DNA from: Cliona cf. orientalis
Lineage: Eukaryota; Porifera; Demospongiae; Clionaida; Clionaidae
Length of the DNA: 64,000 nucleotides
NCBI GenBank assembly: GCA_963930775.1
Contig: OZ005706.1
Location: 5,136,545 to 5,200,544 of the forward strand
Direction of reading: 5' to 3'
Shown: piece by piece, positions 1 to 64,000 of the stretch
Layout of the letters: each line of letters begins with the position of its first letter
Position numbering within the stretch: the stretch's first letter is position 1
Program-made: the position numbers and the translations under genes
The notes under the pieces: generated by a model
Databases searched by the model: none
Told to the model about the DNA's origin: nothing
The model's input: the letters and a program-made list of their open reading frames with translations, nothing else

Positions 1-261
1 GTATTGCTTTAGCTTTGCCAAATTTTTAGAGGTTAACATGTGTTAATATTCAACATTCTGTCTGCGTGCGCATTCTATTCCCGTTCATAGCATAATTATA
101 CGCATGACGAGACGACTCTTGCCGAAAATTAGAGACTATTTTCAATCATTCGGTAAAGGGTGCTGAATAATTAGAAGGGCCGAATTTTTAAAGGATTTTT
201 TGGTAGGCATATTTTCTAATTTCTATAATTATAATTATGCAAACATTAAATTTTGTTGCAG

Positions 262-477
262 GCGAAGGTTTGCACTATAGAGAAAGTGTTGAAAGCATTG
301 GAGGTGATTTTTACCCGTGAAGGAACGCTGAGTCAGCACGGAGAGAGACTGGCCTCTCAGTTGGCAAAACTGCTGACTCATCATTCAGTGCCGGGAGTGG
401 GTGGCAGTGAAGAGAGAGATGACAGAACCAGCTTGGCACCGCTGGAGAGGATGATATTAACACAATGGAAACTTTGA
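262..477 (+). CDS. Terminal exon of an unrecognised plus-strand gene, copy A
   Basis: A 3' splice acceptor (TTTTGTTGCAG) ends at 261 and the frame runs 71 codons to TGA at 475-477. The peptide begins AKVCTIEKVLKALEV and ends LTQWKL. Near-identical exons recur at 8026-8241, 15252-15467 and 22017-22232, each following the same acceptor, and nearly all differences leave the frame open, which supports real coding history. The exon is rich in Leu, Ala and Glu and looks helical up to a Gly/Ser/Glu-rich linker. I do not recognise the protein family. Earlier exons lie outside the window, and bases 1-261 look like intron. It is tail-to-tail with the receptor-like gene ending at 865. Confidence 0.55.
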   Translation, partial: AKVCTIEKVLKALEVIFTREGTLSQHGERLASQLAKLLTHHSVPGVGGSEERDDRTSLAPLERMILTQWKL

Positions 478-864
478 GGACAACCAAAATAATAATAATA
501 TAATTCTGCAAATTACCAGTAATCACTTTCCAATAACTCTCAGTAATGAAAATAATTACTGAGAGTTATTGGAAACTGATTATAAGGGGAAACACAACTA
601 ATAATAATAGAATAACGTGTATATAAAAATTATTTTTAACAAACCACTATGAGCAAAATTATTAGCTACTATATACAAAAACTCAAGGAATATTATTATT
701 ACTTGCAAGATAAAAATTTAATAATAATTAACTATTAAAGGGACACACTCTAATAAGCGGAATAGTAAGACTAAGTATCTACCTATATAAAAGTGCATGT
801 AATAACGAACCATTGGATTCTCTTTATTAATGATTTAACACTTCATGCATGATCATGCATGAAG
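478..864. other. Tail-to-tail spacer, AT-rich
   Basis: No gene is seen. The sequence is AT-rich with (AAT)n stretches and an imperfect inverted pair at about 533-571 (CTCTCAGTAATGA and ATTACTGAGAG) that could form a hairpin. It separates the convergent 3' ends of the plus-strand exon and the minus-strand receptor gene. Related sequence sits at the same place in the other three units. Confidence 0.6.
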
Positions 865-3800
865 TTACTGATACTCAGGTGTTGCTGTGCATACAATTTC
901 TTTGATCTCAATCTGATCATTGTTTTCCTCTGGTGTTGGAGACTGATCTCGAGGCTTGGGGATCTCAACCACGGAGTAAGTCACTTCATCTTTAGCAGAT
1001 TGAACTGGAGCCAATTGGAGATACTTATTCACCTCCTCTCCCAGCCGGGGATGATCCTTTCTAACTAGCAAATACATACAATCACTCCAAACAGAAGGAT
1101 GAAGGTTATGGTGGTAGAGGTGTAGGCCACAGCTGTCTGCTTTGTGGTATCACTTTTGAAATCATACAGACTAAATACAGCGAACGTAAGGAGATTAAAG
1201 TAGAGCCCTGTCTCTAGTACATCTATTATTGAGCATTTGTATGCCCTGAATCCAGTAATTCCATTCAAAAAGAAGAGGCCTCCAACTATGATGAGTGTTA
1301 CTAAGAGAGAAGACTGAGGTTTGTTGGAGTAGGACGTCACAATTGAAGCAGTGATATACAAGATCACCCTCACAAGCAATAGTAAGCCAGTCCAGTAGCG
1401 ATACTTACTGTTGTATGGAGCATGGTGGACAAAGATAAAGGCATTGAGCTTAGTGTTCCTTATCCACTTGAAAACCTTCCACGCTGGAACACAGCGAACA
1501 AGCCACTGCCAGAGAAAGAGAAGAATTGTGTAGGGGGCTCCAATTAGAATAATCAACAGGGCAACGAGGACAAGAGCTATATGCTTCCCTTGAAGGTATG
1601 GCATATTTCCATCAGGAAGCCATACAGTCTCTCGTGAGCCATCGGGATAATCAAGGACAGCAAATGACAAAGCTATGATAATCACTGAGAGGAGTTTGGC
1701 ATACGATAGCAGGATTAGTGTAGCTAGAGTTGCAATTGGGTCCTTCTTTCCAATTAGTCCAGCAAATCGAGGGGAGTACTCACTGACTATGATCACGATA
1801 ATCACTAGGGAGATAATGTAGACAGGAAAAGCCAGTTGAAGCCAGGTTTTGGTGTATGTAGCTATCAAGACCACTAAAGAAACAGACATCAATTCCTATG
1901 TCCAGATTAAGCCAAGCTGCAAACACAGTGGGAAAGCTAGGCTCTGATGGTGGAAAGAAGACGGCATTGTTAGCTGCTACGATGTTGGCATAAAAGATAA
2001 AGCCATTGATCATTCCAACAGCCACTGTCATGTTGAGGGCTAACAGTGCAGTCACCAGCAAGATTCCTGCTACGATGGCAGCTAGGAGAACCACCACAAG
2101 CAATACAGGCCAGTGATTGGGACACGATAAGCAGCGTGTGCTACCTAGGGAGAGGCTGAGGTGTTCCTGACAACCTCCACATAAAACTCCACTACGATTG
2201 TAAGCACACTGTGCATCTGCTCCATCAGGAAGGTTGAGATTCATGCTGACATTTTCAGTTGGAGGTTGGCAGTAGTCAAAAGGGCAGTTGGGATGAATGA
2301 CATAGCCAGGTGGGTCAGTGTCATTGATGTGAGTGATCCATGAGTTAGTGTTCACTCTCACAAGAGATTTAGTTGTTGAGTTGCAGCTAGTGATATAGGG
2401 AGACAACTTTGAGTCGCAATCACATCCACATCTTGTATCACTATCAAGAGGCTGAAAGCCAACTGGGCAAGTGCAGTTACTGAACTCTACATACAGATGT
2501 CGTGTGGAAAGGTTGGAGCTTCCACAAGGACCATCAGCAAAGAGGTTAATTGTTTCAAAAATGTGAGGAGAGAACACACTGAATGTTACATTGCTACAGT
2601 TCTTCCCTACACTTTGAGTTTGCTGTCCTTCACTAAAGCCACCACCTTGTGAAGATAGAGAACTGATGATGTTTGCATCTACAGAATGATTGACCTGATC
2701 CACTGCAACAAGTGGCATAGTGAAAGCTTCTCCTTTCTTGACTTTGGTGGTTGGTGGCTGGTAGCTGCAGTCTGACTCACTCTCACTCTTACAAAAACAA
2801 ACTCGAACAGGCAGAGAGGATATAGTATCTAATGCTGTTATGTTTGTGATGTTTCTAAGGTAACTAACACCACTGTAGTGTGATGGTGGTGCTTCTCGGC
2901 TGTATAGTTCAGCGAATGGACTTACGATGCATCTGTCCAACAGTCCTCCAAAGATGTTGGCTCCTTGCTCACTTGCAGTGTTGCCAAAGAAGAGTATGTT
3001 TATTAACGCATATTTTTCTATGTTATGCTTGTGAAGTTGAAGTGTTTGGATGAAGCATTCATTGTCAGCTGAACAAGCACCAGCATTGGTATCGTCTGCC
3101 ACATATATGGCTCCTCCATAGTTGGCATGGTTAGCTCGGAATAGTAGGTAGTCAGAAAGAGTAGGATATGTCCATAAAGGCTTTAGTACATACAGTTTTG
3201 CATTAACTTCTAAATAAAGTCCACTTCCATTACCTGCTCTATTGTTGATGAAGTGAAGAGTCCATGGTTGATATACAGCAATTGTTGAACTAGTGGCATG
3301 GATTCCTCCACCCCTCACAGCATCGTTGCTAGAGATGATACAGGTGCCCCTGACTTCAAGATCACTTTGTCGGAGAGAAATCCCACCTCCACTGCTGACT
3401 GTGGCTGTGTTGTTGGCTATTGTTGTTTCACCATACATCATGATTTTACTCTCGGTGGCTAATATTGCTCCACCACGCCTTGCTTGGTTGTTTGATAAAC
3501 TGCTTACTCCAGTAAAGATCACAGTCGACTGGAAGCTTGTGATTGCCCCTCCTTCTTCTCTTGCTTCAGCAGGACTGTTCGATTGTACTGCACAGTTCTC
3601 TAATCTTGTGTAGCCACTGAAAGTGAGGTTGCTGTTGAAACTGTAGAGTGATCCTGAATTATAATCGAATGTACCATTAGTAATATATGTGGAGCTGCCT
3701 ACAGTGGCTATTATTCCTCCATAGCTGTTAGCTCTGTTAGCATAAAAACTGCTGCCAATAATGTTAAATGATGAAATGCTGGCCCACGCGACACCACCAC

Positions 3801-5493
3801 TATCAGCTGCACGGTTGTTAGTAAAAGTACTACTAGTAATTATTAATGACGAATCAAATGTGATCATGACACCACCATAAGCTGCACTATTGTTAGCAAA
3901 AGTACTGCTGGCAATATTATAATATGAAAAATTAAGTGTTGCCACGACACCACCCAGCTGAGTTGCACTGTTGTTAGTAAAAGTACTGCTGGCAATATTA
4001 AACGACGAATCAGATGTCCACATGACGCCACCATGAGCTGCACTGTTGTTAGTAAAAGTACTGCTGGTAATATTATTAAAATATGACAAATCAAATGTGG
4101 ATATCACACCACCATTGTAAGTTACACTGTTGTTAGTAGAAGTACTGCTAATGATATTAAGTGACGAATTAATTGTGAGTATGACACCACCATAACTTGC
4201 AGCACTGTTATTAGTAAAAGTACTGCTGGTGATATTTAATGACGAATAACGTGTTTCCATGACGCCACCATAGTCAGCTGCACTGTTGTTAGTAAAAGTA
4301 CTGCTGGTGATACTTAATATCGAATTATATATGTCCATGACACTACCACCATTAGCTGCACTGTTGGTAGTAAAAGTACTGCTGGTGATACTTAATATCG
4401 AATTATATGTGTCCATGACACCACCATGAGCTGCACTGTTGTTGGCAAACATACTACTGGTGATATTTACAGATGAATTGTATGTTTCCATGACACCACC
4501 ACGAATAGCTGCACTAGCACTGTTGATGAAAACAAATGAGCCATCAATTGCTCCACTGGACCATTTAGCTGCATTATCATTAAAAGTGCTATCTGTGATT
4601 CTGAACATTGAGTCATATGCTAGTATTACTCCACCATGGATCATGGCTGCATTTTCAATAAAATCACAATAATATTTGATGTTGATGGAAGATTCAGATG
4701 TGATCATGACCCCAGCAAAACTGGCTTTATTGTAGTTGTAAGTGCTTCCAACAACATGGAGACTGCTATTGTGGGCAAACAGTGCTCCTCCTATCTCGGC
4801 TCTATTGTCTGTGAACTTGCTGCTAACAATTGAAATATTGCTGAAGGCTGTGTACAATGCACCACCAACTGCAAGTGATGAATTTCGAATTAGATAGAGG
4901 TAGTTCAGTAGATCTTTAGAGTTTGTGATATCATGATCCTCAAATATTATGCTACCGTGTGTATTAAAATTGGAAAGGAATGAACTTCTTACAATGCTAG
5001 CATCAGTCACATTATTCAGCACTAGTGCTGTGCCTCTGCCTTCCACACCCTCAAAAATGGTACCTTTAGCTATAAACTTCTCTACTTGGTTAAATTTGTT
5101 ACCTCCACAGCCAACAAAGTGTAGATCTTTTATCATAGCAAATGTTATCTCACTGATATTGAACCTTCCTGACTGACTGCCACATTCTACAAATACAGTT
5201 CCATTGCCTCCTATGACCTTTGTCATTGAGAAGTTGTCTGCATGAGACAGAGAGAGCTCTCCATCAAGACTGTGATTTCCTGGCAGAAAGAAGAGAGATA
5301 TGTTAGTTTGATTGCCGAGGTAGCTGGTGGAATTAGCAGCCAACTGTGGTAGAGTAAGGCAGGGATCTCCAGGACAGTGGACACTCAGTGAGGGTGTGAT
5401 GTAGTAGTCTGCCTGCTGGCTGTTTGCAGAGTCAGCATACACCAAGAGGAACAGCAACAGATGCAGCATGAGAGCAAAACGATGGCTATTCAT
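865..5493 (-). pseudogene. Pmp-like beta-helix multi-pass membrane protein, array copy 1, two frameshifts
   Basis: Start ATG at 5493; a signal peptide (hydrophobic LMLHLLLFLLVYA) precedes SANSQQ. After a conserved N-terminal domain come about 15 repeats of roughly 25 residues of the type GGVM-T-DSSFNITSSTFTNNSAA. These carry the FxxN and GG[VI] motifs that define chlamydial Pmp passenger repeats and predict a right-handed beta-helix. A Cys-rich stalk (CTCPVGFQ, CGCDCDS, CGGCQEH) follows, then about nine hydrophobic segments and a tail ending PEYQ. Against copies 2-4, a 4-bp insertion (AGCT) near 1860 shifts the frame just before the third membrane segment, and a 7-bp deletion near 1070 restores the original frame before the tail. 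The middle therefore reads in another frame (1892-1065). It is either a pseudogene, a sequencing error, or less likely spliced around. Confidence 0.85.
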
Positions 5494-5760
5494 TGCTCCA
5501 ATAGCTAACTTAATATGTAGTAAGTATAGTGTCTTTAGATGTATAGAAGCAGTGTCTTCTCTGTGTTAGTCAAACCAATATTATTATACTGTCACTGTTG
5601 AGGAGTGTTTACGGTGAATATCAAGAGTATAAAATATTATGCTCTTGGTAATAATTCGATGGTTATAATAGTAGCTATAGCAGAATCTGATTGCTTATCT
5701 TGAAATACATGTAGGCTTTGCTAAATCTCCACTGAGCCCTTGGTTGAATTTGTGAGGCTC

Positions 5761-5768
5761 TTAAATAA
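5761..5768 (-). promoter_or_regulatory. Candidate TATA-like box upstream of copy 1
   Basis: TATTTAAG-like sequence on the minus strand inside a block (GCTGCGTGGYTATTTAAG) kept about 230-290 bp upstream of all four start codons (13652-13658, 20533-20539, 28702-28708). Conservation among paralogs could simply reflect recent duplication, so a promoter role is inferred. Confidence 0.35.
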
Positions 5769-7321
5769 CCACGCAGCCTTGCTGAGCCAGTCTACGTGAC
5801 TTCTAGGAGCCTAGTTATAATTGTCAGGGTTCATCCAGTGGGGGAGGGGGGGAGGGGAGGGGTTTGGAGTTCCCCCCCCCCCCCCCCCCATGCACCCACC
5901 CCCAAAAGGAAGAGAGAAAGAAGAAAGAGGGAAAGGAAATTGAGAGAGAGAGATAGTGAAAGATAGAGAGAGGTGGTGTGGGAAGGAGAGCGTGTATACC
6001 CACCTAAGTTGGTCATGGACACAGGCAGTACCTGCCCACACATGACCAGCCATAATTATTATTATGATATTATATTATACCAAGCACATAATAATATTAT
6101 AATAGTAGTTTGTAGTTGAAAGATAAATGTTGCTCACTCACTAGATACATTCCATAGTGGCTTAAACTTCATGCATGGAGCATTAAATTTTGATGGGTGA
6201 AGTATTTGTTATGCGTACTTGCTAATTATTTTTGCACCTATTATGGTTTGTATTACTAATTCAACAATATGTTAATAAACGTTAATGCAAGATCTCATTA
6301 GCGAAAGAAAATTGGTGTTCTAGGACCTTTAAAAGTTAAAATCTCAAATATTTTTTAGCCTTCAAATAAACACGGTAAGTTCATCCAATAATAATAATAA
6401 TATTATAATAATAATATGTCCACTAGTAGCTACTCAGTCTGCATATATGCACATGCAGTGGCGTCACCAAACAGGTGCATGGATTGGGTGCATATACAAA
6501 ACTTTCTATCCGTGCAGCAAGCCAACAGCTAATCGCTTAAAAGTTTCCTTAATTTACGCAGCAAAATAAAAATTATGCCATCGTCTGCATGTGGCATGTT
6601 GGCAAAGTTGGGGAGTGTTCATTGAATCAGATGCATGTGCACAGCTGTTTTAGTTAGCTGGCTCCAACTGGTCTCTCACTGTTTTGCATGGGCCTGTAGA
6701 GTAGTAGCTAAAACGTGATCCACTACCTGCATGAATTTGTACAAACAAATGAATGTTGAACAGCTGCTGTAGAGTATTAGAACTTGATCCACTACATGAG
6801 ATTAAATTAACAAAATTAATGTTGCTTACTCATTATGGCATGTATATTGCACATTACAGTCACGTATTTTGAACGGAAACATTACATGGGTAGCTACACA
6901 TGTATAAGAATTTTCCCAGTTTTGACGTATAATTATGATCATCATGCACGAAGCAACCAGGCCTACAGAGCGCCACAGTGGACAAAATCAGGATGGTAGC
7001 TATATATGAGCTCCACAGATGCCTAGACGTAGCCAAAGGAAATGCGCATGCATAGAACTATCGATAACACACACACTGTCACAAGATGGCACACACAGGA
7101 TGTCCAGGGGGACCATTTATGATGACACAAGTGGCTCTGGGGGGGGGGGGCTTTATGGCCAATACGCTAAGCAAGCAATTTGAGGTGGGATGGGGATGGA
7201 CCAGGTCTCTTGCTGGGAATGATCTGAACTGAATGAATATTAACTTAACTATCCAAAGAATAGCCATTCGTTTGATCATGCTCATGCAATTAGATTAATA
7301 TTCCCCATAATAACGGTATAA

Positions 7322-7803
7322 TGTCCAGGTGCATGACAGTCAAGTCCAACTTAATGTCAGTAACATGTTTGTGTCATTCACCATGTTTGTGTCTACATGA
7401 CAGGGTAACTCCATTAATTTAGCTACACAGCTGCAATTAGAAATTATACAATAATAATAACAACATTAGCTTATAATTATTATGAGTAAGTGACATCTTA
7501 AGCTATTATCACTTTCAGTAGTATCATACCATTAGGTGGTCCCCCCAGGCCATCCATGGCACCCCCCGCCATTTACAAGAGGAGTCATGCAGGGGCTGGT
7601 TAGCAGGGTTAGTCTTAAGGGTTTGACCTGGGGGACCATAGCTATCTGGTGCAGTGGACAGTCACGGGCCACAATTTTTGGAGGTATGACAGTACAGCAT
7701 TGGATGTTGCTACCATAATATTATTAAATCAATAGTATCATGATTGTCCAGGTGCACGACAGTCAAGTCCATCTTAATGTCAGTAACATGTTTGTGTCAT
7801 TCA
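7322..7803. repeat. Pair of ~60-bp direct repeats
   Basis: The segment GTCCAGGTGCATGACAGTCA, continuing to GTTTGTGTCATTCA, occurs at 7322-7381 and again with few changes at 7742-7803, about 420 bp apart. Nothing links it to a gene. Confidence 0.6.
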
Positions 7804-7877
7804 TTCATGGGCAGCTATGATTAAACACTGGTACATGCCTGAACTCCTCCTGTCCGTTGGTATCTGATTTCTTACAG

Positions 7878-8241
7878 GAGCCACTGCTATCAACTAGCGA
7901 TGTGTCGGCTCTGTTGACGAGGTATTAGGTACCTGCCTATAGTATAGTATTATAGTAGCATAGTATTGATGACACTAAGTTCATGAGCATAATTTTATTT
8001 CTATTTACATTACATTTTGCTGCAGGCGAAAGTTTGCACTATAGAGGAAGTATTGAAAGCGTTGGAGGTGATTTTTACCCGTGAAGGAACGCTGAGTCAG
8101 CATGGAGAGAGACTGGCCTCTCAGTTGGCAAAACTGCTGACTCATCACTCAGTGCCGGGGGTGGGTGGCAGTGAAGAGAGAGATGACAGAACCAGCTTGG
8201 CACCGCTGGAGAGGATGATGTTAACACAATGGAAACTTTAA
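7878..8241 (+). pseudogene. Degenerate copy B of the plus-strand exons
   Basis: The acceptor TTCTTACAG ends at 7877 and the exon begins EPLLSTSDVSAL as in copies C and D. It then has an internal deletion before the donor GTATTA near 7922, which leaves it 44 bp long instead of 69 and breaks the reading phase. The terminal exon 8026-8241 is intact in itself (71 codons, stop TAA). The upstream 33-codon exon seen in copies C and D is missing. This copy is probably non-functional. Confidence 0.55.
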
Positions 8242-8667
8242 CAAGCAAAATAATCTGCAAAATTTAAATAGACAGTAATCTTTCCAATGAAAGTATGCAG
8301 GCTACAATATTGAGCAGCAAAATGTATTTAAGGGAAACACAACAAAGAAATAATGTGTACATCAAATTTAAAATCATGCATTAGAAACCACTATGAGCTA
8401 TAATATAAAACTAATGATAATTACAATAAATTAGAATGTAATTATAAGGGACACACTCGAGTAATAATAAACTTGAGATGGATGATGTACTATCATAATA
8501 TTATAAGAATATTAAATTTACTAAAAATCAATAGCTGTAGTAAATATCTACTGGATTCTCTATAAAATACATGACCATGAAGTTACTGATACTCAGGTGT
8601 TGCTGTGCATACTAAATAGCCACAATCTGATCATTGTTTCCTCTGGTGTTGGAGACTGATCTCAAGG
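8242..8667. other. Tail-to-tail spacer between copy B exons and receptor copy 2
   Basis: AT-rich, no gene. Positions 8575-8667 still align with the lost C-terminal tail coding sequence of receptor copy 2, which now lies beyond a premature stop. Confidence 0.6.
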
Positions 8668-9450
8668 CTAGAAGAGTTCAACAACAGAGTGAGTCACTTC
8701 ATCTCTATCAGGTTGAACTGGAGCCAGGAAATATTTATTCAAATCCTCATTCTGCTGGGGATGATCCTTTCTAACCAGCAAGTAGACATGATAGACAATC
8801 ACTCCAACCAGAAGGATGAAAGTTATGATGGTGGAAGTGTAGGCCACAGCTGTCTGCTTCGTGATATTAGTTTTGAAGTCATACTGGCTAAAAGCAGCGA
8901 AAGCAAGGAGATTAAAGTAGAGCCCTGTCTCTAGTACATTTACTATTGAGTTTTTGTATGGCCTGAATCCAGTGATTCCATTCAAAAATAAGAGGCCTCC
9001 AACTAAGATGAGTGTTACTAAGAGGGAAGACTGAGGTTTGTTGGAGTAGGATGTTGCAATTGATGCAGTGATGTACAAGACCACCCTCACGAGCAGAAGC
9101 AAGCCAGTCCTGTAACGATACTTGTCGTTGTATGGAGCATGGTAGACAGAGATAAAGGCATTGAGCTTAGTATTCCTTGTCCAATTGAAAACCTTCCACT
9201 CTGGAGCACGAACAAGCCACTGCCAGAGAAAGAGAAGAATTGTGTAGGGGACACCAACTAGAATAATCAACAGGGCAACGAGGCCAAGAGCTACGTGCTT
9301 CCCTTGAAAGTATGGCACATTTCCATCAGGAAGCCATACAGTCTCCCGTGAGCCATCGGGATTGTCAAGGACAGCAAACGACAAAGCTGTGATAGTCACT
9401 GAGAGGAGTTTGGCATAAGATAGCAGGATTAGTGTAGCTAGAGTTGCAAC

Positions 9451-9558
9451 TGGGTCTTTCTTCTTTCCAATTAGTGTAATAAATCGAGGGGAGTACTCAC
9501 TGACTGGGTCTTTCTTCTTTCCAATTAGTCCAGCAAATCGAGGGGAGTACTTGCTGAT
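9451..9558 (-). repeat. In-frame 54-bp tandem duplication in copy 2
   Basis: A 54-bp unit starting TGGGTCTTTCTTCTTTCC occurs twice (from 9451 and from 9505). It duplicates 18 residues (SEYSPRF…LIGKKKDP) in the loop after the third membrane segment. Copies 1, 3 and 4 have one unit. Confidence 0.8.
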
Positions 9559-10762
9559 TATGATCACAATAATCACTAGGGAGATAATGTAGACTGGAAA
9601 TGCCAGTTGAAGCCAGGTTTTGGAGTATGTATCAAGACCGTCAAAGAAACAGACATCAATTCCTATGTCCAGATTAAGCCAAGCTATAAATACAGTGGGA
9701 AAACTAGGCTCTGATGATGGAAAGAAGATGGCATTGTTAGCTGCTACGATGTTGGCATAAAAGATAAAACCATTGATCAGTCCAACAGCCACTGTCATGT
9801 TGAGGGCTAACAGTACAGTCACCAGCAAGATTCCTGCTGCAATGGCAGCTAGGAGAATTATAACAAGCACTGCAGGCCAATGACTGTGACAAGATAAGCA
9901 ACGTGAACTACCTAGGGAGAGGCTGAGGTGTTCCTGACAACCTCCACATAAAACTCCACTACGATTGTAAGCACACTGTGCGTCTGCTCCATCAGGAAGG
10001 TTGAGATTCATGCTGACATTTTCAGTTGGAGGTTGGCAGTAGTCCAAAGGGCAGTTGGGATGAATGACATAGCCAGGTGGGTCAGTGTCATTGATGTGAG
10101 TGATCCATGAGTTAGTGTTCACTCTCACAAGAGATTTAGTTGTTGAGTTGCAGCTAGTGATATGGGGAGACAATTTTGAGTCGCAATTACATCCACATCT
10201 TGTATCACTATCAAGAGGCTGAAAGCCAACTGGGCAAGTGCACTCACTGAACTCTATATACAGATGTCGTGCGGAAAGTGTGGAACTTCCACAAGGACCA
10301 TCAGCAAAGAGGTTTATTATTTCAGAGTTGTGAGGAGAGAATACATTAAATGTTACATTGCTACAGTTTTTCCCTACACTTTGAGTTTGCTGTCCTTCAC
10401 TAAAACCACCATCTTGTGAAGATAGAGAACTGATGATGTTTGCATCTACAGAATGATTGACCTGATCCACTGCAACAAGTGGTACAGTGAAAGCTGCTCC
10501 TCTCTTGACTTTGGTGATTGGTGGCTGGTAGCTGCAGTCTGGCTCACTCTCACTCTTACAAAAACAAACTTGAATAGGCAGAGAGGATATGGTATCTAAT
10601 GCTGTTATGTTGGCGATGTCATAAAGGTAACTGACACCAGTACTGTAATGTGATGCTCGCCAGTGCACTTCAGCGAATGGACTTGAGATGCATCTGTCCA
10701 GTAGTCCTCCAAAGATGTTGGCTCCTCGCTCACTTGCAGTGTTATCAGAGAAGAGTGTATTT

Positions 10763-11308
10763 ATCTCCCCAGTAGCAATTTACTTTTCTGTGGTTATGAG
10801 GTAATTGTGGTGTAATCTATGATGAAATTATGATGAAATTATGATGCAACCTATGAGGTAATTATGAAAAAACCCAGGGCCTCGCTGGAGCCTTTCTGGG
10901 ACTTGAAAGTCAGTAAATATGTAGAGTATCTTACGCGTGTATCCAGCGAATAGATTACAAGCTGAGCGCTACTTTCTCTGAGAAGCACTGTTGGTTGAAC
11001 TTCACGTGTTTTCTTGGCTTACGTAATGCCGTGGATAGCCTTGTGCTATATATAGCACGCATCATTGTCACAAGGGGCTGGCCCGCGCGAGACTGCACCA
11101 GCGCGACCAACCTGAAGTTCGGAAGGAATACTGTGCTGTCGAGTTCGTCTCTGTGATTGAAGCATCGAAACCTGTCGCTACCAAGGTTGAGAGTCGATCT
11201 TAGACGCCATCTCCATGATTTCTGGGGCCAGCATCGATCGATGTGTACGCATTCTATTGACGACCTTTTACCACATGCACCATTACACTGTGCAGCTACT
11301 GGGGAGAT
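10763..11308. mobile_element. MITE with 14-bp terminal inverted repeats inside copy 2
   Basis: ATCTCCCCAGTAGC at 10763-10776 is matched by its exact reverse complement at 11295-11308. The segment between is absent from the matching place in copies 1, 3 and 4. It has no transposase frame; the open frame inside is not recognisable. The receptor sequence just outside the right end (11309-11350) is also altered, so no target duplication can be read with confidence and the superfamily is unknown. Confidence 0.7.
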
Positions 11309-13365
11309 GGTCAAGGGTTCATAAAAGATAAATATGAAGAATATTGATAAAGTGCAAGTGTTTGGATAAAGCATTCATTATCAGGTGAGCAAGCACCAGC
11401 ATTGGTATTGTCTGCCACATATATGGCTCCTCCATAGTTGGCATGGTTATCTCGGAACATTAGTATGTCAAGCTTTAAATGATTATGTTTTAAGACATAC
11501 AATTTGGCATTAGATTCTAAATAAAGTCCACTTCCATTTTCTGCCCTGTTGTTGATGAATTGAAGGGTCCATGGTTGATGTACAGCAATTGTTGAACTAG
11601 TGGCATGGAGTCCTCCACCCCTCACAGCATCGTTGCCAGAGATGATACAGTTTCCCCTGACTTCAAGATCACTTTGTTGGAGAGAAATCCCACCTCCACT
11701 GCCGACTGTGGCTGTGTTGTTGGCTATTGTTATTTCATCATAAACCATGATTTTACTCTCAGTGGCTAATATTGCTCCACCACGCCTTGCTTGGTTGTTT
11801 GATAAACTGCTTACTCCAGTGAAGATCACGGTCGATTGGAAGCTTGTGATTACCCCTCCTTCTTCTCTTGCTTCAGCTGTTTTGTTCGATTGTTCTGCAC
11901 AGTTCTCTAATCTTGTGTAGCCACTGAAAGTGAGGTTACTGTTGAAAATATAGAGTGATCCTGTATTATAATTGAATGTACCATTAGCGATATGTGTGGA
12001 GCTTTCTATAGTGAATATTATTCCTCCATAGCTGTTAGCTTTGTTAGCATAAAAACTGCTGCCAATAATGTTAAACGATGAAGCTTTGACAATGTATGCG
12101 ACACCACCTCTATCAGATGCACTGTTGCTAGTAAAAGTAATGCTGGTAATATTAAATGACGAATCAGACGTGAACATGACACCACCAAGTCTAGCTGCAC
12201 TGTTGTTAGTAAACGTACTGCTGGTGATATTAAAATTAATAACGAATTAAATGTGATCATGACACCACGATTAGAACCTGCACTATTGTTTGGAAAGATA
12301 CTGCTGGTGATATTAAATGACGAATCAGACATTTCCATGACACCACCACTAGTAGCTGCACTATTGTTAGTAAAAGTACTGCTGGTGATATTAAATGACG
12401 AATCATATGTCATCATGACTCCACCACTAGACCTAGCACTGTTGGCACTATTGTTAGTAAAAGTGGTACACTGGATATTGAAAGAGTCTCTATATGCTAT
12501 CATTACTCCACCGTGGATCATGGCTGCATTTCCAATGAAATTACTATTTTTGATGTTGATTGAGGATTCCGATGTGATCATGGTCCCAGCAAAACTGGCT
12601 TTATTGTAGCTGTAAGTGCTTCCCACAATATGGAGACTGCTATTGTGGGCAAACAGTGCTCCTCCTATCTCGGCTCTATTGTCTGTGAACTTGCTGTTAA
12701 CAATTGAAACATTGCTGAGGGCTGTGTACAATGCTCCACCAACTGCAAGTGATGGATCTCGATTTAGATATAAATAGTTCAGTAGGTCATCAATGTCTGT
12801 GATAATATCATGATGTTCAAATGTGCTAGCATGTACATTGGAAAGGAATGAACTTCTTGCAATGCTGGCATCAGTCACTTGATTCAGCACTAGTCCTGTG
12901 CCTCTGCCTTCCACATGCACCCTCAAAGATGCTGTCTTCAACTGTAAACTTCTCCACTTGGCTAAGTTTGTTACCTCCACAGCCAACAAAGTGCAGATCC
13001 TTTATCGTAGCAAATGTTATCTCACTGATATTGAACCTTCCTGACTGACTGCCACATTCTACAAACACAGTTCCATTGCCTCCTATGACCTTTGTCATTG
13101 AGAAGTTGTCAGCATGAGACAGAGAGAGCTCTCCATCAAGACTGTGATTTCCTTGCAGAAAGGTGAGAGATACGTTAGTTTTATTGCCGAGGTAGCTGGT
13201 GGAATTAGCAGCCAACTGTGGTAGAGTAAGGCAGGGATCTCCAGGACAGTGGACACTCAGTGAAGGTGTGATGTAGTAGTGTGCCTGCTGGCTGTTTGCT
13301 GAGTCAGCATACACAAAGAGGAACAGTAACAGATGCAGAGTGAGAGCAAAATGATCGCTATTCAT

Positions 13366-14573
13366 TGCTCCAGTAGCTAACTTAATATGTAGTAAGTATA
13401 TATAGTGTCTTCAGATGTATATACTTGAAGCAATTAATGCCTTTTCTGTGTTAGTCAAACCAATATATATTACTGTCACTGTATAGGAGTGTGTATATAC
13501 AGTAATATCAAGAGTATAGCTCTTGGTAGCTAACAATAATTTAATTTTGATGGTTATATATAATAGTAGCTTTAGCAGAATCTGATTGCATGCTTATCTT
13601 GAAATAGGCTTTGCTAAATTTCCACTGAATCTTAGGTTGAATCTATGAGGCTTAAATAGCCACGCAGCCTCACTGAGCCATGGAGTCTACGTGACTTCTA
13701 GGAAAGCTAGTGACACGCATCGGTTGTCCTAAAGTATTACATGACATTGTATATAATATTACAATGGAAACTCTCCCTACTGGACCCATGCTAAGTATAA
13801 GTGGTCCATGGACACAGACATGACCAGCCATAATTATAATATATTATTATAGCTACCAAGCACAGTGTAGTAACAATCAATCACTACATGAGTTTGTAGT
13901 TGAAAGACAAAATTTAATGTTTCTTACTCACTGCAACTTCACCCTAGCTATGCACATGTAATGTTAATTTTTTGTCAACTACTATAGCAATTTGCATGCC
14001 ATACTTAGTCTAGAGAGTTTAGCTAGGGAGTAAGCAACTTACATTTCTATTTACTTTCAACTACAAACTCATGCAGTGGATCGAGTTGTACTACTGAGCT
14101 TGATATAGTTTGTGGTTTATTATGATACCAAAATCATTGGCGTAAAAGCCATGGATGCAGTAATTATAACGACTGTTTCTTTAGTTGTACTACCAGTTTG
14201 AGCATAACTGCTGTAGAGTAGTAAACCTTGATCCACTACAATGAGTTTGTACTTGAAAGACAAGCAAATTTAATGACTGTTGCTTACTCACTAGCTACAC
14301 TCCATTCTCAGTATGGCATGCACGCGCAAATTGCACAGAAAAGCATAATAATTATGACATTGTTACGCATGCGCAGTTACTGTAGTAAATAAAAATGGAA
14401 CATCAATGATGCAGCTCCGAGGAATATTATTTTGGTGTACAGATCGTTTATGATATATGCACTCAGATTGTCCAACTAAATTGAAAGCAAAATGAACCAA
14501 TCAGATTGAAGAATTATGATAGTGGTCATAAAAATGAGACAGAGATATTGGATTGGAATGCGTCACATGACAG
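13366..14573. other. Upstream region of copy 2
   Basis: No gene in this stretch. It is almost identical to 20245-21470 upstream of copy 3, which marks the most recent duplication in the array. It contains a TATA-like block at 13652-13658 and a conserved 5' flank block (AGTCAAACCAATATATATTA) near 13454. The right part leads into the plus-strand exons of copy C. Confidence 0.6.
13652..13658 (-). promoter_or_regulatory. Candidate TATA-like box upstream of copy 2
   Basis: Minus-strand TATTTAAG in the block shared by all four units; see the 5761 entry. A function is inferred only. Confidence 0.3.
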
Positions 14574-15467
14574 CAACTGCAACAACGGATTGAAGCATTG
14601 CAAGTGAGTTGATCTCTCTCTTTCTCTCTTTCTCTCTTTCTCTCTCTCTCTATAAAGTCATCATTACTTCATAGGTTAAGATAAACACCAGTGTACAGTG
14701 GCGCCTTCTGTCTGAGGAGATCAGCTCTGTGGTGCTACTTCACCTCCTATTCCCTTTCTTTAGAACATTAAAGGTACATTGGAATTCCATCAATAAAGCA
14801 TTGAGTTTATTACAATCCTATTGAAGCACATGACCATGGCCCAATAAATCAGTTAGTCATTTGCTCACCATGAATGCATGGATCTGCTTTATGGCAAGAA
14901 CCCAATATTTAGAATAATCCACTACCTCCGCTCCATGAAGGACCATGATGATTCTATCAGACAATGTGAAGACTGGTCATGTATGTGTCCATTGGTGCCT
15001 GATTTCTTACAGGAGCCACTGCTGTCAGCTAGTGATGTGTCGGCTCTCAATGAAAATGGCACTTGGAAGGTTCTCAGTGAGGTATGCCTATAGCTACTGG
15101 TATATCTTAGGTGCTGAAGGTTATGAGCATAATAATATTTTTTTTGTCTAACTTAATAAGGTACTATGTAGCTCAGTAATAATTAATTTTTTCGTGGGAA
15201 TAATAATATTTTTATTCCAATTTCTATGCAAACATTAAAATTTTGTTTCAGGCGAAGGTTTGCACTATAGAGAGTGTATTGAAAGCGTTGGAGGTGATTT
15301 TTACCCGTGAAGGAACGCTGAGTCAGCATGGAGAGAGACTGGCCTCTCAGTTGGCAAAACTGCTGACTCATCATTCAGTGCCGGGAGTGGGTGGCAGTGA
15401 AGAGAGAGACGACAGAAACAGCTTGGCACCGTTGGAGAAGATGATATTAACACAATGGAAACTTTGA
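14574..15467 (+). CDS. Unrecognised plus-strand gene, last exons, copy C
   Basis: Three exons can be joined by GT/AG signals, all in phase 0. 14675-14773 (33 codons, VKINTSVQWRLLSEE…FRTLK) has acceptor TTCATAG and donor GTACAT. 15013-15081 (23 codons, EPLLSASDVSALNENGTWKV) has acceptor TTCTTACAG and donor GTATGC. 15252-15467 (71 codons plus TGA) has acceptor TTTGTTTCAG. A possible earlier piece, 14574-14603 (QLQQRIEALQ, donor GTGAGT), keeps the phase. A (TC)n tract marks the first intron. The product would be helical and Leu-rich. No start exon is visible, so this may be the 3' end of a gene carried along when the receptor unit was duplicated. Confidence 0.55.
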
Positions 15468-15900
15468 GGACAAGCAAAATCATTCTGCAAATTACCAGTA
15501 TAATCACTTTCCAATAATTAGTATTAACTCTCAGTAATAAAAGAAATAACTTATTGAGCAGAAAATTTAAGGGGAAACACAGCAAAGAAATAATAAAGTT
15601 AGAATAAGTTAAACATGTAACTAATTTTATCAAACCATTTGCAACCATTATGAGCTATAATACAAAAACTATACAATAATAATATTATTATTATTACTCG
15701 CAAGACAAAACAATATTCCAATTAATATAAGGGACACACTCTAATAAGCGGAATGATGTTACTATCTTAAAAAGAAAAGTGTACATTTACTAGAAAGCAA
15801 TAGCTATATAGTAAGACTAAGTATCTACAAGTGCATGTAATACGCCATTTGATTTTCTATTAAAAGTAGTTGATTTAACACTGCATGATCATGCATGAAG
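15468..15900. other. Tail-to-tail spacer before receptor copy 3
   Basis: AT-rich sequence related to 478-864. Nothing else is seen. Confidence 0.6.
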
Positions 15901-18900
15901 TTACTGATACACAGGTGTTGCTGTGCATACAATTTCTTTGACCTCAATCTGATCATTGTTTTCCTCTGGTGTTGGAGACTGATCTCGAGGCTTGGGGATT
16001 TCAACGACAGAGAAAGTAACTTCATCTTTATCAGGTTGAACTGGAACCAGGGGATACTCATTCATCTCCTCTCCCAGCCAGAGATGATCCTTTCTAACCA
16101 GCAAGTAGACGTGATAGATAACCACTCCAACCAGAAGGATGAAGGTTATGATGGTAGAGGTGTAGGCCACAGCTATCTGCTTTGTAGCGTCAATTTTGAA
16201 GCGGTACCAACTAAAAGCAAACAATGCAAGAAGATTGAAGTTGAGCCCTGTCTCTATGATGTTCAAGAATGATTTTTTGTACACCCTTGCCCCAGCAATT
16301 TCTTTAATAAGAAAGAGGCTTCCAACTATGATGTTCGTTATTAAAAGTGGAGTTTGAGGGTCTGTTGAAACAGTAACTGAAGCAGTGATGTACAAGACCA
16401 CCCTCACGAGCAGTAGCAAGCCAGTCCAGTAGCGATACTTACTGTTGTATGGAGCATGGTGGACAGAGATAAAGGCATTGAGCTTAGTGTTCCTTGTCCA
16501 TTTGAAAACCTTCCACTCTGGAGCACGAACAAGCCACTGCCAGAGAAAGAGAAGAATTGTGTAGGGGACACCAACTAGAATAATCAACAGGGCAACGAGG
16601 ACAAGAGTTACGTGCTTCCCTCGAAAGTATGACACATTTCCATCAGGAAGCCATACAGTCACTCGTGAGCCATCGGGATAGTCAAGGACAGCAAACGACA
16701 AAGCTGTGATAGTCACTGAGAGGAGTTTGGTATAAGATAGCAGGATTAGTGTAGCTAGAGTTGCAACTGGGTCTCTCCTTCCAATTAGTCCAGCAAATCG
16801 AGGGGAGTACTCGCTGACTATGATCACGATAATCACTAGGGAGATAATGTAGACAGGAAATACCAGTTGAAGCCAGGTTTTGGTGTATGCATCAAGACCA
16901 TCAAAGAAACAGACATCAATTCCTATGTCCAGATTAAGCCAAGCTACAAACACAGTGGGAAAGCTAGGCTCTGACGATGGAAAGAAGACGGTATTGTTAG
17001 CTGCTACGATGTTGGCATAAAAGATAAAGCCATTGATCAGTCCAACAGCCACTGTCATGTTGAGGGCTAACAGTGCAGACACCAGCAAGATTCCTGCTAC
17101 GATGGCAGCTAGAAGAATTACAACAAGCACTGCAGGCCAATGACTGCGACAAGATAAGCAACCTGAACTACCTAGGGAGAGACTGAGGTGTTCCTGACAA
17201 CTTCCACATAAAATTCCACTACGATCATAAGTACACTGTGCATCTGATCCATTAGGAAGGTTGAGATTCATGCTGACATTTTCAGTTGGAGGTCGGCAGT
17301 AGTCCAAAGGACAGTTCGGATGAATGACATAGCCAGGTGGGTCAGTGTCATTGGTGTGGGTGATCCATGAGTTAGTGTTCACTCTCACAAGAGATTTAGT
17401 TGTTGAGTTGCAGCTAGTGATATGCGGAGACAATTTTGAGTCGCAATAACATCTACATCTTGTATCACTATCAAGAGACTCAAAGCCAACTGGGCAAGTA
17501 CACTCACTGAACTCTATATACAGATGTCGTGTGGAAAGTGTGGAGCTTCCACAGGGACCATCGGCAAAGAGGTTTATTATTTCAGAGTTGTGAGGAGAGA
17601 ACACATTGAATGTTACATTGCTACAATTTTTTCGTACACTTTGAGTTTGCTGTCCTTCACTAAAGCCACCATCTTGTGAAGATAGAGAACTGATGATGTT
17701 TGCATCTACAGAATGATGGACCTGATCCACTGCAACAAGTGGCATAGTGAAAGCTTCTCCTTTCTTGACTTTGATGGTTGGTGACTGGTAGCTGCAGTCT
17801 GGCTCACTCTCACTCTTACAAAAACAAACTCGAACAGGCAGAGAGGATATGGTACCTAATGCTGTTATGTTGGTGATGTTACCAAGGTAACTGAAACCAC
17901 TGTAGTGTGGTGGTGGTGCTTCTAATGGTGTGTATCGCCTGTATACTTCAGCAAATGGATTTGGGATGCATCTGTCCAGTAGTCCTCCAAAGATGTTGGC
18001 TCCTTGCTCACTTGCAGTGTTGCCAAAGAAGAGTATGTTTATTAACTCATCTTTTCCTGCATTAAATTGATGAAGTGCAAGTGTTTGGATGAAGCATTCA
18101 TTATCAGGTGAGCAAGTACCAGTGTTGGTATCATCTGCCACATATATGGCTCCTCCATAGTTGGCATGGTTACCTCGGAATAGTAGGTGTTCAGAGCGAG
18201 CATTTCTTGAAGTTGATCCAATTTTCAGTACATTCAATTTCGCATTAACTTCTAAATAAAGTCCACTTCCATTTTCTGCTCTGTTGTTGATGAATTGAAG
18301 GGTCCCTGGTTGATATACAGCAATTGTTGAACTATAAGTGGCATGGATTCCTCCTCCCCTCACAGCATCGTTGCCAGAGATGGTACAGTTTCCCCTGATT
18401 TCAAGATCACTTTGTTGGAGAGAAATACCACCTCCGAGTCCTCTGCTGGCTAAGTTATTGGTTATTATTGTTTCACCATACATCATGATTTTACTCTCAT
18501 CAGTGGCTAATATTGCTCCACCATGCCTTGCTTGGTTGTTTGATAAACTGCTTACTCCAGTAAAGATCACACTCGACTGGATGCTTGTGATTGCCCCTCC
18601 TTCTTCTCTTGCTTCAGCTGTTTTGTTCAATTGTTCTGCATTATTCTCTAATCTTGTGTAGCCACTGAAATTGAGGTTACTGTTGAAATTATAGAGTGAT
18701 CCTGAATTATATTCGAATGTACTATTAGTAATATGTGTGGAGCTTTCTCTAGTAAACATTATTCCTCCATAGCTGTTAGCTTTGTTAGCATGAAACCTGC
18801 TGCTAATAATGTTAAATGATGAAGTGACGCCCCTTGTGACACCACCACTATCAGCTGCACTATTGTTAGTAAAAGTACTGCTGATGATATTAAATGACGA

Positions 18901-20244
18901 ATTATATGTTTCCATGATACCACCATGAGCTGCACTGTTGTTGGCAAACATACTACTGGTGATATTTATAGATGAATTGTATGTTTCCATGACACCACCA
19001 CGAATAGCTGCACTGTTAATAAAAGTACTGCTGATGATATTAAATGATGAATCAAATGTCCCCATGACACCACCACATCTAGCTGCACTGTTGTTTGTAA
19101 AAGTACTGCTGGTGATACTAAATGACGAATCAGATATGTTCATGACACCACCATCATCAGCTGCACTGTTATTAGTAAAAATACTGTTGATGATATTAAA
19201 TGACGATTTAGATGTGTCCATGACACCACCACTATCAGCTGCACTGTTGTTAGTAAAAGTACTGCTGGTGATATTAAATGACGAATCAAATGTCATCATG
19301 ACTCCGCCACTAGCCCCAGCACTGTTGGCACTGTTGTTAGTAAAAGTGGTACCATGGATATTGAATGAGTCTCTATATGCTATCATCACTCCACCATGGA
19401 TCATGGCTGCATTTTCAATGAAATTACTATTTTTGATGTTGATTGAGGATTCAGATGTGGTCATGACCCCAGCAAAACTGGCTTTATTGTAGCTGTAAGT
19501 GCTTCCAACAATATGGAGACTGCTATTGTGGGCAAACAGTGCTCCTCCTATCTCGGCTCTATTGTCTGTGAACTTGCTGTTAACAATTGAAACATTGCTG
19601 AAGGCTGTGTACAATGCTCCACCAACTGCAAGTGATGGATCTCGATTTAGATATAAATAGTTCAGTAGGTCATCAATGTCTGTGATAATATCATGATGTT
19701 CAAATGTGCTAGCATGTACATTGGAAAGGAATGAACTTCTTGCAATGCTGGCATCCGTCACTTGATTCAGCACTAGTCCTGTGCCTCTGCCTTCCACACC
19801 CTCAAAGATGCTGTCTTCAACTGTAAACTTCTCCACTTGGCTAAGTTTGTTACCTCCACAGCCAACAAAGTGCAGATCCTTTATCGTAGCAAATGTTATC
19901 TCACTGATATTGAACCTTCCTGACTGACTGCCACATTCTACAAACACAGTTCCATTGCCTCCTATGACCTTTGTCATTGAGAAGTTGTCAGCATGAGACA
20001 GAGAGAGCTCTCCATCAAGACTGTGATTTCCTTGCAGAAAGGTGAGAGATACGTTAGTTTTATTGCCGAGGTAGCTGGTGGAATTAGCAGCCAACTGTGG
20101 TAGAGTTAGGCAGGGATCTCCAGGACAGTGGACACTCAGTGAGGGTGTGATGTAGTAGTGTGCCTGCTGGCTGTTTGCTGAGTCAGCATACACCAAGAGG
20201 AACAGTAACAGATGCAGAGTGAGAGCAAAATGATCGCTATTCAT
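15901..20244 (-). CDS. Pmp-like beta-helix multi-pass membrane protein, array copy 3, intact
   Basis: Single open frame of 1447 residues without introns. Residues 1-25 are a signal peptide (LTLHLLLFLLVYADSA). Residues ~30-190 form a conserved N-terminal domain. Residues ~190-560 hold FxxN and GG[VI]M repeats (FTNNSAA…GGVM), each with N-glycosylation sites (NIT, NNS), consistent with a right-handed beta-helix like chlamydial Pmp passengers. A second helix stretch runs to ~780. A Cys-rich stalk (CFCKSE, CTCPVGF, CGSCQEH, CLSC) reaches ~1035, followed by about nine membrane segments to ~1390 and a Pro/Glu-rich tail (IPKPRDQSPTPEENNDQ). It should be a surface adhesion or recognition receptor; the ligand is unknown. 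Its 5' half matches copy 2, its 3' membrane module matches copy 4. The start ATG at 20244 is the first in frame and is shared by all copies. Confidence 0.88.
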   Translation of the reverse strand: MNSDHFALTLHLLLFLLVYADSANSQQAHYYITPSLSVHCPGDPCLTLPQLAANSTSYLGNKTNVSLTFLQGNHSLDGELSLSHADNFSMTKVIGGNGTVFVECGSQSGRFNISEITFATIKDLHFVGCGGNKLSQVEKFTVEDSIFEGVEGRGTGLVLNQVTDASIARSSFLSNVHASTFEHHDIITDIDDLLNYLYLNRDPSLAVGGALYTAFSNVSIVNSKFTDNRAEIGGALFAHNSSLHIVGSTYSYNKASFAGVMTTSESSINIKNSNFIENAAMIHGGVMIAYRDSFNIHGTTFTNNSANSAGASGGVMMTFDSSFNITSSTFTNNSAADSGGVMDTSKSSFNIINSIFTNNSAADDGGVMNISDSSFSITSSTFTNNSAARCGGVMGTFDSSFNIISSTFINSAAIRGGVMETYNSSINITSSMFANNSAAHGGIMETYNSSFNIISSTFTNNSAADSGGVTRGVTSSFNIISSRFHANKANSYGGIMFTRESSTHITNSTFEYNSGSLYNFNSNLNFSGYTRLENNAEQLNKTAEAREEGGAITSIQSSVIFTGVSSLSNNQARHGGAILATDESKIMMYGETIITNNLASRGLGGGISLQQSDLEIRGNCTISGNDAVRGGGIHATYSSTIAVYQPGTLQFINNRAENGSGLYLEVNAKLNVLKIGSTSRNARSEHLLFRGNHANYGGAIYVADDTNTGTCSPDNECFIQTLALHQFNAGKDELINILFFGNTASEQGANIFGGLLDRCIPNPFAEVYRRYTPLEAPPPHYSGFSYLGNITNITALGTISSLPVRVCFCKSESEPDCSYQSPTIKVKKGEAFTMPLVAVDQVHHSVDANIISSLSSQDGGFSEGQQTQSVRKNCSNVTFNVFSPHNSEIINLFADGPCGSSTLSTRHLYIEFSECTCPVGFESLDSDTRCRCYCDSKLSPHITSCNSTTKSLVRVNTNSWITHTNDTDPPGYVIHPNCPLDYCRPPTENVSMNLNLPNGSDAQCTYDRSGILCGSCQEHLSLSLGSSGCLSCRSHWPAVLVVILLAAIVAGILLVSALLALNMTVAVGLINGFIFYANIVAANNTVFFPSSEPSFPTVFVAWLNLDIGIDVCFFDGLDAYTKTWLQLVFPVYIISLVIIVIIVSEYSPRFAGLIGRRDPVATLATLILLSYTKLLSVTITALSFAVLDYPDGSRVTVWLPDGNVSYFRGKHVTLVLVALLIILVGVPYTILLFLWQWLVRAPEWKVFKWTRNTKLNAFISVHHAPYNSKYRYWTGLLLLVRVVLYITASVTVSTDPQTPLLITNIIVGSLFLIKEIAGARVYKKSFLNIIETGLNFNLLALFAFSWYRFKIDATKQIAVAYTSTIITFILLVGVVIYHVYLLVRKDHLWLGEEMNEYPLVPVQPDKDEVTFSVVEIPKPRDQSPTPEENNDQIEVKEIVCTATPVYQ

Positions 20245-21578
20245 TGCTCCAGTAGCTAACTTAATATGTAGTAAGTATATATAGTGTCTTCAGATGTATA
20301 TACTTGAAGCAATTAATGCCTTTTCTGTGTTAGTCAAACCAATATATATTACTGTCACTGTATAGGAGTGTGTATATACAGTAATATCAAGAGTATAGCT
20401 CTTGGTAGCTAACAATAATTTAATTTTGATGGTTATATATAATAGTAGCTTTAGCAGAATCTGATTGCATGCTTATCTTGAAATAGGCTTTGCTAAATTT
20501 CCACTGAGTCCTTGGTTGAATCTATGAGGTTCTTAAATAGCCACGCAGCCTCATTAGCTGAGCCATGGAGTCTACGTGACTTCTAGGAAAGCTAGTGACA
20601 CGCATCGGTTGTCCTAAAGTATTACATGACATTGTATATAATATTACAATGGAAACTCTCCCTACTGGACCCATGCTAAGTATAAGTGGTCCATGGACAC
20701 GGACATGACCAGCCATAATTATAATATATTATTATAGCTACCAAGCACAGTGTAGTAACAATCAATCACTACATGAGTTTGTAGTTGAAAGACAAAATTT
20801 AATGTTTCTTACAACTTCACCCTAGCTATGCACATGTAATGTTAATTTTTTGTCAACTTCTATAGCAATTTGCATGCCATACTTAGTCTAGAGAGTTTAG
20901 CTAGTGAGTAAGCAACTTACATTTTTATTTACTTTCAACTACAAACTCATGCAGTAGATCGAGTTATACTACTGAGTTTGATAAAGTTTGTGGTTTACTA
21001 TGATACCAAAATCATTGTCGTAAAAGCCATGGATGCAGTAATTATAATGACTGTTTCTTTAGTTGTACTAACAGTTTGAGCACAACTGCTGTAGAGTAGT
21101 AAAACTCGATCCACTACAATGAGTTTGTACTTGAAAGACAAGCAAATTTAATGACTGTTGCTTACTCCCTAGCTACGCTCCATACTATGGCATGCAAATT
21201 GCACAGAAAAACATATTAACATGACATTGTTACACATGCGCATGCAGTAGTGAATAAGAATGAGCAGCTTAGAACTATCAATGATGCAGCTCCGAGGAAT
21301 ATTATTTTGGTGTACAGGTCGTTTATGATATATTATGCACTCGGATTGTCAAACTAAATTGAAAGGAAAATGAACCAATCAGATTGAAGAGTGAGGGTAG
21401 TGGTCATAAAAATGGGACGGAGATATTGGATTGGAATGCGTCACATGACAGCAGCCAACTGCAACAACGAATTGAAGCATTGCAAGTGAGTTGATCTCTC
21501 TCTCTCTCCTCCCCCACCCCCCCCCCCCCCCCCCCCCCCCATTCTCTCTCATTCTCTTTATCTATCATTACTGCACAG
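20245..21578. other. Upstream region of copy 3
   Basis: No gene. Near-duplicate of 13366-14600. It ends in a (TC)n run and a C-tract (21517-21540) that form the intron before the copy D exon. A piece like QLQQRIEALQ is present near 21456-21485 but with a 4-base difference at the acceptor. Confidence 0.6.
20533..20539 (-). promoter_or_regulatory. Candidate TATA-like box upstream of copy 3
   Basis: Same minus-strand TATTTAAG block as upstream of the other three copies; role inferred. Confidence 0.3.
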
Positions 21579-22232
21579 GTTGAGATGAACAGCAGCCTGC
21601 AGTGGCGCCTTCTGTCTGAGGAGACCAGCTCTGTGGTGCTACTTCACCTCCTGTTCACTTTCTTTAGAACATTGAAAGTACGTTAATATTAGAGAATCTA
21701 CAACCTCCACGATGATAACTCAATAGGAATGTAGCGCTGTAGCTAATAATAATTATATGTATCCATTGGTGCCTGATTTCTTACAGGAGCCACTGCTGTC
21801 AGCTAGCGATGTATCGGCTCTCAATGAAAATGGCACTTGGAAGGTTCTCAATGTGGTATGCCTATATAGCTACCAGTATATCTTAGGTGCTGAAGGTTAT
21901 GAGCATAGCTACTAATATTTTTTTGTCTAAGGTACTATGTAGCTCAGTAATAATTAATTTTTTCGTGGGCATAATATTTTTATTCCAATTTCCATGCAAA
22001 CATTAAATTGTTGCAGGCGAAGGTTTGCACTATAGAGAAAGTATTGAAAGCGTTGGAGGTGATTTTTACCCGTGAAGGAACGCTGAGTCAGCATGGAGAG
22101 AGACTGGCCTCTCAGTTGGCAAAACTGCTGACTCATCATTCAGTGCCGGGAGTGGGTGGCAGTGAAGAGAGAGATGACAGAACCAGCTTGGCACCACTGG
22201 AGAGGATCATATTAACACAATGGAAACTTTAA
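21579..22232 (+). CDS. Unrecognised plus-strand gene, last exons, copy D
   Basis: Exons 21579-21677 (33 codons, VEMNSSLQWRLLSEE), 21787-21855 (23 codons, EPLLSASDVSALNENGTWKV) and 22017-22232 (71 codons plus TAA) join in phase 0 with acceptors CTGCACAG, TTCTTACAG and TTGTTGCAG and donors GTACGT and GTATGC. Exon sizes are identical to copy C, and the exons are better conserved than the introns between them, which argues for a once-functional coding sequence. No family is recognised and no first exon is visible. Confidence 0.55.
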
Positions 22233-22301
22233 GGACAAGCAAAAATAATTCTACAAAATAATTTATACCAATCTTTCCAATCAATAATGAAAGTATGCAT
22301 G

Positions 22302-22530
22302 AACGTAGTTTGGGTATAGGGTTGACTTTCGCCCTTAAAGCTGGAAGGGGGGAGTTCGGGTGCCTAAGGGTGGTCGTAGCTCAGTGGTAGAGCGCTGGTG
22401 GCTCAAGCCAGTGGCCCTGGGTTCGATTCCCGGTGGCTGCCCGGATTTTTTCTCTTCCAGCTAGCTTTAGGATGTAGATGGGGTGATGAGAGTGTGTGTG
22501 CCCATCCTTGTTAAGCTAAGAACTTTCATG
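22302..22530 (+). mobile_element. tRNA-derived SINE-like insertion
   Basis: About 230 bp present only in unit D. Unit B reads straight through (GAAAGTATGCAGGCTACAATATTGAG), while unit D has this extra block between GAAAGTATGCATG and CATGCTACAATATTG, with a possible 4-bp target repeat CATG. Inside is a tRNA-like head (22370-22440) and a pyrimidine- and TG-rich body. A short inverted pair (TAAAGCTGGAAG and CTTCCAGCTAGCTTTA) flanks the head. Confidence 0.6.
22370..22440 (+). tRNA. tRNA-like head of SINE (Glu-CTC-like, probably not functional)
   Basis: A 71-nt cloverleaf can be drawn: acceptor GTGGTCG with TGGCTGC (all pairs possible but four are G-U), D arm GCTC/GAGC, anticodon stem CTGGT/GCCAG with CTC in the loop, T arm CTGGG/CCCGG around TTCGATT. 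Box A (TAGCTCAGTGGTAGAGC) and box B (GGTTCGATTCC) are perfect pol III promoter elements. Position 33 is G instead of U and the acceptor stem is weak, so it is more likely a SINE head than a working tRNA. Confidence 0.45.
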
Positions 22531-22870
22531 CTACAATATTGAGCAGCAAAATTTATATAAGGGGAAACACAACAAAGAAATAGCTAATGTGTACATAAAA
22601 TTAATTTTAATAAACCATTTGAAACCATTACAATGATAATTCAAGGAATAAATCAATATTATTACGTAATTATAAGGGACACACTCTAGTAAGCTATAGT
22701 GTAGAACAATCGATTGCATAATCATGAAGTTACTGATACTCAGGTGTTGCTGTGCATATAATTTCTTTGGCCTCAATCTGATCATTGTTTTCCTCTGGTG
22801 GTGGAGACTGATCTCGAGGCTTGGGGATTTCAATGATAGAGTGAGTCACTTCATCTTTACCAGGTTGAAT

Positions 22871-23179
22871 CTAATTAAACAATCACTTGTAATAATAACA
22901 TGTACAAGGCAGCAATATGAAAAAAATAAACAAACTCATGAAAGAACAAAGTGACATGTATAGTTCAAAAGTTAGCCCAGAGACGAAAACCTTGCTTCGG
23001 CGGAAACAAGGTCCAATGGAGGGAATGGTAGTCTGACTGCTTGGCCAATGGTTGATCGAGCACCCCGGATACACTGGATTGAAGAGCGGAGGAGGGAAAA
23101 TGACAGGCTACAACGAATCCAGGCCATGGTGCTACTGTAGGAGACATCACGTTTGGCTGAAATCAGGGAGGCTAGACGC
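22871..23179 (-). mobile_element. 5'-truncated LINE 3' end inserted in the end of receptor copy 4
   Basis: A 309-bp insert flanked by a 15-bp direct repeat (TTTACCAGGTTGAAT at 22856-22870 and 23180-23194), the kind of target duplication made by LINE integration. On the minus strand it encodes the end of a reverse-transcriptase protein (CSLSFSLLRSSIQCIRGARS), a pattern common at C-termini of CR1/L2/Rex-type LINEs. It differs from the LINE at 41.9-46 kb. The other three units lack it. Confidence 0.8.
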
Positions 23180-26100
23180 TTTACCAGGTTGAATTGGAGC
23201 CAGGGGATACTCATTCACCTCCTCTCCCAGCCAGGGATGATCCTTTCTAATCAGCAAATAGATGTAATAGACAATCACTCCAATCAGAAGGATGAAGGTT
23301 ATGATGGTAGAGGTGTAGGCAACAGCTGTCTGCTTTTTAGCGTCAATTTTGAAGCGATACCAACTAAATGCAGATAATGCAAGAAGATTGAAGTAGAGCA
23401 TAGTCTCTATGATGCTCAAGAAAGATTTTTTGTACAACCTCACCCCAGTAATTTCTTTAATAAGAAAGAGGCTTCCAACTAAGACGTTTGTTATTAAAAG
23501 TGGAGTTTGAGGGTCTGTTGAAACAGTAACTGAAGCAGTGATGTACAAGACCACCCTCACGAGCAGTAGCAAGCCAGTCCAGTAGCGATACTTACTGTTG
23601 TAAGGAGCATGGTGGACAGAGATAAAGGCATTGAGCTTAGTGTTTCTTGTCCACTTGAAAACCTTCCACTCTGGAGCACGAACAAGCCACTGCCAGAGAA
23701 AGAGAAGAATTGTGTAGGGGACACCAACTAGAATAATCAACAGGGCAACAAGGACAAGAGCTACGTGCTTCCCTCGAAAGTATGGCACATTTCCATCAGG
23801 AAGCCATACAGTCTCTCGTGAGCCATCGGGATAGTCAAGGACAGCAAACGACAAAGCTGTGATAGTCACTGAGAGGAGTTTGGCATAAGAGAGCAGCATA
23901 AGTGTAGCTAGAGTTGCAATTGGGTATTTCTTTCCAATTAGCCCAGCAAATCGAGGGGAGTACTCACTGACTATGATCATGATAATCACTAGGGAGATAA
24001 TGTAGACTGGAAATGCCAATTGAAGCCAGGTTTTGGTGTATGCATCAAGACCATCAAAGAAACAGACATCAATTCCTATATCCAGATTAAGCCAAGCTAC
24101 AAACACAGTGGGAAAGCTAGGCTCTGATGATGGAAAGAAGACGGCATTGTTAGCTGCTACGATGTTGGCATAAAAGATAAAGCCATTGATCAGTCCAACA
24201 GCCACTGTCATGTTGAGGGCTAACAGTGCAGTCACCAGCAAGATTCCTGCTACGATGGCAGCTAGGAGAATTACAACAAGCACTGCAGGCCAGTGACTGT
24301 GACAAGATAAGCAACGTGAACTACCTAGGGAGAGGCTGAGGTGTTCCTGACAACCTCCACATAAAACTCCACTACGATTGTAAGCACACTGTGCGTCTGA
24401 TCCATCAGGAAGGTTGAGATTCATGCTGACATTTTCAGTTAGAGGTTGGCAGTAGTCCAAAGGGCACTTGGGATGAATGACATAGCCAGGTGGGTCAGTG
24501 TCATTGATGTGAGTGATCCATGAGTAAGTATTCACTCTCACAAGAGATTTAGTTGTTGAGTTGCAGCTAGTGATATGGGGAGACAATTTTGAGTCGCAAT
24601 CACATCCACATCTTGTATCACTATCAAGAGGCTGAAAGCCAACTGGGCAAGTGCACTCACTGAACTCTATATACAGATGTCGTGTGGAAAGTGTGGAGCT
24701 TCCACAAGGACCATCGGCAAAGAGGTTTATTGTTTCAGAGTTGTGAGGAGAGAACACATTGAATGTTACATTGCTACAGTTTTTCCGTACATTTTGAGTT
24801 TGTTGTCCTTCACTAAAACCACCATCTCGTGAAGATAGAGAACTGATGATGTTTGCATCTACAGAATGATTGACCTGATCCACTGCAACAAGTGGCATAG
24901 TGAAAGTTTCTCCTTTCTTGACTTTGATGGTTGGTGGCTGGTAGCTGCAGTCTGGCTCACTCTCACTCTTACAAAAACAAACTCGAACAGGCAGAGAGGA
25001 CATGGTATCTAATGCTGTTATGTTGGCGGTATCATTAAGGTAACTAACACCACTGTAGTGTGGTGGTGGTTTGAATTCTAATTGATTGTACACTTCAGCA
25101 AATAGACTTGGGATGCATCTGTCCAATAGTCCTCCAAAGATGTTGGCTCCTTGTTCACTTGCAGTGTTGCCAGAGAAGAGTATATTTATTAAATTATCTT
25201 TTCCTACATAACTTGCTCTATGAAGTGCAAGTGTTTGGATGAAGCATTCATTGTCAGATGAGCAAGCACCAGCGTTGGTATTGTCTGCCACATATATGGC
25301 TCCTCCATAGTTGGCAAGGTTAGCTCGGAATAGTAGGAGTTTAGAGCTTGAAATCGATCGATGTTTCAGTATATACAATTTTGTATTAATTTCTGAGTAA
25401 AGTCCGCTTCCATTTTCTGCTCTGTTGTTGATGAATTGAAGAGTCCCTGGTTGATATACAGCAATAGTTGAACTGGTGGCATGGATTCCTCCACCCCTCA
25501 CAGCATCGTTGTCAGAAATGATACAGTTTCTTCTGACTTCAAGATCACTTTGTTGGAGAGAAATCCCACCTCCACTGCTGACTGTGGCTGTGTTGTTGGC
25601 TATTGTTGTTTCACCATACATCATGATTTTACTCTCGATGGCTAATATTGCTCCACCACGCCTTGCTTGGTTGTTTGATAAACTGCTTACTCCAGTGAAG
25701 ATCAGAGTTGACTGGAAGCTTGTGATTGCCCCTCCTTCTTCTCTTGCTTCAACAGTTTTGTTCGATTGTTCTGCACAGTTCTCTAATCTTGTGTAGCCAC
25801 TGAAAGTGAGGTTACTGTTGAAAATATAGAGTGATCCTGTATTATAATTGAATGTACCATTAGTAAATTGTGTGGAGCTTTCTGTAGTGACTAGTATTCC
25901 TCCATGGCTGCTAGCTTTGTTAGCATAAAAACTGCTGCCAATAATATTAAATGATGAAGCTTTGACAATGAATGCGACACCACCACTATCAGCTGCACTG
26001 TTGTTAGTAAAAGTACTGCTGGTGATATTAAATGATGAATCATATGTTTCCATGACACCACCACTATCAGCTGCACTGTTGTTAGTAAAAGTACTGTTGG

Positions 26101-28474
26101 TGATATTAAATGACGAATCAGATGTGTCCATGACACCACCATCGTCAGCTGCACTGTTGTTAGTAAAAGTACTGCTGGCGATATTAAATGACGAATCAGA
26201 TGTGTCCATGACACCACCACTAGCTGCACTGTTATTAGTAAAAATACTGCTGGTGATATTAAATGACGAATCAGATGTGTCCATGACACCACCACTAGCT
26301 GCACTGTTGTTAGTAAAAGTACTGCTGGTGATATTAAATGACGAATCAGATGTGTCCATGACACCACCACTAGCTGCACTGTTGTTAGTAAAAGTACTGC
26401 TGGTGATATTAAATGACGAATCAGATGTGTCCATGACACCACCACTATCAGCTGCACTGTTGTTAGTAAAAGTACTGCTGGTGATATTAAATGACGAATC
26501 AGATGTGTCCATGACACCACCACTGGCTGCACTGTTGTTAGTAAAAGTACTGCTGGTGATATTTAATGATGAATCATATGTGTCCATGACACCACCACTA
26601 TCAGCTGCACTGTTGTTAGTAAAAGTACTGCTGGTGATATTAAATGATGAATCAGATGTGTCCATGACACCACCACTGGCTGCACTGTTGTTAGTAAAAG
26701 TACTGCTGGTGATATTTAATGATGAATCATATGTGTCCATGACACCACCACTATCAGCTGCACTGTTGTTAGTAAAAGTACTGCTGGTGATATTAAATGA
26801 TGAATCAGATGTGTCCATGACACCACCACTGGCTGCACTGTTGTTAGTAAAAGTACTGCTGGTGATATTTAATGATGAATCATATGTTTCCATGACACCA
26901 CCACGACTAGCTACACTGTTGTTAGTAAAAGTACTGCTGGTGATATTAAATGACGAATCAGATGTGTACATGATACCACCATGAAAATCTGCACTGTTGT
27001 TAGTAAAAGTACTGCTGGTGATATTAAATGATGAATCAGATGTTTCCATGACACCACCAAAAATAAATGCACTGTTGTTAGTGAAAGTACTGCTGGTGAT
27101 ATTAAATGACGAATCAGATGTGAACATGACACCACCACTGTAAGCTGCACTGTTTTTAATAAAAGTACTGCTGGTGATATTAAACAGTGACGAATCAAAT
27201 GTGTCCATGACACCACCACTGTCAGCTGCACTGTTGCTAGTAAAATTACTGCTGGTGATAATAAACGATGAACCGGATGTGAGCATGACACCACCACTAA
27301 CTGCATTGTTGTTAGTAAACGTACTGCTGGTGATATTAAATGACGAATCAGATGTGAACATGACACCACCACTGTAAGCTGCACTGTTAGTAAAAGTACT
27401 GCTGGCGATATTAAATGATGAATCATATGTGCACATGATACCACCATTTTCAGCTGCACTGTTGTTAGTAAAAGTACTGCTGGTGATATTAAATGATGAA
27501 TCAAATGTCATCATGACTCCACACAAAATTAGTAAAGGATAACTGTTGGCACTATTGTTAGTAAAAGTGGTACCATGGATACTGAATGAGTCTCTATATG
27601 CTATCATCACTCCACCATGATAGATCATGGCTGCATTTTCAATGAAATTGCTATTTTTGATGCTAATTGAGGATTCCGATGTGATCATGGCTCCAGCAAA
27701 ACTGGCTTTATTATAGCTGTAAGTGCTTCTAACAACATGGAGACTGCTATTGTGGGCAAACAGTGCTCCTCCTATCTCGGCTCTATTGTCTGTGAACTTG
27801 CTGCTAACAATTGAAACATTGCTGAAGGCTGTGTACAATGCACCACCAATTGCAAGCGATGAACTTCGATTTAGATAGAGATATTTCAATATTGTATCTG
27901 GATTAGCAAAATAAAAGATATCACGACTTTCAAACATTCTAGCATGTATATTGGAAAGGAATGAACTTCTTGCAATGCTAGCATCAGTCACTTCATTTAG
28001 CACTAGTGCTGTGCCTCTGCCCTCCACACCCTCAAAGATGGTGTCTTCAACTATAAACTGCTCCACTTGGCTAACTTTGTTGCCTCCACAGCCAACGAAG
28101 TGCAGATCCTTTATCGTAGCAAATGTTGTCTCACTGATACTGAACCTTCCTGACTGACTGCCACATTCTACAAACACAGTTCCCTTGCCTCCTATGACCT
28201 TTGTCATTGAGAAGTTGTCTGCATGAGACAGAGAGAGTTCTCCATCAAGACTATGATTTCCCGGCAGAAAGGTGAGAGATACGTTAGCTTCATTGCCGAG
28301 GTAGCTGGTGGAATTAGCAGCCAACTGTGGTAGAGTAAGGCAGGGATCTCCAGGACAGTGGACACTCAGTGAGGGTGTGATGTAGTAGTGTGCCTGCTGG
28401 CTGTTTGCAGAGTCAGCATACACCACAAAGAACAGTAACAGATGCAGAGTGAGAGCAAAATGATAGCTAGTCAT
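23147..28474 (-). CDS. Pmp-like beta-helix multi-pass membrane protein, array copy 4, expanded repeats and new tail
   Basis: One open frame of 1775 residues from ATG 28474. Signal peptide (LTLHLLLFFVVYADSA), N-terminal domain, then about 20 repeats of 25-26 residues (SGGVMDTSDSSFNITSSTFTNN), many identical. Each brings FxxN, GG[VI] and two N-glycosylation sites. The Cys-rich stalk and about nine membrane segments (about residues 1395-1740) follow. It is the longest of the four because the repeat block has expanded. The native tail (PKPRDQSP…PEYQ) is cut off by the LINE insertion. Translation runs on into the LINE for ten residues (ASSLPDFSQT) and stops, so this copy has lost about 40 cytoplasmic residues. 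Likely a cell-surface recognition or adhesion protein; whether it still signals is unknown. Confidence 0.87.
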   Translation of the reverse strand: MTSYHFALTLHLLLFFVVYADSANSQQAHYYITPSLSVHCPGDPCLTLPQLAANSTSYLGNEANVSLTFLPGNHSLDGELSLSHADNFSMTKVIGGKGTVFVECGSQSGRFSISETTFATIKDLHFVGCGGNKVSQVEQFIVEDTIFEGVEGRGTALVLNEVTDASIARSSFLSNIHARMFESRDIFYFANPDTILKYLYLNRSSSLAIGGALYTAFSNVSIVSSKFTDNRAEIGGALFAHNSSLHVVRSTYSYNKASFAGAMITSESSISIKNSNFIENAAMIYHGGVMIAYRDSFSIHGTTFTNNSANSYPLLILCGVMMTFDSSFNITSSTFTNNSAAENGGIMCTYDSSFNIASSTFTNSAAYSGGVMFTSDSSFNITSSTFTNNNAVSGGVMLTSGSSFIITSSNFTSNSAADSGGVMDTFDSSLFNITSSTFIKNSAAYSGGVMFTSDSSFNITSSTFTNNSAFIFGGVMETSDSSFNITSSTFTNNSADFHGGIMYTSDSSFNITSSTFTNNSVASRGGVMETYDSSLNITSSTFTNNSAASGGVMDTSDSSFNITSSTFTNNSAADSGGVMDTYDSSLNITSSTFTNNSAASGGVMDTSDSSFNITSSTFTNNSAADSGGVMDTYDSSLNITSSTFTNNSAASGGVMDTSDSSFNITSSTFTNNSAADSGGVMDTSDSSFNITSSTFTNNSAASGGVMDTSDSSFNITSSTFTNNSAASGGVMDTSDSSFNITSSIFTNNSAASGGVMDTSDSSFNIASSTFTNNSAADDGGVMDTSDSSFNITNSTFTNNSAADSGGVMETYDSSFNITSSTFTNNSAADSGGVAFIVKASSFNIIGSSFYANKASSHGGILVTTESSTQFTNGTFNYNTGSLYIFNSNLTFSGYTRLENCAEQSNKTVEAREEGGAITSFQSTLIFTGVSSLSNNQARRGGAILAIESKIMMYGETTIANNTATVSSGGGISLQQSDLEVRRNCIISDNDAVRGGGIHATSSTIAVYQPGTLQFINNRAENGSGLYSEINTKLYILKHRSISSSKLLLFRANLANYGGAIYVADNTNAGACSSDNECFIQTLALHRASYVGKDNLINILFSGNTASEQGANIFGGLLDRCIPSLFAEVYNQLEFKPPPHYSGVSYLNDTANITALDTMSSLPVRVCFCKSESEPDCSYQPPTIKVKKGETFTMPLVAVDQVNHSVDANIISSLSSRDGGFSEGQQTQNVRKNCSNVTFNVFSPHNSETINLFADGPCGSSTLSTRHLYIEFSECTCPVGFQPLDSDTRCGCDCDSKLSPHITSCNSTTKSLVRVNTYSWITHINDTDPPGYVIHPKCPLDYCQPLTENVSMNLNLPDGSDAQCAYNRSGVLCGGCQEHLSLSLGSSRCLSCHSHWPAVLVVILLAAIVAGILLVTALLALNMTVAVGLINGFIFYANIVAANNAVFFPSSEPSFPTVFVAWLNLDIGIDVCFFDGLDAYTKTWLQLAFPVYIISLVIIMIIVSEYSPRFAGLIGKKYPIATLATLMLLSYAKLLSVTITALSFAVLDYPDGSRETVWLPDGNVPYFRGKHVALVLVALLIILVGVPYTILLFLWQWLVRAPEWKVFKWTRNTKLNAFISVHHAPYNSKYRYWTGLLLLVRVVLYITASVTVSTDPQTPLLITNVLVGSLFLIKEITGVRLYKKSFLSIIETMLYFNLLALSAFSWYRFKIDAKKQTAVAYTSTIITFILLIGVIVYYIYLLIRKDHPWLGEEVNEYPLAPIQPGKASSLPDFSQT
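25940..27530 (-). repeat. Coding minisatellite of 75-78-bp units in copy 4
   Basis: About 20 units with the core (minus strand) encoding FTNNSAA and GGVMDTSDSSFNITSS. Units alternate between 75 and 78 bp, which adds or drops one residue and always keeps the frame. Fewer units are present in copies 1, 2 and 3. Confidence 0.9.
26521..26900 (-). repeat. Higher-order repeat of 153 bp
   Basis: Two-unit blocks (TSDSSFN unit plus TYDSSLN unit) recur with starts at 26521, 26674 and 26827, exactly 153 bp apart and almost identical. This marks a very recent expansion. Confidence 0.85.
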
Positions 28475-28864
28475 TGCTCCAAAAGTGCAATTCTGAGTCA
28501 GTGATGTTATAGATAGCTATATACTTGAGCCAGTGCCTTCTCTGTGTTAGTCAAACCCACTATTTATAATAATATCACTGTTGAGGAGTGTCCACAGTAA
28601 TAGTTGCTATAGCAGAATCTGATTTCTTGTCTTGAAATAGGCTATCGAAAAAATTAATTAGCTAAATCTTCACTGAGTCCTTGGTTGAATCTGTGAGGCT
28701 CTTAAATAGGCATACAGCCTTGCTAAAACTATATTGTGGCTACCAATGGAGTTTTGTGGTTACATTACATGCTACTATGACCAGCTATCAGAAAAGGGTT
28801 GTATGTAGTATGTAGCTTGTTGTGAGTATGGAGTAATGTACACTCTATGTTTGTGCCTATTAAT
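28475..28864. other. Upstream region of copy 4
   Basis: No gene. Shares the AGTCAAACC block (near 28548) and the region up to the TATA-like block with the other units, then similarity is lost at about 28730. This is the right edge of the tandem array. Confidence 0.6.
28702..28708 (-). promoter_or_regulatory. Candidate TATA-like box upstream of copy 4
   Basis: Minus-strand TATTTAAG in the shared block, 228 bp upstream of the ATG, somewhat closer than in the other units. Role inferred. Confidence 0.3.
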
Positions 28865-29294
28865 TGGGGCGAGCCTGAGCGAGCCCCACATAAACGGTAC
28901 AGCTGTGCGCGAATTTTATATTATCATAATATATTATTATTATGGTACGTCCGTCACGCGAAATTATATACCCAGTGATGCCCTACGGACATAAACGCGA
29001 AATATTCTATTGCGCATTCTCATGCCTGGGACACGGGCCGTATATACGCCGTTCTAATTTAGCAATTAGCAGAAGGCTCCAAGGAGGAGAGAGCGAGACA
29101 GAGCTCGTCATCAGCTCATCAGCGCAAGGACCAGCTAAGAATACGACCGATAAAGATAGACTAGACGTGCTGCTCACTGATGACTCTCGTAATAGAGGCA
29201 ATTATAATTTTTAATTGACCGTCGGCACTGAAGGATGGAGGGGACTATCATGCAGCTGCAGACCTACACTACAGGCCTAGCGCCTACACGGAAC
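28865..29294 (+). mobile_element. Partial element with GGGGCGAGCCTGAGC end
   Basis: Begins TTGGGGCGAGCCTGAGC and follows the copy at 39429-40068 at its left end and the copy at 37225-37730 further in (CAAGGACCAGCTAAGAATAC; ACTGAAGGATG). Its right end is missing; similarity stops where a hairpin element (29295-29355) begins. The remnant reading frame is degenerate. Confidence 0.6.
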
Positions 29295-29355
29295 TAGTCT
29301 CGTGCCCAGCCCCTCCTACGCAAAAAGGAGGAAGGAGGGACTGGGCACGAGACTA
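29295..29355. mobile_element. 61-bp hairpin element, TAGTCTCG family
   Basis: TAGTCTCGTGCCCAG at the left and its reverse complement CTGGGCACGAGACTA at the right with a short purine-rich centre. No clear target duplication. Same termini as the 1-kb element at 29476. Confidence 0.6.
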
Positions 29356-29649
29356 AGTTGTCGTTGCGGTTAATAGTTAAGAAAGAATGCTTTGATCTTG
29401 CTTTGAAGTGGGCAATTACCGGTGTCTTCTTCAGGGGCCACTTCCGGTCGCTAATTACACGCGCATAATCATCCCTAGTCTCGTCCCCAGACCCCGCCCC
29501 AAAAGAAGGGAGAAGGGTCTGGCGCACTTCGAGCCATTTCTTGTATTTGCTGACTCTGCAGATCAGGTGATTTTGGAATGTCGATCACGTGCGCAAAGCA
29601 GAATTCCAATTAAAAAAAAGCCGCTAAACTGGTGGGAAATTGTCGAATA

Positions 29650-29838
29650 CTAAAGAAACCTTTTGCCACTCCCGGTGGGCAGAGATATGAATACATCGCG
29701 ACCACTTACAAACTTCTGAAGAACCTCTGCTTGATCATCAGTCGGTTGATCGTATCCAAGTTCTTTAACGCTCTGGGTAATAGCTTGCTGAACTGAAACA
29801 AGGGTCACAGTAATGCGCCTATCAATGTCAAGCCCCAC
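29650..29838 (-). pseudogene. RecQ-family helicase exon fragment captured in the element
   Basis: The minus-strand frame reads …QQAITQSVKELGYDQPTDDQ… then FVSGRDVFISLPTGSGK. The last part is a Walker A motif in the typical RecQ context (Q-motif region, GRDVF, LPTGSGKS). The lysine is followed by Arg rather than Ser/Thr and the frame stops four residues later. A splice-acceptor-like CTTGTTTCAG lies just upstream (about 29788-29797). The upstream side runs into the nested element at 29814. Only about 60 residues are present, so this is a non-functional fragment. Confidence 0.7.
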
Positions 29839-30163
29839 TACCCCCCATAGGGGCGAGGGTCGGGCATATGAAAGTCCATTGACGCAAATTTCGGCCTAAT
29901 GGGTAGGGGATTTGACCCAGTAGGGGATGGGAGGGGCATTTGATTATGCTTAGTGTGCAGTTATTGCACATGTGCATTAATACACCATTTGTTATTGTGC
30001 AAGGCGAAGTCAATACACAGCCCCTATAGAATAGGGGGATTTTCCTGTAATTTTGGCCCAGGGGGCGGAGACTTTGAACTTCTCGGGTGTCAAATCCCCA
30101 CCCTACCCCCACCCTCGCCCCTATGGGGGGTAGTGGGGCTTGACATTGATAGGCGCATAAGCT
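29814..30163. mobile_element. Nested inverted-repeat element (~350 bp)
   Basis: ATGCGCCTATCAATGTCAAG at the left is matched by its reverse complement ending at 30163. The inverted repeats continue for about 47 bp through CCCCACTACCCCCCATAGG. No coding capacity. It interrupts the helicase-containing region inside the larger element. Confidence 0.65.
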
Positions 30164-30712
30164 TCAAACGACAACGAGGAACAAATACAGTCGCGACGTC
30201 CTGCACCTGGTTCATCACCGCTAGCCGCGCTATACGCAAGTGCTCTAGTTTAATAGCTTCGTGCACACGCCTATCATGTATACGCATATTATTTGTCATT
30301 AAAATTTTAATATTAATAATTATTATTTACGTGTACGTACGTTAGTCTACAAGTCACATGACAAAATCACATGCCTGTAATCTGATTGGTAGTCCAGGAT
30401 CCTGAACTGTCGAGTCAGCAAATACAAGAAATGGCTCGAAGTGCGCCAGACCCTTTCCCTCTTTTTGGGGGTGGGGTCTGGGCACGAGACTAAATCATCC
30501 CTGGCCGATTCTAGACACGCCCACCTTCGACCAAAAGCACTCGTATGGCCTCTTCGGCCACGCCCCTTCACGATTCGCTAATTGAATTAGCCAATCCTGA
30601 CGCTCACGCCCACGCACTTTAATGCTACCTTAAACGTCTCAAGTTCTATATTAATTGTCTGTTGTTCCATCGTCCAAATTAATTCTGCAAATCTCTGTCA
30701 AGTAATTACTTC

Positions 30713-31832
30713 TCATATTGATATATATCCGATCCAGGGATTCAGTGGGCTCTGTTCTTTGACAGAATAAACAGGTTTTGCACCTTGCTGCTCCCCCAAT
30801 GCAACTCTCCTTCCGAGTCCCTGGTCTTTACCCCATCCAACTCCTATGCCTTGCTTTTCACCAAAGGGAACCCTCCGCCTTCCTTGCTCATGGCTCCATC
30901 CAACCCTCCTTCCCTGCTCGTGGCTCCATCCAACCCTCCTTCCCTGCTCGTGGCTCCATCCAACTCTCCTGCCTTGCTCATGGGTCCATCCAACTCTCCT
31001 GCCTTGCTCTTTGCCAAATTCAAACGAGTTTCCATCTGGAAGAGTAATGCTGATCCCTTGTTTCTTTGCAGTTTTTGAAGGTTCAAAGAGAACTGCATCA
31101 TAAGTAGCTATTGATTATTGCACATAATTATGATCGTATGCATGCATGACAACAAGAGTAAATCCCTTGCTCTTCACACAAGTTACCTTTAGGAAGGGTT
31201 TTAGTTGAATCCTGTTCCCAGTTTGCATTTTGGGCTGTACCTATAATATTATACAGCATTACATCACGGCTCTGAGTTTATTTATGCTCCTAGTTTAATT
31301 AATTATTGGCGCCTTAGGTCTTCTGTTGAGGTGGCAGGCCCACCTAATACTGCACTGCTCTGACAAGGCCCAGTTAAGCTGAAATAGCTAGCTAGATGTC
31401 TACAATTCCATGCACTTCTGGCACCTACTACTTCATGCATGCATAATTATGCATAATTATACAGCTGCATGCAGTCATTAGTTACCTTGAGTTTCTCCTT
31501 TGGTGAATGGAATCCTCCTGCCTTGTTCCATGCCCCACGTGATTATTCTGCCATCAGGGTAAACAGTAATAGACCCTCTACTAACACCAAATCCTTGTCC
31601 CTCTGCATTGCTTGAGGGGAAAAGTCCTGCAGAATAATATTTTAGCAATTAATAATAATATACCGACTGAGCAGAAAGAGCAACTTTTGAATAAATTGTC
31701 TATTTCCTTGTCAGTGAAAAGGTCACTGATGCTTGTATCTTGTTTCTTGGACTCCTCATGGCTAACTGGACTTGCAGTCACCAAAGACAGCAGTCCAAGT
31801 GTCAGTAGCACAGCAGTAAGCCTAGATATCAT
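30713..31832 (-). CDS. Secreted repeat protein, candidate amidated-peptide precursor (four exons)
   Basis: Exons 31832-31664, 31626-31486, 31240-31187 and 31092-30713, joined by GT/AG introns all in phase 1, give 247 residues ending at TGA 30715-30713. Residues 1-20 are a signal peptide (LTAVLLTLGLLSLVTA). CSFC lies at 51-54. Two related segments carry SIT[VL]-PDG…G-EQGRR (75-94 and 136-154). Residues 155-194 are four tandem ten-residue repeats VGW[TS]HEQGRR. Gly-Arg-Arg occurs seven times (92, 152, 162, 172, 182, 192, 215). Gly followed by a dibasic pair is the classic processing and C-terminal amidation signal, so peptides such as VGWSHEQ-amide could be released. Alternatively EQGRR is a structural motif of a secreted matrix protein. 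The splice model is mine; consistent phases and uninterrupted frames make it credible. I know of no named family. Confidence 0.68.
30882..31001 (-). repeat. 30-bp coding minisatellite in the peptide gene
   Basis: Four 30-bp units (plus-strand core GCTCRTGGCTCCATCCAAC) starting at 30882, 30912, 30942 and 30972. On the minus strand each encodes one ten-residue VGW[TS]HEQGRR block. Confidence 0.85.
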
Positions 31833-33153
31833 TGTTTACTGAAGAAAGTTGCTCTCAGACTGTCTTAAGTTTCTTGGCTTCAAATGACTATCGGTGCATA
31901 TACCGTGAGAGCTCAGCTGGCCGATCATTAAATTTTTTATAATCTGTTGCAAGTTCCTCCCAACAATTTATTGCAATACAATCTGATATTTTTGTATGAC
32001 TGTGGTAAAGTAAAGTAGAAAAGCTGTTCATGTACACGCACCACATTAAACCACAATTGTTCCACCTCAAATCCTCAGAGTGTGGTTTGGGAATGTTGCA
32101 ACTGGAGTGGTTCGAATTTCCCACTTCTCTCTGCGTTGCTGTGCTGTACTATACTGTATACGGAGTATAGTACTGCATGCATTCAAATCTATGTGCACGC
32201 ATAAGGTAGATGTACCATAATAATATTATTATTATTATGAAACAGCTCTTCTAATAAACAAAAATCAAGAGTTTTATAGTTGCTGTTAGGGTATAATTTT
32301 ATTGTGCATGTATGCACACTACCTACCTGTGTCTATGTGCAAAAAATATGGCTGGTTGTGACACTATAGTTAATGGACAAAATTGCTTAGCTAAGTATTT
32401 CATAATTGGAGAGTATCCCTTAGTACAATGCACTAGGCGTCATATCTCAACCTCAAGAATGTTGCTGACTAGACGATAAGCTTAAAAATGTTGTAATATA
32501 TAATATGACATTGTGTAACTGTTATGGTACTGTGTAGCTATAGCGTCAGGAAAGCAGGAGAAGTATAACCAGACTACTGGGCTGCTTTATAATTGGTCCA
32601 AGGCGAGACTCAGTAGGTAATTACTATTAATAATAGCAACATTAAGAATTTCAGTTAGCTTTCAGTTTCTGTCAAATTTTTGGGTGGGGGGGAGGAGGGG
32701 TGCATGGGGGGATGGGAATTGAACGCATCCAACTTGGCTTTATGCTAATGACTTAATTTCCGGGAATCATAATAACATGACATTGTACTTTTTACTGTTT
32801 ATCATGAGTCAGTCAGTGAGTCAGACTTGCATGCCATGGACAATGTCATTGAAACCATGAATGCATACATGACCAAATTACTATATAACAAGAGAGAGCA
32901 ATGTTAATTAAGATAGTGCTGCTTCTTATTAAAATTTATTTGCTGGGTAAAGGTACCTGTCAACATGTCAACTATTCCTGGCTCAATCAGATGAAGCTGT
33001 ATAATGTACACACAGACCAAGCTGACAAGTAATATAAATAGAGGAAGATTTATGAGGAAGACAAAATGTCTATAAAAACAGCAGCTAGCTAGCTATGTAC
33101 ACAACACTGGTTATTCGTGAACCTATAAGAAGCTATTATAGAGTAGCTAAGAA
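31833..33153. other. Intergenic region upstream of the peptide gene
   Basis: No convincing gene. AT-rich with (AAT)n near 32225 and a G-rich stretch near 32683-32712. The open frame on the minus strand at 32124-31888 has no splice or repeat support and would lie in the promoter or 5' region of the peptide gene. Confidence 0.5.
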
Positions 33154-33470
33154 GTGAAATTTGATATTAATCAGGATCAATATGAAGATATTCATGGTGA
33201 TGCTATTCATTGGCATAATTTTGCCACGTCAAGTGTAGCCCGAATTTATTGCAAGCCCCGAAAATTTCAAGCTATGAATCAGGAGGACATGGCTTATATG
33301 CAGCCTCGGGGATATGAAATAGATTGTGTGTTGATGCAAGATGGAGATAATGATGAATTGGCCAATATGGCTGAAGAAGAGCTAGCTTAGTATGCAGCCA
33401 GGAGGTGAAACAAATTACCACCAGCGTGCTTTGATGCAGGATGGCGATAATGATGTAGCCAAGTTGGCCA
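33154..33470 (+). CDS. Possible exon with an internal repeat (MQP-G-E…LMQDGDND)
   Basis: An open stretch (first codon GTG at 33154, stop TAG at 33388) contains AYMQPRGYEIDCVLMQDGDND. After the stop the same pattern recurs out of register as MQPGGETNYHQRALMQDGDND (33391-33465). The duplicated pattern with synonymous-looking changes hints at coding origin. No start codon, domain or splice partner is certain, so this could be a decayed repeat-protein exon. Confidence 0.25.
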
Positions 33471-33520
33471 GCTGGATCACCAAACGGTCATACATTAGAA
33501 TACTTAAAATTAGAGGAAAT

Positions 33521-33629
33521 TCCATGGGTTATACATGGGATTGATTTAAGTCAAGGGTCCCATGGGTTTTCATGGGACTGAATTAAGTCATCTACTCCAT
33601 GTGTTATACATGGGATTGTTTTAAGTCAA
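33521..33629. repeat. Short tandem repeat, CCATGGGTTATACATGGGAT
   Basis: Three imperfect copies of a ~35-45-bp unit (CCATGGGTTATACATGGGAT…TTTAAGTCA) at about 33521, 33559 and 33597. Each contains a small internal palindrome (CCATG…CATGG). Confidence 0.65.
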
Positions 33630-34414
33630 CTTAGTTTCACTTAAATTGCCGATATAATACGTGTACCTTAACTATTATCAGGGAAGATTTTAAGTCAACC
33701 TTCAAAAACACTAAAAACAGTACAAAACGTCTTAATTTGAACTTCGACTTAAAATGCTCCCAATGGCAAAGATAACGTCACCTTTGTGAGTTAATGCCAA
33801 GCATTATAAGCCTTGCACAGCAGACGAGCGTGCGGACAATTATAGTGTATATGCATGTGCTGATTAGCTCCACCCACTCATCTCAAGGTACGGCTCCCGA
33901 ACCCAAACACACCACCACTGCTGCCGCTGCTGTAGATCTAACCCATTTTGTCACGATTATAATATACACGTGGGGAGGGGGGGGATATAATCACACATTT
34001 GCGTTTTTTGATTCTGGGTGGAGTATGCAAGTAATGCCAGAAGTAGAGAAATATTAACTTGATTTTGTCTTTAGAGTTGAGATGTCACTGCAACACTGAG
34101 AATAGCTCCATCATTTCTTCTCTAAGATTACTTATATAGCTATATAGCTACTGAGCCAGTAGTTCGGGCATGTCCTCATTACTGTAACATGCAAGAGCGA
34201 TAATCATACATTACTAGTATAAAATATTAATGAGTGCATAATAGCTAATATGTTCAGAACCTATTCACAGGAAAAACATCCTTACACTTCATATGGGGGG
34301 GGGGGGGGGGGGGGGGGCTAATATGAGTGCCGTTATATACCCGAAACCCGCTCCCAACTTAGAAAATTTCCGGAGTATAAGGGGAAAAAAAAGAAAATCA
34401 ATAAATGGAGCGAA
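33630..34414. other. Non-coding spacer with a long G-tract
   Basis: No gene. A run of 23 G at 34295-34317 could form quadruplex structure. Nothing else is notable. Confidence 0.6.
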
Positions 34415-35165
34415 GATGGGCAAGTGGAAACGGAGGAAACGGAAAACGGAAACGGAAAGCTGAAACGGAAAACTGAAGCGGAAATCGGAAGCGGAAAGCT
34501 GAAAATTGGTAGTGGTCGTCAGAAATATAAACGGTATTGAGCCAGTATCTGGCCATGCATAGGAAATTAAATGAAGATTGATGTATTTATTCGTTCCCTG
34601 CAGCTAGTGTGAAGACCTTATAAAACATCCAGTGACATTAATTTTAATGTATTGTCGGTGATCATCATTGTCTGAGGGCCATGATAGCTAATAGTACCAT
34701 GCAATTGTAGCAAAAATTTAGTTAATGTTACTACTAGCCTCGTCCCTAGGGGCCTGGCGACAAGGCTATGTTACTAATGAACTCCTATACTGATATCAGG
34801 ATCGCTGATTCAGTAAATACTCCACTGATATCCATATGTGATTCTAGAGTACAGACTGTACAGCTACTTTGTGAGCCCTCAGGCTTATCAACAGTTAGTG
34901 TACCAAGCTTGAAGTATTTAGACTAGTAGCTATTGGCTACAGTGTGATTCTTTTAATACTTGGTACACTTTTGCTGCTTAGCACGGTAGTAATAATAACA
35001 GATTTGAGCCACTTTTGACCTTGAACAAGGCCATAATCACCTCTAAGCCACCGAGTACTGATATTTAGTTTGTCACTCTGGACTTCCTTCACCAACTTCA
35101 AAATTTTACTGCCTGGTCTAGCATTCAGCATCTCTGGCCCAGAGTCCGGGTGCGATACTGGAGTC
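34415..35165 (+). repeat. CGGAAA-rich repeat element, copy 1
   Basis: Opens with GGCAAGTGGAAACGGAGG and a run of CGGAAA-type hexamers (34420-34510), then unique sequence to about 35165. An inverted copy lies at about 51940-53075. The two share even a small hairpin insertion (34735-34768), so they descend from one ancestor. No coding capacity is seen. Confidence 0.7.
34735..34768. mobile_element. 34-bp hairpin element with 9-bp target duplication
   Basis: TAGCCTCGTCCCTAGGGG…AAGGCTA, an imperfect palindrome, is flanked by TGTTACTAC (34726-34734) and TGTTACTAA (34769-34777). Same termini as the 102-bp palindrome at 35491. Confidence 0.6.
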
Positions 35166-35490
35166 TTTGTGGTAACTATTGATCACCCATAGGAGGTGGT
35201 GTGCTGCTCAGCAACATTTGCTTATAATACTTTATGCTGAGAAGCAATGGATGCACAATAGTTCGAAAACTAATGCAAGTGTGCACCCTAGTCTCGTGAA
35301 CCAGACCCCCTATTCCGCAGCGCTGGGTGTATTTCATCACCAGCACGCGGAAAGAGGGTCTGGGGATTCTGGGCACCAATCCGTGGCACAGTGGAATTTT
35401 TACGTCACGTAAACGGAATGTAATATTTTACCGCAATACTTCTTGTTGCACCTCCTTCGAGTTCTACGTGCTGTTTATGATCCTGAACTA

Positions 35491-35592
35491 TAGCCTCGTC
35501 CCCAGGCCCCCTCTCGATCTCCCAGCTTTTAATGTTGCACGCGTGCAACATTAAAAGCTGGGAGATCGAGAGGGGGCCTGGGGACGAGGCTA
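35491..35592. mobile_element. Perfect 102-bp palindrome with 9-bp target duplication
   Basis: Bases 35491-35541 are the exact reverse complement of 35542-35592 (start TAGCCTCGTCCCCAGGCCCC, centre GTTGCACGCGTGCAAC). It is flanked on both sides by CCTGAACTA (35482-35490 and 35593-35601). It has no room for a gene, so it must have been moved by enzymes supplied elsewhere. Confidence 0.9.
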
Positions 35593-35998
35593 CCTGAACT
35601 ACTCATTTGGACTATACTGGTTAAAAGCTATCAATAAAGTACCTAAATGTAGCAAAATCTGGAATACTTAGTCAGCGCGGCTCCTTAGCGCGTGCTTGAG
35701 TCTATTTCTGTGTCTTTTCACCTGAAAAGTCCGAAAAAAGTAGCCAAACCATCGCTGTTTAATTAATTATTCTTATGCATAATAGATTATCACTACACCT
35801 ATTATGGTGTGACAAATAATTATTAAGCTTTCTACTATGCCATATACTGTGTACAGTAGATAAGTTTTAAGGTAGCATTAAAGTGCGTGGGCGTGAGGTG
35901 GGGGATATGACACCTAAACCACATCAAAGTCATTAGTGAGGTGCATGTTGTGTAACCACGCCCTTTTAATTGCACAGGTCTCAGGGGTGTGGCTGCTA
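35593..35998. other. Spacer with an inverted repeat shared with 30.6 kb
   Basis: No gene. AAGGTAGCATTAAAGTGCGT at 35870-35889 is the reverse complement of sequence near 30606-30634, so a small dispersed repeat lies at both sites. Confidence 0.5.
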
Positions 35999-36536
35999 GA
36001 GCCGGAAGTGTTCATTTAATATCCTCCATGGACCGGAAGCCGAGCCGGAAGGGAGGGGCCAGGCCACGCCCAAAACAGCCCCACCCTGTTCCCCAAGGAC
36101 CACCATTCTCAATCAAGTGCCTACTAACCACCGGATGTCCACCGGAAGCCCACAATCAATCCCAATTAAAACACACAGCTTCCTCAAGGCCAAAACACGC
36201 ACAAACACTTGGAGGCCGTTCTGCCACACCGCCCACGCAAGAGCTCACCTCATTTCCTGTGTGGGCGGAGTAACAACACGTCATCGCAACCACATCCGCT
36301 TCAAACCATCGTCAGCTTCCGTCCAGCCGTACAGGCCCCTCGATCGCACCGCCGTACAGTGCCTCATTAACAGACATGGCCTCACCTTTGACCTCCTGCC
36401 ACGCCCCCAAAGCCTCCTCGCGGGGTTCAAAGGTCACCAACGCTTCCGGGACACGCCCACCTATCGCCGAGGCCAAGTCCCAGGCGCCGATGTCCAAGCA
36501 CTGGCCCGTGAAGCCACGCCCAATCGGAAGCAATAA
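35999..36536 (+). CDS. Possible GC-rich terminal exon, unrecognised
   Basis: About 180 codons stay open in one frame to TAA at 36534-36536, which overlaps an AATAAA polyadenylation-like signal (36532-36537). The stretch is clearly richer in GC than its surroundings and the product would be rich in Pro, Arg, Thr and His. Another frame is also fairly open, so GC bias alone could explain the length. An acceptor-like TTGCACAG lies at 35972-35979. No domain is recognised. It could equally be part of a CACGCCC-rich repeat. Confidence 0.2.
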
Positions 36537-36615
36537 AACCTGCATTAACGCACACGCACACACTCCACACAGTGCCAGGAACACGCCCACATGCTTAATT
36601 AGGCTTAATAAGCTT

Positions 36616-37110
36616 TTTTTTTTTTTTTTTTTTTTTTTTTCAAGGCGACCAGAACACTAACCAGAAAAAAAAATTGTTCGAAAACTGCCACATAGTTGAG
36701 CTTGATGCATAATAGAGCCATACAATGCAAGCAGGCAGCCTATACATCAATTTTAATCAAAGTGGGTAATGGTCGTCACGTTAATGTGCGCGCGTGGCCC
36801 CGCCCCTCACGTAGCGCGTGGGCGGAAAACATTGCAAACGCATGGCTTCCTATACAAACATATGGGAAAACTTCAAAGGGCCATAACTTTAATTCTAAGG
36901 TGTGAATCAAAATTCCCCTGCGTCAAATCTCTAGTTTCGACCCATTCTGCGTGCCCATATAAAAATTATCCCCCCAAGTGCTCCCAAATCCCCCACGAAT
37001 TAGATTATTTATTTAAATTTGCTTTTTTTTTCTACTTAGTGTATAATTTTTTTTTTCAAGGAGACCAGAACACTAAGCAAAAAAAAAAATTGTCCAAAAC
37101 CACCACATAG
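36616..37110 (+). repeat. ~410-bp element with AACACTAAG ends, plus-strand copy and fragment
   Basis: Starts after a T-tract with CAAGGCGACCAGAACACTAA, continues CACATAGTTGAGC, CCCGCCCCTCACGTAGCGCG and CCCATTCTGCGTGCCCATA, and ends near 37040 (TTTCTACTTAGTG). A second partial copy starts at about 37057. It is the same family as the four tandem copies at 45979-47620, in opposite orientation. Confidence 0.7.
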
Positions 37111-37224
37111 TTGAGCTGTCACGCGCGAACCGCCATAGACATTGTACAGCGCTGCGCGGTATATTTCAAAAGGCCGCATGAAAACATTTGCGTCAGCATA
37201 TAGTCACGTGTTTTTTTTGACACA

Positions 37225-37733
37225 TTGAATTATTTCAAAGGCCACTTTATTACGACTATACTTGTTCTTTGCTACTGTTTTAGTATGAGTTCTACTAACA
37301 CTCAATCTGCTGAAGCTAAGAGAGAGAAAAGGCTTCAAAGAAGGCGCGAAAGAGAGAGAGCGCATCGTGCGCCGTACAGAAGCAAGCAGAAGGCTCCAAA
37401 GGAGGACACTCTGAGCGAGATAGAGCCTGTTATCAGCTCAATAGCGCAAGGACCAGCTAAGAATACGATAAAGATAGACTAGACGTACTGCTCACTGATG
37501 ACTCTGGTAAAACTTTGTATTGACTGTCGGTACTGAAGGATGTATCATGCAGCTGTAGACCTACAGGCCTACACGGCACTATGAGACTGTCTGTCATTGT
37601 TTGCTTGGATCTGTACCAGTAGTCTTCAAGATTTATCGTGCTATGGCTTTATTAAAGTTTTCGAGTAGCAGCTACTGACAGAGACTTTCAGAGGCTCAGC
37701 TCAGGCTCGCCCCAAACAGGCCCTGCATGTCAC
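37225..37733 (+). mobile_element. Element with GCTCAGGCTCGCCCC right end and remnant basic ORF
   Basis: The right end CAGCTCAGGCTCGCCCCAAA (37694-37716) matches that of the complete copy at 39429-40068. Within it, an open frame starting ATG 37285 (MSSTNTQSAEAKREKRLQRR) runs 65 residues. The left terminus is not seen; sequence at 37120-37224 differs from the other copies. Confidence 0.55.
37285..37482 (+). pseudogene. Remnant basic transposon-type ORF
   Basis: A 65-residue frame rich in Arg, Lys and Glu (EKRLQRRRERERAHRA). Arg/Glu-rich N-termini of this type are frequent in helitron-like helicases and other transposon proteins of invertebrates. The same stretch is frameshifted in the copies at 28.9 and 39.7 kb. 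The assignment is by composition only. Confidence 0.35.
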
Positions 37734-39426
37734 TAGTAATATGGACCTCACGTCACCCTCGCCACAAAGCGTAGGCAGAGGGTTACTGCAATCGTTTGGC
37801 GATTTTTGTCCGTCCGTCCGTCCGTATGGTAGCTAAGGGTTGTCTGAGAGAAAGTACGCATCTGAGCAGGCATTAAGGAAGAGTGGTCACGTTAAGTCCT
37901 GCCCAGTGGTATAGTAGTGTGTAGCTGTGGTTGCCATTCTGTGCCTTGCTGGTCAGTTGTCAATGCAGTGACAGTGTAAACAGGCAGTGGCTCTCAAGTG
38001 CATAATTCAGTTTAAATAGTCACAGAGGCTTTCAGTTAATATAGTGAAACAGGCAGGTGCCATCCCCTCTACATCTATATCATGCACTGACTCTGAAGAA
38101 AACTGGAGTACCTCAGGTGCAGGGTACGTATAATTATGGTAGTATGTATCTAGTTCAATACTCCTGATATTGAGCAGGCATAGCTACATACTGAGATATT
38201 CTATAGATCTATACATGTGCATGAGTCATGCATGCATGTAGCGGTGAGGGTTCTGCACTTCTGTGCATTCATTAACCCTTGGCGCATGCGCCGTAGGGTT
38301 ACGGTAGTCGTTCTGTGTGTCTGTCTGTCTGTCTGTCTGTCTGTTAACTCTGTAACTGCTTCATACTTCGTTTGCGAGTCTCAAGCTCAGTGTTATACGA
38401 TTCTTTACGGCGTTTCAAACGCATGTATTGTGTGGATTTCGCTGAAAACGCTTTGTTCTCCAGTTCTGGCGGCATTTGCCGATTCTAAGCTTCTTGACTT
38501 CGCCCGAGCTAGCGATAGCATGACTGAACGTATAAATAGGTTGCGCGCTATATACGGTATGTACGTCAATTAACCCTCAGCGCATGCGCGGTTGCATCAA
38601 AAATTAATTATGATCGTGGGATGACAGTGGCTTCTTTTCCAGGCTTAGCTGCCTGTGTTCTTGTGGTAGCTACCTCTGGCTTGTATGCATGCATGACATT
38701 ACAGTGCCTGAACCCAAGTGATATTGGACATGCAATATTGCTCAGTGTACTTCAGTCTTGTGCCAATGCTTTGCATCATAGTCGCTCCTTCAAGTTAAGA
38801 TGTACCAAGTCCCCAAGAATTGAAGGTTAGGCTACAGTGAGGGAAATTGAGTTGATGTCGACACCACAGCGTGGAGTTCGATACAACACACTAGGGTTGT
38901 TGCTGCTATGAGCTGTTGAACCTTGAATAACACTGCTGTGCAAGTAGCTATAACATTAGCCTCATCCCTGTCTCGCCCCAGTCCCAGCCCTTAGCTACCC
39001 TTCTGCATGCAACTGTTGAAGCATGTAGCTAATGCCAAGCAACGCGCCGAGGGTTTTGTGCTCTAGAGAGCTCTAGTTATTATGTTATCACTACACCTAC
39101 ATGTAGTACCTATTGTGGTGTGAAACATAAATTAATAGCTAATAATATTGCTCTAGACGTTATGTCAACCCAGAAGGCATTACAACCTTGACTGCGGCAC
39201 TTGTAACATGGAACTTTTATTAAGGTATTTTCTGGTGTGTAAGCAATCTTACTGTGTCTGTGTCACATAGTATAGCAAGTTATCTATTATTATCACATGA
39301 AACAAAAATATCAGTGAAAGAGGTATTAAATTTATAATTCACCATGATGATGGCATTATTATTTTTCCATGCAGGCATATACTGGAATTATGAAGGAATT
39401 GAATTTGTATGGCAATTACATATATT
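37734..39426. other. Repeat-rich spacer
   Basis: No supported gene. Holds (CCGT)n at 37807-37823, (TCTG)n at 38318-38343, and a pair of direct repeats ATTAACCCTYRGCGCATGCGC at about 38270 and 38570, 300 bp apart. GTGCTCTAGAGAGCTCTAGTT near 39058 is a fragment of the repeat also seen at 48.1, 55.6 and 58.8 kb. The 118-residue open frame at 38217 runs through the microsatellite and is not credible. Confidence 0.5.
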
Positions 39427-39428
39427 TG

Positions 39429-40068
39429 TTGGGGCTAGCCTGAGCGAGCCCCACATAAACGGTACAGCTATGCACGAATTTTATATTATTATTATTATTA
39501 TTATGGTACGTCGGTCACACCAAATCATATCCCAGCGATGCTCTATGGACATAAACGCTAAATATTCTATTGCGCATTTCCATGCCTGGGACACAAGCTG
39601 TATATAAGCCGTTCTAATTTTGCGAATTGCAAATTTACACTCGTGCTTCCCAGACCCACTAAGCATAATATGAGCGCCATCATAGCGCATGGCATCAACT
39701 TTGAACCGAGTATAAACCAGAGTAAAGTAAGGCTACAAAGGACAGAGCTCTTCGTCAATCACAGTCGGCTCAACAGTGCAAGAAGAGGCTAAGAAGGCAA
39801 TTGAGACGATAGACTTGCTGCTCACTGAGATCGTGTGACAACTATGCAACTGTCAGTCTTGCTCGATCTTGCCAGATTACAGTAGATATTAAGTGTTGGC
39901 ATACATGACATGATGGAATAGGCAGTGTAGAGTGGCATGCAGGTACACTGACAGCAACAACGACTGTCACGGTATGCTTGGATCTGTGTAGGTAGATGCA
40001 TGGTCTTCACAATCTATGCCGCGGCTTTTCAGGTTTGGGTTTGGGTTTCTCAGCTCAGGCTCGCCCCA
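39429..40068 (+). mobile_element. Complete MITE, TTGGGGCNAGCCTGAGC termini
   Basis: The left end TTGGGGCTAGCCTGAGC is matched by the inverted right end GCTCAGGCTCGCCCCAA. About 640 bp, no intact gene. The left terminus itself folds (GGGGCTAGCC…GAGCCCC). Related partial copies are at 28865-29294 and 37225-37733. Confidence 0.7.
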
Positions 40069-40132
40069 AACAGGCCATGCATGTCACTAGTTAGTATAGC
40101 AAATAATAAAAGTGAATAGATTATTAGTATTA

Positions 40133-40454
40133 CAGGGGCGGATACAAACATTTGTGAGGGAGGGGGCTAGAATCGCGCGCAAAGCGCGCGGAAAAAGTAG
40201 GCCACGCCCACTGTCAATGACCATGCCCACAAAAACGTCCGTAAACGAACACAAACGGCTGCAGTAAGGCTAGTTTTCAACGTTTTTGGTGCATTTTCAT
40301 TGTCAATTTCATGGTAAGTCTAAAGTTGGGGGCTAGAAGGGGGGGGGGGGGGGCTACAGTTCCGAATCAGTTTTATAATATTCAATACGGCCTACATTTG
40401 GGGTTGAGGGGGAGGGCTACAGCCCCCTTAGCCCTCCCCCTGTATCCGCCCCTG
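40133..40454. mobile_element. hAT-like MITE, CAGGGGCGGATACA termini
   Basis: CAGGGGCGGATACA at 40133 and its exact inverse TGTATCCGCCCCTG ending at 40454, 322 bp apart. CAGGGGCGG-type ends are typical of hAT elements. Interior has CACGCCCA motifs, a G-tract (40339-40353) and no gene. The 8-bp target duplication is not clear. Confidence 0.7.
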
Positions 40455-41922
40455 TATTATTGGTATTGTGATAATATGAAAACTTGACCACATGCCCAGT
40501 AGCTACATAATGTTTCATATGGTACTTGAAAGGTCGTCACAGTCTAAGCCACATCGATGTTGGCACCTCAATCGCAGAGATGGCATCTAAGACCTATTCT
40601 CGACCTCGACATTGACACCTTTAAGCATAGCCATGTGTAACTGCCCTTGAAAATGCAGCTCAAAGGCTGGTTTATGAGGACTATTATAAGAAGTCTATGT
40701 AAGCCTGAGCTATAGGTAACCTAATACTGCTGCTGTCAACAACATACCTTGAAGATAGCCGGCAGCCCTCTGGTAAATTCAATTCCTTACCCGTGTAGCA
40801 CTTTCATGGCTCTTTGTCACAGTAGTTGCCCAGCAACCAAAGTTATTATAGGCAATTTGCCCGCTATGGGAAGGTGTTGGGTCAAGTAGACCAATGATGA
40901 ATAGATGTCAACCACCAACAAAGCAATTATCTGATAGTAATTGGGGCGCATTCGACAATGCATCTCATGCACCCCAGACAACTAAGTTATCTATTATATA
41001 ATATAAGTAGGGATGGCACGGATATGCCATATATGTAATACATTACAAACACCCAAATATCTCAAAACAGGTAACTTTATGAAATTTCTAAGTGTGAAAT
41101 TCAGAATCTCCAGCAAATTATCTATCTAATAAGACCAAGATCATCCATTAACTCAATCGTATATGCCAGAACCAGATGTTCAAAAAATGGCCATAATTTC
41201 AGTGTCAATCTTTCTTTCTTTCTAGTTTCCAGGGCTAGCTCAAGATTTCCTTGACCTCTCATCTTTGTTTGAGTATAAATCCATTCCATTTAGTAGCGCG
41301 CAGTGCAGTGGCACGCTAATTCCGCGTTATCTTGACATTTAGTGGGTATGTACGGCGCACTGACAACACTGGGCGTGTCTGATACGCCATTTTGTGATAT
41401 AATGCGCATGCTCAGAATGTGTTGCCATCGGGTGAAGTCATGTGACAGCTCCCTCGCCCTCGGCGATTCCCTAGCGCTTGTGCTCTGCCGATCGTGGATA
41501 TGAAACACAAGGCTCGAGGAACGGTAAGGCGCTAGGCAGGCACTAGGCATAAGCGAGCTACTTGCTAGCGCGTGCAGTGCTAGTGCTCCGCTGGATAGAT
41601 CATGGATGGCATGGAGCCTGCGCAAGGCTCGAGGGGCGGTAACAAACGCCGTCACGATACAGATCAGCTGCTGCCAACAATAAAACTTAGAACTTGGTTT
41701 TCTCCCTAAACGGAAGAGTCTCGTCGCTACTTCGGCCGCCTAAAGTTGCCTTCTTTGTCAGTCTGCTTCATCGCATAGGCATAGGGGCGTGGCTACGAAT
41801 TTTGAGCAGATATGATCTTCAGCATTTCCCATCTTCTACACTGGAATATTGACAGCAAACCATAATAATAATGAATTATACTGAGAGCAATAAAAAAAAG
41901 AGCAGAAACAACCCAACTCCAC
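40455..41922. other. Spacer, possibly including LINE 5' UTR
   Basis: No gene seen in 40455-41280. The GC-richer part from about 41290 to 41922 may be the 5' untranslated region of the LINE that follows. Its short open frames are not recognisable. Confidence 0.4.
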
Positions 41923-42873
41923 ATGGCTAAAAATACAGTAAAAAATAGCTCAGCAAAACGCTCAGGCAAGGTTCTTTGTGGAATCTGCCAAGCCCCAATT
42001 GTCGATGGGAAAGACGAAGCCCTCCTTTGTGAGGGCGAATGTGGACTCTGGCTGCACAGAGGTTGTGCCAGCATACCTCCGAGCCGTTACGAATCTCTAT
42101 CAGCTAGTGACGAGCCCTTCGTGTGCCTCTGCTGCTCTAATCTCCAACTTAAGAAAGATCTCGTTCTTCTGAGAACTGAATTCCGGGCTGCCCTTGACTC
42201 ACCTCCTAATAACGGAGCGCAACGCCAACAAATCTTCGATCTAACTGACACAGTTGCAGCCTTGAGAATGGAACTTACGCAGCTAAAAGAAACTTTGTCC
42301 TCTATGTCCTCGGAACTGACGTCGTTGCGCTCAAGTAGACCTCCGATTGACAAGCCGACGTACGCCTCGAAGGCGTCCACTCGCAGGGTAGCCCGACCCG
42401 GCAGTGCCCATCACCCTAACACAACACAGAGACAAGCTGGAGGCCGTGGAGATCGTAAGCAGCTAAATGTGAGAGGTGCTGCAGTAACCCCTGGATCCGG
42501 AGACACCGCGAGCCAGCGGCTACCCAAGCCAACGCAGCGTACTACGCCACGGGAAAACAGCCGCAAATCAGAGAAGAAAATAATTGTCGAAGGAGCTAGA
42601 AGAATTTGGGGGACCATGAAGGCTTGTCCATCCTCAGTTGTCCTTAGCACTATTGCGAAGGTAACTGAAATAAAAGATGAATTGAGGATCAAGAAAAAAA
42701 CGAGAAGCCTACCAGGCAACAAGCTAGTATGGTGGTTTGTTATCCATTGTGACGAGGAGACCTTGTGCTTGCTGGACACTGAGTGGGAAAAGGTACATGC
42801 TCAAACAGGTTGGAGTCTACAATGCTGTTACATGCCGTCAATCAATCAGCCAGACTCTGACACCACTGCATGA
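41923..42873 (+). CDS. LINE ORF1, PHD-finger protein
   Basis: 316 residues from ATG 41923. Residues ~19-70 form a PHD-type zinc finger with Cys4-His-Cys3 spacing (CGIC, CEGECGLWLHRGC, CLCC). A coiled-coil-like stretch (residues ~75-130, LRTEFRAAL…LRMELTQLKETL) follows, then a basic Ser/Thr/Pro-rich linker and a more conserved C-terminal part (WWFVIHCDEE). PHD-type ORF1 proteins are known in CR1/L2-like LINEs and are thought to bind the element RNA. It ends at TGA about 200 bp before ORF2. Confidence 0.85.
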   Translation: MAKNTVKNSSAKRSGKVLCGICQAPIVDGKDEALLCEGECGLWLHRGCASIPPSRYESLSASDEPFVCLCCSNLQLKKDLVLLRTEFRAALDSPPNNGAQRQQIFDLTDTVAALRMELTQLKETLSSMSSELTSLRSSRPPIDKPTYASKASTRRVARPGSAHHPNTTQRQAGGRGDRKQLNVRGAAVTPGSGDTASQRLPKPTQRTTPRENSRKSEKKIIVEGARRIWGTMKACPSSVVLSTIAKVTEIKDELRIKKKTRSLPGNKLVWWFVIHCDEETLCLLDTEWEKVHAQTGWSLQCCYMPSINQPDSDTTA

Positions 42874-43072
42874 CCCACAAAATTCCCTCTCTACAACTGC
42901 CACTCCTTCTCCAATAAGCCTTTCTCCTAAACCCAATATCCAGAGCACTGCTGTGAGTGAATCTGATCAAGTGACCATTCAGGAGCATATGAATGATACT
43001 GCAATTAATGCTGGTCTGCAGTAACCCCCACAGCAACCGTGACTACAGGATTCTGTAAGTGTTCAATCTGTT

Positions 43073-45815
43073 TTGTTTACTAATAGTAATTTTTGTATCA
43101 TTTTGTATTATAATGCCAGAAGCCTACTCCCTAAGCTTGATCACCTTATTTTATCTGTTGATGTTCATCATCCACATATCATTTGTGTAGTTGAATCTTG
43201 GCTAGGGAGTGAAATTAGTTCTAATGAATTACATATTCCTGGGTACAAACTATATCGCAAGGATAGAAACCGTCAAGGTGGGGGTGTCCTTGTGTATATC
43301 ATCGACTTTATGATAGTTTCATTATTTCCTAACCCAGATCCCCAACTTGAGCTTCTGGCTCTGTCAGTAAGATTTAATAATTTTAAGCTTAATTTGTGCC
43401 TTTTCTATCGCCCTCCAAGCTCTGGTAGTCAATTATTTGATACTTTAGTTTCTTATTTAAATTTAATTTGTGTAAGTTCTTTTTCAAATTTTATTTTCAT
43501 TGGTGACTTTAATGTTAATTTTTCAGACTCATCTCATCCTTACTATAGCATGCTTCAGTCATTAATGTCACTTTATTCTTTGTCTCAGCATGTCTCTGGT
43601 CCAACACATACTCACCACAGTGGTGCCACCTCAACCATTGACCTTGTTTTTACGAATGAGGATTCACTACTGCACACCTGCGAGACTATACCGCCCCTAT
43701 CAAACTCCGATCACTTTGGTATTCAAGCGATTGTGAATAAAAAGGTTTATAAACGCCGGTGCAGGACCAAGGGCCGAAAAATCTGGAGGTATACATTTGC
43801 TGATTGGGTCAGTGCCTGTGAAGCTATTGATGAAGCAGATTGGGATTCTATAATTATGACTGAAAACATAGATGATGCGTGGGAAGCTTGGCTACAGCAA
43901 TTTATGTCAATTATGAACCAGTTTATACCCAATTGTTCTCTGCAAAATAGACAAAACCTGCCCTGGCTCACAAAGTCTCTGATTAAGTCAATTAAGAAAC
44001 GAAATCTGCTCTATAAAGGAGCGAAGAAATCTGGCAGCTTCAGAAGTTACAAGCTAGCCCGCAATAAGACTCTAGCAGACATCCAATCAGCTAAACTCTC
44101 CTACTTCCGCAAATTAAATCCACGAGATCCCAAAAAATTTTGGAAAGCTGTCAAGTGCCTCAACAAAAGACCCAACTCGATGCCAACACTAACTCTTGGT
44201 GACACAACTGCAGTAACAGAAAATGAAAAAGCGAACCTCCTAAATTCCTATTTTCACTCATGCTTCAACAAGTCTCATACTCCGATAACACCCTCAGCCT
44301 GTTTGCGACTTTCTCCTGCAGCGGATCTTCTCTGTTCTGAAGACGAAGTGTTTGACCTCTTGGCAACCCTGGATGTGTCCAAGTCCACTGGACCTGACGG
44401 AATCTCAGCCAGGATGCTGAAGTTCACAGCAACCAGCATAACCCCTTCAGTGACTAAGCTGTTCAATCAATCAATTATTCAGGCTCGAGTACCATCCCTT
44501 TGGAAAAAATCTGTTATCGTTCCTGTCCCGAAAACATCAGATATAACTACACCAACTAATTATCGTCCAATCTCGCTCTTACCTATCATCAGCAAACTCC
44601 TGGAAAGACATATTTATTCACTTATTCTACACCACCTGCAAGCAAATGACATCCTGACAACCTCTCAATGGGGATTCTTGGAGGGAAGGTCCACTGTAAC
44701 TGCTCTAATAAAATGCACAGATGATTGGCTAAAAAGTTTAGAAGACGGAAATGATACGTGCGCAATTTTCTTTGACTATCGTAAAGCTTTTGACATCTGT
44801 CCCTCATCGCCCACTGATAGTGAAACTACGATCCCTTGGTGTCGACGACTGCATTGTCAGCTGGGTCAAAAACTACTTAGCTGAAAGATGTCAAGTTGTT
44901 GCAGTTGATGGAGTGGAATCGGATCCCTTGCCAGTCCTCTCTGGGGTTCCCCAGGGCTCTGTTCTCGGACCACTACTCTTCCTAATTTACATCAATGATC
45001 TTCCACATGCTATTCAAGATGAATTTGCCCACTTAAACCTCTTTGCTGATGACCTTCTCCTTTATCGAATAATTACCTCTGCAGCAGACTATCTTCTCCT
45101 GCAAGAAATGATTTGTATAATTGAGCAATGGACATCAGATAATTACCTCAGTTTCAATACGTCCAAGTGCAAATGTATGATTATCTCGCGTAAGAGAAAT
45201 CCTCCTCTGCCAGATATTCCCTTACAGTTGTGTGGAAGTGCCTTGGAAAGAGTTGACAGCTACAAGTATCTCGGAGTCTTGTTTTCTTGTGATCTATCCT
45301 GGTCTGTGCATGTTGAATTTGCCTGTCAAAAAGCTCGGCGAGTATTGGGCTTGCTCTATAGAAGATTTTATGATCAAGCATCCCAGGATTCGTTAAAACA
45401 GCTATATCTATCTCTTGTACGACCGCATTTAGAGTATGCGAGCCAGGTGTGGGATCCTCACCTCGCCAAAGATAGAAATGCCTTGGAAAAAGTGCAAAAA
45501 TTCACGTGCAAATTGGCTACTTCTAAATGGAATAGCAGCTATGAGGAACTGCTGGATTTGACAGATTTAAAGCCCCTCCAGGACAGAAGGTTGGAATCTA
45601 AACTAGGACTGCTGTTCAAGTTGGTTCACAATCTCTGCTTCTTCCCGGATAACTCGTGGTCTTTCCGAACTAATAGCAGGTGCAATAGGAACACCAACTC
45701 CTTGCAGTTGTCGAGACCATTTGCTCGTACTAATGCCTATATGGCCTCCTTCTTCCCCCATACTGTGGCAAACTGGAATCTGTTGGACAATAATGCTGTA
45801 ACAGCATCATCATAA
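43073..45815 (+). pseudogene. LINE ORF2, endonuclease and reverse transcriptase, one frameshift
   Basis: The first part (to about 44794) has an AP-endonuclease domain: YNARSLLPKL, SWLGSEIS, FIGDFNVNF, STIDLVFTN, SNSDHFGI. The reverse transcriptase begins with STGPDGISARMLK and VPKTSDITTPTNYRPISLLP. One extra A near 44795, just after the DYRKAFD motif, shifts the frame. The rest continues in the next frame with GVPQGSVLGPLLFLIYIND, the catalytic FADD, and YLGVLFS and HLEYASQVWDP towards the C-terminus, ending at TAA 45813-45815. No RNase H domain is seen. The first ATG of ORF2 is uncertain because the open frame begins with TTG. The single-base lesion may be real or an assembly error. Confidence 0.85.
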
Positions 45816-45978
45816 AAGTCCTTCATGCAAACTGTTAGTAACTAGCTAATTAATTTTAACTGCTCTCATTTTGTTATATATACACGTAGTTTGACTAGGG
45901 TACACACCTGTATTAGCTTTAGTAGCTATTGTGTATCCATTGCATAGTATTGCATAAAGTATTATAAAAGCAAATTAA

Positions 45979-47620
45979 ACACTAAGTTAAATTACACACT
46001 AAGTAGAAAAAAAAGTATATTTAAATAATTAAATAATCTAATTCATGGGGAATTTGGGAGCACTTGGGGGGATAATTTTTACATGGGCACGCAGAATGGG
46101 TCCAAACTAGAAGTTTGATCAGACAGATTTTTGATTCACACCTTACAATTAAAGTTATGGCCCTTTGAAGTTTTCCCATGTTTGTATAGGAAGCCATGCA
46201 TTTGCAATGTTTTCCGCCCACGCGCTACGTGAGGGGCGGGGCCACGCGCGCACAGCAACGTGACGACCATTACCCAATTTGGTCAAAATTGATTTATAGG
46301 CTGCTTGCTTGCATTGTATGGCTCTACTATGCATCCAGCTCAACTATGTGGTGGTTTTCGGACAATTTTTTTTTCTGCTTAGTGTGTGGTCTGCTTGCAC
46401 TAAGTAGAAATTAAACACTAAGTAGAAAAAAAACAAAACTTAAATAATGTAATTCATGGGGGATTTGGGAGCATCTGGGGACATAATTTTTACATGGGCA
46501 CGCAGAATGGGTCGAAACTAGAGATTTGACCTGAAAGAATTTTGATTCACGCCTTAGAAATGAAGATACGGCCCTTTGAAGTTTCCCATATGTTTGTACA
46601 GGGAAGCCATGCGTTTGCAATGTTTCCGCCCACGCGCTACGTGAGGGGCGGGGCCACGCGCGCACATAAACGTGACGACCTTTACCAACTTTTTGACAAA
46701 ATTGAAATTTAGGCTGCCTGCTTGCATTGTATGGTTCTGCTATGCATCCAGCTCGATTATATGGTGGTTTTGGACAATTTTTTTCTGCTTAGTGTTCTGG
46801 TCGCCTTGAAAAAAAGAATTTAAATAATTAAATAAATAATCTAATTCATGGGGGGTTTGGGAGTACTTGGGGACATAATTTTTGCATGGGCACGCAGAAT
46901 GGATCGAACCTAGAGATTTGACCTGAAAGAATTTTGATTCACGCCTTTGAATTGAAGTTACGGCCCTTTGAAGTTTTCCCATATGTTTGTACAGGGAAGC
47001 TATGCGTTTGCAATGTTTCCGCCCACGCGCTACGTGAAAAACGGGGAATCCCCGTTAGGCGCGTGCACACAAACGTGACGACCTTTACCTATTTTGGTCA
47101 AAATTGGAGTATAGGGTGCCTGCTTGCATTGTATGGCTCTACTAAGCATCCAGCGCAAATATGTGGTGGTTTTGGACATTTTTTTTTCTGCTTAGTGTTC
47201 AGGTCGCCTTGTTAAACACTAAGTAGAAAAAAAAACAAAACTTAAATAATGTAATTCATGGGGGATTTGGGAGCATCTGGGGACATAATTTTTACATGGG
47301 CACGCAGAATGGGTCGAAACTAGAGATTTGACCTGAAAGAATTTTGATTCACGCCTTAGAAATGAAGTTACGGCCCTTTGAAGTTTCCCATATGTTTGTA
47401 CAGGGAAGCCATGCGTTTGCAATGTTTCCGCCCACGCGCTACGTGAGGGGCGGGGCCACGCGCGCACATAAACGTGACGACCTTTACCAACTTTTTGACA
47501 AAATTGAAATTTAGGCTGCCTGCTTGCATTGTATAGTTCTGCTATGCATCCAGCTCGATTATATGGTGGTTTTGGACAATTTTTTTTTCTGCTTAGTGTT
47601 CTGGTCGCCTTGAAAAAAAA
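45979..47620 (-). repeat. Four tandem copies of a ~410-bp element with AACACTAAG termini
   Basis: Copies begin at about 45979, 46405, 46808 and 47214. Each runs from AACACTAAGTAGAAAAAA through GGGGATTTGGGAGCA, GGGCACGCAGAATGGGTC, CACGCGCTACGTGAGGGGCG to TTTTTTCTGCTTAGTGTT, so the ends are inverted repeats. Copies 2 and 4 are nearly identical. Junctions share CTGGTCGCCTTG. No coding capacity. They point opposite to the copy at 36.6 kb. Confidence 0.8.
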
Positions 47621-47630
47621 AAAAAAAAAA

Positions 47631-47952
47631 AAGTATAAAAACAATTGAATAAAATTGAAGGATGAAGTAGGAATGGCAGGATAAAAAAGTACATAAACAA
47701 GATTTGTAAGGGATAATCACATCCACTATACATCCCTACACTTGCTTTTTGAGGGGTGCAAAAACAGTAATATCTTCCACACGCAAGTCAAGAGTGCTTA
47801 ATGAACAAGTTAGGTGAATGATAATCGAGAAAAGCAAGCGTAGGGACTAGTGTATAGTGGATGTGATTATCCCTTACAAATCTTGTTTATGTACTTTTTT
47901 ATCCTGCCATTCCTACTTCATCCTTCAATTTTATTCAATTGTTTTTATACTT
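47631..47952. mobile_element. Foldback element with ~120-bp arms
   Basis: Arm 47631-47750 (starting AAGTATAAAAACAATTGAAT) is inverted almost perfectly at 47830-47952. The ~80-bp centre is unique. No clear target repeat and no gene. It directly abuts the A-tract at the end of the tandem block. Confidence 0.8.
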
Positions 47953-48089
47953 GTAGTATATAGTAAATTGTGTCTTTTGATTAAGCCTGACTTGAGGACA
48001 GTAGCTAGCTATTGAATGTAACAGTTACGGCAAGCTGCACATCATATCTGCACAAATAGTCATGATAATCACAATACAATAAGTAAATT

Positions 48090-48475
48090 TCTACTAGAGC
48101 TCTATAGAGCACATACCCCGCGCGCGCTGCAGCGTCGATATCAGAGCATATCTGTGGTCAGAGAGCTCGATGATGCAAGCAGCCTGTTGACGACCTTTAC
48201 CTACACACTGTGCCAGGTTGTGCGCATGAGCAGAGAGCACATAGTGGGCAGTGCCCGTAGGCATGGCCAAACAAAACGCAGTGTTTGCAGCACTCGTGGG
48301 CCTTGCCAAACGATTCGAAGCATGTTTTTCGCCGATATTGACAGATACGTTGTATTTATGAGTCGTTCAGATGCCTAGATCTCTAGATCTGGCGATTTTT
48401 GTGCTAATGACAGACAACAACGACCGATAGACAAAACCGATTACATTACCCCTTGCGCATGCGCACGGGGTAAAA
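48090..48475. repeat. Dispersed repeat with AGAGCTCTA and CATGCGC ends
   Basis: From CTAGAGCTCTATAGAGCACA to TTGCGCATGCGCACGGGGTA. Parts recur, mostly inverted, at 54560-54656, 55590-55722, 58836-58865 and near 39058. Open frames within are short and unsupported. Confidence 0.55.
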
Positions 48476-48494
48476 ATGCAACCTACTAACTCAA

Positions 48495-48722
48495 CTCCCC
48501 CCCCCCCACACACACAGCACCCTGCCTAATTATCCCAACCCCAACATCCCCCCCCCAAACACAGCACCCTGCCTAATTATCCCAACCCCCCTCTCCTCCC
48601 CCAAACACAGCATCTTGCCTATAAATCCCAACCCAAACAACCCCCCCCCCCCCCACACACACAGCAGTCTGCCTAACCCCATCCCAACACCCCCCCCCCC
48701 CACACACACACAGCACCCTGCC
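48495..48722 (+). repeat. C-rich minisatellite (~55-bp unit)
   Basis: Five imperfect units of a C-tract followed by CACACACAGCACCCTGCCTA and ATCCCAACCCC. Purely low-complexity. Confidence 0.75.
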
Positions 48723-49778
48723 TACGCCCAACTCACCTACATGACCTTAATTGACCATGCCTGCATATTTACCAGTAGCCGCAGCATGCGCAAACACAAT
48801 TAAGTGGGCATGGCCATGACCGCAAGCCGTTAGTTCGAGGCAGAAACATAAAAAAGCAGTCCCTGGCTTGGTTCTGCCGCTTATTTATTGATCCCCTATC
48901 TCGAAATCTGTCGTGAAAAGTGAGTCGATCGTGTCAATGTCACCAAGAGGTGTCGCTCCAAAAAAGGCCACCCTCGATTTAGTAACCGCACTCAACCAAG
49001 GTTGAAATTGATAGGAGTTGCGGCTGGTATTCAAATAAATACAGTGATTATATTATTCTTTGCCATAATTTAGATCTACACTTGCTTTATTATTGTATTT
49101 TTAACACTAACGTAGTCATATATTATTGTAGTACACTACATACTCGCAATCAATTCCTTGATTCATAGACATCTTGTACTCAGATATACGCAAAAGGTAA
49201 TGATCGTCTTGATCACTACGCAAAAGTGCACTGACCTTCTTATACACCCCAAAACAGCTATGGTCGCTATGAATTAGATACCATTTACCGTGACAGCGTT
49301 GTTAGTCTCTTTTGTTGATGCTAGATAGATAACTGTCTAATAATGTGCAATCCCGCACCCTCATGCTTACATCACTACTGCATATTCACACTTTGTCATT
49401 GTCTATATTGCAACTCCCTCACACAATACTAGCTATATGCACTCTCATAATACGTACTCCCCTCAGACTCTATACACATGTCTCAATAATGTATATTAAA
49501 TCCACAGCTTTTTATTAATCCAAAAGCTTGTAAGAACTTCTTTTCTACAAATTATGTACCAACAACAAACTCACTTCTTAGCAACTTAGACATCTTAGAT
49601 CTCCCTCACAGCATAGATATGTCAGGTGACGGTACCGATTGTTAAGCTTCCTAGTATGTTGACCATCTTTACCCACTATCACTCGGGACATGCATAATCA
49701 TAATCATGTATTATAGATTGACGACCTATACCTGCCTGGGACCTACACAATATTATGCGCATGCGCTTCATGATACGG
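48723..49778. other. Spacer without recognisable features
   Basis: No gene, repeat family or RNA that I can support. Confidence 0.5.
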
Positions 49779-50710
49779 TGTCATAGCGGATTTGTTCCGC
49801 CGCGAAAATGTTCCGGGGGAACATATCCGCTAGCGGATACGTTCCGCCAGAACACATCCGCTAGCGTAGGTGTTCCGCCCGGAACATTTCCGCATTCGCG
49901 GATACGTTCCGGGCCGCGTAAATGTTCCGCCTATATGAACTTACCTAACGAGCGTGCGCGTTAAACTCTGCTTGAAGGCTTTGGGCATGCTTACGTCGGT
50001 CTAGAGTATGAAGGACCCCAAAGCAGAGCTTGTACAGACATCACGATATCCTAGCTAATTAGCCTGAAACACTCGCTAGCCTCGCGATTGGAGGATGTAG
50101 CTAGCCCGCAAGACTACCACTAGCTCGTTGGACTGTCAGTCATTGATTATAAAGCATACTGTTCGATAACTTTCTGATAATACACCTTCTTAATAATATT
50201 ACCATAATGTGATCTAGGCTAGCCATCAAGGATAATATATTATATATATTAATATATAAAATTTAATGATAGATAACTCATGCATAAATGCAACAATTTA
50301 ATAAGCAAGTTTGGCTTATAATGTGACAAAAATCAAGTAAGAAAGCTATCTTCTAAGTCATTTTTCGAAATGGCATAAGACTAAAGTACATGCAGCCACT
50401 CGACCGCTCTACCTGGAGTATGTTGGGCGGAGCCGAATATTCGAAGGTTGGGCTCCGCCCAACTAGGTACTAGGCTCTAGCTAGTCTGAAGGCATGAAGT
50501 ACAAGCTATACCTGGACTCGGGACATACTAACTTGAGGAGTATCCAGACCCTGCATACTACCGTCGCTACTGAATGCGCTGTGCTGAGTTTTAAATGGAA
50601 ACGGGACACCCGGAACAAATCCGCTGAGTTCTTTGAAAACCGGAACATATCCGCTAGCGTACAAGTTCCGCCGGAACAAATCCGCGAGCCGGAACAAATC
50701 CGCTGTGACA
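49779..50710. mobile_element. 0.93-kb element with inverted ends and clustered GGAACAAATCCGC motifs
   Basis: The left end TGTCATAGCGGATTTGTTCCG (49779) is inverted at the right (CGGAACAAATCCGCTGTGACA, ending 50710). Both sides carry clusters of the motif GGAACAWATCCGC in both orientations: 49785-49931 (about eight copies) and 50613-50705 (about five). ACGG flanks both ends and may be a 4-bp target duplication. The middle (50000-50600) has no transposase. Subterminal motif clusters of this kind are transposase-binding sites in several DNA transposon families. Confidence 0.65.
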
Positions 50711-50745
50711 ACGGCCCTAAATCCAGTACGATCCCGCACCCTACT

Positions 50746-50775
50746 GGTCTCGTGCCCAAATCTGGGCACGAGACT
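50746..50775. mobile_element. Short hairpin, TAGTCTCG family
   Basis: GGTCTCGTGCCCAAATCTGGGCACGAGACTA is a near-perfect hairpin with the same ends as 29295-29355. It lies next to a further partial copy (TCACGAGACTCTAGTAC). Confidence 0.5.
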
Positions 50776-51396
50776 AGCGTTTAGGGTGCTGGGTCACGAG
50801 ACTCTAGTACCACCGGGTATGGGGTACGAGGCTTGTCATGTGATATTTGGATCCCTGAAATGTTCGGACCCCCATGCAAACCCTGAAGACTAACCAGACC
50901 CTGGAAACTAACCCTGCTAACCATTTATACCCAGAACCCAGCCCCTGAACCTTCTGAAACTCTGCTATAGTTGATAACATGCATGGGGTCCATATATATA
51001 GAAATACATAGGTCCCAAGTTTATCAACACCAAATGCTGGTCGTCTAGCTGTATACCCATATCATTGATCATGCATAAAATTAATGATTCAAGTGGCAAA
51101 TATATCTGAATTACCACTAAAAATGCGGAAATTTGTGTTCTAATGATCAGGACAACTGCCATATTTTGTTCTAAATCATCAGTGTTAAGTGTAAAAACCC
51201 ACGTACATTATTATAATAGCTACTAGGTTATGGTATCTCCACAAATGCTGGTTTTGAGACTTGTCTTGCTCAGGTCGGGTAGTTTGACGTGTAAATGCTG
51301 GTCGGACCAGCGAGGTGCCTGAGGGTCACTTGGGAGGTATGAAATATAAGGGGGGGCGCATATTTATCGTGACAGGCTAGGGAATGAGCCTGCATA
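50776..51396. other. Spacer without recognisable features
   Basis: Nothing supported. The dispersed GGTACGAGGC fragment near 50823 may be another relic of the TAGTCTCG family. Confidence 0.4.
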
Positions 51397-51693
51397 CAGT
51401 GGAACCTGCCTTAGCGGTCACCTGGACAAGGCGGTCACCTTAAGCTTAATACAGCCACATCCTGTAGGTCCCAAACAGCCACAATTAATGCATTTACTAT
51501 GGAATGCAGCCTGGATAAGACGGCCACCTGGGCAAGTGGAAACGGAGGAAACGGAAAACGGAAACGGAAAGCTGAAATGGAAAACTGAAGCGGAAATCGG
51601 AAATGGAAAAGCTGAAATTGGGAAATGGTCGTCAATATTCGTTGCGCTAATGGCATCTTTTGCGCATGCGCGATCTATTTGGGGCTCATTGCC

Positions 51694-51774
51694 TAGCCTC
51701 GTTCCCAGGCCCCTGCCATGTTTTCAATGTCTTGCGTGCGTTGAAAAAGATCGGGGAGACTGGGGACGAGGCTA
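51694..51774. mobile_element. 81-bp hairpin element, TAGCCTCG family
   Basis: TAGCCTCGTTCCCAGGCCCC at the left, GACTGGGGACGAGGCTA at the right. The interior is imperfectly palindromic, unlike the 35491 copy. Flanks share CATTGC but not an exact 9-bp repeat. Confidence 0.6.
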
Positions 51775-52164
51775 GCATTGCGAGTGTCTTTCTCTCGACA
51801 TCTATCAGCATAGCCTGACAGCTGGATACAAGATTCCTGGCTCGACCTAAGCTTGAGGTACTAATAGTGACCCACTGACAAGAGATAGAGGTCTAACAGC
51901 CACACCACCTCCCATGGGTGAATAGTTACTACAAACAACAGGAAGACTCCAGTATGGCACCCAGACTATGGGCCAGAGTACAAGATGCTGAATGTTATAT
52001 ATAGAGACCAGGTGGTAGAATTTTGAAGTTGGTGAAGGAAGTCCATGCAGAGTGACAAACTAAATTATATCAGTACTCAGTGGCTGAGAGGTGATTATGG
52101 CCCTTGTTCAATGTTAAAAGTGGCTCAAAATCTGCTATTATTATTCAATTTATTACCATGCTAA

Positions 52165-52523
52165 GGCCATACCAATTTGATGTTTTGTTTCTCGGACAAA
52201 CAGGAGCTGGAAACAGACCAGGGTGGTCGGCATGAAAATAAAAAAAAACTAATTAACAGGAGGTGTGGCCTAGTAAATCACCAGTCCACAGATAGCCAGC
52301 TATCATTTTAGTAGTGAATATTTACATTCTCGAGCAGTTTTGATGATCGTTTAGCTTATAGCACTATCAGTAGTAGACCAAGAGTGCTCTTTTTGAAAAG
52401 TACTCCTGGCCTGTCACTATCATAATGTGAGGAATGTTAATTAAAACATTTTTATTTTTTTTTCAAATCAGCCAAAAACAGACCCGCCGAATCCGAGAAA
52501 CAAAAAATTAACTTGGTATGGCC
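52165..52523. mobile_element. PIF/Harbinger-type MITE with TAA target duplication
   Basis: GGCCATACCAATTTGATGTT at the left and its inverse at the right give 32-bp inverted repeats with three mismatches. TAA flanks both sides (52162-52164, 52524-52526). The related repeat at 34978-34980 has the same site with a single TAA and no insert, which is a direct empty-site proof. A 3-bp TWA duplication and G-rich ends fit PIF/Harbinger. No gene inside 359 bp. Confidence 0.88.
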
Positions 52524-53110
52524 TAAGCAGTAAACTATCAAGTAAAGAATCACACTGTAGCCAATAGCTACTAGTCTAACTACTTCAGGCTTGATACAGT
52601 AACTGTTGATGAGCCTAAAGGCTCACAAAGTAGCTGTAGCTACTCTACAATCACAACTTGACATCAATGGAGCACTTACTGAATCAGATATCAATACAGG
52701 AGTCCATTAGTAACATAGTCAGAGGCTCGTCGCCAGGCCCCTAGGGACGAGGCTATAGCTAGTAGTAACATTAACTAAATTTTTGCTACAATTGCACTGG
52801 TGGTGCTATAATAACTCCTCAGATAATGATCACCGAAAATACATTAATATCACTTGGATGTTTTACAAGGTCTTCACACTAGCTGCAGGAAACGAATAAT
52901 ACATCAACCATCATTAATTTTCTTATGCAAGGCCAGATATCAAAGATACTAGCTCAATGCCGTTGACGACCACTACCAATTTTCAGCTTTTCCGTTTCCG
53001 CTTTCCGCTTCAGTTTTCCGTTTCAGCTTTCCGTTTCTGTTTTCCGTTTCCTCCGTTTCCACTTGCCCCGGCCACCTGCCTATTGCGTACACCGCCGGGC
53101 CAGTTAGCCA

Positions 53111-53688
53111 GGTCCCATACCGTTTACACTAGTACAAATTAGCCTGGCTATTATTGTATAATAGTGGCCACTGTGGGACAGCCCCCGGGGAAACCCCACT
53201 CACTTGGCTGCCAGGTACAATTTGTGGGTTTGTTAGACCACCAGCTAATCGCACATTCCCAGAACTTTGCAGCGCCCTATACCGCTCTATTGCAGCCACA
53301 GTTACGTTTGCAACCTCACTTCTCCTACAAGCCACACCCCCTATGTTTTGCATATTGCAGCCACCTCTCTAATGCATGCAGCCACAGATATTTGGCCCAT
53401 TGCCCAAATCCTACCCACGAAGACAGATTCGGCCACACAGACTCAGGCTGTCTACCACATCGACTCGAGAACGAAGCTGAATTCTAATCAACTTTTCTCC
53501 AGGTCCAGCCCGGACTAGCTAATGGCAGCGAGAAGTCCTCTTCCCTCGGCTAGCCTCGAGAAAAGCCAAGGCACTCCTCGAAAAGGTAGAGCCCACCTGG
53601 CAGTGTATGTGGCTACCAGACTATTTATATGTCATGAAAGGCTGTAGCTCGACTGCCCTGTGTATTATTAATTTCTATAACTAGTAGC
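53111..53688. other. Spacer with overlapping short open frames
   Basis: Three frames stay open for 72-107 codons between 53129 and 53518, on both strands. None has a splice or family support, and the sequence contains a repeated GTGGCTGCA motif. I see no gene I can support. Confidence 0.4.
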
Positions 53689-54149
53689 TAGCGCAAGCAG
53701 CCATTTATCGGCATGCAAATTTCCCGATTTGTAACTCCCGCCAGGAATGACGTATGAACTTGGTTCTTGCACTGAAAGAAAGCTCTTGAAGTAGGCTTTC
53801 ATAAGCTAGAATCCAGAGTCTATTAATCAATGAGCTATAATATTTTATAGCGCTAATGCGCAGACATCATAATACCATTAATTTTATCGACAACCGGTAC
53901 ATATTAGCTATTGGCACACATATTCTTTTCCATGATGGCGAATGCACCATTTATTGGCACCTTGGCCTTCTCGAGTCTTTTACTGCTGCCTTACTTGCCA
54001 GAAAATTGTAGATAAAATATCCCCAGATACCTCAGGATGTCCTCTCACTACATCTCTCTTCTCATATCGATCGCTTGCATCGTCTTTGAATGGCAGCCGT
54101 GAATGTCTTGATAGCTACTACAAGTAAAATCGATACTAGAGCAGTTGTC

Positions 54150-54310
54150 ATAGGTGGAAATGACTCCCCCTCAGAATGACTCCCCAGTCATTCTAGCCTA
54201 GGCTCAAATGACCCCTCTTCATTTTAACCTAGGTAGAAATGAATCCCCAGTCATTTCTACCTAAGGAATATAAATGACTCCCTCCAGGATGAAATGACTC
54301 CCCTACAAAT
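54150..54310 (+). repeat. Irregular repeat of AAATGACTCCCC and CTAGCCTAGG motifs
   Basis: AATGACTCCCC-like words occur about eight times in 150 bp, separated by CATTCTAGCCTAGG-like words. The same words reappear next to the MITE at 58880 and 59240, which suggests that the later insertions broke a longer block. Confidence 0.55.
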
Positions 54311-54656
54311 TGATGTAACTATTGTCACTAGACTAATGTCATGTAACTATACTCATGTTCTTCACAGTTTGAACAATATTATTATACCAATCACTCTGTG
54401 GTGCACGTTGACACATGCAAGGTGGCCATGGAACCATGCAGTGATTATAGCCATCACAGGCCACCATGTGTTTCAGAGTGTCTGGGCACTCACAAATGCA
54501 CACTTTACGTCGAAAGTTTGCTTTTTCTCCGATGTAAAGGTTCTCTGGGTACCTTTCATTACCCCGCGCGCATGTGTAAGGGGTAAAGCAATCGGTTGTC
54601 CGTCTTTCGTTGTTATTGTCGGCACAAAAATCACCAGATCTCGCATTCTAGGCATC

Positions 54657-55321
54657 TAGCATAACGTGCCAATTATCAACATACGGTTTTCTCCCGCGTG
54701 TGCTGTTGCTTAGGGACATCGCCTGAACTTCGAACTTGGACCAAAAGGTAGGGCGTCGCCAGGGCTACAAGTACCTAAAGTCTCATGGGGCTACCAATAA
54801 AAATACCTCTGCAATGGCAATTTTAGCTTATAATTGCGAATGCTAGTTATCAACAGTCGGTACGTATTATCGGCACACCGTATACTTTCAATACAATCAA
54901 TTATCGTCACTTGGAGCTTTGTCATCATAGTGCATGCAATCCAAGAGTAAGAAAAATATATAAAAAATACTAGCAGGTGCATAATCATGAGCTCTAACTA
55001 CTGAGACAACTTCATGTTCATGGGTGAGCTTGTTCGATCTTTATCGTTTTTTCCAACTTGGCAGAAGCGCCTCGGGAACAGCACCATCGCGTCTTTGCCC
55101 CTGTATTGAGAAAGTAAGACACTAAGAGGGTCATCTTATTACAAATGGAGCAAAACCTACCTTCAAAAGTCGAGCCTGAAGCAGAGAAGAGAGTCGCGAT
55201 CGACCACGCGAAGTTATTATTAAACGCGCCACGCCCACTGCCTATACTAAGGCCCTATGTTGATAATCGATATCCGTATTTCCGATAGTTGGTACCTGTC
55301 GGTAATTGGCACATTACGCTA
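54657..55321. mobile_element. TAGCGTAA-type element, 665 bp, nested
   Basis: TAGCATAACGTGCCAATTA at the left, TAATTGGCACATTACGCTA at the right. Internal ATTATCGGCAC-like words repeat as in its relatives. No gene. Confidence 0.65.
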
Positions 55322-55815
55322 TGTGTGCTATAAGCACAACCAATCGGTATATATCTGAAAAACTGGTTTATACGAGCTTCGAATTATTCAAAAAGGCTTA
55401 CTAGTGCTACAAATCGTGCATTTTCTGTTCAGCATGCCTGTGGTTTATCGATCACACCCACTCTTTTAGCAAAATAGTATGCTGATATGACTGCGCATGC
55501 TCAAGCTCAATGTTGGAAAGAGTCGTCAAGTCATAGAACAGCTATATATGCCACAGAGTGTTACTACGCTACAGTGGCGACAGCGCGCGCGGGGTATGTG
55601 CTCTACAGAGCTCTAGTTACCCCGCGTGCATGCGCAAGGGGTAAAGTAATCGGTTGTGTCGTCGTTATCGTCATTGTCGTTAGCACAAAAATTGCCATAT
55701 CTCGAGATATAGGCATCTAAGCGACTCGTAAGCACAACCAATCAATCGAATTCGGCGAAAAACTGGCTTCAGTATGCATCAAATCGAGGGATACGGTCCA
55801 CAAGCGTCACAAATA

Positions 55816-56007
55816 GTGCCTTTTTGTTGGCCACCGTAGCCACGCCTATCGACAGTGCCTACTCAATGCATATGCATACCAATTGTGCTTTCTGCTCATG
55901 CGCACAACTAAGTGCCTTTTTGTTGGCCACCGTAGCCACACCTATCGACAGTGCCTACTCAATGCATATGCATACCAATTGTGCTTTCTGCTCATGCGCA
56001 CAACTAA
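55816..56007 (+). repeat. 96-bp tandem duplication
   Basis: Two adjacent copies (55816-55911 and 55912-56007), starting GTGCCTTTTTGTTGGCCACC, differ at about one base, so the duplication is very recent or an assembly effect. Confidence 0.9.
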
Positions 56008-56064
56008 GTGGCCAAGCGTGTGAGTGGTAAAGATCGTCAATGTAAGTCTAAATAATACTCGTGA

Positions 56065-58573
56065 TAGCGTAAGACCTCAACTATCGGCCGAGTTATCAGT
56101 TCGGCTCATAAGTCGACTTAGGAACACTTTCAGACCTTACTTCAAAGTTCTACAGACAGATCTTCACCTCCTCTACAAGAGGATATCCAGATGAAGACAA
56201 CACAACAATCAGAGACGACGCTATAGTCCTCCAAATCCCGATGATCGGGCCTCGGTTACCGTCCACGGACATTTATTATCGGCCGCTCATACAGCATGAA
56301 CGCAGCAATTATCGGCCAAATCGAGCCTTTTTGTCTGTCGACACTTACCAGTTCAAAATTGCCACTTCTAGTCAACAGTACTGAAACCAGCAGGTGTGAT
56401 TACCCTTTACCAATTGCAACAGCTCGTTCTTATGCAGCATTATTGAGATACAGTGAAAACGAGCTATGAATAATCATTACTGCATTGTATACAATACATT
56501 TTATGATTGATAATGGCATGATATAAATGCTAATATTAACTTCGGCGATGCTTTCTGGGGTTCATATGAGTACTATCTCCTTCCTTCTGATCTGGAAAAA
56601 AGTAAGTAAAGTGTCTAATATCAGATTAGGCCATGTAGCTAGCTTCCAGCCCTCACGATCTGCCACCATTCAGTACGCCATATCACGCCCATTCCAGTCG
56701 TTAGGCCAGCGGTCCAAAATATATAGTACAAACGTTGCAGATCCAGGAAGTGCATCCGGTGGCACATTCCAGTGCATGCAATTTTTGCCGTTTTTTATCT
56801 ATTTTTCTTACCTGTCCTATCTAGGCCATCTTTCACTTCTAGGACTCCAAACAAAGACCAGAAGACAGAGGAACTCTTCTACTTTCTGCTCGTTCAAGTC
56901 CTATAACCCGGAGACATTCATGAGCTCCGCGGCGACCGCTTTTATGCATGCTACTCTCAAGCGCTCACAAAAAGTGCCTCGCGCAAAAAGTGGCACGTTT
57001 TGGTTCCCCTGGATGGATTCCCATGATTCAAGAATCATTCAATAGCTCTTGTACTGCTCTACAATATAAGACTGGAACAAAGTTTTTCCATCGAGCGGTT
57101 CCAGAGTTACACGGCATCAAAAAATTGGAAAATTTCAGTACAACCGCGTGGTATTCTCTAGGTCTTCTCGAAGTTTTGATGAGTGTCTGACGATTTGTCC
57201 AGTAAATGCCAAGGAGGGGAGTGCTCAATATGAAGCTCCAAGTTTCTAGGGAGTAGACATCATCATTCAAATGGTTAGTTTCTTTCTATCTTCAAGCAAA
57301 TAATAAAGTCCAGGGATGAGGGTGAGCCTTACCAGCTGAAATGGCAAGAGAGTAGATATCTATGCCATAATTTGTGTAAATCAGCTGACAATGAAGCTGA
57401 AAAGCACAAGTTCACATCCATGGAGGTTAAATAACATAGCAATTTTCCCAGGTACCACCTGTCTCTCTCTATCTCTCCCCCCTTCTTACACACACCCCTA
57501 TACCCCTTGTGTATACACGTGCACAATCTCTTAGGTGATGGTCAGCTATTGACGTGTATGAGATGGTGAGAGGGGGAGCAATGGAGTTCCACCACCAAAG
57601 AAAAGGTGCTGCCTAGGCCTCGGGTATAGCTTTTGTTTTGAAGCTATCTTCTGAGGTGCTAAGCTACTCACTCTAGGTCCTCGCACCATCCCTGTGGCTG
57701 CTTGAGCACTTACTCTGTCAATTGTAGCTGTCAGTGTGTCGTGATGGCATAGGAGACTGGTTGTGAAAGCTTTAACCACCTTCTCCAAACCTTCAAGAAG
57801 GCCTTTGATGGCTGCATAATATCTTTCTACCACTTAGAAAGTTCTGTCATTGATTTATACGTATTTTATTCAATGTTTCTATGATAAAATAACAAAATTT
57901 TATACTATTTGTAACAGCGTGTAACTTTGGAACCGCTTGATGGAAAAACTTCGTTCCAGTCTTATGTTGTAGAGCAGTACAAGAGCTATTGAATGATTCT
58001 TGAATCATGGGAATCCATCCAGGGGAACCAAAACGTGCCACTTTTTGCGCGAGGCACTTTTTGTGAGCGCTTGAGAGTAGCATGCATAAAAGCGGTCGCC
58101 GCGGAGCTCATGAATGTCTCCGGGTTATAGGACTTGAACGAGCAGAAAGTAGAAGAGTTCCTCTGTCTTTTGGTCTTTGTTTGGAGTCCTAGAAGTGAAA
58201 GATGGCCTAGATAGGACAGGTAAGAAAAATAGATAAAAAACGGCAAAAATTGCATGCACTGGAATGTGCCACCGGATGCACTTCCTGGATCTGCAACAAT
58301 TGGACCGCTGGCCTAACGACTGATTCAAATTGGTTCAACACCATTCTATACCCTTCTCTCCCTTGCATTTTCGTTGTAGAAGTAAGTTAAGCCTACCTGG
58401 TATCTTCAAACGAGTCTAAAACCTTTGATCCATTCTTCGAGCATAAACGGAGCTCCGCATCACCTTTGTAAATTTTTCCGTATAAACGCGTAAATGTCCA
58501 TAAAATATAGGTCGATAATCGATGTGCGTTCAGCCGATAATCGAGGTCGGCCGGTAATCGAGGTCTTACGCTA
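56065..58573. mobile_element. 2.5-kb TAGCGTAAG-type element with long internal inverted arms
   Basis: The left end TAGCGTAAGACCTCAACTAT and the right end AATCGAGGTCTTACGCTA are inverted. Inside, 56690-57115 and 57900-58325 are a second, much longer inverted pair (about 420 bp, few differences, e.g. CCCCTGGATGGATTCCCATG and its complement). The centre holds an open frame (57546-57833). No recognisable transposase. Confidence 0.65.
57546..57833 (-). CDS. Possible exon inside the 2.5-kb element, unrecognised
   Basis: About 95 codons open on the minus strand (ERYYAAIKGLLEGLEKVV, then TDRVSAQ-like residues TIDRVSAQAATGMVRG), ending at a stop at 57546. The frame opens right after CTTTCTAAG, which could be a splice acceptor; there is no in-frame ATG at the start. 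The amino-acid composition is protein-like and the first half looks helical. It may be a captured gene piece or a remnant of a transposon gene. No family recognised. Confidence 0.3.
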   Translation of the reverse strand: MVERYYAAIKGLLEGLEKVVKAFTTSLLCHHDTLTATIDRVSAQAATGMVRGPRVSSLAPQKIASKQKLYPRPRQHLFFGGGTPLLPLSPSHTRQ

Positions 58574-58905
58574 TCTATAGTGACTGTCCTATGGAACCAA
58601 TCATAATGTAAGATAGCTATACTACTATTGTTACAACATTAATATAGAATCTGATAGAAATTCATATCTTCCTAGTCTGGGCTAGGTCTGTGTGTCGAGA
58701 GCGCTTTTTCAAGTGTCACCGGAACCTCCAGTACAATCGTCTATTATCTATGGCAGCATTTCCATTATTTCTCTGAAATTCACGAACTTACAGCCATGTA
58801 CCGAAAGTAAATCTATAGATTGCGCAATGTGCGCGGGGGGTATGTGCTCTACAGAGCTCTAGTTCTTGACTACGATGCATGACTGGGGAGTCACTCTAGC
58901 CTGGG

Positions 58906-59233
58906 CAGTGGCGGATCTAGGATTTGTTGAAGGGGGGTTGTGCTGTATTCTCGTGCGCGCAAAATTTTTAAGCCACGCCCACTTTCGGATAAAACCACGC
59001 CCATTTTCGATCGTTTTCAAAACAATTACCAGCCCCTACCAGTCCAATCGATGGATTTTGAACGAATTTTCTGCTGAAGCATGCTAAGGTGAGCCATAGC
59101 AGCAGTTTTCGTAGTTCCGTAGCCAGAGAGGGGATTCCAGTTAGCCTATCATCAGTACTTCTTATAGCTAACTAGGTGCAGCCCAAAGGGGGGTTCTGTC
59201 GAAACCTCCGAAACCCCCCTAAATCCGCCACTG
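58906..59233. mobile_element. hAT-like MITE, CAGTGGCGGA termini
   Basis: CAGTGGCGGATCTAGGATTT at the left and TAAATCCGCCACTG at the right, 328 bp. CAGTGGCGG is a common hAT end. Interior has AAGCCACGCCCACTTTC and no gene. Flanking CTGGG occurs on both sides but not as a clean 8-bp repeat. Confidence 0.7.
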
Positions 59234-59617
59234 CTGGGAGTCATTCTAGCCTGTGATACCGTTTCAACAGTAGCTATAATAAATTCGTGAAGGACTTGGA
59301 TGTATTCTAGGCATCAGCCTCCGCCTTAAGAGCAACTATGACGGAATAATAGTCTTTCTAGCTCTTGCGCCAGATACTTCATCTGATTTTGATCGAACTT
59401 GGTATAGAGCTTCTTTGCCACGCCTTCTTGCCAGTAATATCATCCTTTTCTTCCTGTTTACTTTCCTTGGTGTGCAATGGCCATTGAAAGTTTCGGGTGT
59501 GTAAACTCTTCAGCGATATCCATATAATCCCGTAAAATACGTTGTAAACTAGATGCCGATGATTGGCACAGGCGGTGCCGGTATTACGTACATGCCGATA
59601 TATGACGGCTTACGCTA

Positions 59618-60224
59618 AGCCTCAGGGACTCACGGATTTCTGGTTGTTACTACTAAAAACTGTTGGCCCGGCCGAGGGGGGGGGGAGTGTGGGCGTGGGC
59701 GTGGATGTCTCTGTCTGAGTAGCTACAAATGTATAACATCATGTCACAGTGTATGTTATACTGATGCAAGCAGCAATAGGCAATGTATTCAGAGGTAATA
59801 TGTTGGTGCATCAGATAGTCAAGGAACTGTTTGGGGGGTTCAGCAGTGGGACAGACCAGGGAGCGTGGCTGAGCCTTTGTGCGTGCATGGTTTGTTGGCA
59901 GCTTCATCAATATTTCTTACAAACAGTGGAGAAGGCTGATCAAAATGAAGGTTTAGGCGTGCATGGTCAGAGTGGTCAAGGCCATTTTAGTGACCCTTCC
60001 CTAGGGCTACAAATTTAATACTTGCAGTTACAAATTTTAGGAAATATTGCATTTATATAGCGTAAGTCATCAATAGTCGACCACCATTTATTGTCGACCG
60101 ATATCTACTATACGGTGGTCTCGGTTGTGGTCGCGTTTTGCCATGCACTATGAACGTATGACGGCCACCCAGGTTTGACTTTGAATAAACATCAAAGAAA
60201 TGGGTGGAGTTTAGAGCTATAACA
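59618..60224. other. Spacer between the two TAGCGTAAG elements
   Basis: Contains an 89-codon plus-strand open frame (59749-60018, GTG first codon, …FGGFSSGTDQGAWLSLCACM…) that looks protein-like but has no start, splice or family support. A single-ended relative of the TAGCGTAAG elements begins at 60058 (TAGCGTAAGTCATCAATAGT). Confidence 0.35.
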
Positions 60225-61031
60225 TAGCGTAAGCCGCCATTTATCGGCATGCAAATTTTCCCGATTTGTAACTCCCGCCAGGAATGACGTATGAACTTGG
60301 TTCTTGCACTGAAAGAAAGCCCTTGACGTAGGCATTCATTAGCTAGAATCCAGAGAGGTAGGCCCTAGTAATCAATGAGCTATAAGCGCTAATGCGCAGA
60401 CATCACAATACCATTTATCGGCAACCGGTACGTATTATCGGCACACCTATCTTTTTCCATAATGGCGAATGCGCCATTTATCGGCACCTGGGCCTTCTTG
60501 AGTCTTTTACTGCTGCCTTACTTGCCAGAAAATTATAGAAAAAATATCCCCAGATACTTCAGGATGTCCTCTCGCTATATCTCTCTTCTCATATCGATCG
60601 CTTGCATCGTCTTCGAACGGCAGCCGTGAATGTGTTGATACTACACGTAAAATCGATACTAGAGCCGTTTCAACGGTACAATAAATTCATGAAGGACTTG
60701 GATGTGTTCTAGGCATCAGCCTCCACCTTAAGAGCAACTATGACGGAATAATAATCTTTCTAGCTCTTGCTAGGCCATGGTAAAGCCGCCATGAGCTGTT
60801 TCTCCCTGTAGACGCCAGATACTTCATCCGATTTTGATCGAACTTGGTATAGAGCTTCTTCACCACGCCTTCTTGCCAGTAATATCATCCTTTTCTTCCT
60901 GTTTACTTTCCTTGATGTGCAACGGCCATTGAAAGTTTCAGGTCCGTAAACGCTTCAGCGATGTCCGTATAATCCCGTAAAATACGTCGTAAACTAGGTG
61001 CCGATGATTGGCACGGGCGGTGCCGGTATTA
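60225..61031. mobile_element. TAGCGTAAG-type element, uninterrupted copy cut by the assembly gap
   Basis: Starts TAGCGTAAGCCGCCATTTAT and follows 53689-54145 and then 59258-59590 continuously. It stops at GTGCCGGTATTA where N begins, about 25-30 bases short of the expected right end. Confidence 0.7.
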
Positions 61032-61231
61032 NNNNNNNNNNNNNNNNNNNNNNNNNNNNNNNNNNNNNNNNNNNNNNNNNNNNNNNNNNNNNNNNNNNNN
61101 NNNNNNNNNNNNNNNNNNNNNNNNNNNNNNNNNNNNNNNNNNNNNNNNNNNNNNNNNNNNNNNNNNNNNNNNNNNNNNNNNNNNNNNNNNNNNNNNNNNN
61201 NNNNNNNNNNNNNNNNNNNNNNNNNNNNNNN
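61032..61231. other. Assembly gap (200 N)
   Basis: Exactly 200 N, a typical placeholder length, so the real size is unknown. It falls at the end of a repeat that occurs twice within 7 kb. Confidence 0.95.
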
Positions 61232-63477
61232 CCACAAGATCAGATCTTGCGTCAAATGGCTAGCCAACATGATGTTACCTTGCAGCAATAATAATATTAT
61301 AATACTAAATTGAGGCCTCAAACCAAAGGCATAATAGCTAATTATTATGCAAGTGTAATTTTGCCAGGGATCACATGATTTGCATTTTTTTCCTTTCACC
61401 AACAAGGCAATAACAATAGTCAAGACTACTTTCAGGCTGGCAACAGCCTTTGCACTAGCTGATGTACCTTTTACCATGCATGCAAGGTACTTGGTACTCG
61501 CCCCATTATAATGAAATTCAGGATCTTCATACACATAATAATAATAATATTATTGTGGTCTGGATGATATATATTTGGGATGACAGAGTCATCTCATCAG
61601 TGCCTTTATTGCATGGGATGAAAAGTGCATGATGTTTTGGCTTGCTGCAGGAGTTGGAGTTTATTGTATTATAAACGAATCCAGATAATATACTTTCTGG
61701 GCTTTATACAATTATAATTCCAACACTGATTTTCACTGCTGGATGGCAAAATCCACAATGTTCAGAAGCTTTCCTATATACGTATATTTCGTACAACAGG
61801 TAAACATTGGGGAAAATACTTGCAATAGAGTCTAATAAGCCTATAATTATTATTATTATACTCAAATCTGAAAATCCAGTGGTGATGGTGTGCCCATTAT
61901 TAAGAACTTCAGAGGATGAGAGCAAGCCTTGATCCTTCAGAGTAAAGAAGTTATGAAACCTTTCATACTTTAATACCACACACTGAAAATGACACTCACG
62001 TGTGCCTCTCATGAAAGTCATCATCTCAAAATTATTGTGTCTAGCTACCTTGGGTAGGCGAGAGATCTAGGGTGTGCTGATTAATTTGCACACTGCATCT
62101 GATGGCCCATGGACATTGATGGAACACAATGTCATGCAGGACCATCATAAACTGACAATTTTAGCAGCCTTTCAGCTATGTATACTTAAAAAGGCGCTAT
62201 AATGATGTTATTATCATACTTCAAGCCATCATTTTTTCAAGTTTGCTCAAAAAATTAATATGCAATCACATACAGCAATAGCTAAATTATAAGGATGACA
62301 TAGCATCGGAATCCTGATGTCAGACCTCTCAATGTATTTTTGGCTAGCTAGCATGGATCCAGAGAAAACCCTCACTATTCAGACAGAGCACACTCCATCT
62401 TTTCTCAGTGCGAGATTGAGCAGACACACAGAGAATCTCGACTGCTCATCAGACTGAAAATCAGATCCAACAGCCAGTCTTTGGGAAGTAAGTGGAATTA
62501 TCTATGCACAATAATAATATTATTATTGACTTGTTTGCTGCGTGACACAACACCCAACAATATTACGGTTTTCATCCAAACCCAGATGCGGAAGGGTTGA
62601 ATGCATTCTCTAGCTAGCCCAAAACTGGAAGAGAGGAAGGCTATAATAATGATTATTATTAGCCTTAAATTTTCCTTCTTTTTCATTTACCTTACCTGGC
62701 AGAAACAAAGCGGAATAGAATCAAAGAAGCAGTCCTGACGTCTGCAATATAATTATTATTGCTATATCAAGTTTGGTAGCAGAACCGTTTGCAGCCATAT
62801 TCTTGATTGGCTGATCGTATTTTCCACTTATGATGCCCCACTGAGTGAACCAATTGGACCACTCCTCATAAACTTAGCTGGTCAACCTCCTCATCTAAAT
62901 TTATTTTTCTTGCCCGTATCAGATCTGTGGCCTCATTTAGTGGACCAGATCTCAAACTTGGAGAAAATTCTGATGAAATTAATCATTACTCATCACATGA
63001 AGATACCCTCCAAAACTGAGTGGAATGGTACTTCAAATGACAGGACAAGATACCTACTAGTAGTAGTTTATCCTGTTTCTTGACAGAAGACTTTAGGCAG
63101 GGACGGCAGTATTTGATATTGCATGATTCAATCGGCTTCACTGGAGAGCTGGTCCACAGGAACCACTCCTCAACCAGTGACCCCACTGTCCCAGTGAGTG
63201 CAATCGTTGTTCACAGCCTGGGGAAAGTTTAGGGTGACTATATACAGTCTTACATGTACACTTTCTGAGGGAGCATTTTCTCAAGCGAAAGTATCAATTT
63301 TAACACATGCATTAATATACTCATAAGATGTCCTTGCTTTGATCCTGAGTTCACTCCATCTTATGTTGAATCCCACTAAGACACAATGTCATGCACAAGC
63401 AACTTAAGCACTGACTAGCTATCCAAAGCTAACAACGTTAATACTCATAAGATGTCCTATAGCTTCAGTCCTAGTTC
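61232..63477. other. Mostly non-coding, with two weak exon candidates on the minus strand
   Basis: Minus-strand stretches at about 61994-61730 (after acceptor-like CATTTTCAG: LKYERFHNFFTLKDQGLLSS…) and 63200-63055 (after GGGACAG: …EEWFLWTSSPVKPIESCNIK…, donor-like GTAGGT near 63061) look protein-like. They cannot be joined into one frame with confidence. The remainder has (AAT)n runs and no features I can support. Confidence 0.3.
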
Positions 63478-63822
63478 CATAGTTGCCAACTGTCCCGAAA
63501 CTGGCGGGACAGTCCCGAAAATATTGGATATGTCCCGCTCTTGTCCCGAATTCCCGCTCTGCTGACATCATAACACGTCACTACGTATGATGCACAAAAG
63601 GGGTGTGGCACAATCCTAACCTTAGGATACTACCCTGTTATTGTCCGTATAACTCGAGATTTAGTGGGCGTGGTAGTTGGATTTTATGCGTTGGTCGCGG
63701 ACGTTGCCGAAATAGTGGGTGTGGCAATGCAAAAATGGGCGTGGCCCAAATTTTTTGTGTGCATTTCGCGCGCATTAGCTCATCTGTCCCGCATCTGTTT
63801 CTTATAAGATTGGCAACTATGG
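63478..63822. mobile_element. MITE with CATAGTTGCCAA termini
   Basis: CATAGTTGCCAACTGTCCCG at the left, TTGGCAACTATGG at the right, 345 bp, no gene. The flanks match a near-copy of the target at 63322-63365 (ATAAGATGTCC…GAGTTCACTCCATCTTAT), which shows the site before insertion and an imperfect ~8-bp target repeat around AGTTC. Fits a hAT-type MITE. Confidence 0.65.
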
Positions 63823-64000
63823 AGTTCACTCCATCTTATATTATTATGTTGCAATTGAAGATACACATGCAGGTCTATAATTTCTCACTTTTCTTTGACC
63901 GGGGATATTTTGCACGATGATCAGTAACAATGCTATGATCATATGCTGCAACAGTGAAGTGGAGTAGGCAGGCCAGACAAGAAACCAACAACGCTATAAT

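Follow-up and report, generated by a model that had tools for sequence, protein, structure and literature searches.

Here we describe a gene of the sponge Cliona cf. orientalis, the GRR-repeat gene, which we tentatively favour, without holding this view with confidence, as belonging to a small QG-repeat family of secreted proteins that likely stay intact as extracellular repetitive material. So far, the family appears lineage-restricted, known from this sponge genome alone and grouped on a single contig. The protein would be exported from the cell by its signal peptide, and the mature part would be a series of units of 10 to 18 residues that begin with Gln-Gly, most of them reading QG-x-R-[VI] or QG-[IV]-[ST]-[IF], and would probably be unstructured; the protein would then remain intact as matrix, mucus or coat. 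With Arg at residue 3 of the unit, where the relatives have Ile, Gly-Arg-Arg (GRR) would arise by one substitution; GRR and the relatives' G-I-R lie one residue apart, and no polarity of change is implied. Because the paralogues keep the repeat pattern without GRR, a repeat-protein family is likelier than a proven source of amidated peptides.

Gene structure and predicted product

The window, that is, the whole stretch of 64,000 nucleotides analysed, corresponds to C18:5136545-5200544 in a genome of 216.8 Mb, C18 being the contig on which it lies. An earlier note on this DNA had proposed a four-exon gene model on the minus strand, and spliced translation from 31832 to 30713 indeed gave 247 residues (Table 1). 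The introns of 37, 245 and 94 bases are all GT..AG and all in phase 1. Seven GRR sites are present in the 247-aa product, as the note had stated, together with the two SIT-PDG...EQGRR segments that it had described, which lie in exons 2 and 4. The start of the protein reaches a hydropathy of 2.59 over 12 residues and shows a V-x-A pattern, the two features by which alone the signal peptide was judged; a hydropathy scan found no further hydrophobic 19-mer in the protein besides this start. TATAAAAG stretches similar to the putative TATA-like stretch of Table 1, read from the sequence, stand upstream of both full-length paralogues. A segment of about 166 bases in the region upstream of the GRR-repeat gene (32035-32200, minus strand) recurs on C3 and C1 at 79% identity, and this part of the upstream region is, judging from these matches, a dispersed repeat.

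Table 1. Positions of the features discussed (window coordinates unless a contig is given)
Feature	Position	Strand	Description
Exon 1	31664..31832	-	ATG, hydrophobic signal-peptide-like start (MISRLTAVLLTLGLLSLVTA, then SP), first mature residues; spliced translation
Intron 1	31627..31663	-	37 bases, GT..AG, phase 1
Exon 2	31486..31626	-	SITVYPDGRIITWGMEQGRRIPF module, first GRR site; spliced translation
Exon 3	31187..31240	-	54 bases, phase 1 on both sides; spliced translation
Exon 4 (repeat exon)	30713..31092	-	9 of 12 QG units, 6 of 7 GRR sites, stop codon
Four tandem 30-base units	30875..30994	-	VGWTHEQGRR, VGWSHEQGRR x3
Putative TATA-like stretch	31933..31943	-	about 100 bases upstream of ATG; read from sequence
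Duplicated segment	31579..32473	-	promoter region, exon 1, start of exon 2; copy at C18:5215244-5215883 and beyond
344-aa paralogue	C18:5401500-5400176	same as GRR-repeat gene	full-length model, phase-1 introns
256-aa paralogue	C18:5408910-5408077	same as GRR-repeat gene	full-length model, two exons, phase-1 intron

The duplicated segment is about 80% identical in DNA to its copy on C18. In this partial duplicate (C18:5215338-5215508), which lies 47 kb away, protein identity over exon 1 is 70%, a 51-base GT..AG intron occupies the site of the 37-base intron 1, and the frame of exon 1 is regained across -1 and -2 changes; no match to the later exons of the GRR-repeat gene was found in the 5.5 kb around it. 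The apparent truncation of this nearest duplicate would suit an unexpressed GRR-repeat gene, that is, a decayed or wrongly modelled family member. We regard this as very improbable, given that the reading frame runs unbroken across the four exons and the splice sites are good, that the duplicate has its intron in the same place and regains its frame, and that the repeats show an excess of silent differences (described below).

Elsewhere in the window, four neighbouring loci on the minus strand (1065-28516) encode long secreted proteins in which beta-helix or Chlamydia-PMP-like repeats precede several membrane spans. Two of the loci each consist of one long frame (1462 and 1789 aa) and two are split over frames; when one frame from each of three loci was compared with Pfam, two of the three matched and a 703-aa frame did not. 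The 78-base tandem arrays in this region are coding repeats of these loci. On the plus strand, a LINE-type retrotransposon (41875-45815) carries a sub-threshold PHD-finger frame followed by endonuclease and reverse-transcriptase in two overlapping frames, and a run of bases that are masked or unknown (X in translated frames) lies within 60938-61549.

Paralogues on the same contig and what they conserve

Protein and DNA searches of the whole genome, restricted to the best-scoring candidates, gave at least four family loci including the GRR-repeat gene, all on C18; the matches on C1 and C13 were weak (E of 0.037 and above) and were left out of the family. The protein search matched C18:5400473-5400877 (39%, E 0.0044), which is part of the 344-aa gene model, and a search with the 344-aa paralogue led to a third member at C18:5408088-5408910 (the 256-aa model), containing 14 tandem 12-residue QGIRVPGGFxxx units. 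Both full-length paralogue models were hand-built from splice signals.

When exon 1 was aligned with each full-length paralogue, the score was reached by 0 of 500 shuffles, a similarity that arises because the signal sequence is similar; the mature part of exon 1 was at chance level against the paralogue, with 25 of 500 shuffles reaching the score. None of 500 shuffles reached the score of the repeat exon against that of the 344-aa paralogue, and exons 2 and 3 together gave a weak result against the paralogue repeat exon (5 of 500). Because repeats inflate alignment scores, the 14-unit array was also scored after its 12 columns had been permuted, with the periodicity retained: 1 of 2000 permuted arrays reached the score of 121, and 8 of 5000 reached the score when two units were compared with two units. 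Reversed arrays scored 41 and 57, against 121 and 113 for the forward arrays. The first KQG lies about 10 residues past the splice site in both of the repeat exons compared. We take the repeat exons of the GRR-repeat gene and the paralogues to be homologous. The remainder, with the mature part of exon 1 at chance and exons 2 and 3 weakly similar to the paralogue, speaks against reading the gene as one for repetitive material.

No homologue outside the Cliona cf. orientalis genome was found in viral and prokaryote contigs, a search that says little on other sponges. Comparison with Pfam gave a best E of 0.25 for the GRR-repeat protein and of 0.086 and 0.31 for the paralogues, all below the curated cut-off, and one paralogue compared with PDB sequences gave nothing convincing (best E 0.025).

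A QG-x-R-[VI] repeat core is common to the GRR-repeat protein and both full-length paralogues. In the GRR-repeat protein, the 344-aa paralogue and the 256-aa paralogue, respectively, there are 12, 13 and 15 QG units, QGxR occurs 6, 7 and 15 times, and unit position 5 is V, I or F in 8, 12 and 15 cases. Counts of QGRR in the same order are 6, 0 and 0, those of G[KR][KR] 7, 0 and 0, and those of dibasic pairs 10, 4 and 0. For the earlier note, homologues in which the GRR sites are not conserved but their surroundings are would count against the peptide reading; within the same genome, Gly-basic-basic proved absent from both of the full-length paralogues, which keep the repeat core. At six of the seven GRR sites QG is followed by RR, and therefore the would-be amide-donor glycine is the family's QG glycine, which is retained in the paralogues even without a basic pair after it. 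Ahead of QG, the residue is free to vary (E, K, Q, M, D, G or T), unlike at a fixed cleavage site. Units of the GRR-repeat protein contain no proline, and those of the paralogues contain one each. In these gene models, the comparison shows that conservation in the family does not extend to GRR; one gene could still have acquired a processed, amidated product.

The QG register, kept in all three proteins even without a basic pair, would also suit another route to multiple peptides, in which the chain is cut before Gln and pyroglutamate is formed (yielding QGRRVGWSHE and QGIRVPGGFVNE), or in which cores lying between repeated recognition sequences are excised as in the sponge proline-rich macrocyclic peptides. 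Peptides of sea anemones and comb jellies commonly have acidic cleavage sites and an N-terminal pyroglutamate, according to an excerpt of PMC9525235, and sponges cut macrocyclic peptides out of ribosomal precursors, according to part of PMC11382151. We consider this route rather unlikely: Asp or Glu precedes QG at only 7 of 12, 6 of 13 and 6 of 15 sites in the GRR-repeat protein and the 344-aa and 256-aa paralogues, and therefore an acidic cut would be irregular; in addition, no known core peptide was matched.

The decapeptide array and its possible processing

The four tandem VGW[ST]HEQ-GRR repeats reported in the earlier note are present in exon 4, VGWTHEQGRR once and VGWSHEQGRR three times, and Tandem Repeats Finder places the array at 30878-31009 (period 30, 4.4 copies, 93% matches). 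Short repeated units that each end in Gly and a basic pair are thereby found in this protein, four in the array among seven GRR sites overall. Over the six pairs formed by the four copies, 17 of the base differences counted are silent and 3 are replacements; a decapeptide unit has some 6 silent and 24 replacement sites, and this silent excess would fit selection on the peptide sequence, in what is a small and linked sample of differences. The second Arg codon is silently variable (AGA, AGG, CGG) and RR is retained in four of four copies, the pattern expected if RR matters in the GRR-repeat gene. Such retention despite silent codon change would count against the reading as repetitive material.

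AlphaFold2 was applied to the repeat exons of the GRR-repeat gene (125 residues) and the 256-aa paralogue (204 residues), with alignments of 3 sequences each. No confident fold was obtained for either (mean pLDDT 36.9 and 33.1, respectively), and the block mean pLDDT exceeded 60 only in a short hairpin around SITLPDGNSFEFG. Low pLDDT would fit disorder, but it can also come from a shallow alignment. At these values, from 3-sequence alignments, a folded form of the structural repeat protein that the earlier note had offered as its counter-view found no support. A multi-copy precursor would equally show a signal peptide and disordered repeats, which again weighs against the repeat-material reading.

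In such a precursor, the reading that the earlier note had proposed, a prohormone convertase would cut after Arg-Arg, a carboxypeptidase would trim the basic residues, and PAM would turn the Gly into an amide, giving VGW[ST]HEQ-amide. Four copies of equal length with GRR at every junction, the silent-site excess between them, the lack of a predicted fold in the repeats, and a PHM-PAL gene on C14 together with furin-like P domains encoded in the genome all argue for this pathway. The furin site consensus has Arg at P4, which QGRR followed by V lacks. Neither full-length paralogue has Gly-basic-basic, the glycine being that of the family's QG, and mass spectrometry of the sponge Ephydatia fluviatilis found no amidated peptide, according to an excerpt of PMC9525235. 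On balance, we judge amidation of the units to be unlikely, though it deserves serious weighing.

Sponge host and processing enzymes

The earlier note had sensed a sponge-like genome, and a silicatein-type cluster agrees with this: three exons matching CGASYAF, the cathepsin active-site motif in its silicatein form, were found on C12 within 5 kb of sequence, in frames read as silicatein-like protein. One Cys-type exon (CGACYAF) was found on C19, and the reversed-pattern control gave 0 matches. By these matches the genome belongs to a sponge, most likely a demosponge.

The check for convertase and PAM genes in the same genome that the note had recommended yielded both a PHM-PAL gene and furin-like P domains. 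The PHM-PAL (PAM) gene, at about C14:1295593-1301080, contains HHMLLFGC, a His-x-His-His stretch and CNFYIMYY, which presumably carry the copper and zinc ligands. Its PHM exon matched PAM structures in the PDB with E of about 3e-6 and dopamine beta-hydroxylase (DBH) with 0.088, PAM occupying 13 of the 14 rows and DBH the last. The Pfam copper monooxygenase domain has 34 matches in the genome; the top-scoring exons, read in six of eight loci, resemble the DBH/MOXD type, and the PHM type was seen at C14 only. P_proprotein gave 13 genome matches, and the best match of one such frame is furin. Most animals have PAM and furins, and therefore their presence in the genome is weak evidence for amidation.

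Many copper type II monooxygenase exons lie outside the PAM locus, on C2, C5, C6, C7, C10, C11 and C17. A dense cluster of long frames matching the PAM beta-propeller half, at about 10.86-11.12 Mb on C4, probably represents NHL/TRIM-type genes. Transglut_C, a domain of possible Gln cross-linking, had no match in the genome; the control genomes were silent too, which makes this search indecisive.

Discussion

Sponges lack neurons and, to our knowledge, few peptide messengers have been proposed for them. Part of PMC9004410 presents phoenixin and nesfatin as the first neuropeptides in sponges and states that the Oscarella and Amphimedon phoenixins carry an amidation site; PAM is known in Porifera (PMC9525235, excerpt), and barrettide frames with signal peptides have been described (PMC8713285, in part). 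We found no multi-copy amidated precursor in sponges in the open-licence literature. The earlier note had called an amidated sponge peptide notable, and notable it would be; it would not be the first in print, given the sponge phoenixin precursors with an amidation site in the same part of PMC9004410. Since sponge ribosomal peptides and a predicted amidated phoenixin are in print, the novelty is lower. As for the amidated-precursor reading as a whole, the gene model, the repeats, the sponge origin and the enzyme classes stood, and conservation of GRR in the paralogues did not.

We also considered, as improbable, an evolutionary version of the amidation pathway, in which a neuronless sponge made a multi-copy amidated prohormone from a secreted repeat protein: one change per QG-I-R-V unit would have produced Gly-Arg-Arg, the units would then have shrunk to ten residues and grown in number, and the release of VGW[ST]HEQ-amide would fall to a furin-like convertase together with PAM. 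Should the GRR-repeat gene make amidated peptides, a sponge would have a multi-copy amidated precursor, a prohormone visibly arising from a repeat protein, with its non-dibasic relatives still adjoining the gene. If it does not, GRR-rich repeats by themselves are no evidence for a peptide precursor, and a within-genome comparison of paralogues can tell a precursor from a repeat protein.

Of the systems that the GRR-repeat gene resembles, the 256-aa paralogue shares its signal-like start, phase-1 intron, QG-x-R-[VI] repeat exon and strand, whereas it has 14 QGIRVPGGFxxx units, no dibasic pair and two exons. Lin et al. (PNAS, 2024) reportedly described sponge proline-rich macrocyclic peptide precursors as a signal peptide followed by many repeated cores. 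These precursors, likened here by architecture, would share with the GRR-repeat gene the logic of a sponge-encoded secreted precursor with many repeats, but the repeats of the GRR-repeat protein are not proline-rich. Cnidarian precursors of multi-copy amidated neuropeptides, such as that of Antho-RFamide, have in common with the GRR-repeat protein a signal peptide, tandem units, Gly-basic after each unit and an EQGR stretch; the GRR-repeat protein differs in having no FG-R unit, in having paralogues without basic sites and in being known from its gene alone. Finally, the sponge phoenixin (PNX) precursor, as described in part of PMC9004410, is likewise a secreted sponge precursor with a predicted amidation site, but it is single-copy and deeply conserved, and the likeness drawn here is one of precursor type.
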